Shown: piece by piece, positions 1 through 46,754 of the stretch
Numbering within the stretch: the stretch's first letter is position 1
Layout: each line of letters starts with the position of its first letter
Source: a virus
DNA: 46,754 bases
Strand: one strand, 5' to 3'
Virus record (IMG/VR): IMGVR_UViG_3300044957_000296
Coordinates: 1-46,754 of that record
The notes under the pieces: generated by a model
Seen by the model: the letters and a program-made list of their open reading frames with translations, nothing else
Databases searched by the model: none
What the model was told of the DNA's origin: nothing
Position numbers and translations under genes: made by a program

Positions 1-2
1 AA

Positions 3-564
3 ACTAACGATGTTCGGGTAAATAGAAATGCGGAGTCTATCAAAAAATCTTGGAATCACGAAAATCTTAAAAAAAGAAGTGAGTCGTATAAACAGACAAT
101 GTTAAAAAAATATGGCGTAAAAAATGGGTTTCAGTTGGATAGTGTGAAAGAAAAATCTAAAAGTACTTTATTAAAGACTCACGGAGTTGAAAATCCGCAA
201 TTTTCAAATTCTATAAAATGTAAATGGAAAAATTATACACTGCTATCTGGGAAAAATGTAAAGTGTCAAGGATATGAGCCGTTTGGCTTGAATCTTTTAT
301 TAACGGAATATAATGAAACAGAAATTATAAATGACAGAGTTTTAATTCCAAAGATAAAATATATAGAGAATCAAAAAGAAAGAATTCACTGTCCAGATTT
401 TTATATAAAATCCGATAATTTATTGATTGATGTTAAATCAATTTATACATACAATTTACACAAAAAAAAATATGTCATTAAAACAAAACGCTGCGATTCA
501 GTGTGGGTTTAAATATAAAATTTATATTTTTAATGACGACGGAACAATAAATAAAATAATATGA
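3..564 (+). pseudogene. Homing-endonuclease-like protein, 5' end outside window, frameshifted at an A9 run
   Basis: The reading frame is open from the left edge. It shows repeated short 'KYGV..-K-K' / 'THGVENPQF' modules, common as DNA-binding repeats in phage endonucleases, followed by a PD-(D/E)XK-like signature: PDFYI then LLIDVKS (about nt 396-440). The frame closes at 510-512. Removing one A from the A9 run at 462-470 instead continues in frame to a TGA at 562-564 with a sensible tail (NAAIQCGFKYKIYIFNDDG). That corrected stop overlaps the next gene's ATG in an ATGA junction (561-564), which supports the correction. It is therefore a frameshifted gene or a sequence error in a homopolymer. 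Endonuclease activity is inferred from motifs only. Confidence 0.6.
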
Positions 565-2122
565 TTAATATTGATAATATCGCTGTTAAGGAGGCAGCAA
601 ATCGTCACAAGAAGAAAATTCTTCTTCTGAGTGACGATTTGTAATGAGAATGCATTCTGGTGTAGCCACTATGAGTCGAGAACTTGTATTAGGCACACTA
701 CACCACTACGATTGGGTACAAATTGCGGGTGCAATTAATCATCCTGAGAAAGGTAAAATTGTAGATATGAAAGAGGCCAGTGATAAAATGACTGGCAGAA
801 ACGACTGTTATCTTAAATTATATCCGGTAGACGGGTATGGAGACGAGGAAATTTTATTCCAAGTTATGGCTATTGAAAAACCAGATGCTATTCTTCACTT
901 TACAGATCCTCGTTTTTGGGGATGGTTATATGCTGTAGAAAATCAGATTCGCAGTAAAATTCCATTAACATACTTAAATATTTGGGACGATTTGCCGTAT
1001 CCAATGTGGAATAAACCATTCTATCAAAGTTGTGATGCATTGTTTACAATTAGCAAACAAACATATAATATAAATAAGTGGGTATTGGGACCAGAAAATT
1101 GTACCAGTGTCTATGGTGATTTTGATAACAACGGAAACATTATTAAAGGATAATTTATGCCAGTAAAAGGAAAACATCTATTACATCTAGTACCGCACGG
1201 TATCAATAGTGACGAATTTAAGCCCCTTCCAAAAGGTGACTCGTCTATCAATAAAATTAAAAAAGAATATCTAGGGGACGGAGAATACAATTTTATTATT
1301 GCATTTAATAGTAGAAATGCACATCGTAAACATCCTGCAAATTTAATAATGGCATTCAAATCATTTTGTTCCTCATTAACTCCAGAGGAAGCAAAAAAAT
1401 GTGCATTAATTATGCACACCGATAAAGTATGTGAAGCTGGAACTGATCTTCCGGCCACAGTACAAGCTGTATGTCCTGAGTATAAAATTGTTATCGATGA
1501 ATCTCGTAGAACTCCAGAAGAAATGGTTGCATTCTACAATTTAGCAGATGTAACCGCAAATATAAGTTCAAACGAAGGATTTGGATTGAGTGTTGCTGAA
1601 AGTATAATGTGCGGTACTCCTGTTATAGCTACTGTTACAGGTGGTCTACAAGATCAAATAGGCATGACTAAGGATGATGGTTCTCCAGTCGAATTTGATT
1701 TAGAATTCGGTACAAATGTTACTGCAAAATATAAGAAACATGGTGTTTGGGTAAAACCTATTTGGACCAAAGTTCAAAACCTTCAAGGCAGTCCTCCAAC
1801 ACCATATATTATGGATGACTTGACAGACTATAGTGACATAGCTGACGCTATTATGTATTGGTACCTCGTAGGCAGTGAAAAACGAGAAAAATATGGATTT
1901 GAGGGTCGTAAGTGGGCGATGAGTGAAGGAGGAATTAATAGTAAAAATATGTGTAATCAATTCAGTACAGCTATGGATTTTACGATTAATAACTTTACAC
2001 CTGTTAAAAAATTTGACATATACACAAATATTGGGTACGATATTAAAAATCTACCGCAAGGAAAACTTGGATTTGAGCTGCACAAGGTAGACATCGAACA
2101 GATTAAAAATGAAATAGTATGA
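561..2122 (+). pseudogene. GT4-like (GT-B) glycosyltransferase, interrupted twice
   Basis: Three pieces read as one glycosyltransferase. Nucleotides 561-644 give a short N-terminus ending KKKILLLSDDL. Nucleotides 644-1153 continue with RMHSGVATMSREL. Nucleotides 1157-2122 carry the C-terminal donor-binding half with VPHGINSDEF and EGFGLSVAES (around nt 1575-1605), typical of GT4-type enzymes. The first junction is a one-base frame change at about 641-645 (a TAATG overlap). The second is a single in-frame TAA at 1151-1153, because pieces two and three share a frame. Stop-start re-initiation could in principle give separate domains, but the cuts fall inside conserved blocks. It overlaps the downstream dUTPase by ATGA. 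Substrate unknown. Confidence 0.7.
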
Positions 2123-2811
2123 AAATACAAGTTTTAAAAAATGAAACTTACGAAGAAGTAAGTAATTTACCTACAAAAGGTACAAAACGTGCAACTGGAT
2201 ATGATGTTGTCACTACAAGTGATCCGGAAATTGTGGGTATTCAACGTGAAGATGGTTCTTATAAAAGAATTGATTATATTCAATATAAGACCAATCTGAA
2301 AATGGCCGTCCAAAAAGAACAAGTATCTCATACAGGATTTAGTGTAGATTTAACAGATTATGATATTCTAGCGTTTCCTCGTAGTAGTATAAGTAAATAT
2401 AATTTGGTACTAGCTAATTGTATCGGACTAATCGATGCTGATTATCGTGGGGAAGTATTGCTTAGATTCAAGTATATCTGGCAGCCAGAGGATCTTAATA
2501 TATTTACAGAAAAAATTGTGGGTTCATACAACACTGATAAAATCTATAAAAAAGGTGATAAAGTATGTCAACTCAAAGTAACCAAAGTAGAAAATGTGGA
2601 ATTTGTTTTGGTTAACGAATTAGATACAACTGATCGAGGAGATGGTGGATTTGGTAGTACGGATAGTAAAAAGTCTGAAAAAGCGGATGTAGCGGCTAAA
2701 CAAATGTCCACGATGGAGGCTTTATATAATAAAGTGGGAGGCGTACCTACGCCATCAAAAAAATATACACAGTTAGTACAAGAAAGAGATTCAAAACAAT
2801 TTAATAATTAA
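2119..2811 (+). CDS. dut: dUTPase (deoxyuridine 5'-triphosphate nucleotidohydrolase)
   Basis: Hydrolyses dUTP to dUMP and pyrophosphate, keeping uracil out of phage DNA and feeding dTMP synthesis. All five trimeric dUTPase motifs are visible in order: I ATGYDV (residues 25-30), II FPRSSIS (86-92), III GLIDADYRGEV (103-113, with the catalytic-site Asp and Tyr), IV KKGDKVCQL (144-152) and V RGDGGFGST (173-181). At 230 aa it is longer than the usual ~150, with an insert between motifs I and II and a charged C-terminal extension of about 50 aa after motif V. It starts on an ATGA overlap with the glycosyltransferase upstream. It is the only nucleotide-metabolism gene inside the + strand glycan block. 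Confidence 0.93.
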   Translation: MKIQVLKNETYEEVSNLPTKGTKRATGYDVVTTSDPEIVGIQREDGSYKRIDYIQYKTNLKMAVQKEQVSHTGFSVDLTDYDILAFPRSSISKYNLVLANCIGLIDADYRGEVLLRFKYIWQPEDLNIFTEKIVGSYNTDKIYKKGDKVCQLKVTKVENVEFVLVNELDTTDRGDGGFGSTDSKKSEKADVAAKQMSTMEALYNKVGGVPTPSKKYTQLVQERDSKQFNN

Positions 2812-2812
2812 T

Positions 2813-4153
2813 ATGAGCAAACCATTATGTTTAATTTCAGGACCAGTATTTAACCGAAGCGGATACGGAGACTGGGCAACAACAGTAGCCAAATCTATTA
2901 TTCGTTATGATAAATACGATGTTAAAATTGCACCAACTCGTTGGGGTAATTGTCCAAGCAAACGATTTTTGGAAGATTTGACCGATCCCGAAGATAAAGT
3001 TGTTGCTTCAAAGTTTCTTCAGAACCAATTGAATAAACAACCAGATTTATTTATTCAATTAACCATTCCAGAAGAGTTTCAACCTGTTGGAAAATACAAT
3101 ATCGGTATGACTGCTGGAATTGAAACCACCATATGTCCTGGTTCTTGGTTAGAAGGTGTCAATAGAATGAATTTAACAATTGGATTGTCCAACCATGTTA
3201 AAAAAATATTTATAGAAACAAAAATGACTAAAAAACTGGAAAATGGTCAACAGGTACCTGTTCAAATTGAAAAACCAATTGAGGTTTGTTTTTGGGGAGC
3301 GGATACATCTGTTTATAAAAAGACAGATGAAAAATCGAATACCATCGAAGAAGCCTTATCCAAAATAAAAGAAAACTATGCGTTTCTATTTGTTGGTCAA
3401 TGGACACATGGTGGATTGTACAATGATAGAAAAAATATAGGAAATTTAATTAAAACTTTTTGTTCATCATTCAAAAACAGTCCAGAACACGATCGTCCTT
3501 GTTTAATTGTTAAAACAAACGGCGCTAACTATTCGACAGTTGATCGATTTGAAATCCTTGATAAAATCAAGTGTATACGAGGTTTTTTTGGAGAAAATGC
3601 ACCAAATGTATATTTGTTACACGGTGAGTTAAACGATATGGAAATGAACGCGTTATTTAACCATGAAAAAATAATAGCTCATGTTTCATTTACTCATGGA
3701 GAAGGATTTGGTCATCCAATGTTATTGGCAACATTAAGTGGTAAACCATTATTAACATCAAATTGGAGTGGTCACTTAGATTATTTGAATCCACAATACG
3801 CTAATTTATTGCCAGGAAACTTATCAAATGTTGATAAAAAATCAGTAAATCAATGGATTTTAGAGGAAAGTAAGTGGTTTAAAGTAGCTTATTCACTAGC
3901 TGAAGACAAGCTAAAGTATATCTATCAAAATAGAAATAATGATAAAGTTATTCAAAAGGCTGAATATCTACGTGCTGAAAATGCTGAAAAGTTTAGCTTA
4001 CAGGCAATGGATACAAAGTTGTGGTCTTTATTAGACAAATATGTACCTAAATTTGCAGTAGAAAATACATTTGTTCTTCCAAAATTAAAACCATTGAATG
4101 ACAGTGGTAAACTACAAAATCAAATTATTTTACCAAAACTCAAGTTAGTCTAA
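2813..4153 (+). CDS. GT-B glycosyltransferase (GT4-like)
   Basis: A 446-aa protein with a GT-B layout. The N-terminal acceptor half begins SGPVFNRSGYGDW. The C-terminal donor half has FVGQWTHGG followed by DRKNIGNLIKTF, then NVYLLHGEL, and the diagnostic EGFGHP about residues 297-302 followed by GKPLLTSNWSGHLDYL. These match the E-x7-E-type nucleotide-sugar binding region of GT4-like enzymes. The gene starts one base after the dUTPase stop and ends one base before the next ATG, so it is operonic. No Shine-Dalgarno is seen, as for most genes of this block. It probably adds a hexose to a glycan; donor and acceptor cannot be told. Confidence 0.8.
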   Translation: MSKPLCLISGPVFNRSGYGDWATTVAKSIIRYDKYDVKIAPTRWGNCPSKRFLEDLTDPEDKVVASKFLQNQLNKQPDLFIQLTIPEEFQPVGKYNIGMTAGIETTICPGSWLEGVNRMNLTIGLSNHVKKIFIETKMTKKLENGQQVPVQIEKPIEVCFWGADTSVYKKTDEKSNTIEEALSKIKENYAFLFVGQWTHGGLYNDRKNIGNLIKTFCSSFKNSPEHDRPCLIVKTNGANYSTVDRFEILDKIKCIRGFFGENAPNVYLLHGELNDMEMNALFNHEKIIAHVSFTHGEGFGHPMLLATLSGKPLLTSNWSGHLDYLNPQYANLLPGNLSNVDKKSVNQWILEESKWFKVAYSLAEDKLKYIYQNRNNDKVIQKAEYLRAENAEKFSLQAMDTKLWSLLDKYVPKFAVENTFVLPKLKPLNDSGKLQNQIILPKLKLV

Positions 4154-4657
4154 TATGTTTTTATCATACTTAATTACAAGCCACAATGAAGAAGACTCAT
4201 TAAATCGACTTCTAGAAAAATTAATTTTATACAAAAAAGATAATCAAGAAATAATATTATTAGACGATTATTCTGATAATAATAAAACAAATACAATTAT
4301 TCAATCTTTCAAAGGTAAAATTAATTTTTATCAAAAAAAATTAGATAAAGATTATGGCGCACATAAAAATTATGGTATAAGTTTATGTAAAGGTAAATGG
4401 GTATTTCAAATAGACGCAGACGAATGTCCGACAGATATATTGTTAGAAAATATAAACGAAATATTAGAAGCTAATGATTCAAATGAAGTTATTTGGTTAC
4501 CTCGTTTAAATTACTTTTATGGTGTAACTCAACAAGATATTATGATGTGGGGATGGAATTGTAATACATTTAAAGATTTAATACACGAAAAATTAATTGA
4601 TGATACGTCCGAAGAATATAAATTCTTAAAAAATGAAGGATTAATATTAGAAGAATA

Positions 4658-4666
4658 TAAAATTAA
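4658..4666 (+). repeat. Left 9-bp direct repeat flanking the insertion
   Basis: taaaattaa; identical to 5498-5506. Either a target-site duplication or the homology at which the insert joined. Confidence 0.7.
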
Positions 4667-5506
4667 TTAATATATATTAATCCCGATTATATAATAATAT
4701 GAGACCCATAGGCACGACCAAATTTAATTATTCTTCAATACGAGAAATTAAAAATAATGAAGGAAAATCTATTTGGATTAGAAAATGTCCACAATGTTTA
4801 AACGATGTTTTTCATAAAAATGTCACATCAGCTAGATGTTGTCTCAGAGAAAACCGAAAATGTTCAAAATGTGGATGTTGGAATTTAGGTTTGACAAAAG
4901 AAAATAATGATTCTTTGAAAAAAACAGGAGAATTACATTCTAAAAGAATGATAGCGTATAGAAAAAATAATCCACCTTGGAACAAAGGATTAACAAAACA
5001 TACAAGTCAAATTATAAACAATAATGCAAAAAATCACACCGGATTTAAGCGTGATGAAAATACTAAACGAATCATAGGAAAACATAGTGAATTGTTTTGG
5101 AAAAACGAAGAATACAGAGACAAAGTTACGAAATCTGTTTCGGAAAATAGATGTGTTGACCAATGGAGACAAACTATGGAAGATCTTGGATACTTCACTC
5201 CGTTGTCTCAAAAATCAGAATGGGAACAATATAAACAATTGGTATGGTATTATACAAATCAAAACGATTTAACAAAATTAGAAAATTACAATAAACGTGC
5301 TCGAATAGAAATATCCGGTTCGTATAGTTTGGATCACAAGTTTAGTGTTAAGCAGGGGTTTACTGGTGGTATAAATCCGGAAATAATAGGTTCTATTAAC
5401 AATCTTGAATTTATTCCTTCAAATCAGAATAGTAAAAAAAAATACAAAAAGTTCGATCACAAAAGAATTTTTATTAGAAAAATATTATGGCCATCGTTAA
5501 AATTAA
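4667..5506 (+). mobile_element. 840-bp endonuclease insertion in the glycosyltransferase gene
   Basis: The segment lies between two copies of taaaattaa, counting the second copy as part of the insert. It consists almost wholly of the HNH-like ORF (4699-5523) plus about 30 bp upstream. There is no room for a group I intron core outside the ORF, so it looks like a free-standing homing endonuclease gene that entered coding sequence. The ORF's last 17 bp run into the downstream glycosyltransferase part. Confidence 0.65.
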
Positions 5507-5523
5507 ATACAATCCGCCTTTGA
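4699..5523 (+). CDS. HNH-type homing endonuclease
   Basis: A 274-aa protein with an N-terminal Cys-rich zinc-binding-like region (CPQC..CC..CSKCGC, residues ~33-56), a NUMOD3-like PPWNKGLT element (~93-100) and a C-terminal HNH-like core YSLDHKFSVKQGF followed by NPEIIGSINNLEFIP and N..K, the pattern seen in many phage homing endonucleases (His of LDH as general base). The start is preceded by an AT-rich stretch without a Shine-Dalgarno. It interrupts a family-2 glycosyltransferase gene and ends 17 bp inside the downstream part. It most likely cuts the uninterrupted allele of that gene to spread itself; the cleavage site is an inference. Confidence 0.8.
   Translation: MRPIGTTKFNYSSIREIKNNEGKSIWIRKCPQCLNDVFHKNVTSARCCLRENRKCSKCGCWNLGLTKENNDSLKKTGELHSKRMIAYRKNNPPWNKGLTKHTSQIINNNAKNHTGFKRDENTKRIIGKHSELFWKNEEYRDKVTKSVSENRCVDQWRQTMEDLGYFTPLSQKSEWEQYKQLVWYYTNQNDLTKLENYNKRARIEISGSYSLDHKFSVKQGFTGGINPEIIGSINNLEFIPSNQNSKKKYKKFDHKRIFIRKILWPSLKLNTIRL
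5498..5506 (+). repeat. Right 9-bp direct repeat flanking the insertion
   Basis: taaaattaa, identical to 4658-4666 and in the same codon phase (distance 840 bp), so recombination between the copies would restore the glycosyltransferase frame. Confidence 0.7.
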
Positions 5524-5770
5524 TTAATGCACCGGATTACCAATCCCGTATTTATAAAAATTTATCTCACATTAGATATCAACGACGTTTACATGAAAAA
5601 GTTGAGGGATTTAAATCATACACATTTTTGCCGCCTCAAAAAGACTATGCAATAGTACATGAAAAAACTATCGAAAAACAAAGACAAACCAACTTAAACT
5701 ATAATAAATTGTTTACGGAGGAAGAAAATAGAGGATATAACGTAAAATAATCACAATTAAAACAGAAAAT

Positions 5771-6515
5771 ATGAGAATCGCATTGTGTCTTTCAGGTCAA
5801 CCAAGAGGAATACCAAATTCAATTCATTACACATTAAGCTCACTTGTTATACCATCAAATATAACAGACATATTTATACATACATGGTATGATGAAAGTG
5901 TGGTAAACAAACCTTTTGATTCTGCCATGCCTAATAGAAAATTAGGCATTTGGAAACCACACACCGATAAAGTATTAAAAGAAGTATTTAAACCAAAAGG
6001 ATTTATGGCAGAACCACCTAACTCCTTTTCACAATATGCACATTTGCCAAATGTAGAAACCGCAAATCAATGTGCTCTTGCAAGCATGTTTTATTCTGCA
6101 TATATGGCCAATAAATTGAAATGTGATTATGAAAAAGCAAACAATTTCGTTTATGATGTAGTTGTAAAAAACCAGAATAGATGTGTTCTATCATAAACCA
6201 GTTATAGTTCAAGAGTTAATTGATGAAAACATTAAAACATCCGCATATGTTCCTGAGATGTATCACAGTGGGATAGCGAACAGTTCTTGTCCCTTGAAAA
6301 ACGGAGACACTTATAGTAGGATGGCAGATACATTTATAATTTCATCATCACCAACAATGGATAAAATTACATCAGTTATTTTAGATTTTGAAAATCATCA
6401 TCATAATATTTATCCATTTCCTCATGCAGAATCATACTTGGGATATGTTGCAAGAAAAATACACAACATTCCAGTTATAATGAAAGATATATCTTACGTT
6501 TTATACAGAGGATAA
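5771..6515 (+). pseudogene. Glycosyltransferase-like protein (SGQPR family), frameshifted
   Basis: The first part (5771-6196) opens IALCLSGQPRG and contains DIFIHTWYDES. In its original frame it ends in unrelated residues. The second part (from about 6183, GTG) reads DVFYHKPVIVQEL. Removing one A from the A6 run at 6166-6171 joins them as YDVVVKTRIDVFYHKP, the expected core of this family (compare FRIRMDVF in the neighbour at 8440). It is therefore one ~248-aa gene with a +1 base slip. The family resembles sugar-transfer proteins of phages and capsule loci; activity unproven. It is either phase-variable, decayed or mis-sequenced. Confidence 0.65.
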
Positions 6516-6516
6516 C

Positions 6517-7434
6517 ATGAATATTTTATTTCCAATTGCCGGTTACGGAACTAAATTCAACTCAAAGGGATTTAACGAACCAAAACCATTCGTAAAAGTA
6601 AAAGACAAATACATAATTGAATATGCATTGTCATCTTTAAAATTAAAAGGAAAGTATTATATAATTACAAGATTACTTGAAGACAAATATATAAATATTT
6701 TAAATGAAATTGGAAAAAAATATTTTATATATGACGATTATGGTGCATACCCAGATATTAAAAAAGCGATTACTGATTTAATCGAGTTTAATAAAATAAA
6801 AATCGTATGTAAAATAGGTCATTCACAAGAAGAAAAATTTACCAGACAATTAACTCATGCAAATTGGTTATCTACTATACAACCGAGTTGGTATCAATAT
6901 TCTAACAATAAAGAATATGATGTATCTGCTATGTTTTCACCTTCACAAAAAGATACATTCGAACATGGTATAAATCACTCAATTTTTTACAAAAAACATC
7001 GCGATGATTTATTTAAAAATTTAAATAATAAATATAAAATTACTAAATTAGTAAATAATAAAAAGTATGAAATAAATGAATATTATAATAGAATGTATAA
7101 TTCTAAAATCGTTCTAGCGCCGTTTAGATTTGGAGAAATTTCGCCTAGAGATTTAGAATCTGCTATGTTTGGATCCGTTCTCATTAAACCCGATATGTCC
7201 CTTATAGAAACTCTTCCAAATGTTTATATTCCAAATGAAACTTATATTCCGTGTAAACATGACTTTTCAGATTTAGATGAAAAAATAGATTATGTTTTAT
7301 CAAATTATAACCATTTGCAAAAAAAATTAGTAGAAAATTTTAGAAAAAAATATATAGAAGAGTATAACCCTGAAAAATTAGTAATGTATTATTACAATAT
7401 TTTTAAAAATATTGATGGTATTACAACTGAATAA
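6517..7434 (+). CDS. Chimeric ORF: nucleotidyltransferase / methyltransferase / glycosyltransferase pieces
   Basis: Residues 1-~65 are the start of a sugar-phosphate nucleotidyltransferase (FPIAGYGTKF, then NEPKPFVKV, the glycine-rich and lysine motifs). Residues ~68-110 switch to the C-terminal end of a methyltransferase (KYFIYDDYGAYPDIKKAI..IGHSQEEKFTR), matching at protein and visibly at DNA level the gene at 16972-17538. Residues ~113-305 are a glycosyltransferase or exostosin-like domain with KIVLAPFRFGEISPRDLE and a C-terminal helix. No family known to me has this order, and the first two parts lack most of their active sites, so it looks like gene pieces joined by recombination. Only the last domain is likely functional. 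It starts one base after the preceding stop. Confidence 0.65.
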   Translation: MNILFPIAGYGTKFNSKGFNEPKPFVKVKDKYIIEYALSSLKLKGKYYIITRLLEDKYINILNEIGKKYFIYDDYGAYPDIKKAITDLIEFNKIKIVCKIGHSQEEKFTRQLTHANWLSTIQPSWYQYSNNKEYDVSAMFSPSQKDTFEHGINHSIFYKKHRDDLFKNLNNKYKITKLVNNKKYEINEYYNRMYNSKIVLAPFRFGEISPRDLESAMFGSVLIKPDMSLIETLPNVYIPNETYIPCKHDFSDLDEKIDYVLSNYNHLQKKLVENFRKKYIEEYNPEKLVMYYYNIFKNIDGITTE

Positions 7435-7435
7435 T

Positions 7436-8443
7436 ATGCAAATTAAAAATCGATATATTACAGGCACTCAAATATTGTTTTATGAAATTGAAATGTTTCC
7501 CGACAACATTTCTGGTATAATTAATACATTAAAACATGTGGAAAATAAAGAAAATTTATCGTATCATTTTACATTCAACATGTCCGAAGCATTTGAATTA
7601 ATTGATACAAAAAAAATTTCTAAAGAAGAGCTTAAAAGAAAATTTCTTGTACAAATAGATAGATTAAAAAATGAAGGTGTAAATGTTAAATATGACATAC
7701 TAGAAGGTAAAGAACCATATTCAATGGCAAATTATCGTAGAGATTTTAATTATCTAAATTGTACGAATAACGATATATTAATATGGGGAGAAACAGATTG
7801 TTATATGCCTGCAGAAACATTTCCCATTTTAGAACAAATTCATAATTATTCAACATCACAAAATATTTGGAAATATGTAGTTACTTTTGCTATAAGAAAA
7901 ATGTGGGATAATAGCTGGTCGCCATTAGAACATGTAGATTTTGAAAATGCAAAATATTATGAAAAAACAGAACCAAAATGTTTTACAGAAAAATCCTCTA
8001 TACGATATGTGATGTCTATAGACGAAATGAATGAAATTAATGCAAAATCTAAAGAATTAGATATAAGAATATTAAATTATCCACAATTTGATGGATCCGG
8101 TGCTATATTCTCAACAGACTTAATTAAGTCTGGAGCTAATATACCGTTGGCCGCATTTGGTATAGCATCTGATGATACATTCATGATGGAATCCTGTAGG
8201 AAAACAATGGGACAACAATATATTCAATATGTTGTTAAAAATGTACTTAAAGTACATAATAGAGAACATCCCCTTAAAAGAAATTATGCTTTAAATATTT
8301 TAGGACAAGAAAGTACACAATCAAAAAAAGGCGATTGGTATAAAATTATAAGAAATACAAACGAACAAAATCTTGATATGTATAGAAACACGAATCAAAA
8401 TAAGTTTTTTACGTATCAAGATTGTTTAAATACATTGAAATGA
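7436..8443 (+). CDS. Probable GT-A-type glycosyltransferase (unassigned family)
   Basis: I set the start at the ATG of 7436 (MQIKNRY), one base after the upstream stop; an upstream in-frame ATG at 7412 would lie inside the previous gene. The 335-aa protein has an acidic ILIWGETDCYMP segment mid-protein that resembles a GT-A metal-binding loop, and a later FDGSGAIFS / GIASDDTFMM region reminiscent of acceptor-side residues. I do not recognise a named family. It stands in an unbroken run of sugar-transfer genes and overlaps the next ORF by four bases, so a glycan role is inferred from context. Confidence 0.55.
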   Translation: MQIKNRYITGTQILFYEIEMFPDNISGIINTLKHVENKENLSYHFTFNMSEAFELIDTKKISKEELKRKFLVQIDRLKNEGVNVKYDILEGKEPYSMANYRRDFNYLNCTNNDILIWGETDCYMPAETFPILEQIHNYSTSQNIWKYVVTFAIRKMWDNSWSPLEHVDFENAKYYEKTEPKCFTEKSSIRYVMSIDEMNEINAKSKELDIRILNYPQFDGSGAIFSTDLIKSGANIPLAAFGIASDDTFMMESCRKTMGQQYIQYVVKNVLKVHNREHPLKRNYALNILGQESTQSKKGDWYKIIRNTNEQNLDMYRNTNQNKFFTYQDCLNTLK

Positions 8444-9234
8444 AACAAAAAATTGCTTTCATAATCTGTGGTCAACCTAGATTTATATCTTTATATAAAG
8501 AATATATGTCTAAATTTTTATTTGAATTTGATCACGAAATTGATTTTTTCTTTCATTTTTGGGGAACTCAAAATAATGAAATTTTAGATATTTTAAAACC
8601 AAAAAAGTTTGAATTCGAAAATCAAAAAGACTTTTCCGATTACATACAAACATTTAATGTAGAAAATAAAAACGTTAGCAAGTATAGACCAATCAATAAT
8701 TTTGTATCGTACTCATACTCTACGAAAAGAGCGTTTGAATTAAAGGATGAATATGAAAAAGAAAATGATTTTGAATACGATTTAGTATTTAGAATACGAA
8801 TGGATGTTTTTATCTTAAACACATTAATATTTAAAAAGGAAAGATTAAGTTTTTATAAAGAAAATTTTAACGCATCCGATAACATAAAATTTTATCCGTC
8901 AATTAATCATCATAAACTATTTGGGCTTGGAGATCTATTAAATTTTTCCAGTTCAAAAATAATGAAAATTTTTAATCACGTATATTTTGATATCCAAAAA
9001 TCGTTTAATGAAGAAGAAAAAAATTATATACTCTCGTCCAATAAAAAATTGTACTGTGAAGAATGTTGGCTGGCATATAGTTTATATAATTTCATGTCGA
9101 ATAATAGGAATATAGTTAAAGGAATAAATATTTTTAAAATGCCTTACTTATTAAGAAGAGATAGTTATTATAAAATAACACAAGATTTTGAATACAATTT
9201 TCAAAATACTTATCCACCATCAATTATCATATAG
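8440..9234 (+). CDS. Glycosyltransferase-like protein (SGQPR family)
   Basis: Starts at 8440 on an ATGA overlap with the previous gene. The 264-aa protein shows IAFIICGQPRF at the N-terminus, FFFHFWGTQNNE, and YDLVFRIRMDVFI (about residues 113-125), the same plan as the frameshifted gene at 5771-6515, but intact. A CEECWLAYSLY segment near residue 205 may be acceptor-side. It ends with TAG, one base before the next gene's TATATG. Putative surface-glycan transferase; substrate unknown. Confidence 0.6.
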   Translation: MKQKIAFIICGQPRFISLYKEYMSKFLFEFDHEIDFFFHFWGTQNNEILDILKPKKFEFENQKDFSDYIQTFNVENKNVSKYRPINNFVSYSYSTKRAFELKDEYEKENDFEYDLVFRIRMDVFILNTLIFKKERLSFYKENFNASDNIKFYPSINHHKLFGLGDLLNFSSSKIMKIFNHVYFDIQKSFNEEEKNYILSSNKKLYCEECWLAYSLYNFMSNNRNIVKGINIFKMPYLLRRDSYYKITQDFEYNFQNTYPPSIII

Positions 9235-9237
9235 TAT

Positions 9238-9909
9238 ATGGGATTTATTCTACCGGAATATTACGAAAAATTATCAAAACTTTCAAATAGAAATTTACCG
9301 AAAATCTTAATAGAAACCGGTACTTTTAAAGGAAGATTAGCACTAATTTTCTTAGAAAGATTTGGATCTATAGAACCATTTAGTAAAATTTATACATTTG
9401 AACTAGGTGAAAATATAGCAAAAATCGCTAGTAAAAGATTTAAATTGTTTGAAGAATATATCGGCGATACCTCTAAATTTAACTTCCATACCGATGAAAT
9501 GGACGAAGAATTTAAATCGAGATCAACATATTTATATGAACAAATCGAATTAATCAACTCAGATAGTGTGAAAGGGTTGCAAGAATTACTACCTACAATT
9601 AATGAACCATGTTGTTTTTGGTTAGATGCACACGCAGGATCTTAAAAATATGCAAGAGGACCAAAAGATGTACCTCTTTTAGATGAATTAGAAACAATTG
9701 CTAATCATCATATTAAAAATCATATTATAGCGATAGATGATGCTCATATGTTTGGAAAAATGCAATATCATTCAAAAACGAATGAACCGATATGTGACTA
9801 TGTTGAAACAAATCGAGAAAATGTATTTAAAGCATTGAAAAAAATAAATGACAACTATACAGTAGAATATAACAGTCCTTACGGAAGTTTAATGTTATGC
9901 GCTTATTAA
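9238..9909 (+). pseudogene. SAM-dependent methyltransferase with an internal TAA
   Basis: The N-terminal half reads ILIETGTFKGRLA (motif I region) and IYTFELGENIAK (acidic residue after strand 2), then CCFWLDAHAGS, followed by TAA at 9643-9645. In the same frame translation continues KYARGPKDVPLLDELETI and IIAIDDAHMFG, then YGSLMLCAY to a TAA at 9907-9909. The two halves together make a complete ~223-aa class I methyltransferase of the type found in glycan loci. A single nonsense change splits it at the 'LDAHxS' motif. The downstream half has no clear start of its own, so the enzyme is probably inactive unless the stop is misread. Confidence 0.7.
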
Positions 9910-9912
9910 TTT

Positions 9913-10839
9913 ATGAATATAATTGTTTTTCATCAACCGTTCCCAATGGGAAATTACAAAGTAAACGAAACTGTTGCTAAACATTTCAAAAGCAAAGGTC
10001 ATACAGTTTATTATGTAGAACAACTAAACGGCGTTCCTGCAACAGTTGAATATATTGATGCTATACAGGAACTCAAACCCGAGTTAGTGTATTATGAAAT
10101 GTTAGACAGAGAAACGTTCAAAGTAGTAGAACACTTACAGTGTCAAAAAATATTACTATACGCTTCTAAAGGAATACTTAACAGTGAAAAAGATATACCT
10201 CAATACAAAGGTAAATGGTTTGATAAAATCATAACTAATTCTCCTAATATTGCAAAATATTTCACATCAGAAGGAATTATAACAACCATATTTGAATATT
10301 ACTTTTCATCATTATTGGATGAAGAACTGGTTTATAAACCGGAATACAATCACGATTGTGTATTCTTAGGTATGGGTCATGCAAGATTAACCGATCCGTT
10401 TTATAAATTAGAACGAGATACATACTACGGTGGATTTCGAGAATTTGATTTTAAAATTTATGGAAGTGGCTGGCCAGATTGGCCTCACTATGGTGGGGTT
10501 CTTCCTGAAAATGATGTAGGTTCTTTGTACTGTAGCGTTAAAAGTTCAGTTGCACAAATTGGCAATAATCAAAGAACCAATGGTCAAATAAATGGTCGTT
10601 ATTCAGAAATTATGTTTGCAAGGAGTCCTTTACTATCTTATAGATATCCCACTGTAAACTGGTATGGTGCAGAAAAAGATATCGTCTTTATCGAATCTAG
10701 ACAAGATATGATAAATAAAGTTTTGGATATCAAACAAAATCCAGACAAATATAAACAAAATACAATTAACTTAAGAAATTTTATCGACAATCAAACCAAA
10801 GACTTTTTCCTAAGATTAGATAATTTAATAGAAATTTAA
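9913..10839 (+). CDS. GT-B glycosyltransferase (CgeB-like)
   Basis: A 308-aa protein beginning MNIIVFHQPFPMGNYKVNETVAKHF, with DCVFLGMGHARLTDPFY marking the start of the donor domain, then FKIYGSGWPDW and INGRYSEIMFARSPLLSYR, where the conserved Glu of GT-B enzymes is expected (E~232). A terminal helix with repeated Lys/Asn closes it. The layout resembles CgeB-like or GT1 group-2 transferases. It follows the methyltransferase by three bases and leads into the next gene by two, so it is co-transcribed. Acceptor unknown. Confidence 0.7.
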   Translation: MNIIVFHQPFPMGNYKVNETVAKHFKSKGHTVYYVEQLNGVPATVEYIDAIQELKPELVYYEMLDRETFKVVEHLQCQKILLYASKGILNSEKDIPQYKGKWFDKIITNSPNIAKYFTSEGIITTIFEYYFSSLLDEELVYKPEYNHDCVFLGMGHARLTDPFYKLERDTYYGGFREFDFKIYGSGWPDWPHYGGVLPENDVGSLYCSVKSSVAQIGNNQRTNGQINGRYSEIMFARSPLLSYRYPTVNWYGAEKDIVFIESRQDMINKVLDIKQNPDKYKQNTINLRNFIDNQTKDFFLRLDNLIEI

Positions 10840-10841
10840 TT

Positions 10842-11195
10842 ATGAAAATGCCAATATCAGAAATAGCGGATAGATATAGTATTACACTATTAAAAAGTGA
10901 AAGAATTGAAGGCGTAAACCTCCAAGGTGAATTAAATACTTATAAACATGAATTAGATAAATACGACAATATTAAACCATTTATCGATAGACTTTATATC
11001 ATTAATGGCGAAATATGGGATTTAGAATCAGATATTCGTAAAGGCAAAGAAAATTTACTAGGATTGGAAGAAGTAGGTAGACGTGCAATAATAATCCGTG
11101 GTAAAAACAAGATAAGAGTTGGTATTAAAAATGAAATGGTTGAAAAATACGAAGAAGGTTTTAAAGATATTAAAATGAATCACGCAAGTGTATGA
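10842..11195 (+). CDS. Small helical protein of unknown function (DUF6165-like)
   Basis: A 117-aa, mostly helical charged protein: PISEIADRYSITLLKSERI at the N-terminus and GLEEVGRRAIIIRGKNKIRVGIKNEM at the C-terminus. The pattern (start motif 'S-x-x-E-x-x-D-R/K-x-x-I-x-x-L-K', ending with a nucleic-acid- or partner-like R/K helix) recalls a small family that I associate with DUF6165, often next to glycosyltransferases; the match is from memory and uncertain. It overlaps the next glycosyltransferase by an ATGA, suggesting coupled translation and possibly a complex. Confidence 0.55.
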   Translation: MKMPISEIADRYSITLLKSERIEGVNLQGELNTYKHELDKYDNIKPFIDRLYIINGEIWDLESDIRKGKENLLGLEEVGRRAIIIRGKNKIRVGIKNEMVEKYEEGFKDIKMNHASV

Positions 11196-12142
11196 AAATA
11201 TGTTTCGTCAGTGAAAATGGACACTTAGGAAAAGTTCCCAGAGATTTTCAAAATGTACGAACGGAGTTTGCGTGGCAAATTGCTTTGAACGCGGATCATT
11301 TGCCTATTCAATATATTTTAAGTAAACCATCCAAAGGTGTATCACAATATGATTTGGTTATAGTAATATTACCTAAAAAGTTAGAAAAGTTTGATGTGAT
11401 TAGTTTATTAAATATAGTAAAGTCTATTGGCCAGAAAACTACAGTAATGCAGGAAGGCCCAGCTTGGTATTATCAGGATTATGATTATACAAACCAAGTT
11501 AATTATATAAATTTCTTGAATCAGATGGATTTCTTATTGGTTCATAATAAAAGTGATATATCATATTTTAAAGGTATATTTAAAAAACCAACATTCAATT
11601 TACAATCATTAATGATTGAAGATACTGTAAAAGACATCAAAAATCAGAACAGTGGACATCCTATTATAGGGGGCAACTTCTGTAGTTGGTATGGCGGCGC
11701 AGACAGTTATTTTGTTGCTCGTAACTTTAATAAAGAAATATATGTTCCAAGTATGAGCAGAAAAATTGCAAATGAAGATCAAATACCGGATTTAAAACAT
11801 CTACCATATATGCAATGGACTCAATGGATACACACACTATCACAATTTAATGTGGGTATACATTTGATGAGAACTCACGCCGCAGGTACATTTGCTCTCA
11901 ACTGTGCATATCTTGGTATACCATGTATAGGTTATAAAGGTTTGGACACACAAGAAATTTTGCATCCAAGCTTGTCAGTTAACATAGGTGATATAGATCA
12001 AGCAAATCAACTTGCGATTAGGTTGAGAGACGACGTGGAATTTTATAAAAAATGTTCACACGCGTCTAGAGAATTATATCAAATATATTATACAGAAAAG
12101 CGGTGGAAAGATAATTGGAAAAAAATTTATGAGTCTATTTAA
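11192..12142 (+). CDS. GT-B glycosyltransferase
   Basis: 316 aa beginning MKICFVSENGHLGKV. The middle has FLLVHNKSDISYF and GGNFCSWYGGADS, and the C-terminal half has VGIHLMRTHAAGTFALNCAYLGIPCIGYKGLDTQE, the loop in which GT-B enzymes bind the nucleotide-sugar. The terminal helix is typical of the fold. ATGA coupling with the gene upstream and a 14-bp overlap with the next gene place it in the same message. Donor and acceptor unknown. Confidence 0.65.
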   Translation: MKICFVSENGHLGKVPRDFQNVRTEFAWQIALNADHLPIQYILSKPSKGVSQYDLVIVILPKKLEKFDVISLLNIVKSIGQKTTVMQEGPAWYYQDYDYTNQVNYINFLNQMDFLLVHNKSDISYFKGIFKKPTFNLQSLMIEDTVKDIKNQNSGHPIIGGNFCSWYGGADSYFVARNFNKEIYVPSMSRKIANEDQIPDLKHLPYMQWTQWIHTLSQFNVGIHLMRTHAAGTFALNCAYLGIPCIGYKGLDTQEILHPSLSVNIGDIDQANQLAIRLRDDVEFYKKCSHASRELYQIYYTEKRWKDNWKKIYESI

Positions 12143-12863
12143 ACTAAATAGTCTTGTTAATCATAGTCTCAGAACCATTGATATTTTAAAAAGAAATGAT
12201 ATGAATCAATATAAAGTACACTATTACACATTTTTAGACGCAGTGTGTAACGATTACACTATTGTAAATAAAAATTTTATAGAACTAACAAATACGCAAA
12301 GTTATTTTATACTTACATCTGGACAAATAGATGGTATTAATTACGATCAATATTTAAAAAATAATGGAGTAAAAGGTGTATTTCTTCATTCAGAAGAGAA
12401 CTCTTATGTAGAAAAATTTAATTTGATGAAAAAATATATAGAACGAAATCTATCTATATACGAAAATTCATTATTTTGCAAAATTGATACGGACTTTGTA
12501 CATTATAAAGTCAATTCGTTTCAAAAACTAATCTCCGGATTATTTTCAGGTAATAAACGATTATTCGTTGGAAATAAAAAGAATCGATGGATTAGAGGAG
12601 CGTTAAATGCAATACATGTCGATTCTATATTGCAATGTCCATTTTTAGAAAAGACTAGTTGCAATGAGTTTGATGATAATTTTACCCACACATTAACTAA
12701 AAATGCCATTGTAGATATCATGGATAGATCTTTTTTTGAGAAATCTGATGTGCTTTTGAAGGATTTATATGGTACACATGTAAATAATTGTTCAAACAAA
12801 GTCAAATGTGTATTAAAATTAAATGAAGATATATGTAAAGAATTGACTGGTATATATGAGTAA
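12129..12863 (+). CDS. Possible GT-A glycosyltransferase
   Basis: 244 aa. FCKIDTDFVHY (about residues 116-126) looks like a GT-A DxD loop after a hydrophobic strand; further on are KRLFVGNKKNRWIRGALNAIH and EFDDNFTHTL. I do not recognise a named family. The assigned ATG lies 14 bp inside the upstream gene; a second ATG (about 12201, MNQYKVHYYTF) is a plausible alternative start that would avoid the overlap. It overlaps the next gene by 8 bp. Glycan role from context and the DxD only. Confidence 0.5.
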   Translation: MSLFKLNSLVNHSLRTIDILKRNDMNQYKVHYYTFLDAVCNDYTIVNKNFIELTNTQSYFILTSGQIDGINYDQYLKNNGVKGVFLHSEENSYVEKFNLMKKYIERNLSIYENSLFCKIDTDFVHYKVNSFQKLISGLFSGNKRLFVGNKKNRWIRGALNAIHVDSILQCPFLEKTSCNEFDDNFTHTLTKNAIVDIMDRSFFEKSDVLLKDLYGTHVNNCSNKVKCVLKLNEDICKELTGIYE

Positions 12864-13563
12864 TTTAATATCTACAATCAACATCGGATCTATCGCATAT
12901 GCGAAAACAATGTTAAATTCGTTTTCATATTATGCTAAACACACTAATTCTGATTTTTTCGTTTTGACCGAAACTAAAAACAATTATAGTCCACACTTTG
13001 ATAAGTTCTACATAATTGAACAGTTTATATCATCGAATTACGATAAACTATTATTTCTGGATATAGATGTAAGAATATTAAAAACCGCAGAAAATATATT
13101 TGATAAATTTACCGAGGCAGCATTTGTGTTAGATCGAGAAAATAGAACGTTTGATAAATACACTACAACAATTGAAGATGAAAATTTACCCGTTGTACAA
13201 TCATTTAAACATTGGGTTAAAACAACATATAATCACATGTGTACAATAAATTATATGTTCAATACAGGAGTATTTGGATTAAATAAAAATTCTGCTAAGA
13301 AACTGTTTGATATATATAAATCTGAGATTGGCAACGATGTTAAATCATACTTAAAAAAGTATCCACCCCGTCGAGATTATGAACAATCATATTTTAATTA
13401 TTTCTTGACTAAGAGTGACATTAAAATTGATATCTTGGACAGAAGATTTAATACAACGGCTCGGTGGCAAGTCGAAAATAAAGAAAAAGTATGTTCATTT
13501 GCACATTATAAAAACGAAAAACATTTAATAAACACTAACTGGGATACATTACGAGATGAATAA
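12856..13563 (+). CDS. GT-A glycosyltransferase (GT8-like)
   Basis: 235 aa with LISTINIGSIAYAKTMLNSF at the N-terminus and the metal-binding strand YDKLLFLDIDVRIL (DID at residues 69-71), followed by MFNTGVFGLNK and a C-terminal FAHYKNEKH with the His often used in GT8-type active sites. The size and order fit a GT8-like retaining transferase. Eight-base overlaps at both ends tie it to its neighbours. Substrate unknown. Confidence 0.7.
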   Translation: MSNLISTINIGSIAYAKTMLNSFSYYAKHTNSDFFVLTETKNNYSPHFDKFYIIEQFISSNYDKLLFLDIDVRILKTAENIFDKFTEAAFVLDRENRTFDKYTTTIEDENLPVVQSFKHWVKTTYNHMCTINYMFNTGVFGLNKNSAKKLFDIYKSEIGNDVKSYLKKYPPRRDYEQSYFNYFLTKSDIKIDILDRRFNTTARWQVENKEKVCSFAHYKNEKHLINTNWDTLRDE

Positions 13564-14317
13564 ACATTGTATAATGATGGTTGCAATAGAAGATGAATTG
13601 TCAAAACACAATCACAAAACATATTTTGACCACACAATAAAGTCTTGGCAATATTATTGTAATAAACATAATATAGATTTCAAAGTTGTAGATAAAAAGT
13701 TACCAAATGTAAAATATAGCGTCTGGCACAAAGAATTTGTATTTGATTTTATAGGCAATGATTATGAAAAAATCGGAATCGTTGACTTTGATACAATGAT
13801 CAGATGGGATGCTCCTAATATATTTGAGTTATACAATGACGAGTTTGTTGGAGTATTGGATCAAAACTCGATTAGTTGGATGGAAACTAGTCAAAATGCA
13901 TATAAAACTACATTTCAACAGTTTAAAGATGTTCGTGTCGGACTAAGCGAACATATTAATGGTGGAGTTTTATTTTTTACGAAACACCATAAACCGTTTT
14001 TTGAAACATTAAAACAATTCTATTTAAACAATAAAGTTATTCTTGATAATTGGTCAGTTCCAAATACAGGAAAAGAACAAACTCTATTAAACCTACACCT
14101 AAAACTACACAACATTAAATGTAAATATCTACCTTATTCTTGGAATACTGTTGGTATGATTAAAAAAGGATTAATGTGGCACAATGATAAATTAAATGAT
14201 CCAACGCCATTCTTTATTAAATACTGTTATCTGTGGCATTTTACAGGATTTCCAATACAACAAAGAAATCAATTAATAAACGAAGTTTGGAGTCAAATAA
14301 ATCAATTTTATAAATGA
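13556..14317 (+). CDS. GT-A glycosyltransferase, GT8-like, paralogue A
   Basis: 253 aa. YFDHTIKSWQYYCNKH, the metal-binding IGIVDFDTMI (DFD 77-79), INGGVLFFTK and a C-terminal YLWHFTGFP. It shares this whole plan with the next gene (ISYSIKSWKHFAKKY-like start, VDADT, INGGFQIF, YHFNGIP), so the two are tandem paralogues. It joins the next gene by ATGA. Likely sequential or alternative sugar additions on the same acceptor, by inference. Confidence 0.72.
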   Translation: MNKHCIMMVAIEDELSKHNHKTYFDHTIKSWQYYCNKHNIDFKVVDKKLPNVKYSVWHKEFVFDFIGNDYEKIGIVDFDTMIRWDAPNIFELYNDEFVGVLDQNSISWMETSQNAYKTTFQQFKDVRVGLSEHINGGVLFFTKHHKPFFETLKQFYLNNKVILDNWSVPNTGKEQTLLNLHLKLHNIKCKYLPYSWNTVGMIKKGLMWHNDKLNDPTPFFIKYCYLWHFTGFPIQQRNQLINEVWSQINQFYK

Positions 14318-15096
14318 AAAATATAATATTCATACCTGCAGTAGTATCTACCAACGGAGAAAAAAAGTTAAGAAACACTCCATTAGTAAAAAATATATTT
14401 GACTATAGTATTAAAAGTTGGAAACACTTTGCAAAAAAATACGATTGTGAAGTAGTAGTTTTAGATCAATGTATAATGGATCCTAATATAACTAGTATGG
14501 CATGGCAAAGATACTACGTATTAGATCTATTAGAACAAAGTAATATTAAATATAATCAAGTATTAATTGTTGATGCGGATACAATTGTACATCCGGAATG
14601 TCCAAATTTCTTTGAAATGACTGAAAACAAATATACAGGTGTACATGACGGTGTAGTTTATGAATGGGTAATGAGAAGCGTCGAATGTTATAGTAAATTG
14701 TTGTTCAATGGTTACAAATTAAACATATGGAATTATATTAATGGCGGATTTCAAATATTCAATGAATCTCATAAAGATCATATAAACAAATTCAAACAAT
14801 ATTATATTGAAAATAGAGATCGTATATTTCAGGTAGAATCTACTGTTAAACTGGGCACGGATCAGACTCCGATGAATTTTTTCCTTCAGACAAACAATGT
14901 GGATACTACAATACTTCCTTATGAATTTAATATGATGGGGTTAAATTTAATGGAAGGTCTAACAGACGATTTAGTTTTTACTAAATATGGGTGGGTGTAT
15001 CATTTTAACGGCATACCAGACGACTCATATGGAAATAAAGTAGAATATTATATGTCAAAAACTTATAATAAACTTTATGATATTAGTTTATTATAA
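14314..15096 (+). CDS. GT-A glycosyltransferase, GT8-like, paralogue B
   Basis: 260 aa, paralogue of the preceding gene: FDYSIKSWKHFAKKYDCE, metal-binding LIVDADTIVHPEC (DAD 87-89), YINGGFQIFNE, LGTDQTPMNF and WVYHFNGIPDD. It is the last gene of the first + strand run and its 3' end overlaps the convergent GT25 gene by 22 bp. No terminator hairpin was found at the junction. Confidence 0.72.
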   Translation: MKNIIFIPAVVSTNGEKKLRNTPLVKNIFDYSIKSWKHFAKKYDCEVVVLDQCIMDPNITSMAWQRYYVLDLLEQSNIKYNQVLIVDADTIVHPECPNFFEMTENKYTGVHDGVVYEWVMRSVECYSKLLFNGYKLNIWNYINGGFQIFNESHKDHINKFKQYYIENRDRIFQVESTVKLGTDQTPMNFFLQTNNVDTTILPYEFNMMGLNLMEGLTDDLVFTKYGWVYHFNGIPDDSYGNKVEYYMSKTYNKLYDISLL

Positions 15097-15722
15097 TCTA
15101 CCCACTCGTTTTCTATATCAGAATGTGAAGGCATTTGAGTGAAAAAATTAAATTTACCACAATAATATTTTCTAACATTAGACTCCGTTGAAAAATAAAC
15201 ATCGATTGCCCTATGTTGTTTAATCCAATTTTTAATCTTATTATTGTCCCAACAATCTTGGGGTAATTCATTTAATAAATACTCAATGTATTTTCTATTG
15301 TATAAAATAGCATGTGTAGTATAAGCACCATATATTCTATTTAAGTTATCGTTATACTTTTTAATATCTCCTTTTTTTCTATATCCCAGATATACCATAT
15401 CCCAATCGTTAGTAGTATACACATCATTTATTGTGTTTTTGATCACATCGTTATTAAAATGAGCCGTTGGTAAAAAATCGTCCTCAAATATAAGAATATT
15501 ATTATAATTATTATTTATGCTATCTTTAAAACAATTCGTCATGCTTTTTATTAACCCAAAGTTACCGTTTTCATGAGATCTCAAAAAACTAAATGATACT
15601 TTCTGACCATCGGTTCTCTGATAATTTGTACAGTTTATTTTGTCAAAATTTTTTAAACATTGCTCCCATCTATCAGTTCGGTGTGGCATATTAATGCAGT
15701 AAATTCTATCAATATTATCCAT
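15075..15722 (-). CDS. Glycosyltransferase family 25 (LPS-type)
   Basis: 215 aa with the GT25 start IYCINMPHRTDRWEQ (7-21), NGNFGLIKSMTNCF and the acidic ILIFEDDFLP (EDD 80-82), then WDMVYLGYRKKG and GAYTTHAILYNRKYIEYLL, all in family order. GT25 enzymes commonly transfer galactose in lipooligosaccharide or collagen-like glycans. It is the only - strand gene within the 18-kb + strand block, convergent with the gene before it and divergent from the gene after it, so it may be a separate acquisition with its own expression. Confidence 0.78.
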   Translation of the reverse strand: MDNIDRIYCINMPHRTDRWEQCLKNFDKINCTNYQRTDGQKVSFSFLRSHENGNFGLIKSMTNCFKDSINNNYNNILIFEDDFLPTAHFNNDVIKNTINDVYTTNDWDMVYLGYRKKGDIKKYNDNLNRIYGAYTTHAILYNRKYIEYLLNELPQDCWDNNKIKNWIKQHRAIDVYFSTESNVRKYYCGKFNFFTQMPSHSDIENEWVDYNKLIS

Positions 15723-15772
15723 AAAAACAATTATAATTAAAAGTTGACAACAATAAGTATTATATATACAAT

Positions 15773-16975
15773 ATGAAAATTAGTTTTATCCAACCGAGCA
15801 GAAACAATCTGAAATATCTTAAATGGAGTTACGAGGCTATTCGTAAAAATTTAAGTCACAAAGATCATGAAATCTGTGTTGCAGACGACTTCAGTAACGA
15901 TGGCACTTTGGATTGGTGTAAAGAAACTGCTCAAAAAGACCCGAACTTTAAGTTTATTCGTAACGACGGACCAACTAGATTGGGTCATACAATTTTATAC
16001 GACCGTCTAATCAATGAAGTAGCTACCAATGATGTAGTCATGATTTATCATGCGGATATGTATGCATGTCCAAATTTTGATAAATATGTTGAAAAATATA
16101 TTCAGCCAGGTACAATCGTTAGTTTAACCAGAATTGAACCCCCTCTACATCCTCCAGGTCCAGAAAAGATCGTACAAGCATTTGGTACCGAACCAGAAGA
16201 CTTCAATGAAGCTGGTTTTTTGAAATGGTTTAATGATACCAAGTTAACTAGAAAAGATAAAACCACGGAGGGTATTTTTGCGCCTTGGGCCATTTATAAG
16301 AAAGATTTTCAATCGATAGGTGGTCACGATCCATTATACGCTCCACAAAGTAAAGAAGATAGTGATATTTTTAATAGATTTCTTCTCAATGAATATAAGT
16401 TTATTCAAACTTGGGAAGGTTGTGCATATCACATGACTTGTAGAGGAAGTCGATATAATCCGACATTAACTACTGTCGGAAAGGAAAGTGATGAATGGTT
16501 AGCTCAAAACAATAGGAGTGCTAGAAATTTTATTCGCAAATGGGGACATTTTGTTAAACATAATGATACAATGAAGCCTATCGTACCTAAACGGTATGAT
16601 GTTGGATTTGTAGTTAAAAATTGTGATGCTTATAAATTAGCTTTGTTGGAACCTTGGTGTGATACCATCTACACAGATGTACCATATGAACAATATATCA
16701 ATGTTGAACAAAAAAATACTAAATTTGATTTATATAAAAAATTAAAGAGGTGTGAAGATCCTAAAGTAAATGATGTGATATTAGAATTTGACTCGAACAA
16801 ATTAACAAATGAAAGTTTTGAATTTTTCAATATGTTACAAATGATGTTGGAAGATAGTGGTCAAATTGGAGACGCAGAATTTGATATATTTAAATTAAAA
16901 ATAAAAAATTTAAAAGATTATAGTAAAGGATTAATAGATATTAATGATAAGTGGTATATTACCAAATTGTTATGA
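15773..16975 (+). CDS. Family-2 glycosyltransferase with C-terminal extension
   Basis: 400 aa. The N-terminal GT-A domain has SFIQPSRNNLKYLKWSYEAI, ICVADDFSNDGTLDW (D-x-S-x-D-G-T, 38-47), DVVMIYHADMYACPNFD (metal-binding loop ~94-96) and WAIYKKDFQSIGGHDPLY. A ~140-aa C-terminal region after RYDVGFVVKNCDAY is not typical of GT2 and may bind a partner. A TTGACA at 15744-15749 with TACAAT at 15767-15772 lies directly before the ATG but seems too close to serve it. It overlaps the next gene by ATGA. Confidence 0.78.
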   Translation: MKISFIQPSRNNLKYLKWSYEAIRKNLSHKDHEICVADDFSNDGTLDWCKETAQKDPNFKFIRNDGPTRLGHTILYDRLINEVATNDVVMIYHADMYACPNFDKYVEKYIQPGTIVSLTRIEPPLHPPGPEKIVQAFGTEPEDFNEAGFLKWFNDTKLTRKDKTTEGIFAPWAIYKKDFQSIGGHDPLYAPQSKEDSDIFNRFLLNEYKFIQTWEGCAYHMTCRGSRYNPTLTTVGKESDEWLAQNNRSARNFIRKWGHFVKHNDTMKPIVPKRYDVGFVVKNCDAYKLALLEPWCDTIYTDVPYEQYINVEQKNTKFDLYKKLKRCEDPKVNDVILEFDSNKLTNESFEFFNMLQMMLEDSGQIGDAEFDIFKLKIKNLKDYSKGLIDINDKWYITKLL

Positions 16976-17538
16976 ATATAGACGAAATATTAGCTTTAGT
17001 ACCAGATAAGTTTGAACATAAATACACCACTTCAAAAAAGTTTAAGCGTGATGTTTATTCATTCTTTGATAAACCAGAATTCAAAGACAAAACTGCATTA
17101 GAAATTGGTTCAGATTTGGGATATACAACCTTTATTCTGAGTTTTCTATTCAAACAAGTATATGGTATCAATGAAAAAAAAATTGATAAAGCTGATGAGT
17201 TCTGTAAAAAAAATGGTAGAACCAATGTAAAAAGCTTTGGGCAAGATGTATATAAATATGGATTGCCTGTGGACACTGCCGATGTAATCATGGTTGACGC
17301 TGTTCACACCTATGATGCGGTTCAAATAGATGTACATAATGCTTTAAAATTAAAATCAGACGGTAAGAAGTACTTCATTTTCGACAATTATGGTGCATTT
17401 TCTGAAATTAAAAAAGCAATAGATGATTTAGTTGAGTACGATAAAATAGAAATTATTAAAAAAATAGGTTATTCACAACAAGAAAATTTTACTAGGTCTT
17501 TGTTTGATTACGAAGGCATAATATGCATAGAAAAATAA
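16972..17538 (+). CDS. Class I SAM-dependent methyltransferase
   Basis: Start set at 16972, the ATG of an ATGA overlap; an upstream ATG would lie deep in the previous gene. The 188-aa protein shows motif I ALEIGSDLGYTTFILS (43-58) and VIMVDAVHTYDAVQID (acidic catalytic strand and following His). The C-terminal KYFIFDNYGAFSEIKKAI..IGYSQQENFTR is the segment that reappears inside the chimeric ORF at 6517-7434. Probably methylates a sugar or a carrier in the glycan pathway; target unknown. Confidence 0.75.
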   Translation: MNIDEILALVPDKFEHKYTTSKKFKRDVYSFFDKPEFKDKTALEIGSDLGYTTFILSFLFKQVYGINEKKIDKADEFCKKNGRTNVKSFGQDVYKYGLPVDTADVIMVDAVHTYDAVQIDVHNALKLKSDGKKYFIFDNYGAFSEIKKAIDDLVEYDKIEIIKKIGYSQQENFTRSLFDYEGIICIEK

Positions 17539-17540
17539 TT

Positions 17541-17930
17541 ATGTTCAATATGTTTAATTATATAATAATAAATGTTTCCTTAATTTGTTTTATCACTTTT
17601 ATTTTAACCATGTGGTTTGAAAGTGATATAGTTCAAACATTTGGCAAATTAACTAAAACGCGATATTTATTAAAATTGCCTGAATTTGAAAAATATAAAT
17701 TAGAAGAAGATGTGATGAGTAATTATGCAAATTTTCTCTATACAAAATATCCTGGATATCTGACTAAATTAATTAGTTGTCCAATATGTTTATGTTTTTG
17801 GAGCACTTTAATTAGTGTATTAAGTTTTATTCTATATTTAGGTCACCCTATTGAGCACTCATTAATACTATTACCAATAAATTATATTTTTAGTTTGTTA
17901 TTATATTTAATAATAAGAAAACTATTATGA
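17541..17930 (+). CDS. Small membrane protein with CPICLCFW motif (DUF1360-like)
   Basis: Start placed at 17541, after the methyltransferase stop at 17538. About 129 aa with hydrophobic segments near residues 7-24, 78-100 and 106-125, and the motif LISCPICLCFWS, which recalls the Cys-x2-Cys/Phe-Trp signature of the DUF1360 membrane family seen in phages and bacteria. Function unknown. It overlaps the next small gene by ATGA. Confidence 0.6.
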   Translation: MFNMFNYIIINVSLICFITFILTMWFESDIVQTFGKLTKTRYLLKLPEFEKYKLEEDVMSNYANFLYTKYPGYLTKLISCPICLCFWSTLISVLSFILYLGHPIEHSLILLPINYIFSLLLYLIIRKLL

Positions 17931-18208
17931 TTATAGGCAATTATCAAGAATTTATAAATATATTTGGAAATGATAATATCTCACAATTTAATACGCTTAA
18001 AAATTGTATATCCGTTTTAAATAAAATATGTAGTTGTCAACGACAAAGAAAAGCTATAAAAGCTGAAGAATGTAATATATTATACATTAATTTAGTAAAT
18101 TCTACAGTTGTAAATATGATAGATTATTTGAAATTAAAAACATCAGATTCCGAAATTATATTCTACCATAACGGATCTCACGAAATTAAACGAATTAAAT
18201 TGCGTTAA
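17927..18208 (+). CDS. Hypothetical protein, 93 aa
   Basis: Coupled by ATGA to the membrane protein upstream. Has CSCQRQRKAIKAEECN in the middle and a basic C-terminus; no family recognised. Last gene of the + strand block; its 3' end overlaps the convergent dNMP kinase gene by 14 bp. Confidence 0.5.
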   Translation: MIIGNYQEFINIFGNDNISQFNTLKNCISVLNKICSCQRQRKAIKAEECNILYINLVNSTVVNMIDYLKLKTSDSEIIFYHNGSHEIKRIKLR

Positions 18209-18836
18209 TCTTCTGAAGCGCTATCGTGACATTTTCAATAATATAAGGATGTTCTTCCAACTTATATTTATCTAGTTTTTGACTATAGTCTTCCCATTCA
18301 AAAACATAATCAGCTTTAGCTCTCACTTTTGGATTATTAAATAATTCATGTTCATTTGGCGCCGCTTCATACACTTTTACAGGCTTAGTTGTACTAATTC
18401 TTCGTTTAGATGGTGCGGGTGACATCTGATATTTCGTTAAATGAATTAATTTACCATTCATTTTTCTTTGGAGCCAATTACACTCATCCTCTGGATAAAC
18501 ATCATATCTTATATCAGTAATAAAAATTACATCAGCTTTTAATGTACTTATACGAGTCTCAACTTTAGAAGTCCAATACTTACCTTCACTAATCTTTCTC
18601 ATCACATCGCCATAGGCAACAAGTAACGGACGAATAATGTTCTTTTCTTTAGTGTCTTCCGTAAAAACATTTATTCCGGTCTTTTCTTTAATAAGATCTT
18701 TTAAATCACTCTTTAATTCATACGCCAAAGCACATCTTTCAGTCTTTAATCCGTTAGCAGACAATATCCGTTGCGCAACTGTAGTAAATAAGTCTTTGCC
18801 ACTACGAGCTATACCACTAATTCCTATAATTTTCAT
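18195..18836 (-). CDS. Deoxynucleoside monophosphate kinase-like protein (T4 gp1-type)
   Basis: 213 aa with a P-loop at the very N-terminus, IIGISGIARSGKD (3-14), then RCALAYELKSDLKDLI and LLVAYGDVMRKI, followed by DVIFITDIRYDVYPEDE as the strand with an acidic pair. This order matches the phage dNMP kinases of the T4 gene 1 type, which phosphorylate dTMP, dGMP and modified dCMP. It follows the gp62-like gene by one base in the - strand operon, so nucleotide supply and replication genes are expressed together. Specificity cannot be read here. Confidence 0.75.
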   Translation of the reverse strand: MKIIGISGIARSGKDLFTTVAQRILSANGLKTERCALAYELKSDLKDLIKEKTGINVFTEDTKEKNIIRPLLVAYGDVMRKISEGKYWTSKVETRISTLKADVIFITDIRYDVYPEDECNWLQRKMNGKLIHLTKYQMSPAPSKRRISTTKPVKVYEAAPNEHELFNNPKVRAKADYVFEWEDYSQKLDKYKLEEHPYIIENVTIALQKINAI

Positions 18837-18837
18837 A

Positions 18838-19314
18838 TTATTTAAATAACTTTTCTATCTCTTTTTCACTATATCCATATCCTTCAACAAGTGATACTAG
18901 TTCTTTTATACCAACATCGTTCGTAATAAGTATATTATAATAATCGGTAGCATCTCTTTTACCTACACCAAACTTATTACAAATACATTCAAGTATCGTT
19001 TCATTTACATTTTCAGTACTTTTTTTAATGTACTTACAAAATTTACGACCTCTTGGAATTATATCAATCAATACTTTGTAAAATTGTTCTTCTGGAATAA
19101 CTTGAAAATATTTTGAAATTATCGACATCTCTTCAATTACATCACTATCCATACTCAGTATACGCACAAGCATATATTTGTTAAATGACTTCTTTTCTTC
19201 ATCCGTCAAATTAACATAATAATTAGGATCTTTAACCTCACGAATGTGATTTATATGATCGAATAATCCTTTAGTCTTTGTCTTTTCGATATCGGATGTT
19301 TTCTTTAACTTCAT
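18838..19314 (-). CDS. Clamp-loader small subunit (T4 gp62-like)
   Basis: 158 aa, close to T4 gp62 (187 aa). Recognised by NKYMLVRILSMD, EEQFYKVLIDIIPRGRKFCKYIK and ICNKFGVGKRDATDYYNIL, which align by eye with T4 gp62's 'KFMVENALS', '[20 protein letters not shown]' and 'LAKRYQVNTNDAINYKSIL'. In T4 gp62 pairs with gp44 to load the gp45 sliding clamp; those partners are not in this window. Its 5' end overlaps the membrane/coiled-coil gene upstream by 44 bp. Confidence 0.75.
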   Translation of the reverse strand: MKLKKTSDIEKTKTKGLFDHINHIREVKDPNYYVNLTDEEKKSFNKYMLVRILSMDSDVIEEMSIISKYFQVIPEEQFYKVLIDIIPRGRKFCKYIKKSTENVNETILECICNKFGVGKRDATDYYNILITNDVGIKELVSLVEGYGYSEKEIEKLFK

Positions 19315-19528
19315 TATTCATCGTTCTAACATTTTTCTTTAAAACCTCAACATCTTTTACAAGACGAGATAACTGTTCATTATACACTTCAAGTGCTTCA
19401 GACACTACAAGCATATTGTCATCAAGTTTCTTTAACAATCTAACGAACAAATAGATATTAATTAAAGAAAATGTGGTTGCCAGTCCTACTAGCAACCACA
19501 TCCAAACCAAATTATGGTTTTCGTTCAT
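19271..19528 (-). CDS. Small membrane-anchored coiled-coil protein
   Basis: 85 aa: short N-terminus, one membrane segment (LVWMWLLVGLATTFSLINIYLFV, ~residues 7-29) and a heptad-rich helix to the end (VVSEALEVYNEQLSRLVKDVEVLKKNV). One N-terminal anchor plus a coiled coil could suit a spanin-like or scaffold role, but no family is recognised. It overlaps the gp62-like gene and lies 9 bp downstream of the small basic gene. Confidence 0.55.
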   Translation of the reverse strand: MNENHNLVWMWLLVGLATTFSLINIYLFVRLLKKLDDNMLVVSEALEVYNEQLSRLVKDVEVLKKNVRTMNNEVKENIRYRKDKD

Positions 19529-19537
19529 TCGTAACGA

Positions 19538-19750
19538 TTAGGCGCGGGTAGTACGGGTACCAGCAGCGAGAACCTCACGGAGAGCATTAATCTGACGACC
19601 GGTGAGATCGACACGAGCGTTACCAGCGCGGAGGGTTAATCGAGACGCCTTCTTAGCCTTCAGAAACGGAGTAGAGAGATAAATCTCAACGCCACTGGTG
19701 TTATGGCCGACGAAGTTAGTCTTGTTACGAGCATTTTTACGAGTATACAT
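19538..19750 (-). CDS. Small basic protein of unusual base composition
   Basis: 70 aa, strongly basic, starting MYTRKNARNKTNFVGHNTSG and ending ALREVLAAGTRTTRA. The gene is clearly more GC-rich than its surroundings, using codons such as CGC, GCG, CTC and ACC. It has a full sigma-70-like promoter (TTGACA-N17-TAATAT), a leader of about 55 nt with an AAGGA-like ribosome site and a small inverted repeat. These traits suggest strong early expression of a nucleic-acid-binding or host-takeover protein, but I recognise no family. Confidence 0.65.
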   Translation of the reverse strand: MYTRKNARNKTNFVGHNTSGVEIYLSTPFLKAKKASRLTLRAGNARVDLTGRQINALREVLAAGTRTTRA

Positions 19751-19785
19751 ATATACTTTCCTTTTATTTTTTTTTTGTTTGTTTC

Positions 19786-19802
19786 GTTAGTGTGTTACTA
19801 AC
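19786..19802. repeat. Inverted repeat in the leader of the small basic gene
   Basis: gttagt-gtgtt-actaac: two 6-bp arms around a 5-nt loop, in the leader between promoter and start codon. Could be an operator or a 5' RNA hairpin. Confidence 0.4.
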
Positions 19803-19810
19803 TTAAATTT

Positions 19811-19839
19811 ATATTACAACATCTTTACCAATCTGTCAA
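19811..19839 (-). promoter_or_regulatory. Sigma-70-like promoter for the small basic gene
   Basis: On the - strand TTGACA (19839-19834), 17-nt spacer, TAATAT (19816-19811). Confidence 0.75.
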
Positions 19840-19851
19840 TAACTTTTTTGA

Positions 19852-20763
19852 TTAAATTTTATATTCAGTCTCAAATCGTTCAATGGCATAGTCTTTCGCC
19901 TTGAACTCAAATTCAAAGTCTACATCCAAATCAACATATTCACTAGGCAGTTCACGAACATAATTACCGTGTGCTCTGGGGTTACGGTTATTCGGGTCGT
20001 TATCGCTAAAGTGAAACAACGGTCGATAGTTTTGCCAAGTACTACAAGCTAAGTTTACAGCTTTTTTAGCCGTCAACTTACCACTATTACACCGAAAATG
20101 GAGGTTGTCGTACACGATAGGTATTCCGGTTTTTGAATAAATATAATCATACAACTCTTCTATATTCCAACTATTAAGTTTGTCTTCGTTTTCGAGGGTC
20201 AGCCTAGACCGTACACTGTGAGAAAGTGTGTTATATACATCAATAAAACGAAAGGCGATGTCTTTAAGGTTACCTTTATAACAGTTCATATGAATATTGA
20301 TAGGAGCCTCATAACTTTGAGGTAGTCCCAACATATCCATCATTTTAGCATGCATGTTAAGTTCTTCAATAGATTTCTTAACTACATTATTATTTGCACT
20401 AGCAGGCACAACAAATTGATCCGGATGAGTACTACACCTTATCTTGTTTTCCTTGATAATTTTAGCACACAATGTAAACTCGTTTTGTATAGCCTTGTAA
20501 TTATAAGTGTTTTCCAACAACAAATTAGCTTCTGGAAGAGTTTCCAATGGCATCATGCCACTTGTTACTCGATAATTCCACTTGTGTAAAGCACAATATT
20601 CCAATGTCTTACGAGTAACATACACATTATTAAGTGTTCTATCAGCTACAATTTTTTCAGCTTCTTTACGATTAAGTGCAAAAAACCTCGTCTTTGTTAT
20701 TGTAGACGCTTTAATACCTTGTTCTTGTAACTTGAGTGAAATGCAACACAGAGATTTATTCAT
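19852..20763 (-). CDS. uvsE: UV damage endonuclease (UvdE/UvsE family)
   Basis: Nicks DNA 5' to UV photoproducts, starting excision repair without UvrABC. Family motifs in order: WNYRVTSGMMP (62-72), STHPDQFVVP (111-120, metal-binding His), INIHMNCYKG (155-164), LTLENEDK (188-195, metal-binding Glu), GIPIVYDNLHF (213-223, metal-binding Asp and His) and HFSDNDP. At 303 aa it is the usual length. I place the start at 20763 because the alternative ATG at 20781 lies inside a strong promoter whose -10 ends six bases before 20763; the message would be leaderless. A phage UV endonuclease suggests exposure to sunlight. Confidence 0.88.
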   Translation of the reverse strand: MNKSLCCISLKLQEQGIKASTITKTRFFALNRKEAEKIVADRTLNNVYVTRKTLEYCALHKWNYRVTSGMMPLETLPEANLLLENTYNYKAIQNEFTLCAKIIKENKIRCSTHPDQFVVPASANNNVVKKSIEELNMHAKMMDMLGLPQSYEAPINIHMNCYKGNLKDIAFRFIDVYNTLSHSVRSRLTLENEDKLNSWNIEELYDYIYSKTGIPIVYDNLHFRCNSGKLTAKKAVNLACSTWQNYRPLFHFSDNDPNNRNPRAHGNYVRELPSEYVDLDVDFEFEFKAKDYAIERFETEYKI

Positions 20764-20769
20764 ACTAAT

Positions 20770-20798
20770 ATTATAACACACTCTATATAGAAAGTCAA
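20770..20798 (-). promoter_or_regulatory. Promoter for uvsE, leaderless geometry
   Basis: TTGACT (20798-20793), 17-nt spacer, perfect TATAAT (20775-20770), then six bases to ATG (20763). Transcription would begin at about the A of the start codon. Confidence 0.78.
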
Positions 20799-20801
20799 AG
20801 A

Positions 20802-21986
20802 TTATCGGCCCACTTCTTTGAAGTAGTGCAATTTGGCTTCATCATAACTCATTCCAATCATTTTATTATAAAAATGAATATCGGTCTTCAAATTACCTTC
20901 TGACTTTAATTTCTTATATCTTTCTACGGCTTTAGGCTTCCACCAATCGGTAACCCCCTTTACATCATTGGTGTACAGTTCTTTCATCTTTAACTGTCCA
21001 TCGTCGATTTTATTTTGAAGATACTCTTTAGTGTTGTCATAGAAACAACTGTAATATACGCCTCGTTCATATCCATGTTGATATGCACTTTGTTTAATTC
21101 CACACTTATTAAAAATCATGGATATTACCCTAGATTTAGCGCCAGTTACAGGTCCTGATACTCCTTCTCGTTGAGTCATGGCTTCATCATACTTTTCACT
21201 AAAATTCTCCTTAATCCATTCGTGCCACACTTTATAAAGGTCTTCATCAGGTTTAATTGCAATTTTTCCAGCACTTGATCCACATTTGTGCCACCACTTC
21301 AAGCTGTTGTACATACTGTAGCTACCATACAAACTAGTGGTGGTCATTCCTACTAATGTTTGATTATACAACTTCTTCCACAAATTTCTGACCGCAGATG
21401 TAGTAATCATAGCGGCAACCAATTTACCGCCCAAAAAGTTATATCCAATTGGTTGTGTACTCATAATACAACTACCAATTGCACTATGCGCCAACTTTTT
21501 ATCTTTGATTTTGTTATCGGTAGACCAACCAATATAAGTGTCACGATCATTAATTGAAATAACATCACTGGATACGCTGATTACTCCAATATATCGTGGA
21601 TTGTCCACATTTCCATCTGTAATCAAAAACTTTAAAAATCTGCCGGGGGTTTGATCAAACCTCATAGTATGACCAAATACTCGCAGTGTAGTCCAATCAT
21701 CATTTAACAATTTATTATCTATATGTACAAGTGTAGGATTACACTGTTCAATTTCCTTTATAGTTAAAGATTCATCGTTAAAATCGGTTGGGGTCCAAAT
21801 CTTAGCTTTTACAGTGTTGGCTTTTACCGAATCATCTGAATATGATTGTATTTCTTGCCATTTCTTATAAAATGTCTGTTCCTCGACAGACATGGCTTTG
21901 AGCGTATCTAAGTTTTGAATCAATTTTCGTTTATTGGTTTCAAAATCAAATGCTTCTACTCCGAAAAATTCTTGTAATGCATCCAT
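20802..21986 (-). CDS. DruA/DUF4338 homologue (Druantia anti-phage component family)
   Basis: 394 aa. The signature region of DUF4338 is intact: RYIGVISVSSDVISINDRDTYIGW (131-154), STQPIGYNFLGGKLVA (176-191), then LVGMTTTSLYGSYSMYNSLKWW (211-232) and KCGSSAGK (234-241). DruA of bacterial Druantia defence systems carries this domain; its chemistry is not settled. No druB-E genes are seen nearby, so this is a solitary phage copy, perhaps a counter-defence decoy, an inter-phage weapon or a DNA-processing enzyme. It has its own promoter with the same leaderless spacing as uvsE. Confidence 0.8.
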   Translation of the reverse strand: MDALQEFFGVEAFDFETNKRKLIQNLDTLKAMSVEEQTFYKKWQEIQSYSDDSVKANTVKAKIWTPTDFNDESLTIKEIEQCNPTLVHIDNKLLNDDWTTLRVFGHTMRFDQTPGRFLKFLITDGNVDNPRYIGVISVSSDVISINDRDTYIGWSTDNKIKDKKLAHSAIGSCIMSTQPIGYNFLGGKLVAAMITTSAVRNLWKKLYNQTLVGMTTTSLYGSYSMYNSLKWWHKCGSSAGKIAIKPDEDLYKVWHEWIKENFSEKYDEAMTQREGVSGPVTGAKSRVISMIFNKCGIKQSAYQHGYERGVYYSCFYDNTKEYLQNKIDDGQLKMKELYTNDVKGVTDWWKPKAVERYKKLKSEGNLKTDIHFYNKMIGMSYDEAKLHYFKEVGR

Positions 21987-21992
21987 ATATAT

Positions 21993-22020
21993 ACTATATC
22001 ATGACCTTTAAAAAACTCAA
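21993..22020 (-). promoter_or_regulatory. Promoter for the druA-like gene, leaderless geometry
   Basis: TTGAGT (22020-22015), 16-nt spacer, TATAGT (21998-21993), six bases to ATG at 21986. The -35 region lies inside the start of the small divergent gene. Confidence 0.55.
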
Positions 22021-22240
22021 TCCAAAAGAATCAATATTTTATGTTCTAGAACTTTCTACGACAGAATTTGCAATTTACGATAATAACTTTGATGTTCCCA
22101 TTTATTATGGAAAATGGAATATGGTTGAGGGCATCATGAAAAGTATAAAAGAACACAATAAAAATTCCTCAATATATTATTATATAAAAGAAAAAAACGG
22201 ACCCATGAAATTGGATCCGCAGTGGTCTTACAACATTTAA
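22001..22240 (+). CDS. Small hypothetical protein, divergent from the druA-like gene
   Basis: 79 aa starting MTFKKLNPKESIFYVLEL and ending LDPQWSYNI. An earlier ATG (21950) would overlap the druA-like gene's start, so 22001 is preferred. It is a lone + strand gene in a - strand region and it fills the gap between its neighbours precisely. It has plausible amphipathic composition but no recognised family. The druA-like promoter overlaps its first codons. Confidence 0.5.
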   Translation: MTFKKLNPKESIFYVLELSTTEFAIYDNNFDVPIYYGKWNMVEGIMKSIKEHNKNSSIYYYIKEKNGPMKLDPQWSYNI

Positions 22241-22247
22241 GTAAATA

Positions 22248-22622
22248 TTAAGCAACAGTTCGTTGACGCATATCAACATCCATTGTAATGACAGCGGGAT
22301 TTGATGTTTGGGTTTTGTTAGAGTCAACCTTGAGTACATTGACAACCAAACTATCTTTTAGAATGACTTCCCTAGACTTAGCTTCATCAATATGAGCCTC
22401 TGTAGGAGTGCCGTGTACAAATACACTTGTTGGACGACCCTTACCGTTATGCAACACACCTACATCATTTACCTCTCCAGATTCAAGTGCCTTCTTGAGA
22501 CGAACTCGTAGAGTAATCTCCACGAAGTCAGGATTTGCGGCGTTCAACTCTTTAATAGTAAAAATGTCAGTTGGCCAAGTTACAGTTAGGTTAGTCTTGT
22601 TCTTGCGATCAGTCTTCTTCAT
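22248..22622 (-). CDS. Hypothetical protein, 124 aa
   Basis: Begins with a basic MKKTDRKNKTNLTVTWP and continues IFTIKELNAANPDFVEITLRVRLKKALESGE, followed by GRPTSVFVHGTPTEA; the segment IKELNAANP looks like the start of a helix-turn-helix, but I recognise no family. Preceded by a perfect promoter and an AAGGA ribosome site, so it is a genuine, probably early gene. Confidence 0.65.
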   Translation of the reverse strand: MKKTDRKNKTNLTVTWPTDIFTIKELNAANPDFVEITLRVRLKKALESGEVNDVGVLHNGKGRPTSVFVHGTPTEAHIDEAKSREVILKDSLVVNVLKVDSNKTQTSNPAVITMDVDMRQRTVA

Positions 22623-22680
22623 TTTATTTTTTCCTTATTATTTTGTTTATGTTTTTTAGGTAGTAATTACCCACAAATAT

Positions 22681-22708
22681 ATTATAACACAGGTATGTTA
22701 TGTGTCAA
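22681..22708 (-). promoter_or_regulatory. Perfect sigma-70-like promoter
   Basis: TTGACA (22708-22703), 16-nt spacer, TATAAT (22686-22681). It overlaps the 3' end of the VWA gene and serves the 124-aa gene through a leader of about 50 nt containing AAGGA. Confidence 0.8.
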
Positions 22709-24845
22709 GCGATTCCATCATCTTTTTATTCAAAGTTCCAGCGATTTGAATAATATTATCTACATTGATGAAATTAGAATCCTCACCATACATGGTACGA
22801 AATAGCTCTTTACTATTTGGATTAAAATAATTATCCGAAATAAAATAGCTAATTACATTATAACCAGCATTGCGAATTTTCTTAACTTGGGTCTGTGTAT
22901 GAGTTGCTGCCGAGAGACCACTATAACTAATAGAGGTGGTACCGACATTATATGAAAAATATGGTTCACCATCACTAAGATTTACAAAATAATTGTTTGC
23001 ATCGTTAGAGAAAGTTGACAAATGTTTCATAATTGCTTCAAAACACAATCCTTCAGGAGTCACCGCTGTTGCAGTTAGATATGGAAACAGATTACGAATC
23101 TTACTAAACTTGTCTACTTTGGAATCGTATCCAATCAAGATATACGGATTCTTACCCGTAGTTGTTCTAAAACTAATGGTTAGATTTACATTATCCAACA
23201 TAGACGCAGCCTTAGCAATAGCAACACATAAACGAATTGCCTTGTCCCACTTATGTCCAGACATGCTTGAGCTAGCATCTACACTGATATGAAAATTAAT
23301 CTTCTTATACTTCTCGGTAAGAGTTGTATAGAAAATATTCTCGTCACTAAATCCCAATTCGTGAATCAATCGTTTATCTAGTTTCCCAGTATAACGACGA
23401 GAAAACTTATGTGTATTAATTTCATTTCGAACTTGTAGACGACGGCCGAGCTTGGTGCCCATAATAATACCAGCATTTACATTTGTGAGATGACGCTTAT
23501 ATGTATCGGTGTTATTGTTTCCAATATACATTGGACATTCCTCGGACATCAAAAGTTCCTTGGTCATGTTCTTGACAACAATACATTCAACGCCGCCAAT
23601 TACTCCATAATTTTTAGCATATTCTTGTGCAACATCTACGATCTCAACCTTGCTCTTTTCAAGAATATCCAAAAGGTCTTTTTCTTTCGTGGTAACCTTT
23701 TTCTTCTTAATAGATCCCTTCAAGAACTCCTTTTGCTTTTCAAAAGCCTTCTTGATTTTTGATAGCTTGGTTTTGCTTACCTTTTTATCTTCGCCAATAT
23801 TGTCAATAATCTTATCGTTCTGCGTTGTAGCAACCGCAGATTCAGTACCTCCAAGTAAATCATCTAGACCAGAACTTGAAGAATCTGCGTTACTTACGTC
23901 TCCAGATTGATTTGAATTTTGTTCAACGGAAATTCCAACGCTTTCAGATTCTCCATCTTGGCCAGTTTGGTTTGAAGGTTCACCGTTTCCAGAATCACCT
24001 TCTCCATCAGATCCAGCAGAGGACTTTTTGATTTTATTAATATCACTAAACTCCGTGACGTTTTTGAACACAATTTCAGCAATCTGGAATGCCACATCAA
24101 GTCTGTCAGAAGGTTTCTCCAAACGCTTAATATTGCTCAAATCTAGAATCTTGGCAATGTCATAAAGACCTGGCAATACCCTTAGATTTGTATCTGGATT
24201 AGTTAAATTGATAATACGAAACATGTATGATTCCACACTAAGGGTCTTGTATAGATCACTCTGCAATGCATCAGTAATTACTTTAGAATTAAAATACTCA
24301 TCGTATAGTGCATCATAATACCCCCGATAACCCGGAGCGTTTTCGTGTACAGTATAATCAATATACCGATCTTCAACATAATTGTAAATATCTTTACATA
24401 CAGTGCCAACCGTGTCCTTGCTGATATTCAGCTTTTCGGTGTAATTGTAAATACTACGAGGTACTTTCATCCAAACTGTCTTAAACAGTTCAAAGTCACT
24501 GTATTTAATATGACTACTTTCATGCAGCGCCAGTCCAACTGCTACATCAAAGTTGTCTTTTTTAGTAATGTCGCTACTCAAGTATACAACGCTACCATCT
24601 GTGCAGTTGACATTGCTATCGTTGAACATTACAGGTACATTTTTACCCGTAAGAATTGCGACATAATTTGCCACAGCACGACGAGCCGATGATAGACGAA
24701 TTAGCTTACGAGTGCGTTCCGATTGAAGAAAATCTTTATCATTACCATCGTCAGTAGAATCGTCAACATTTTCAGACAATGTGGGATCTTCAATAAAGTC
24801 CCAATCATCGTACTCTGTCATCCAGAAATCGCTATGATTGCTCAT
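22698..24845 (-). CDS. VWA-domain protein with HExxH motif (CobT-like partner of MoxR ATPase)
   Basis: 715 aa. The N-terminal part has a zinc-metallopeptidase-like HESSH in VGLALHESSHIKYSDF (104-119). A long Ser/Asp/Gly-rich low-complexity linker follows (~280-360), then a basic coiled segment. The C-terminal von Willebrand A domain (from ~515) has the MIDAS motif DASSSMSG, TAVTPEG and NLSDGEP. VWA proteins of this kind pair with MoxR/CobS AAA+ ATPases, encoded immediately upstream here; T4-like phages of aquatic bacteria often carry cobS/cobT-like genes. The real role is probably remodelling or processing of a protein complex rather than cobalt chelation; this is inference. Confidence 0.8.
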   Translation of the reverse strand: MSNHSDFWMTEYDDWDFIEDPTLSENVDDSTDDGNDKDFLQSERTRKLIRLSSARRAVANYVAILTGKNVPVMFNDSNVNCTDGSVVYLSSDITKKDNFDVAVGLALHESSHIKYSDFELFKTVWMKVPRSIYNYTEKLNISKDTVGTVCKDIYNYVEDRYIDYTVHENAPGYRGYYDALYDEYFNSKVITDALQSDLYKTLSVESYMFRIINLTNPDTNLRVLPGLYDIAKILDLSNIKRLEKPSDRLDVAFQIAEIVFKNVTEFSDINKIKKSSAGSDGEGDSGNGEPSNQTGQDGESESVGISVEQNSNQSGDVSNADSSSSGLDDLLGGTESAVATTQNDKIIDNIGEDKKVSKTKLSKIKKAFEKQKEFLKGSIKKKKVTTKEKDLLDILEKSKVEIVDVAQEYAKNYGVIGGVECIVVKNMTKELLMSEECPMYIGNNNTDTYKRHLTNVNAGIIMGTKLGRRLQVRNEINTHKFSRRYTGKLDKRLIHELGFSDENIFYTTLTEKYKKINFHISVDASSSMSGHKWDKAIRLCVAIAKAASMLDNVNLTISFRTTTGKNPYILIGYDSKVDKFSKIRNLFPYLTATAVTPEGLCFEAIMKHLSTFSNDANNYFVNLSDGEPYFSYNVGTTSISYSGLSAATHTQTQVKKIRNAGYNVISYFISDNYFNPNSKELFRTMYGEDSNFINVDNIIQIAGTLNKKMMESLDT

Positions 24846-24864
24846 ATAGTATTATGGTTAATTA

Positions 24865-25833
24865 TTAAAAAGGAGGCTGATCAGACTTCAGCGGATCATT
24901 GAATAGATTGTCTTTAGATTCAACCTTTACATACTTTTGAACCAATTGCTTGATATAAGTACGCTCACTATCTACGCCACCATCTTCACTAAAGTTGGGA
25001 TAGATGGTAGTTTCAGCAATTTCCATAAGATTAAATCCGTCAACAATAAGTTCAGCAATTTCAACTGTGGTACGAGTTGGAATAAAATTAGTCAACTTAC
25101 TATCATCTTGCTTAACCTGTTTGCGAGTATGGTCAGAAATCTCACATACAGCCTTCAATACTTGGAGGTGTGAATCATCTGAAATATTGAACCGTGACTT
25201 AAGAAGGTTATATTCGCTATCTACGTCAAGAGGACTCATTTCAATTTTTACAGGAAAACGGCTAAGCAAAGCACGATCCATAACACGGGTAGCGGTATAT
25301 TCGTTACCAACATTTGCAGTAGCAATAAAAGTGACTCCCCCCGCAACCTTTACAACTTCGTTATCTTCCTTTTCATCCAAACGAAGATACCGTTGAAGAT
25401 CATCAAGTACGGTCATAAGAATATTTACACCATCGTGATGAGCACGACTAATTTCATCCAGAAGAATGATAGCGTTAGGTGTACGAATAGCCTTAACGAA
25501 ACTAGACTCCTTAAATAGTGTGCCAGTACTCTTGTCAAAGTGAGTATTTCCAATAAGAGCAGACCGTGCATCTTGTGTAGCACCTAGATTAAAATAGAAA
25601 AATGAGGATTCCTTATTAAGTACCTTGGCAACAGTTTGAGCAGCTAGAGTCTTACCACAACCAGTAGGTCCAAGTAGAAGAATATTCTTTCCACGAAGAG
25701 CGGAACGAACCATATACTTCCACTTAAGATCATCCATAATCAGTGATGTCGGACGAAGGTTGATACAAGTATCAAGATACTGCTTGATGTCTAGATTTGA
25801 AACGGTGAGTTTTGCTGATGTTTTGTTCTTCAT
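24865..25833 (-). CDS. MoxR/CobS-like AAA+ ATPase
   Basis: 322 aa. Walker A GPTGCGKT (55-62), Walker B AIILLDEISRA (121-131), sensor 1 FIATANVGNEYT and an arginine-finger region RVMDRALLSRFP follow the MoxR order. MoxR ATPases act as chaperone-like remodellers with a VWA partner, here the next gene (19 bp downstream). A TTGACA-N16-TAAGAT promoter precedes it, directly after a terminator, so the ATPase and VWA genes form their own transcription unit. Confidence 0.87.
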   Translation of the reverse strand: MKNKTSAKLTVSNLDIKQYLDTCINLRPTSLIMDDLKWKYMVRSALRGKNILLLGPTGCGKTLAAQTVAKVLNKESSFFYFNLGATQDARSALIGNTHFDKSTGTLFKESSFVKAIRTPNAIILLDEISRAHHDGVNILMTVLDDLQRYLRLDEKEDNEVVKVAGGVTFIATANVGNEYTATRVMDRALLSRFPVKIEMSPLDVDSEYNLLKSRFNISDDSHLQVLKAVCEISDHTRKQVKQDDSKLTNFIPTRTTVEIAELIVDGFNLMEIAETTIYPNFSEDGGVDSERTYIKQLVQKYVKVESKDNLFNDPLKSDQPPF

Positions 25834-25852
25834 ATATTTAAACTATACCTTA

Positions 25853-25880
25853 ATCTTATCAGACCTTTTTACAATGTCAA
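25853..25880 (-). promoter_or_regulatory. Promoter for the MoxR-VWA pair
   Basis: TTGACA (25880-25875), 16-nt spacer, TAAGAT (25858-25853), about 20 bases before the ATG at 25833. TATAGT at 25847-25842 is an alternative -10. Confidence 0.65.
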
Positions 25881-25890
25881 CCCCAAAAAT

Positions 25891-25917
25891 AAAAAAACCG
25901 TCAGATTTCTCTGACGG
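25891..25917 (-). terminator. Rho-independent terminator after the exported-protein gene
   Basis: On the - strand CCGTCAGA-GAAA-TCTGACGG (25917-25898), an 8-bp perfect stem, followed by seven T (25897-25891). It lies directly downstream of the exported-protein gene and directly upstream of the MoxR promoter. Confidence 0.9.
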
Positions 25918-25935
25918 CTATTTGTTTAAATATTA

Positions 25936-26289
25936 TTAACGATATTGGCGATGTATAGGGTGATATGTCCTATGGTAATGGTAATAATGTGGAGGACAAA
26001 TTGGAGAGTATACAACAGTTGGCGCAGTTTGATAATAAACAACAGGTACTGGTTGAACATATACCACTTGCGGTTGTTGAACTACAACTGGAGCTGGTTG
26101 CACCACCACGGGTTGTTGGACATAAACTATTTGTGGAGGAGGATTAACAATTCTATCGATAACATGTACAGCGGCAACTCCAGTTAGTACTTTTCCAACT
26201 GTTGCCCACTCACGATCACCTGCGAATGTTTTAACTGTTGTTGATGTTAATACTACCCCAACTAGTGCCAAACTCAATATAGTCTTCAT
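25936..26289 (-). CDS. Exported Val/Pro/Gln/Tyr-rich protein
   Basis: Start placed at 26289 (MKTILSLALVGVVLTSTTVK), which gives a classic signal peptide with likely cleavage after TFA and an AAGGA site upstream. The mature protein has a short Gly/Ala region (VGKVLTGVAAVHVIDRIV), then repeats of the type V-x-Q-P-x-V-V-V-Q-P, and a His/Tyr-rich end (HYYHYHRTYHPIHRQYR). No cysteine lipobox is visible. It is probably secreted to the periplasm or envelope, as such low-complexity proteins are in bacteria, and may have been picked up from a host. It is flanked by its own promoter and terminator. Confidence 0.65.
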   Translation of the reverse strand: MKTILSLALVGVVLTSTTVKTFAGDREWATVGKVLTGVAAVHVIDRIVNPPPQIVYVQQPVVVQPAPVVVQQPQVVYVQPVPVVYYQTAPTVVYSPICPPHYYHYHRTYHPIHRQYR

Positions 26290-26306
26290 AATTAATCCTT
26301 TTTTAG

Positions 26307-26335
26307 ACAATAACACTCTATCTTTAGAATGTCAA
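26307..26335 (-). promoter_or_regulatory. Promoter for the exported-protein gene
   Basis: TTGACA (26335-26330), 17-nt spacer, TATTGT (26312-26307), then an AAGGA site before the ATG at 26289. Confidence 0.6.
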
Positions 26336-26968
26336 TTATTTTTTCTTAGTTTTACCGCCCTTGGTATATTTAACAACCAATTTCTGCAAATTCTTTGGCA
26401 ATTGAGGTGGTTTATAATCAGGTTTCTTACTCTTATGATCTACCTGGCGTTCAAACTTCTCCACCTCTCTCATTGGTTGAGTGGGATCGTCAATTTCTTT
26501 ATTCATTGGCTCAGCCTTGATGTTTTTGACGACTTTATTGTTTTTCTCAGGATCAACCAAATTTTGTTCATCGGCAGCTTTATCTGCCTTTTTACCGCCT
26601 TCTTTATCCTTACTGTTTTCAACATTGCGACTGTATGTACTGTCTACATAATTTAGATTGTTCTCGTCTAGATATTCTTTAACAAACTTCTTTAAATCTT
26701 CATACTTTACATACAACTTCTTGGTTCTATCTGTGCCGTCTTTAAATGCTTGTACATCGTATACATTGTGTGTAATTGGTCTAATATTAATATGATGTGG
26801 TTCACACTCACATACATTATAATTACCCTTATCATCCAATACCACTGGCTTTTTAATTTCCTTGGACAATTCTTCCATCATCTCTTCCCACGACTTTTTG
26901 GAATTTGTATATTTTTGTTCCAATGTTTCTTTGACGAGTTTTTTAACTAATTCTTTAGAAGATATCAT
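26336..26968 (-). CDS. Hypothetical charged protein, 210 aa
   Basis: Lys/Glu-rich protein: an N-terminal helix (ISSKELVKKLVKETLEQK), a compact middle segment HNVYDVQAFKDGTDRTKKLYVKYEDLKKFVKEYL (~77-110) and a disordered basic tail ending KGGKTKKK. The middle segment recalls small domains seen in phage virion-associated or core proteins, but I cannot name it. A TATTTATA box lies 12 bases upstream of its start. Ends right at the promoter of the exported-protein gene. Confidence 0.6.
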   Translation of the reverse strand: MISSKELVKKLVKETLEQKYTNSKKSWEEMMEELSKEIKKPVVLDDKGNYNVCECEPHHINIRPITHNVYDVQAFKDGTDRTKKLYVKYEDLKKFVKEYLDENNLNYVDSTYSRNVENSKDKEGGKKADKAADEQNLVDPEKNNKVVKNIKAEPMNKEIDDPTQPMREVEKFERQVDHKSKKPDYKPPQLPKNLQKLVVKYTKGGKTKKK

Positions 26969-27006
26969 ATTGTTATATCTTATAAATAGTACGGGGGTAT
27001 AGAATA

Positions 27007-27570
27007 TTACTTATTTTGTTTATCTATAATCTCAATTCGCCCTATATATCCATGATCATCATTTCTAATTGCGGTTACCTTTACTGGTATCACCGATCCT
27101 TCTCTATCTACCAATCTATGTTCTGATGTGCTACTTCTACGATCTTTTATAGCTCGATCCCATTCGATCTCAACACGCTGTCTGTCATCATTATGAATGC
27201 CATTTTTCCATCCGTTGCCTTTAAAATATTCTACATCGTGTTGTAATAATTGACAGTATTTTTCATTAACCCAAGTACAACTTCCACTGGTATTGCATTC
27301 AAATATTGGTTCTGGTCTATTATCCAACATCCATTTCTGCCTAGAATATATGGTATTTATGTTATTTGAATCTTTATTAACCTGTGCCTGAATTGCTGTT
27401 ACCCGATCTTTCAGAGATTTGCCTCCGTTGGGTCTTACCTCACCCAGTATTTCATTGACACTCTTCTTTAAAGAGTGAAGCCATAATGCCAATCCACCCA
27501 ACAAACTCAATGCGCCTCCCACCTTAATAATTAAATCAGCAAAATCAGCATATTTTGTTAAATCATCCAT
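27007..27570 (-). CDS. Membrane-anchored PAS-domain protein
   Basis: 187 aa: a membrane segment (ADLIIKVGGALSLLGGLALWL, ~11-31), a short coiled linker (NEILGEVRPNGGKSLKDRV..IQAQVNK, ~39-68) and a PAS domain (PEPIFECNTSGSCTWVNEKYCQLL..W.NGIHNDDRQRV..EHRLVDREGSVIPVKV.AI). It has no kinase, cyclase or other output domain. PAS domains sense small ligands or bind partners; a phage copy on the membrane might interfere with a host sensor. Flanked by a bidirectional terminator upstream and a TATTTATA box. Confidence 0.72.
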   Translation of the reverse strand: MDDLTKYADFADLIIKVGGALSLLGGLALWLHSLKKSVNEILGEVRPNGGKSLKDRVTAIQAQVNKDSNNINTIYSRQKWMLDNRPEPIFECNTSGSCTWVNEKYCQLLQHDVEYFKGNGWKNGIHNDDRQRVEIEWDRAIKDRRSSTSEHRLVDREGSVIPVKVTAIRNDDHGYIGRIEIIDKQNK

Positions 27571-27597
27571 AATATTGTTATTATAAATATAAATAAA

Positions 27598-27621
27598 AAG
27601 ACCATCAAATAAGATGGTCTT
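27598..27621. terminator. Bidirectional terminator downstream of nrdB
   Basis: AAGACCATC-aaataa-GATGGTCTT, a perfect 9-bp stem. T-rich tracts follow on both sides: TTTTTTT (from 27624 on the + strand) and, on the - strand, TTTTT after the stem. It ends the nrdAB transcript. Confidence 0.85.
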
Positions 27622-27644
27622 CGTTTTTTTATTGTAAGTTTATT

Positions 27645-28703
27645 TTAAAGTTTAAAATCGTCAAACGCATTCTCATTAATTGTGTTATCTATGCCTTTAA
27701 CATAACTACTCAATTCAGTTTCTTGAGGTGCTACTTGAAGTTTCTTACTATCATAATAACTATCCAACCAACCACTTAAAGGATTAATTTTTGCATTAGA
27801 ATACAATTTCTTATATCCCAAACTTGATAATCTATTGTTAGCCAACCACTCTACATAGTGTTTTAGACTTTCAGATGTCAACCCAACCAAGTTGCCCTTG
27901 CTGAATAGATAATCTGCCCAGTCTTTTTCGGCGTTAACCGCCATTTCATATGCAGCATAGATTTTTTCTTCGTTCTTCTTAACGATGTCTTGAAAACCCT
28001 CATCTGGATTATTAATCCAATTCTTCATGATGTTCTGAGTAATAGCAACATGTAGATTTTCATCTCTACTGATGAACTTGATAATTTTACTATTGCCCTC
28101 CATCTTTCCACGATAACCAAAATAAAAACTACATGCGAATGACACATAGAAAATCAATCCTTCAGTAATTTGCGTTGCCAATATAGCGTCAAATAACTGT
28201 TGTTTCACATCGGTGTTACCTGTGAGTAATTCATCATATTTTTTGCTAATGGCTTTCGCACGTTTGACTATTTCTTCGTCTTCCAAGATACTATCAAAGA
28301 ACTTAGTAGCATTTGGATATACATTGTTTAAAATGTATGTATAACTATTACTATGAATAGTTTCAAAGAAACTCCACGTATTCATGCAAATCTCTAACTC
28401 ACTGTTCGTACAATGTTTCATTAATTCATGAATACTACGACTCAACATACTGTCGGTCATAGTTTGAAATTTCAAATTACTATCAAATACAAATCGTTCT
28501 TCTGGGGAAAGGTTCTTATAATCAGCAATATCTTTGACCAACGAAACTTCTTGTGGTCTCCAAAAGAAATTTAACTGTTGATCATACAATTCATAAAACT
28601 TAGGATATTTGATCTGATCATATCGTTGTAAAGATAGATCTTCTCCCAAGAACATTGGATTACGCATCTGATCTATATTTTTCTTATTTAGTACTGTTTT
28701 CAT
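27645..28703 (-). CDS. nrdB: Ribonucleotide reductase class Ia, small subunit
   Basis: Generates the tyrosyl radical used by NrdA to reduce ribonucleotides. In 352 aa the di-iron ligands and radical site are in place: D84 (TDSMLSR), E114 and H117 (FFETIHSNSYTYIL), radical Tyr ~121, later E and H in EGLIFYVSFACSFYF and SRDENLHV. I place the start at 28703 because a strong GGAGG lies 5 bp upstream; an upstream ATG would overlap nrdA. The C-terminal tail ends ENAFDDFKL, as needed for docking to NrdA. It lies 11 bp after nrdA. Confidence 0.93.
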   Translation of the reverse strand: MKTVLNKKNIDQMRNPMFLGEDLSLQRYDQIKYPKFYELYDQQLNFFWRPQEVSLVKDIADYKNLSPEERFVFDSNLKFQTMTDSMLSRSIHELMKHCTNSELEICMNTWSFFETIHSNSYTYILNNVYPNATKFFDSILEDEEIVKRAKAISKKYDELLTGNTDVKQQLFDAILATQITEGLIFYVSFACSFYFGYRGKMEGNSKIIKFISRDENLHVAITQNIMKNWINNPDEGFQDIVKKNEEKIYAAYEMAVNAEKDWADYLFSKGNLVGLTSESLKHYVEWLANNRLSSLGYKKLYSNAKINPLSGWLDSYYDSKKLQVAPQETELSSYVKGIDNTINENAFDDFKL

Positions 28704-28707
28704 TTTT

Positions 28708-28712
28708 CCTCC
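28708..28712 (-). promoter_or_regulatory. Strong ribosome binding site of nrdB
   Basis: GGAGG on the - strand, four bases before the ATG at 28703; it decides the nrdB start. Most other genes here have no such site. Confidence 0.85.
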
Positions 28713-28714
28713 TA

Positions 28715-29803
28715 TTATAGCGCACAAGCTCCGCTTTCACAACCGGATTCTTGTACAGTTGGTTGTTTTATTTCTACATTCTTTTCTTCCATAACAGTTT
28801 GTTTATCACCATCATCTGTATTTGCATAATAAAGATTCTTTAATCCATACTTATAAGCCAATAGAATGTCTTTGATTACGTCTTGTACAGGCACTTTATT
28901 CTTATCATATCGTGAAGGAATATAATAGGTATTGGTGCTTATGCTCATATCCGTAAATTTTTGAATGGCCGCAGCTACCTTTAGATAACCTTCATTGCTT
29001 GGCATGTCAAACGCAAAAGTATAATTATCTTTATACTTATCAATATTTGGAATTACCACAGGCAAGATATTGCTCTTACTACCCTTGAAACTAATAGCAC
29101 TACGGGGTGGTTCAATGCCATTGGTACTACTTTGAATCACACTGCTAGATTCAACAGGCATACAAGCAGTAAGTGTACTGTGTCTCATACCATGTTTCTT
29201 AATTTCTTCACGAAGAGTTTCCCAGTCACAATGTAATTTTTCTGTAATAAATTCGTCAATATCTCTCTTGTATGTGTCAATTGGAAGAATTCCCTGACTG
29301 AATTTAGTGCGATCAAACTTCTCACATTTACCAACTTCTTTAGCCATTTGTACACTAGCTTTAATTAAATAATAACTCGTCTTCTCCATCCATTTGGCAA
29401 CAAAGTTCGGAGTTTCTTTATCCCAATACTTTATGCCTTCTTTAGCCAATAGAGCAGCCAAATTACTTACACCGACTCCAAGACTACGACGCTTCTTTGC
29501 AAAGTTTTCAGCTGCTGGAACGAAATATTGTTGGTGATCAATTAGTGAATCTAACATTCTCACAATAATTTCACAAACATTTTCCATTTCCTCATCATCT
29601 TTAATTTCTAACCAATTTAATGCGGCCAAAATACAAACGCCGATTTCTCCCTTGGGATCATTTACATCATAAATTGGAGTTAAAGGATGATTTACCTCAA
29701 GACAATTGTGAACTAATATATTATTGGCATAAAAATTATGATTATCTTTTACGGTTATATCATACACATCTGATTTTTCTTTTATTTTTTTAATTTTTAA
29801 CAT
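28715..29803 (-). CDS. nrdA: NrdA C-terminal part, preceded by C-intein (split-intein half)
   Basis: The first 33 residues are a C-intein: MLKIKKIKEKSDVYDITV, then NHNFYANNILVHN (blocks F and G, ending in His-Asn), followed by Cys as +1 residue. From there the NrdA C-extein runs 329 aa: ICILAALNWLEI-like region, SSSVIQSSTNGIEPPRSAIS, YYIPSRYDKNKVPVQDVI and the redox-active tail CESGAC. After trans-splicing with the upstream ORF it completes class Ia ribonucleotide reductase. Own ATG with an AAGGA site about 10 bp upstream. It resembles the NrdA split inteins described from environmental phage-like sequences. Confidence 0.93.
   Translation of the reverse strand: MLKIKKIKEKSDVYDITVKDNHNFYANNILVHNCLEVNHPLTPIYDVNDPKGEIGVCILAALNWLEIKDDEEMENVCEIIVRMLDSLIDHQQYFVPAAENFAKKRRSLGVGVSNLAALLAKEGIKYWDKETPNFVAKWMEKTSYYLIKASVQMAKEVGKCEKFDRTKFSQGILPIDTYKRDIDEFITEKLHCDWETLREEIKKHGMRHSTLTACMPVESSSVIQSSTNGIEPPRSAISFKGSKSNILPVVIPNIDKYKDNYTFAFDMPSNEGYLKVAAAIQKFTDMSISTNTYYIPSRYDKNKVPVQDVIKDILLAYKYGLKNLYYANTDDGDKQTVMEEKNVEIKQPTVQESGCESGACAL
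29705..29803 (-). other. C-intein (33 aa)
   Basis: Block F (DVYDITVKDNHNFYANN) and block G (ILVHN|C) are complete: penultimate His, terminal Asn and the +1 Cys at 29704-29702 needed for trans-splicing. Confidence 0.92.
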
Positions 29804-29873
29804 ATTTCAAAAATCCTTTTTTAAATTCAATGTTGTTATTTTTTCATCGTTTAAATACAACATATAATTATTT

Positions 29874-30191
29874 TTATATAATATCTAAACTGTCAGTTTC
29901 ATTTAAATCTTTGGCTTTTACATATCCTCTATTTTTAGTGAAAATTAAATGATCCTCTGTACATTTAATAGTAAATCCAGTTTCTTCATCTGTAATTTCT
30001 ATTAAGTTTGCATCAACACCGGTAATATTTGAATTTAAAACTTCTTTATAAGAAATTTCTTGATTGTCTATATTTTTTGATAATACATTTATATTTTTAT
30101 TTTGTTTGAATAAATCATCCACTTCTTTAAGAGATAATTTCATGGGAATATTATCAACTACGCAAGAAACTTGTGTATCTGGATGTAAACA
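29874..30191 (-). other. N-intein (105 aa)
   Basis: Starts with the nucleophilic Cys (30191-30189) in CLHPDT and contains the block B TEDH. Length and end point are typical of naturally split inteins (~100 + ~35 aa). Confidence 0.92.
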
Positions 30192-31490
30192 CAAATTGCT
30201 TGTATCTACTTGATCTAGCCAGCTACCGTGTTCATTTGCATGATCTACATGCATGGTATAAATACGACCAGTTTCCAATCTTTCTTTAGCAAGTAGACCC
30301 ATCAGTTCACGAGCAGATACTTTCTTCTTGAATTTAATATTCTTGTCAGCTTCAGCCCTTTCATACTTTTCTTTAAAGTCTGGCAATCCAAAACTGTTCC
30401 ACAATGATGGACATTCATGATAACTAAATAGTGTAACGTCCTTGTTCTGTAAGAATCGTTCAAATATTAATTTGTCTAAACCAATACAATAATCTAATTT
30501 GCGAACACGATTATCATCAGTTCCTTGATTGTTCTTCAATACAAGAATGTCAAGAATATCATAATGAAACCATGCGAAATTAACTGTTGCGCTTCCGCCA
30601 CGAATACCATTCTGGTGACAACTCTTTACGGTAGATTCAAATGCCTTACTAAAAGGAACTGGACCTGTATGAATTACTTCACCATTACGAATAGGAGCAT
30701 TTGTGGCACGTAATCTTGATAGATTCAAACCAATACCATAACGACTTGCAGTAGCAAATCCTACTGCACTATTATTAGCAAAAATGCTCTTAAGGGTGTC
30801 ATCAACAGTAAAGAGAGAACAACTTGCATAACTCTTCATTACAGTTCTGACTCCAGCCATGATTGGCGTTGGAAGATTAATCTTGTGTTTGCTAAAGTAG
30901 TTGTATGCTTTTTTAATATACTCTAGTCTCTTTTCTTTATAACCTTTGAAGAAGGTCATAGCAATCAACATATATGTAAATTGTGGAGTTTCGTAAACAG
31001 TTTTGGTTACACGATTTTGTACCAAATACTTATCACACAATTGTTTGATACCAGCATATGTGAAATTAAAATCACGGTCATGCTTCAGATATTCATCCAA
31101 TTTATCAAATTCTTGTTTACTATACCATTCTAGAATTTGTTGATCATATACGAGTGACTCAACATTCTTTTTTACAATATCATATAACTTGGGTGGATTT
31201 TTACCTCCCCATACATTTTTTCTAAGCTGATAATTTAACAGTCTAGAGGCCACATATTGATAGTTTGGTTTTTCTTCACTAATTAGATTTGCAGCAGACT
31301 CAATAAGTAATTTGTGAATATCAACACTTGCCATTCCGTCAAAAAATGATAAATGTGCATTCATTCCTACTTCTTCAAAACTGACACCTTTTATATCGTC
31401 AGTCGCCCATTGCAACACTTTGTTTATTTTGTCCGCGTTAAACTTTTCAACTATACCATTTCGCTTCTTTATAAAAATTTCTTTATTCAT
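29874..31490 (-). CDS. nrdA: NrdA N-terminal part followed by N-intein (split-intein half)
   Basis: Large subunit of class Ia ribonucleotide reductase. Residues 1-~90 form an ATP-cone (KKRNGIVEKFNADKI), followed by the barrel with SYASCSLF (active-site Cys region), FATASRYGIGLNLSRLRA and GGSATVNFAWFHYDIL. The extein stops at SNL (433), just where other NrdA proteins continue 'SNLC'. The last 105 residues are an N-intein: it begins CLHPDTQV (block A) and has GFTIKCTEDHLIF (block B, T-x-x-H), then a TAA. The joined exteins (433 + 329 aa) equal the normal length of ~760 aa. The 70-bp gap to the second ORF carries no endonuclease gene. Confidence 0.93.
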   Translation of the reverse strand: MNKEIFIKKRNGIVEKFNADKINKVLQWATDDIKGVSFEEVGMNAHLSFFDGMASVDIHKLLIESAANLISEEKPNYQYVASRLLNYQLRKNVWGGKNPPKLYDIVKKNVESLVYDQQILEWYSKQEFDKLDEYLKHDRDFNFTYAGIKQLCDKYLVQNRVTKTVYETPQFTYMLIAMTFFKGYKEKRLEYIKKAYNYFSKHKINLPTPIMAGVRTVMKSYASCSLFTVDDTLKSIFANNSAVGFATASRYGIGLNLSRLRATNAPIRNGEVIHTGPVPFSKAFESTVKSCHQNGIRGGSATVNFAWFHYDILDILVLKNNQGTDDNRVRKLDYCIGLDKLIFERFLQNKDVTLFSYHECPSLWNSFGLPDFKEKYERAEADKNIKFKKKVSARELMGLLAKERLETGRIYTMHVDHANEHGSWLDQVDTSNLCLHPDTQVSCVVDNIPMKLSLKEVDDLFKQNKNINVLSKNIDNQEISYKEVLNSNITGVDANLIEITDEETGFTIKCTEDHLIFTKNRGYVKAKDLNETDSLDII

Positions 31491-31529
31491 ACTGGTAAAA
31501 AATAACTATCAATTTGAAACCTAATTTTC

Positions 31530-31586
31530 AGTTTTGTCGCAAAAATTATTTTTAATTTTTTAAAACTTTTTTCTTACGACAAAACT
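31530..31586. repeat. Inverted repeat between helicase and nrdA genes
   Basis: agttttgtcg (31530-31539) pairs with cgacaaaact (31577-31586); an inner AT-only hairpin lies at 31541-31560. In the 104-bp spacer this may be a weak terminator, an operator or an RNA structure controlling nrdA; no T-run follows on the - strand. Confidence 0.5.
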
Positions 31587-31594
31587 ATGAATTA

Positions 31595-32977
31595 TTATTC
31601 ATCATCTGTATTGTGAGCATTCCACTTGTTTTTCAACACTTTTTTAACATTATTCTCACCATCCATCATTTCATTTAGTACAGCGAGACCCTCACGGCTA
31701 TTTTCAGAGAAAATTTCAATTTGTCCGCAGCCAGCATTCATTTTGCTTGGGAATGTCAAACCGTCTGGTCCGAAACGATTTTTAATGATATGGAATCGTG
31801 CGGTATTACTAACTTTGTCGTTTGTCTTACGAGATACACTCATTACGAAGTCGGCAGTCATAATTTTGCGATAACTATCAGCAGCATGATGTGCCATAAC
31901 GATATCTTCGTCTGCGGCTGACCGATTTGCTTGACTTGCACTCCAAATTGGAATTTGAAGTTCACCAGCAATACTTCTCAACTCTTCATAAATACCACCA
32001 GCTTCGCTATAACTATTACTGTTACGATCACTGTGTACTGGACGAAGAATGTCTGCGTAATCTACAACAATCATGTCAATCTTTGTACCCAATACGGCTA
32101 ACCTTTCAGCGTGCGCCTTTAAACTGTGAGCTGATACCGTCTTTAGAGGGAAATACTTGATCACAAGTTTACCAGGCACCTCTGCAATCTTTTGTTTTAC
32201 GATGTCAATATTGTTGCGAATATTTTGGAAATCTATTCCGGTAAAACAACTGTCATAACGAAGACCAACATAATTTTCGTTTAACTCCAAGGTAAAATGC
32301 AAAACATTCTTATCCTGTTTCATTGCCTCAGCACCAAGTTTGGCGAGAACCCAACTTTTACCAATACCAGCCGGAGCAACAACGATTCCTAATTCGCCAG
32401 GTCCAAGACCACCATCCATAATGGTATCAATTTCAGTCCAATTGGTTTTAGTTGTGTTACGAGCCATGATGCTCATACGATTTTCAATTTCTACATCATA
32501 TTCATGACCGATATTTCTTTCCATACCAGCCTTCATAGCCACATCAACAACCATCTTGATTTTATCGTATTGACCGATGGCCAACAAATCTGCACTTTCA
32601 AAGATAGCATTCTTAAGCTTCTGATTCTTGCAGAATTCCAAAAATTGTTCCTTGACAAATTTCAAATCGTTGTCATTTAACTTTTGGTATACCAACTTCA
32701 AACTGTCTACAATAGTCTTCTTAAGAACTTCGTTCTCAACAGTGTCAACCTTAACTTTGAAAACGGTTAATGTTGGTAAATCTTTATATTCATTAAAATA
32801 CTTAACACTTTCTTTTAATATCCATTTTTGAGCATCACTTTCAAAAAACTCAGCCTCAACGATGTCTTGAATTCTTTCCATGAAACTACGATCTGATAGC
32901 AGACAGGCTATGCACTTGATTTGAAAGTCAAGTCCGTATTTCTTTAGGTTATCAATGATTTGTTTGTTGGTCTCCAT
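31595..32977 (-). CDS. Replicative DNA helicase (DnaB/T4 gp41-like)
   Basis: 460 aa from the chosen start (METNKQIIDNLKKYGLDF); an upstream ATG at 33073 would run into the exonuclease gene. The N-terminal helical part precedes a RecA-type motor: VVAPAGIGKSWVLAKL (Walker A, ~201-208), LHFTLELNENYVGLR, IDMIVVDYADILRP (Walker B) and IWSASQANRSAADED, then the MSVSRKTND region with an arginine-finger-like Arg. Matches phage DnaB-like/gp41 helicases that unwind DNA at the fork. Sits between the exonuclease and nrdA genes in the same direction. Confidence 0.88.
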   Translation of the reverse strand: METNKQIIDNLKKYGLDFQIKCIACLLSDRSFMERIQDIVEAEFFESDAQKWILKESVKYFNEYKDLPTLTVFKVKVDTVENEVLKKTIVDSLKLVYQKLNDNDLKFVKEQFLEFCKNQKLKNAIFESADLLAIGQYDKIKMVVDVAMKAGMERNIGHEYDVEIENRMSIMARNTTKTNWTEIDTIMDGGLGPGELGIVVAPAGIGKSWVLAKLGAEAMKQDKNVLHFTLELNENYVGLRYDSCFTGIDFQNIRNNIDIVKQKIAEVPGKLVIKYFPLKTVSAHSLKAHAERLAVLGTKIDMIVVDYADILRPVHSDRNSNSYSEAGGIYEELRSIAGELQIPIWSASQANRSAADEDIVMAHHAADSYRKIMTADFVMSVSRKTNDKVSNTARFHIIKNRFGPDGLTFPSKMNAGCGQIEIFSENSREGLAVLNEMMDGENNVKKVLKNKWNAHNTDDE

Positions 32978-33035
32978 ATGTAAATAGTATACTTGCGTTG
33001 TTAATTTTTCAACTTGTAAAAAGTTATTGTTTGTT

Positions 33036-34109
33036 TTACTCAACAAAACTGTTGAGTTTACCCCACGTCTCACTTAACCAAACTATATAGTTTGGCAAAT
33101 TATTCCACATCTTATCTTCAGTTATTAATTTACTGAATCCCATCTTGTCTATACGGGGAATTGGCTTGTTTATTATTTCTTCAATTCTCAATTGAGTGAA
33201 TGATTGAATTTGAGTATCATGCAGCTGCATCAATTCATAATTTCGTTCCAACAATAATTTGTTGTCTAGCACACGATCATAAATCTTATACTTGTTACGG
33301 TGATTCTCACTATAATTATATATTTGTTGTATACAAGCCTGAGGATCTTCTCCTAGAAAAGGAAACGCTTGTACAACTCTCTTTAAACCTACACCATCTA
33401 ATCCCGGAATATTATCACTTGTATCACCCTCCATAATTCTATAGAAGATAAAATTTTTGCATGTAATACCATATTCATCCACAATTTCTTTGCAACCAAA
33501 AATCTTTTTCTTTACAGGACTCCACACATTAATTCTATCGTTAGCTAACTGTAAAAAGTCTTTGTCGGTAGACATGATAGTGACATTGCTATCTTTGAAT
33601 GTCTGTTTAGCTAGATAGGCAATAGTATCATCGGCTTCAACTTGATCAATGGCCATTACAGTTGTTGGAAGGGTATCCAAATAACTTACCGTTCTAATTA
33701 ATTCCTTTTTAAAATTTTGCGATTCTGTAATACTGTCCGACAATTCATTATATGTTCTGTTTAATCTAATATCAGTTCTACGACCATTTTTGTAATCAAG
33801 ATAAATCTTTCTTCTTTTTTGTGATCCACCTTTTCCGTCAAATACAATAATAACCCGCGTAGGACTTAATAATTTAATTGCATATCCCACACTTTTTAAA
33901 AATCCAGCAATACCGCCAGTATGAAGACCGTCATCATTTAGCGATGGCACTGACATGAAACTACGAATATAGGTGTTTAACTACAACCCGTCAACCAACA
34001 GGACATCGCTGTTAAGCGACTTTTTTAGTCCTGTTGTGACGGAATCTCCTTCTATGTTCTTAAACAGAGAGAATAGTTTCTTTCGTTCGTTTGGTGTGAA
34101 ACCACTCAT
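33036..34109 (-). CDS. 5'-3' exonuclease / flap endonuclease (T4 RNase H-like) with an in-frame amber codon
   Basis: Removes RNA primers and flaps at the lagging strand. Full reading from 34109 (ATG overlapping the recA stop as TAATG) gives 358 codons: MSGFTPNERKKLFSLFKN.., VLLVDGL, TAG (33983-33981), LNTYIRSF, then the intact remainder with VIIVFDGKGGSQKRRK, IDQVEADDTIAYLA, MSTDKDFLQL and GDTSDNIPGLDGVG. The next in-frame ATG (33956) would give a 306-aa product lacking the first metal-binding Asp of VDGL. All other catalytic acidic residues are present, so selection seems to maintain the gene. Either the stop is bypassed or the gene is damaged. Confidence 0.8.
33978..33986 (-). other. Candidate recoding site TTG-TAG-TTA
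   Basis: Amber codon (33983-33981) flanked by two leucine codons that one tRNA-Leu could read. Skipping six nucleotides (TAG TTA) would give VDGL-NTYIRSF, the length expected for this active-site motif. Confidence 0.4.
33988..34042 (-). other. Strong mRNA hairpin just upstream of the amber codon
   Basis: Three stacked helices with small bulges: CCGTCA/TGACGG (6 bp), CAACAGGAC/GTCCTGTTG (9 bp) and TCGCT/AGCGA (5 bp). All are within coding sequence, ending one base before the TTG of the recoding site. Confidence 0.7.
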
Positions 34110-35254
34110 TATTCTTCGTTTCTAGCAGTTTCTTCTTCGGTGTCAACCACAGCGTCATCAACAATCTGGCTGTTCGGATCCTTGTATTTCATAATAACGG
34201 CGTCACAAATCTTCAGATACAACTCTTCTTTTAGAGCTTCATCAGACCGCATGGTTGTCACAAAATCTTTGGATTGAAATTTCCATTCGTTTCCGTCATC
34301 TTTTCTATAGGAATAGTAAGCACCACCTTGTTTGACAATATTATTTTCTTTCAATACTTTGATCCAACTGCTATAGTCGGCAATTCCACTATCAAAGTAA
34401 ATTTCAAAATTAGCTTGTCGTTGTGGTGGACCTATTCGGTTTTTGATAACAACCGCTTTACACTCGTTACCAATAACTTCCTCGGCCTTTTTCAGCTTTC
34501 CAGTATTGTTCAAACGAACACGAACACTACAATGGTAAGCAAGTGCCTTACCGCCACTTACCACATACTTGTCACCAAATGCCATTGCATTTAGATTCTG
34601 ACGAAGTTGATTAGTAAATACAGTAAGAACCTTTTGACGACCAATCATGGTAGTAATCTTACGCATTGCCTTACTGATAATGATACTCTTACCAGTTGCG
34701 AACCCGTCTTTACCGTGGTCGCTTTCTAGTTCTGATTTTGTGGATGCTGCTGCTACAGAGTCAACAATAACTGTTAGAATACGATCTTTGTTGCTCTTAC
34801 GAACAATTGCAATCATCTTTTCCATCTGAGCAAAAATATCTTCAACGGTTTCACATTGAACATATAGTAGCTTAGACAAATCTACACCCAAGCTCTTCCA
34901 GAACTCAGGAGCAGCTGCGTTTTCAGTATCAATTACTACCGCAACACCACCTTTCTTTTGAGTGTTTGCAACAACATGTGCGGATACTAGACTCTTACCA
35001 GTACCTTCCAATCCATTGAATTCAACCATCTTACCAACGGGCAAACCTCCGTGAGGACGATTGCTAATTGCGAGGTCTAGGATAGACGACCCAGTACCAA
35101 TCCAATCACTAATTTCTGCTGGATTTTCCTGTTCATCCAAGAAATAAGCGATCTTTCCACCATCTTTATTTGCTTTGTTAAGCTCGTTTGCCAACAATTC
35201 AATTAATTCATCTCGTTGAGCAGATTCTTTTGTAACACTAGATTTTTTTGCCAT
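34109..35254 (-). CDS. uvsX: RecA/UvsX recombinase
   Basis: 381 aa. Walker A GLEGTGKS (81-88) follows DWIGTGSSILDLAISN; then VVIDTENAAAPEFWKSLGVD, Walker B ILTVIVDSVAAAS, and KVLTVFTNQLRQNLNAMAFGDKYVVSGGKALAYHCSVRVRL (loop L2 region), as in RecA/UvsX proteins. Catalyses strand exchange for recombination-dependent replication and repair with the adjacent single-strand binding protein. The acidic C-terminus (VVDTEEETARNEE) is typical of RecA-like proteins. The stop overlaps the exonuclease ATG, coupling the two. Confidence 0.93.
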   Translation of the reverse strand: MAKKSSVTKESAQRDELIELLANELNKANKDGGKIAYFLDEQENPAEISDWIGTGSSILDLAISNRPHGGLPVGKMVEFNGLEGTGKSLVSAHVVANTQKKGGVAVVIDTENAAAPEFWKSLGVDLSKLLYVQCETVEDIFAQMEKMIAIVRKSNKDRILTVIVDSVAAASTKSELESDHGKDGFATGKSIIISKAMRKITTMIGRQKVLTVFTNQLRQNLNAMAFGDKYVVSGGKALAYHCSVRVRLNNTGKLKKAEEVIGNECKAVVIKNRIGPPQRQANFEIYFDSGIADYSSWIKVLKENNIVKQGGAYYSYRKDDGNEWKFQSKDFVTTMRSDEALKEELYLKICDAVIMKYKDPNSQIVDDAVVDTEEETARNEE

Positions 35255-35268
35255 ATGTGTATAACTAG

Positions 35269-35302
35269 AAAGCCGGTGGGGTATAAAAACTCCACCGGCT
35301 TT
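35269..35302 (-). terminator. Stem-loop between ssb and recA genes
   Basis: AAAGCCGGTGG / CCACCGGCTTT, a perfect 11-bp stem with a 12-nt loop. On the - strand it is followed by only a short T-rich stretch (CTAGTT), so it may attenuate rather than fully stop transcription from ssb into recA. Confidence 0.65.
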
Positions 35303-35312
35303 ATTTTATTGT

Positions 35313-36143
35313 TTAGGAGTTGAACAAGTCATCAAATTCTTGTTCCACACTATCTTTAGTTGGAGCATTTGTTTTTGCTTTAGCAGCAGATGGTGAAGGT
35401 GTTACAGTTTGAGCTGGTGCTGCAACTGGTACATCATCATCGTCTGTTGACGCCACAACATCGGGTGTGTCGGCGGTTTCTGCTGTATCAGGATTTAGCC
35501 ACTTATCCATAACATCCTTGAGTTCATCATAACTCAACTCTGGGAATAAATCCAGAATATTGACTTGACTCTTGAGTGCTTCAAGCAACTGTCCATTCTT
35601 CGGATCAACCGCAACACTGGTATTTGGCTTAACACGAATGTTAGTTTCAGGGAAATTCTTGCCTGAGTCGTCACCAGTCTTAAATTCCACCACAATATCA
35701 CGACCACTACTTAGGTCAGTAATATCACCGAAATCAGGATCGCTGATGATTGAAAGCAATTCTTGATAAACTTGCTTGCCGAATCCCCAGAACTTTACAC
35801 CTTCATGTTCTTCACCGCGAATAATTGCAGGAGCAAAGGTACGCATCTTGGGTTCCATCTTACGTCCCATCTTCCAATCTTCCTTATCGCCAGTCTTCTT
35901 GAGACGATTACTAAACTCAACAATAGGATCTGGACGGCCGAAACTATCAGGTGATATATAGCTCTTGCCATTCAAATTATAATGAAACTTGAGTTCAATA
36001 AATGGATTTTCTGGAACATACTTGTAGGGAACGATACGAACTACTTGTTTACCAGGCTTTGGCTTCCAGATGAGGTTGGATTTTTGATTTGTGTTTGAAA
36101 GAGAGTTCAAACGACTCTTTAATTTACTTAGATCTAATGCCAT
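35313..36143 (-). CDS. Single-stranded DNA-binding protein (T4 gp32-like)
   Basis: 276 aa. Basic N-terminus LDLSKLKSRLNSL (cooperativity region), IWKPKPGKQVVRIVPYKY and ELKFHYNL (core OB-fold), DWKMGRKMEPKMRTFAPAI, VKFWGFGKQVYQELLSII; a flexible Pro/Ala-rich linker leads to an acidic tail DSVEQEFDDLFNS that binds partners. This plan is that of T4 gp32-like proteins of marine and other T4-like phages. It protects single strands in replication, recombination and repair. A promoter stands about 75 bp upstream, giving a long leader, and a stem-loop follows the gene. Confidence 0.88.
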   Translation of the reverse strand: MALDLSKLKSRLNSLSNTNQKSNLIWKPKPGKQVVRIVPYKYVPENPFIELKFHYNLNGKSYISPDSFGRPDPIVEFSNRLKKTGDKEDWKMGRKMEPKMRTFAPAIIRGEEHEGVKFWGFGKQVYQELLSIISDPDFGDITDLSSGRDIVVEFKTGDDSGKNFPETNIRVKPNTSVAVDPKNGQLLEALKSQVNILDLFPELSYDELKDVMDKWLNPDTAETADTPDVVASTDDDDVPVAAPAQTVTPSPSAAKAKTNAPTKDSVEQEFDDLFNS

Positions 36144-36218
36144 AATTATTTAATTGGTTAATTGTTAATTAGTTAAGACTTAACTCACCCGAGATAAGAA
36201 GTGTAACTAACTTGATTC

Positions 36219-36247
36219 ACTTTACAACAGGTGTAAAACGATGTCAA
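36219..36247 (-). promoter_or_regulatory. Promoter for the ssb gene
   Basis: TTGACA (36247-36242), 17-nt spacer, TAAAGT (36224-36219). The leader of about 70 nt is AT-rich with repeated TTAATT-type words, a place where gp32-like proteins could bind their own message. Confidence 0.7.
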
Positions 36248-36263
36248 GTGTACTAAATATATA

Positions 36264-36659
36264 TTAAGCTGGGACTATAGAAAATAATTTTAATGGCACA
36301 ATTTTTACACCAATTTCATTGGTCAAAATTATACAATTTTGATATAGATCCCAATTCAATTGAAACTTTTTATCAAACACTCCGTTATTTTCATCGGCAA
36401 TCAACTTGTTCATAGCGTTCAACGTATAAAGCGTGTTTGTTTGCTTTTTCCTGTGTACACTTATAATTCCTTTATATCGGTTATTAATATGACCCTTCAG
36501 TATATTAAATGTTAGATATAACTCCTTTAAATTCTTCTCATTTACAAAAACAAATATTTTCCGATCAACCAAATCATATTGATTTTTAACACCGTCAATT
36601 ATTTGATTATAATTTGTACTATTGGCAAATGCACAAAGTAATTGTTTTTGAATGATCAT
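36264..36659 (-). CDS. Hypothetical protein, 131 aa
   Basis: Begins MIIQKQLLCAFANSTNYNQI; mixed alpha/beta-looking sequence with RKIFVFVNEKNLKELYLTFNIL and ends VKIVPLKLFSIVPA. No family recognised. It is the last gene of the virion-side cluster before the ssb promoter and lies 9 bp after the 574-aa gene, so it is probably transcribed with it. Confidence 0.6.
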   Translation of the reverse strand: MIIQKQLLCAFANSTNYNQIIDGVKNQYDLVDRKIFVFVNEKNLKELYLTFNILKGHINNRYKGIISVHRKKQTNTLYTLNAMNKLIADENNGVFDKKFQLNWDLYQNCIILTNEIGVKIVPLKLFSIVPA

Positions 36660-36668
36660 ATTGTACCG

Positions 36669-38393
36669 TTACGCGCTTGGTGTATTGCCATTTAGTATTG
36701 CAGAAAAATCTATATAAACCGATTGGTCGCCAGATCGTCCATTTACCGATATGTCTTCACTATCCAAACCAATATCGAAAAAGTTAAGTACACTGGTGAA
36801 ACCAGATTTTATATAAGCTATCATTTTGTCATAAATTTCAGTTATAAATTTCCAACTATTTTGTAAAAAGGCTTTAATTTGATCAATAACATTTTCGGTT
36901 AATATTGAATGAGATTCTAATATTTCATTTATTTTTGTATATTTTTCTTTATAATCTTTAACGATTAATCCAACAACACTCCAAAAATTATATTCTCCTG
37001 TTTTGATTCCCTTCTTTTTGACCGAGGTTGACTTAAATCGTACAGAGACTTTTGTTGAGTTGGCAACGCTGTTTACAACCGTGTTGTCAATTTTGTTGAA
37101 ATAGACTGACTCTCCTGTTTTGGATACTGACAATATGTAATTTGCTATTGCAAATGACCCGCGTGGAAACTTATGTTCTCCAGTCATAGCTTCTCGTACA
37201 AAGGAAGATTTGAATGGCGCATTTTGACTGAATATTGTGTCTAGATATGCCATTAAATCTTTGTGTGCTTTGTTGGCATTGTCCGCAATTGTTTTTACTT
37301 TTTCTTCTAATTCAGATTTAATCTCGGATGGTTTCTTTTTTAATAAATCTTCAACTCCACCTCGAATTGTTCTTGTGGAGGCTACGAAATTATCCAACAT
37401 AGCAGTTACATTTTGTATCACTTGTGTTTCTAATGTTGGGGTAGATTCGACCGCTGCCATAAATGTTGCTAACGATTCATTTTTTCCACCAGACATTAAT
37501 TGAGATGGTCCGTATTTGACAGAAGAGTTGAATTTGTTAATAATTACATCTGTTTTTGGAGTATTATCGGTGGCGTGATATGATTTCCAGAATTGACTTA
37601 GTTCTCCACCAAAACGTCCAACACTATCCGCAACTTTAATATCGCCAACTATAGGTTTAATAGAAATTGCAACTTTTTTAGCAACGGATTCAATATTTTT
37701 ATTTGGATATCCTCGGTCGTATAAGGCATTGACTATTGCGTCTTCTAATTCCTCAGCTCCCTCTGTTATTAGCGGTTTTGATTTAATTAAAGGTCTGTTT
37801 AACGATTCATCAAAAATCTGTTCTCCTACAAGATTTCCGTCAGCGTTGTACCAAGATGTTCCTTTTTTATAGAAACCGTATCTTTTCGCTTCATCCACAC
37901 TATAATTTACTAATGGGGTTTCTCCTTGCAGTATATAATCGACCGCCTGAGCATCTATCACTTTTTCTTTAGGCGTTCTATTTTTGTAAGTATCTAATCG
38001 TTCGTCATCCGCATCGTTGTTTAACTCCGAATCAATGGATACACTTCCCTCGGGCTTTTCTGGTTGAACATCCGCTGGCGGTTCTGCAAATATATTGGAT
38101 TGCGATTTTTTTGGATTTTCCGCAAAATGTGTACCTTTATTTACAGCTCTATCACGATACTCTTTGTTTGGAAAGGTGACAAGAATACCATCTTTGTTGT
38201 AAGCTTGTCTTTCAGGAAATCTGCCAGCTTCAAATAAAGAAGCGGTTTTGTTTACAATTTCATTAATTGAAAATCCAACTTTTTCCAAATATTCCTGCAA
38301 TACAAAAACGTGATCGGGATTGCGAATATCCACAACCCCGTTTTTTATACGAGAATCACAACAAACATCGTTTAATACAGATTTAAAGTTCAT
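36669..38393 (-). CDS. Large protein of unknown function, possibly virion-associated or nuclease-like
   Basis: 574 aa. The N-terminal third is charged (GRFPERQAYNKDGILVTFPNKEYRDRAV, a sequence that recalls a processing or tail-tip motif). The middle has ELSQFWKSYHATDNTPKTDVIINKFNSSVKYGPSQLMSGGKNESLATFMAA (~270-320), a region found in phage virion proteins; the TD...(12)...VK spacing there faintly resembles a PD-(D/E)XK site. The last part is helical. No firm function. A TATTTATA box lies just upstream of the start. Confidence 0.55.
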   Translation of the reverse strand: MNFKSVLNDVCCDSRIKNGVVDIRNPDHVFVLQEYLEKVGFSINEIVNKTASLFEAGRFPERQAYNKDGILVTFPNKEYRDRAVNKGTHFAENPKKSQSNIFAEPPADVQPEKPEGSVSIDSELNNDADDERLDTYKNRTPKEKVIDAQAVDYILQGETPLVNYSVDEAKRYGFYKKGTSWYNADGNLVGEQIFDESLNRPLIKSKPLITEGAEELEDAIVNALYDRGYPNKNIESVAKKVAISIKPIVGDIKVADSVGRFGGELSQFWKSYHATDNTPKTDVIINKFNSSVKYGPSQLMSGGKNESLATFMAAVESTPTLETQVIQNVTAMLDNFVASTRTIRGGVEDLLKKKPSEIKSELEEKVKTIADNANKAHKDLMAYLDTIFSQNAPFKSSFVREAMTGEHKFPRGSFAIANYILSVSKTGESVYFNKIDNTVVNSVANSTKVSVRFKSTSVKKKGIKTGEYNFWSVVGLIVKDYKEKYTKINEILESHSILTENVIDQIKAFLQNSWKFITEIYDKMIAYIKSGFTSVLNFFDIGLDSEDISVNGRSGDQSVYIDFSAILNGNTPSA

Positions 38394-38402
38394 TCAGAGT
38401 GT

Positions 38403-38420
38403 AATTTATAAATATAAATA
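38403..38420 (-). promoter_or_regulatory. Possible late promoter region
   Basis: - strand TATAAATT (38410-38403), seven of eight bases of the T4 late consensus TATAAATA, nine bases before the ATG at 38393; overlapped by TATTTATA words that recur before three other genes. Confidence 0.35.
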
Positions 38421-38423
38421 TAT

Positions 38424-39767
38424 TTACACTTGAATTAAATTATGGTAATTCTCTCCTTTGTACACTTTAACCTTGAATTTCTTATTTTTGATAATTTCTA
38501 TCAAATCCTTAATATCAGACGTATCCACATTACCTACATCAAATAATATAGCGTCATAATTATATAATATTGGTAAAATTTCCTTACCCTTTACAAATTT
38601 AAGGCAATCTCTCAACCTATCAATTCCGTATTCGGTTTCAGCCGCTTGTATAATATATGCAAATAGTTTATTCTTATTTGCACCTAGAACATGTTTTTGA
38701 GTTATTTTTCTTTTGTAAATTGGAGTGGTTACATATCCCTTTTCGGTAAAATCCAACCAGTATTTATCTTTAAGCTCATTAGTTTTTCTGAAAAACTCAA
38801 TTTCCAAATATTGTTCGTTGATTTGACCGTACAGATTTATCATGGTCAATTTTTTGCTTTTAGCTAAAATGTCGGATGTAACTGTTTCAACTCCATAATA
38901 CATTTTTGCTAAATGTTCGTATATTGTTTCTTGTTCTGGCACCTTATATCCAATTATGTTTGCAACAATATATGGATGAAATCCGGTAAAATCTACCATC
39001 ATCAGATTTCCATCTTTATATCGAGATACAAAACTTGCTCTTGAACCATCGTCTTTTTTCAAGGCTACATAATTTATACCATCGTAACAGTTACTGGGCC
39101 TGCCAGTTGGATTGTAAATATGATATTCCGTGTAAACATATCCATTTGTGGTTCTAGCTTCAAAGAATTTATCATAAATCTCTTTGTTAATTTTTATTCC
39201 ATTCTTTTCAACTTCATACAAAGTTTCAGACACAATATTGTTAAAAAATTTAAAACAATAAGTGTCAGTTTTTTGTTCATTTAACTTTTCAACCATTTTA
39301 ACCTCTTTGTCAAAACACTTTTGGTGAATCGCATAAGGCACAATCAGGTTAAAATCGTTTATTTCACCATTTGATATCGACAAGTAATTTTTTGTTGTAT
39401 CGTCAACTTCTTCGATTATTTCATTATCCTCAATGAATCCAAATAAGTTTACATCAACCAATTCACAGGTTAGCCAGTATTTGTACTTCTTTTTATTGTT
39501 TACATAAACCTTGAAGTTTTTATCTCTATTATTTATAGATTCTTTGAAAGATGCAAAAGAAGTATCTGATATAACATCGGTATGCGTGAAGTTTATATAT
39601 TGTGTAGATTTATTTTCATAGTCATAATAAAATGCAGCGATAACTTCATCACACTTGGTATGTCTGTTATTGTTTTTTGTTATGAACTTTAAATATATTT
39701 TATTACAGTCTATCACATTCACATTGTAACACAAAACAATAGATTGGTCAATTAAAACCCTCTCCAA
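38424..39767 (-). CDS. Compact family-A DNA polymerase-like protein
   Basis: 447 aa. The C-terminal half carries family-A landmarks in order: HIYNPTGRPSN (~216-226, the 'TGR-S' segment), motif A MMVDFTGFHPYIVANII (~255-271, Asp in place), motif B-like KSKKLTMINLYGQI (~301-314) and motif C-like YNYDAILFD (~401-410, catalytic Asp kept, neighbours changed from HDE to YDA). No 3'-5' exonuclease motifs are seen in the N-terminal 200 aa. It is far shorter than normal phage polymerases (~600-700 aa). It lies within the virion gene cluster, overlapping the next upstream gene by 16 bp. Polymerase activity is plausible but unproven. Confidence 0.65.
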   Translation of the reverse strand: MERVLIDQSIVLCYNVNVIDCNKIYLKFITKNNNRHTKCDEVIAAFYYDYENKSTQYINFTHTDVISDTSFASFKESINNRDKNFKVYVNNKKKYKYWLTCELVDVNLFGFIEDNEIIEEVDDTTKNYLSISNGEINDFNLIVPYAIHQKCFDKEVKMVEKLNEQKTDTYCFKFFNNIVSETLYEVEKNGIKINKEIYDKFFEARTTNGYVYTEYHIYNPTGRPSNCYDGINYVALKKDDGSRASFVSRYKDGNLMMVDFTGFHPYIVANIIGYKVPEQETIYEHLAKMYYGVETVTSDILAKSKKLTMINLYGQINEQYLEIEFFRKTNELKDKYWLDFTEKGYVTTPIYKRKITQKHVLGANKNKLFAYIIQAAETEYGIDRLRDCLKFVKGKEILPILYNYDAILFDVGNVDTSDIKDLIEIIKNKKFKVKVYKGENYHNLIQV

Positions 39768-40147
39768 AACTGCCTTGGATTATTTAAAACAACCTCTATG
39801 TTTTTTATATACTGGGCGGCTTCATTTATTCTCAATATGTTGTAATCGACAACTCCTGTGGTTTCCAGTAATTTTTTGTTGTACACATTAAACTCGGGCC
39901 CTGTTATTTTCCATTTTATTTTTGATTTAGCAAAATAAGCTGGATTCGCAATATTATAATCTTTCGCGTGGGTTTCTATTACTTGAAAATAATTGATCTT
40001 ACCTATAAAATATCTTGTAATATAACCGTTTTCATAATCATTTTGATTAATTGTTGGAATATATGTCGATGGTTGTACAAAGTTGTACGATTGCAATCCC
40101 AACTTAGATTTTACGCTATATGGAGTATCTGGTATATTTGGCATCAT
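39752..40147 (-). CDS. Probable tail/baseplate-associated protein, 131 aa
   Basis: I place the start at 40147 (MMPNIPDTPYSVKSKLG), on an ATGA overlap with the large gene upstream; an upstream ATG at 40213 would be inside that gene. The protein has GYITRYFIGKINYFQVIE and SKIKWKITGPEFNVYNKKLL, then a helical end. The IKWKITGP pattern recalls small proteins in the baseplate clusters of T4-like aquatic phages; the match is from memory. Last 16 bp overlap the polymerase-like gene. Confidence 0.5.
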   Translation of the reverse strand: MMPNIPDTPYSVKSKLGLQSYNFVQPSTYIPTINQNDYENGYITRYFIGKINYFQVIETHAKDYNIANPAYFAKSKIKWKITGPEFNVYNKKLLETTGVVDYNILRINEAAQYIKNIEVVLNNPRQFWRGF

Positions 40148-43100
40148 ACTATTACATATTTTATGTTGGATGTTCCCACACATCTTACTAATGCGGTAAC
40201 CACAGTTTCCCATTTGCCGGCATCAACTGTATGTTCTGCTTCAAGTACCTGAAAAACTATATTTCCAGGAACATATGGTTTAGGCAAATTGCTTATTGCA
40301 AAACATTGAAGATTTCTCAATGCAAATAATCCGTCAAATCGCAGTGTTACTGTAAAATTATCAGCAACACCACTATATTTTGCAGCATTATTTGTATAGT
40401 CTCGATCATCCAACATTTGTCTCAATCTAGTTTTCATGCTTGGCGGCAGACACAAAAACTTATAGTTTTTTTTATTTTTTTGATCGTCTTGAATGTTTTC
40501 CATACTATCGGAGTAATTTGGATTTAGATTTTTGACAGTTATACACAATACTCCACTCTTGGATTTGTCTCCGTATTTTTGTAAATCGGCTATGTCGTTA
40601 TTTTCATTAGATATTCCAGATGTGGTGCCAGGCACAGTGGATGCTGCTATAGACCCACTTTGTTCATTTGCTAATAATCCAAGTTGAAATCTGTCGAGTC
40701 TATCATTAAATTTTATAAACGGAACATTATTTATAGTATTAATTGTTGCGTTTAGTTGATCAATGGTTGCGGCAGACTTTATTTTGGCAGTAGATGTTTC
40801 TGTTACAGTCTGTCCGCTAAACAATGTATTTACAGCTTGTTCATTTGTAAGGCTTACATCAAACTCTAAGGATTTTACAACATTATTTGTTCTACCAACC
40901 TCAAACATGTATATTTCACGAAGCGCTTCAAAATTTATAGTGTTTTTATCAACAACAGATACAACAGAATTTCCATTTTTATCCTGACCCTCTTGTATTT
41001 CAAATTTCCAAAAATCATCAACCGATTCATTTATTACATTCAATATTGCGTTTACAAATTGTTTGTAATTTTTTGTGTCGGAGGATTCAGCAATGTTAAT
41101 CAACTTGGTTTTACTTATATACAAGTGTTTTAAATATCCATAATAATATCGTTTATAAGTAACCTTCTCAGTTTTCCCATTTTTGTTTACTCGTTCAACG
41201 GTTATGTCAGTTGCAAATGGAAATGACGCAGATTTATCTTCATGTGATCCTTTTACTTTATTGTAATATATCCAATTAACAATTTTGTCCAGATCATCTC
41301 GTACTCTTCCTCTAGTTTTAAAAGTATTTCTAGCAGCTTCACACGCTAAATAATAACTTTGATCGGTGGTTAAATTAGGATAATCCAACGATTTTTTATT
41401 TATTTTAGATTGTAGCTCTTTGTTTGTCTCAACCGTGATGTCGGCTTGTTGATTTTGAAACATGTTACCAGTCTCTTGCTTACGCCAAAAATTTAAATCA
41501 AAAAAGCGGCGAGTCTCGCTAACTTCTCCAGTTTTCTCGTCTACTTTGACTGCATACATATTTATCCTCTGTAATGGTAGTGCATCGGATTTTTTCAAAA
41601 AACCTCCGCCAGTTCCTTTTGGGGACTTTAGTGTACCAATGTTTACTTTTGGAGAGACCGGATTTGGAATTAACACATCTTTATCACACGAAATTAAATT
41701 TGGATGTGCATTAATAATTACATCTGATATATCAATTTTGTATAGGTTTGTATATCTGTTTGACATAAACAGATTTATTATTTCAAATACAAAATCCAAT
41801 TGTAACCAAACTTCATCAGATCCGTCCTTCGAATCAAAATCGGTTTTATCATCATCACACGATACTTGATTGTATCCAGTTTCCAACTTATCTGGATGAA
41901 CGGTGCCATAATCAATAATTGGCGATTCTGGTGCTGTTGGTCTTTTTTTCAATCCTTGATAAATGTTTTCAAGTCTTCCCATGAATACCCTATCCTCTGG
42001 TTTTCCGTTGTAAAATAATTTGTTTCCTGATTCTTTTTTTTGGATCAACGATTGTATTAGATTATTTTTTGTTTTATCTTGTTCAGTTTGTTCTACATTA
42101 GCTTTAGTATCATTATCTTGTTTGCTTTCGTTCGACGTTTTTTCGGCTTCGATCTTTTGTGTTACGTAATTTAAAAAGTTAGAGCTCGAATAATATGTTA
42201 ACACCTCATTTATGGTCGGCAAATATAATTTTATAAATGTTTTTAAATCTAAGAACTCTTGATTAAATGTTGTGCCATCATTTTTTGTATTAGATATTTT
42301 TGCATTATTGTCGGTTCTCATCCCCGCATATAATCCCTGTCTAGAAGTAGTTTCTACATTACACTCATATACAAATCCATCTGTGCTAGTGAACGAATAT
42401 TTTGTTATAATACCCGTCACACATCCATAATTTCCATTTGATGCAATGGCACGATCTATAGCTGTCTGCGGTTTAGATACTATGTCCCAACATTCTTGTA
42501 TATTTGATAGATCGAGCAACGATTTCTGGTTAAAAAGATTCCAACCGAATTCTATGAACACATTTATACCCGTTGTCAAAAAGAACGGCGTGAGATATTC
42601 AAGTTGTGCTAATCCAAAACATTTGAATTTGAAACTGGAAAAAGTTATATACTCTTTAGACTGACGAACATTAATACTGGTTATTGCAGGCGCCGGCACT
42701 AACGGCGGCGTTTGATTGTTTTGTGGATATAATGTAGTACGTTTAGTTGAATAATTATATTGACTTCGATATGCGTTGTCTATATAGTGTGGTTTTCCGT
42801 TGGCTTCGTATCCAATTATAGCTCTAGCGTCCGACAATGGTTTATTTTGTTGATATCCAAACGCATCATAAAATCCATCTCCACCTTTAAGTATAAATCC
42901 ATCGTAATCGGTTTGCGTTTTATTTTTATCCAAATATTCGCTTCCAGGAACCAATATATTCAACGATTTACCAGTACTGTTGGAAAACACACGAACCCAT
43001 GGAGTCATTGGTCCTTTATATTGATCGTATGTGTTTTCAAAATCAAAGGTAGTTTTTGTAAATGGATTGGGTATGTTCATACCAACATTGTTGGTATTAT

Positions 43101-43194
43101 TTCTTCTTCTCAATTCTCTAACCAACTCGGTGGGGATGTTTTGTATTTCCCACCACAATGGCGCTGTATCGCTTATCTCTGGTAGTTTTGCCAT
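40144..43194 (-). CDS. Large baseplate/tail structural protein, 1016 aa
   Basis: Starts MAKLPEISDTAPLWWEIQNI after the gp53-like gene. Contains TPWVRVFSNSTG, a conserved block KFKCFGLAQLEYLTPFFLTTGINVFIEFGWN (~190-225), acidic/Lys-rich linkers and a C-terminal beta-rich region ending NIVFQVLEAEHTVDAGKWETVVTALVRC, a typical tail-protein closing sequence. Size, place among tail genes and beta-rich content indicate a baseplate component, but the T4 counterpart cannot be named. The codons TGA/ATG overlap the next gene. Confidence 0.65.
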   Translation of the reverse strand: MAKLPEISDTAPLWWEIQNIPTELVRELRRRNNTNNVGMNIPNPFTKTTFDFENTYDQYKGPMTPWVRVFSNSTGKSLNILVPGSEYLDKNKTQTDYDGFILKGGDGFYDAFGYQQNKPLSDARAIIGYEANGKPHYIDNAYRSQYNYSTKRTTLYPQNNQTPPLVPAPAITSINVRQSKEYITFSSFKFKCFGLAQLEYLTPFFLTTGINVFIEFGWNLFNQKSLLDLSNIQECWDIVSKPQTAIDRAIASNGNYGCVTGIITKYSFTSTDGFVYECNVETTSRQGLYAGMRTDNNAKISNTKNDGTTFNQEFLDLKTFIKLYLPTINEVLTYYSSSNFLNYVTQKIEAEKTSNESKQDNDTKANVEQTEQDKTKNNLIQSLIQKKESGNKLFYNGKPEDRVFMGRLENIYQGLKKRPTAPESPIIDYGTVHPDKLETGYNQVSCDDDKTDFDSKDGSDEVWLQLDFVFEIINLFMSNRYTNLYKIDISDVIINAHPNLISCDKDVLIPNPVSPKVNIGTLKSPKGTGGGFLKKSDALPLQRINMYAVKVDEKTGEVSETRRFFDLNFWRKQETGNMFQNQQADITVETNKELQSKINKKSLDYPNLTTDQSYYLACEAARNTFKTRGRVRDDLDKIVNWIYYNKVKGSHEDKSASFPFATDITVERVNKNGKTEKVTYKRYYYGYLKHLYISKTKLINIAESSDTKNYKQFVNAILNVINESVDDFWKFEIQEGQDKNGNSVVSVVDKNTINFEALREIYMFEVGRTNNVVKSLEFDVSLTNEQAVNTLFSGQTVTETSTAKIKSAATIDQLNATINTINNVPFIKFNDRLDRFQLGLLANEQSGSIAASTVPGTTSGISNENNDIADLQKYGDKSKSGVLCITVKNLNPNYSDSMENIQDDQKNKKNYKFLCLPPSMKTRLRQMLDDRDYTNNAAKYSGVADNFTVTLRFDGLFALRNLQCFAISNLPKPYVPGNIVFQVLEAEHTVDAGKWETVVTALVRCVGTSNIKYVIV

Positions 43195-43198
43195 AACA

Positions 43199-43489
43199 TT
43201 AATTTAAATTTTTTAACTGATTCAGTATTTGACTGACATTTGCTGGAATTCTTATTTGTTTGTCTGTTTGGATTGACAATTTGTATCCGGGCAAATTGTT
43301 TGCATTTGCTATTATCCACCATAAACTTTCGTCACCGTAATATTTTTTTGCGAGTGAATCTAAATAATCAGCTTCACTTACAGTTATGTAAAAATCATTC
43401 GCTGATTCAGGTATGACGGGATAATATGTAGTTTTATATACATTTTTTCCATCAAATCTTTTTTCAATTGGTGTGAATTGGTATCTCAT
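43199..43489 (-). CDS. Baseplate wedge protein, gp53/LysM-like
   Basis: 96 aa. EADYLDSLAKKYYGDESLWWIIANANNLPG followed by RIPANVSQIL is the LysM-like core of T4 gp53-type wedge proteins (Y-Y-G-D-x-S-L-W-W-x-I-A-N-A-N-N). Such proteins join baseplate wedges. It lies between the two large structural genes and four bases before the downstream one. Confidence 0.78.
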   Translation of the reverse strand: MRYQFTPIEKRFDGKNVYKTTYYPVIPESANDFYITVSEADYLDSLAKKYYGDESLWWIIANANNLPGYKLSIQTDKQIRIPANVSQILNQLKNLN

Positions 43490-43520
43490 GGATTTTTATT
43501 TTCAAATTATTTCTATGTAC

Positions 43521-46100
43521 TCAAAAAGTTATAAGTGGCTCATCGGCACCGTCAAGCGCTGCTAGATCGGATACAATAGTTGGCGACTTGGCCAAGGCGA
43601 CCGCTCGAGCTTCAGCTGCTCTTCTCTCAATTTTTTCTATCTCATCGGCAAATGCTGCTATATCGGTGTCGTATCGAACATGTGTTGAGAAATTATCTTC
43701 AAGGTTAAACGTAATATCACCAGTGTTTTTATTATATGTGCCGTATATATCAGCGCCGTTTTCATTCGATACAATCGCATCTCCCCAAATAGCTCTTCCG
43801 ACTTTTGGTCTATCTTTTTCTAGTATAGACATATTCATATTAATTTCAACCGTTCTAGGAAATTGAGCGTACTTGCCAAATGAATTTTGCCATTCGAATG
43901 CTCCCAAGCCGCCCGCAGATCTGTTAGGGCCCCAGTGCCAATTGTATTTCAAATACCACTTTTCGGGAAGTGTTTCCCAAGATGCATCTTCAGGTATTGT
44001 GATGTTGCACGATCTTATTACAACAAAATGATTTTTATAAAAATCTCCAAGCGTTAGCTGCACCATAGGTGGTATCATAAACCCACCATTAGCTTGTTCC
44101 GTGTAATTTGCTGGTCTGGTTAAACCAACCAAATAGTTAATTCGTTGCCACATAGGCATTAGTTCTTTAATACTATGTGCGTTTACTGTGAAGTTAAATG
44201 AAACTTCTCTTGTAAATCCTTTATAGTAATACTGTTTGTCTGGTCTTCCAAGATATTCAACAGTTTCCCATTCAGCGGAATTTGAATCTTGTATTCCCTT
44301 TACAGTTGCTGCGAATGGTATGTATTTTTGATTTACAATATCATAAAAATAAAAACTTACAATATCTGGCCCGAATCCGTTACCTTGGTTTTTATACAAT
44401 TCTTCGAATTGTTCTTTTTTTAAGACGTCAAGACTGTTAACGTAATCTACACCATTCGTTGGTTCGATAAATCGTTCTGAATTAGATCTACCGGTTATTG
44501 TTGGTTGACGAAAACTATTTTCAAATCGGTTTAAATACTTTCTATTAGCCATTTTATCGAATCCTATACTTGCGTCTGTATAAAATTCTTTGCTAGCAAT
44601 ATTTATTGAATGAAATTGTTGTGGTAATATATCGTCTACCCGACCAAACTGACTAGCTGGTTTATAATTTTGATTATTTTGACCAAGTATATTGATAATC
44701 GCTTTAGAATAATTTTCTGCAATATCTTTTGCAGTCTGACTTTGAGGATCTGAAAATGTGTCGCTAAAATTTTTGGATTGCGTCGTCAAAACTTTATAGT
44801 TTAAAAGCTGATCGCTCTGTTCTAAATTACCGTTATTCTTTACATTTATTAAGTCTGTATACTTGAGACCAGAATCTCTGCCGCTTACTTTTCGGGTTGT
44901 TGCCACTTGGTATGGTAGAATTTGGGAACCTTGGTCTATGGATTTATATGCGGTTTCATCTGTGGATTCAACCGTCGAAACACTTCTATTTATTCTAGAA
45001 ACAACGATGCTTCTGTTAAAGTTTGGAGAATTTTTAGACTTGTTATAAAATCTTTGTCGTACAGCTTGAGAATAATCTGCCTTTTTACCAAATCCTACAG
45101 CTTTTAAAATTCCGCTTAATATTCCCCCACCCCCAATTCCGGTTTGATCCGGATTAAAAAGTTTTCCAGCGTTTAGATAAAGATCATATGTTTCTTCATC
45201 GGCACGATAGTTTGCGGCCCACGGTTGTTTTGGTGGTATGATTCCACCAATCAATGTATTATTTTGCAAAAATTTTCCAACCCCGCTTAGTAGTCTTCCA
45301 AAAAATGATCCGCCACCACCGCCAACCAATTTACTGTATCTTGTAGAGTTGTATGCATTTGTTGCAGTTTGTCCTCGTAATAAGTCTCTAACATCTGGTC
45401 TGGCAAGTGGAGATACCACCTTATCCGATTTATCAGCTCCACCAAGCATTGATGTGAATGTTGCCAATCCAAAACCTGAACTAGCTCCACTAGCAACGCT
45501 ACTTCTAGGTGGAGCTGGAACAGGAGGCCCTTTACCGGCTAGTCGGCCAATCGTATTAACGATACTACCCAATCCAGTACCACCTAATAGTCCGCCAACA
45601 ATATTGCTTGTGTCCAAGTGCCGTGTTGGTCTGTCCAGCGTTGCAAACGACGCCAATCTTAAAGCTGCAATAATTGGAGAAGCTGGGTTGTAAACTTTGG
45701 TTTCATCATGTGGTTGAAATCCTTGCAGAACCAGCTGTTTTAATATAAATTTTGTGCCAGCCGAGCTTCCTAAAAATTTTGTAATTCTGCGAGCATCACG
45801 ACGAGAAGCTTTAAACGGGGTGGTCAATTTGTTTCGTTGACCTTGTTCAATTGAGCGATATTCAAAATTAGCCGTTGCTAATGGCCCTTTTAAATATAAA
45901 TCCGGCGGTTTATTTGTTGTATATAAAACATTGGAGTTACCTTGAGCTGTAAACAATCGTTCTATCTTACCAGGAGATCTTATGTTAATAAAATCGGCAG
46001 TTGGTACTGGTAATTTTAAACCAGCACCTTGAACTTGGGATAATGTGGTAATTTGAGAGGCACCTCCAAGTCCTTCTATATATGTTTGACTATTTGCCAT
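43521..46100 (-). CDS. Tail/baseplate structural protein, 859 aa (tube-baseplate junction type)
   Basis: Starts MANSQTYIEGLGGASQI. The N-terminal half is Gly/Ser/Pro-rich and flexible with several SGFG, GGGG and GLLGG tracts. The C-terminal third is folded: SFYFYDIVNQKYIPFAATVKGIQD, YKGFTREVSFNFTVNAHSIKELMPMWQRINYLVGL, MIPPMVQLTLGDFY..VIRSCNITIPEDASWE and FPRTVEINMNMSILE. That closing region resembles proteins at the tail-tube/baseplate junction (gp48/gp54-type role), by context. Starts 12 bp after the tape measure gene; a TATTTATA box lies at its start. Confidence 0.6.
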   Translation of the reverse strand: MANSQTYIEGLGGASQITTLSQVQGAGLKLPVPTADFINIRSPGKIERLFTAQGNSNVLYTTNKPPDLYLKGPLATANFEYRSIEQGQRNKLTTPFKASRRDARRITKFLGSSAGTKFILKQLVLQGFQPHDETKVYNPASPIIAALRLASFATLDRPTRHLDTSNIVGGLLGGTGLGSIVNTIGRLAGKGPPVPAPPRSSVASGASSGFGLATFTSMLGGADKSDKVVSPLARPDVRDLLRGQTATNAYNSTRYSKLVGGGGGSFFGRLLSGVGKFLQNNTLIGGIIPPKQPWAANYRADEETYDLYLNAGKLFNPDQTGIGGGGILSGILKAVGFGKKADYSQAVRQRFYNKSKNSPNFNRSIVVSRINRSVSTVESTDETAYKSIDQGSQILPYQVATTRKVSGRDSGLKYTDLINVKNNGNLEQSDQLLNYKVLTTQSKNFSDTFSDPQSQTAKDIAENYSKAIINILGQNNQNYKPASQFGRVDDILPQQFHSINIASKEFYTDASIGFDKMANRKYLNRFENSFRQPTITGRSNSERFIEPTNGVDYVNSLDVLKKEQFEELYKNQGNGFGPDIVSFYFYDIVNQKYIPFAATVKGIQDSNSAEWETVEYLGRPDKQYYYKGFTREVSFNFTVNAHSIKELMPMWQRINYLVGLTRPANYTEQANGGFMIPPMVQLTLGDFYKNHFVVIRSCNITIPEDASWETLPEKWYLKYNWHWGPNRSAGGLGAFEWQNSFGKYAQFPRTVEINMNMSILEKDRPKVGRAIWGDAIVSNENGADIYGTYNKNTGDITFNLEDNFSTHVRYDTDIAAFADEIEKIERRAAEARAVALAKSPTIVSDLAALDGADEPLITF

Positions 46101-46115
46101 TGTTTATAAATAGTA

Positions 46116-46754
46116 TTAAGCTCTAGATGTTGATTGACCAAATCCACCAGATCTGTATGCGGTTGTTGATAATTGTCTAGATACACGTTGTCCATCAAGG
46201 TTAACAGCTATTCCACCATTAATCAATAGATTGGTCAAATTTTCAATTCCATTAACCAATCGATCATTTCCATCTCTAATTGCTTGTTTTAGTTCATCCC
46301 GTTCACCTTTTAGGTCGGATAGCTTGTTAATAGATGTAACCGCTTCGTCTTCAATACCAATCATTGTTTTGCCACCAGACACGGATGCGGTTTCAAACAA
46401 CTCAGATAACTTATTTATTGATGCTATATTTGCACTTGTTATATTAGAGAAGTTTGATGCAAATCCTGTTAACTTATCAGTTGGAAATGTAGCTAAAGCA
46501 ATTGATAGCTTGTTAATAGATGTAACCGCTTCGTCTTCAATACCAATCATTGTTTTGCCACCAGACACGGATGCGGTTTCAGACAACTCAGATAACTTAT
46601 TTATTGATGCTATATTTGCACTTGTTGTATTAGAGAAGTTTGATGCAAATCCTGTTAACTTATCAGTTGGAAATGTAGCTAAAGCAATTGATAGCTTGTT
46701 AATAGATGTAACCGCTTCGTCTTCAATACCAATCATTGTTTTGCCACCAGACAC
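46116..46754 (-). CDS. Tape measure protein, C-terminal part (5' end outside window)
   Basis: Open at the right edge. It has a repeated 62-aa unit (IGIEDEAVTSINKLSIALAT..), then a coiled segment DLKGERDELKQAIRDGNDRLVNGIENL and a C-terminal INGGIAVNLDGQRVSRQLSTTAYRSGGFGQ, the end typical of tape measure proteins. They set tail length and are expelled ahead of DNA. The position next to baseplate genes fits. The repeats suggest a changeable protein length. Confidence 0.7.
   Translation of the reverse strand: MSGGKTMIGIEDEAVTSINKLSIALATFPTDKLTGFASNFSNTTSANIASINKLSELSETASVSGGKTMIGIEDEAVTSINKLSIALATFPTDKLTGFASNFSNITSANIASINKLSELFETASVSGGKTMIGIEDEAVTSINKLSDLKGERDELKQAIRDGNDRLVNGIENLTNLLINGGIAVNLDGQRVSRQLSTTAYRSGGFGQSTSRA
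46321..46754 (-). repeat. Tandem 186-bp repeats in the tape measure gene
   Basis: Unit 1 46321-46506, unit 2 46507-46692, unit 3 from 46693 to the window edge. Units 1 and 2 differ at only two of 186 positions, both changing an amino acid (Phe/Ser and Ile/Thr). The array continues beyond the window. Confidence 0.92.

Follow-up and report, generated by a model that had tools for sequence, protein, structure and literature searches.

A probable programmed stop-hop within a mobile homing endonuclease cassette in a phage exonuclease gene

The bypassing in gene 60 of T4, described in a 2010 review of this phage as apparently unique to that gene (PMC3014915), takes place next to the homing endonuclease gene mobA (PMC3014915, PMC5009743), and in the model put forward for it the completed 5' stem-loop pulls the mRNA after the release of the tRNA (PMC5009743). 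A 2016 review of recoding covers two further systems: synthetic stop-hops in E. coli, with a stop set between matched codons, and the byp elements of Magnusiomyces capitatus mitochondria, which are short non-coding inserts in essential genes with imperfect matches between take-off and landing sites; no natural in-frame stop-hop was known according to the same source (PMC5009743). Here we describe a phage exonuclease gene that very probably contains, judging from comparison of its sequence with those of its relatives, a programmed short translational bypass (stop-hop) carried within a mobile endonuclease cassette. The literature we searched, mostly outside subscription journals, holds no prior report of this site.

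The window, i.e. the whole stretch of DNA analysed, is an IMG/VR virus record of 46,754 bases, and by its gene content the phage would be classed as T4-like, with Pfam matches around the site to UvsX/RecA, a gp32-like protein, a DnaB-type helicase and ribonucleotide reductase. The exonuclease gene lies on the minus strand and is open from the ATG at 34109 to the TAA at 33036, broken only once, by a TAG at 33983-33981 in the context GGG-TTG-TAG-TTA-AAC; its ATG overlaps the stop codon of the RecA/UvsX-like gene (TAATG). The features of the locus are as follows:

34109..35254, minus strand: upstream RecA/UvsX-like gene (ORF and Pfam match); a homing endonuclease gene intervenes in some relatives
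33984..34109, minus strand: exonuclease codons 1-42 including the take-off codon, ending in LLVDGL with the first metal-binding Asp; conserved in 128/128 gapped loci
33988..34042, minus strand: hairpin of 21 bp, whose 3' arm is made of the LLVDG codons and abuts the take-off codon (folding, synonymous-codon null, covariation)
33984..33986, minus strand: take-off codon TTG (Leu), placed relative to homologues
33981..33983, minus strand: stop codon TAG, in relatives TAA or TGA (sequence and relatives)
33978..33983, minus strand: 6-nt non-coding gap TAGTTA, 5 or 7 nt in other lineages (comparison of homologues)
33978-33980, minus strand: proposed landing codon TTA, the last codon of the gap
33036..33977, minus strand: distal exonuclease frame, which starts again at AAC (Asn) and contains the other catalytic acids (Pfam PF02739; acids invariant in gapped alleles)

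Nearby in the window the large subunit of ribonucleotide reductase is split over two genes on the minus strand, of which one (29874-31490) ends in the N-part of an intein splicing domain and the other (28715-29803) begins with the C-part, so that the divided subunit looks like a natural split intein. An ORF at 20802-21986 (minus strand) matches DruA of the Druantia anti-phage system (Pfam E = 9e-21), here within a phage contig.

The initial annotation of this DNA had pointed to the in-frame amber codon, to a strong hairpin directly before it, and to the loss of a catalytic Asp from the only later start, and all three are borne out: the stop by the reading of the ORF (34109-33036) and by relatives with the same anatomy, the hairpin by folding and by comparison with synonymous codons, and the later start by the ATG at 33956, which opens an ORF of 306 aa that lacks the VDG aspartate. 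Skipping of 6 nt yields VDGL-NTYIRSF, exactly the spacing of intact homologues, whereas plain read-through adds two residues.

In the predicted fold of the window, CCGUCA followed by CAACAGGAC pairs with GUCCUGUUG-(GU)-UGACGG, and an inner helix of 6 bp brings the total to 21 bp; its last paired base is 33988, in the middle of the Gly codon, which leaves 1 nt before TTG. The stability of this hairpin (-28.8 kcal/mol) corresponds to z = -4.9 against dinucleotide shuffles and to z = -7.3 against 300 sequences that encode this peptide with synonymous codons, none of which (0/300) is equally stable. A hairpin directly next to the take-off codon is present in each of the 26 distinct gapped sequences, with z between -3.1 and -8.3 against synonymous recoding and with 6-9 of the last 9 bases before that codon paired, and in every gapped allele the 3' arm spans the VDG codons, with compensatory changes. 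The hairpin covaries, which answers a question raised in the initial annotation: in 12 equal-length sequences its outer helix is 98.4% paired, 5 pairs are altered on both sides, and the covariation score reaches 0.276, compared with 0.151 for shuffled sequences (0/500 as high) and at most 0.113 with the partners slid. In deeper lineages the pair at the Asp wobble position switches between G-C and A-T, and the one at the Val wobble position takes four forms.

Among 132 distinct intact sequences, a strong stem abutting the position of the take-off codon was found only in L397, L398, L401 and L445, which may be alleles that lost the gap. The idea that a strong hairpin is unique to gapped alleles was rejected, as intact alleles of the window's clade possess another one, with its 3' end further upstream. 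This hairpin (L009, L036, L042, L281 and other intact alleles of the clade) covaries, covers exonuclease codons 19-38, comprises at least 16 bp in many cases, and ends about 9 nt before the Leu codon equivalent to the take-off codon. Given its presence in intact alleles, hairpins at this site may have another role or more than one.

Scans of IMG/VR with the exonuclease proteins, the linked endonuclease and DNA patterns yielded 192 unique alleles, 40 gapped (128 loci) and 152 intact; since the first gapped alleles guided the pattern scans, these counts give no natural frequency of the hop. Gapped exonucleases extend down to 41% identity with that of the window and share a common anatomy, namely the hairpin, VDG, the take-off codon, a stop, 2-4 bases, and Asn-Thr. 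The stop follows V-D-G-(L) in every gapped allele; its presence is constant while its identity varies, TAG, TAA and TGA all being used after the take-off codon. The gap measures 5 nt in 19 alleles, 6 nt in 14 and 7 nt in 7, with no other length, and comparison of the 40 gapped with the 152 intact unique alleles places the resume point at the same Asn codon for all three classes. Besides TTG-TAG-TTA of the window, the sites include TTG-TAGTG or CTG-TAGTG, CTC-TAGCGTC, CTC-TAACGTC, CTT-TAG-CTC, CTC-TAA-CTT, CTT-TAG-CTG, CTT-TGA-GTA, CTG-TGA-CTC, CTT-TAA-CTG, CTG-TGA-CTG, CTT-TGA-CGA, CTA-TAGAAAA and ACG-TAGCT. Most 6-nt sites are thus of the form CTN-stop-CTN, and the middle base is common to take-off and landing codons in 11 of the 13 distinct pairs; identity of the two codons is complete in a single lineage (L373), and CTA/AAA and CTT/CGA hardly match. 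A DNA search of named phages and plasmids revealed no hop element. The phage homologue nearest by identity (LR756508) has an uninterrupted VDGLN, and in Mel-JY01 and Flavobacterium immuto the site is annotated within a single ORF.

The initial annotation had proposed a hop from TTG to TTA that skips 6 nt, and had mentioned as alternatives a damaged assembly and an insertion of six bases that inactivates the gene. Intact homologues indeed lack exactly these bases and many relatives keep the stop together with the hairpin, so that the proposed hop, which would produce a joined protein, is supported and even strengthened by the relatives in which gaps of 5 or 7 nt end at the same codons. An assembly error and a lone mutation are both rejected: this combination of stop and hairpin turns up again in contigs from many metagenomes whose assemblies were independent of one another. 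The present comparison adds that the gap is part of a mobile homing endonuclease cassette, that three stop codons are used, and that the match between take-off and landing codons may be partial.

Hairpin-stimulated read-through of the stop, with two residues (X-Leu) inserted ahead of Asn, is a very unlikely explanation. The frame is indeed kept in the 6-nt class, and the stop is often followed by C, a weak context for termination; yet read-through is unable to join the homologous 5- and 7-nt gaps, all three stop codons are in use, and not one intact allele has extra residues at the site. Since gaps of 5, 6 and 7 nt resume at one fixed point, read-through is excluded as the common mechanism. 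Termination followed by re-initiation, leaving a 42-aa peptide with the VDG aspartate and a separate distal protein that either cooperate or are inactive, would fit the 5-nt class, where the stop overlaps a GTG of the distal frame (TAGTG), but we judge it very unlikely: the codon before Asn is not a start in most lineages (TTA, GTC, CTC, CTT, GTA, AAA, GCT, CGA), several lineages have no ATG, GTG or TTG for at least 9 codons downstream, and an essential motif would be divided over two chains.

Near-identical phages occur both with and without the gap. The exonuclease tree mixes gapped with intact alleles and requires at least 20 changes between the two states, and certain pairs of gapped and intact alleles share identical distal proteins. 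The gapped allele L029, which has the endonuclease, and the intact allele L021 are 100% identical over 1,372 nt of uvsX, to its very end; L029 then has the endonuclease gene, identity over the initial 126 nt of the exonuclease drops to 33-71% (21-nt windows), and from the Asn codon onward the two are 99-100% identical. Since identity resumes at the Asn codon, the gap marks, in this clearest of the pairs, the right border of the replaced block. The endonuclease gene lies immediately upstream of the exonuclease in 14 of 38 gapped and in 0 of 152 intact unique alleles (a count that ignores shared ancestry), in association with all three gap lengths and with the divergent lineages L244, L273, L219/L076, L334, L360 and L372; none is found beside the window's own exonuclease. 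In the scan with the endonuclease, all its relatives of at least 46% identity are located on contigs with gapped exonucleases.

The product of the inserted gene is about 300 aa long and combines a NUMOD3 motif with a Vsr-like nuclease domain. Its structural model is of moderate quality (mean pLDDT 67) and only the match of its C-terminal domain was used, the best one being to the catalytic domain of I-Bth0305I (Foldseek E = 9e-4, TM-score 0.72 by target length); a sequence search of the PDB returned nothing but ankyrin-like noise. The cassette would comprise this free-standing homing endonuclease gene, a recoded start of the exonuclease, and the stop, with the hop at its right border. It would enter intact alleles where the active-site motif is encoded, and the changed sequence would protect the carrier from being cut. 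The endonuclease presumably cuts intact alleles, and the sharp borders of the replacement are consistent with cleavage of these and sparing of the gapped ones.

In L305, the interval of about 600 nt between uvsX and the exonuclease contains out-of-frame fragments that resemble the N-terminus of the endonuclease, together with other coding-like sequence, and appears to be a decaying or replaced endonuclease gene. As only fragments persist in L305 and the window gene has no neighbour of this kind, the hop can outlive the selfish gene. In the gapped alleles L016, L017, L040 and L051, which have no endonuclease, about 90 nt between uvsX and the exonuclease, at the endonuclease position, contain a strong inverted repeat, TTTTCCACACAGTC...GACTGTGTGGAAAA. 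The intact allele L015 (2993-3934) has an N-terminus typical of the 5-nt class, without the gap and without a strong hairpin, and is likely a revertant in which the hairpin subsequently decayed.

Gapped alleles might also be dead exonuclease genes, i.e. products of an inactivating insertion that the endonuclease sustains and spreads by homing drive. The interleaving of the two kinds of alleles and the recent movement of the cassette agree with such a scenario, but we consider it highly improbable, as every cassette lineage has kept VDG along with the hairpin, and gapped clades without an adjacent endonuclease retain all catalytic acids at 66-74% identity. In two such clades every member found is gapped: L326 and L332 are 74% identical to each other and 51% to the nearest intact allele, and L328 and L330 are 66% identical, with the nearest intact allele at 46%. 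No back-up copy, i.e. no second PF02739 gene, was found in five gapped contigs of 131-304 kb (whose completeness is not established), and the downstream acids expected of the enzyme family are invariant in seven gapped exonucleases. The codons just past the gap show 51 synonymous and 10 non-synonymous changes (pN/pS 0.05; pooled, overlapping pairs), even though a usual start codon is absent there from most alleles. As the cassettes land on intact backgrounds, this purifying selection is partly inherited from the intact recipients, and pN/pS alone is not decisive. The gapped-only clades are the stronger sign of retained function.

Excision of 5-7 nt from the mRNA and ligation beside the hairpin is barely credible: RNA ligase and kinase are often encoded by T4-like phages, but this process needs no stop, yet there is one in every gapped allele, and no known RNA family matches the region. 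An alternative genetic code or a suppressor tRNA is ruled out by the three stops, the two out-of-frame gap sizes and the absence of tRNA genes in the window (0 by ARAGORN), and frameshifting by the opposite shifts that the 5- and 7-nt classes need at one place, with no slippery site seen by eye.

We infer instead the bypass itself, with the hairpin as its driver. The ribosome would translate 42 codons of the exonuclease and stall with peptidyl-tRNA-Leu on TTG and the stop in the A site; the hairpin would refold immediately behind the P site, the peptidyl-tRNA would release, the mRNA would slide by 6 nt, or by 5 or 7 nt in the relatives, before the tRNA re-pairs at the codon preceding AAC, giving a full-length enzyme with the VDGLNTYIR motif whole. 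We lean, by a small degree, towards the broader view that homing-linked stop-hops are a natural and widespread class, in which refolding of the hairpin behind the ribosome causes a fixed move of 5-7 nt over any stop, the landing being set mostly by distance and loosely by codon match. One homologous gene thus offers dozens of natural variants of a single hop, which differ in stops, gap lengths, codons and hairpins and have intact sister alleles as controls, which opens the contributions of the 5' hairpin, codon matching and the stop to direct testing. Coupling between a homing endonuclease and a ribosomal hop, which our results suggest is not peculiar to T4, may be a more general route by which selfish genes enter conserved active-site codons.

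Compared with the synthetic stop-hops, the sites described here share the codon-stop-codon layout (CTG-TGA-CTG, CTT-TAG-CTC, TTG-TAG-TTA), in which 9 nt would be decoded as one amino acid, but they are natural and conserved, have a strong 5' hairpin, and in some cases span 5 or 7 nt. The byp inserts seem free of mRNA context, whereas here, in a phage/bacterial system, the hairpin and the stop are constant. The endonuclease shares its predicted C-terminal fold with I-Bth0305I, but its gene stands alone between uvsX and the exonuclease gene and is linked to the hop. With T4 gene 60 the sites have in common the 5' stem-loop, the stop directly after the take-off codon and, in part of the alleles, an adjacent homing endonuclease, and the layout of the hairpin fits the model of the gene 60 stem-loop. 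A stimulatory nascent peptide is a further feature of the gene 60 type; the N-terminal 42 aa are conserved in gapped alleles, which enzyme function alone would also lead one to expect. The sites differ from gene 60 in that a gap of 5-7 nt, as opposed to 50 nt, leaves no room for an internal stem-loop, the hairpin lies wholly 5' of the take-off codon, and codon matching is partial, the take-off codon being mostly Leu and often unlike the landing codon; three stops, another host gene, another endonuclease family and many lineages are involved. By analogy, their mode of action would resemble that of gene 60, of which they represent a separate, shorter version.
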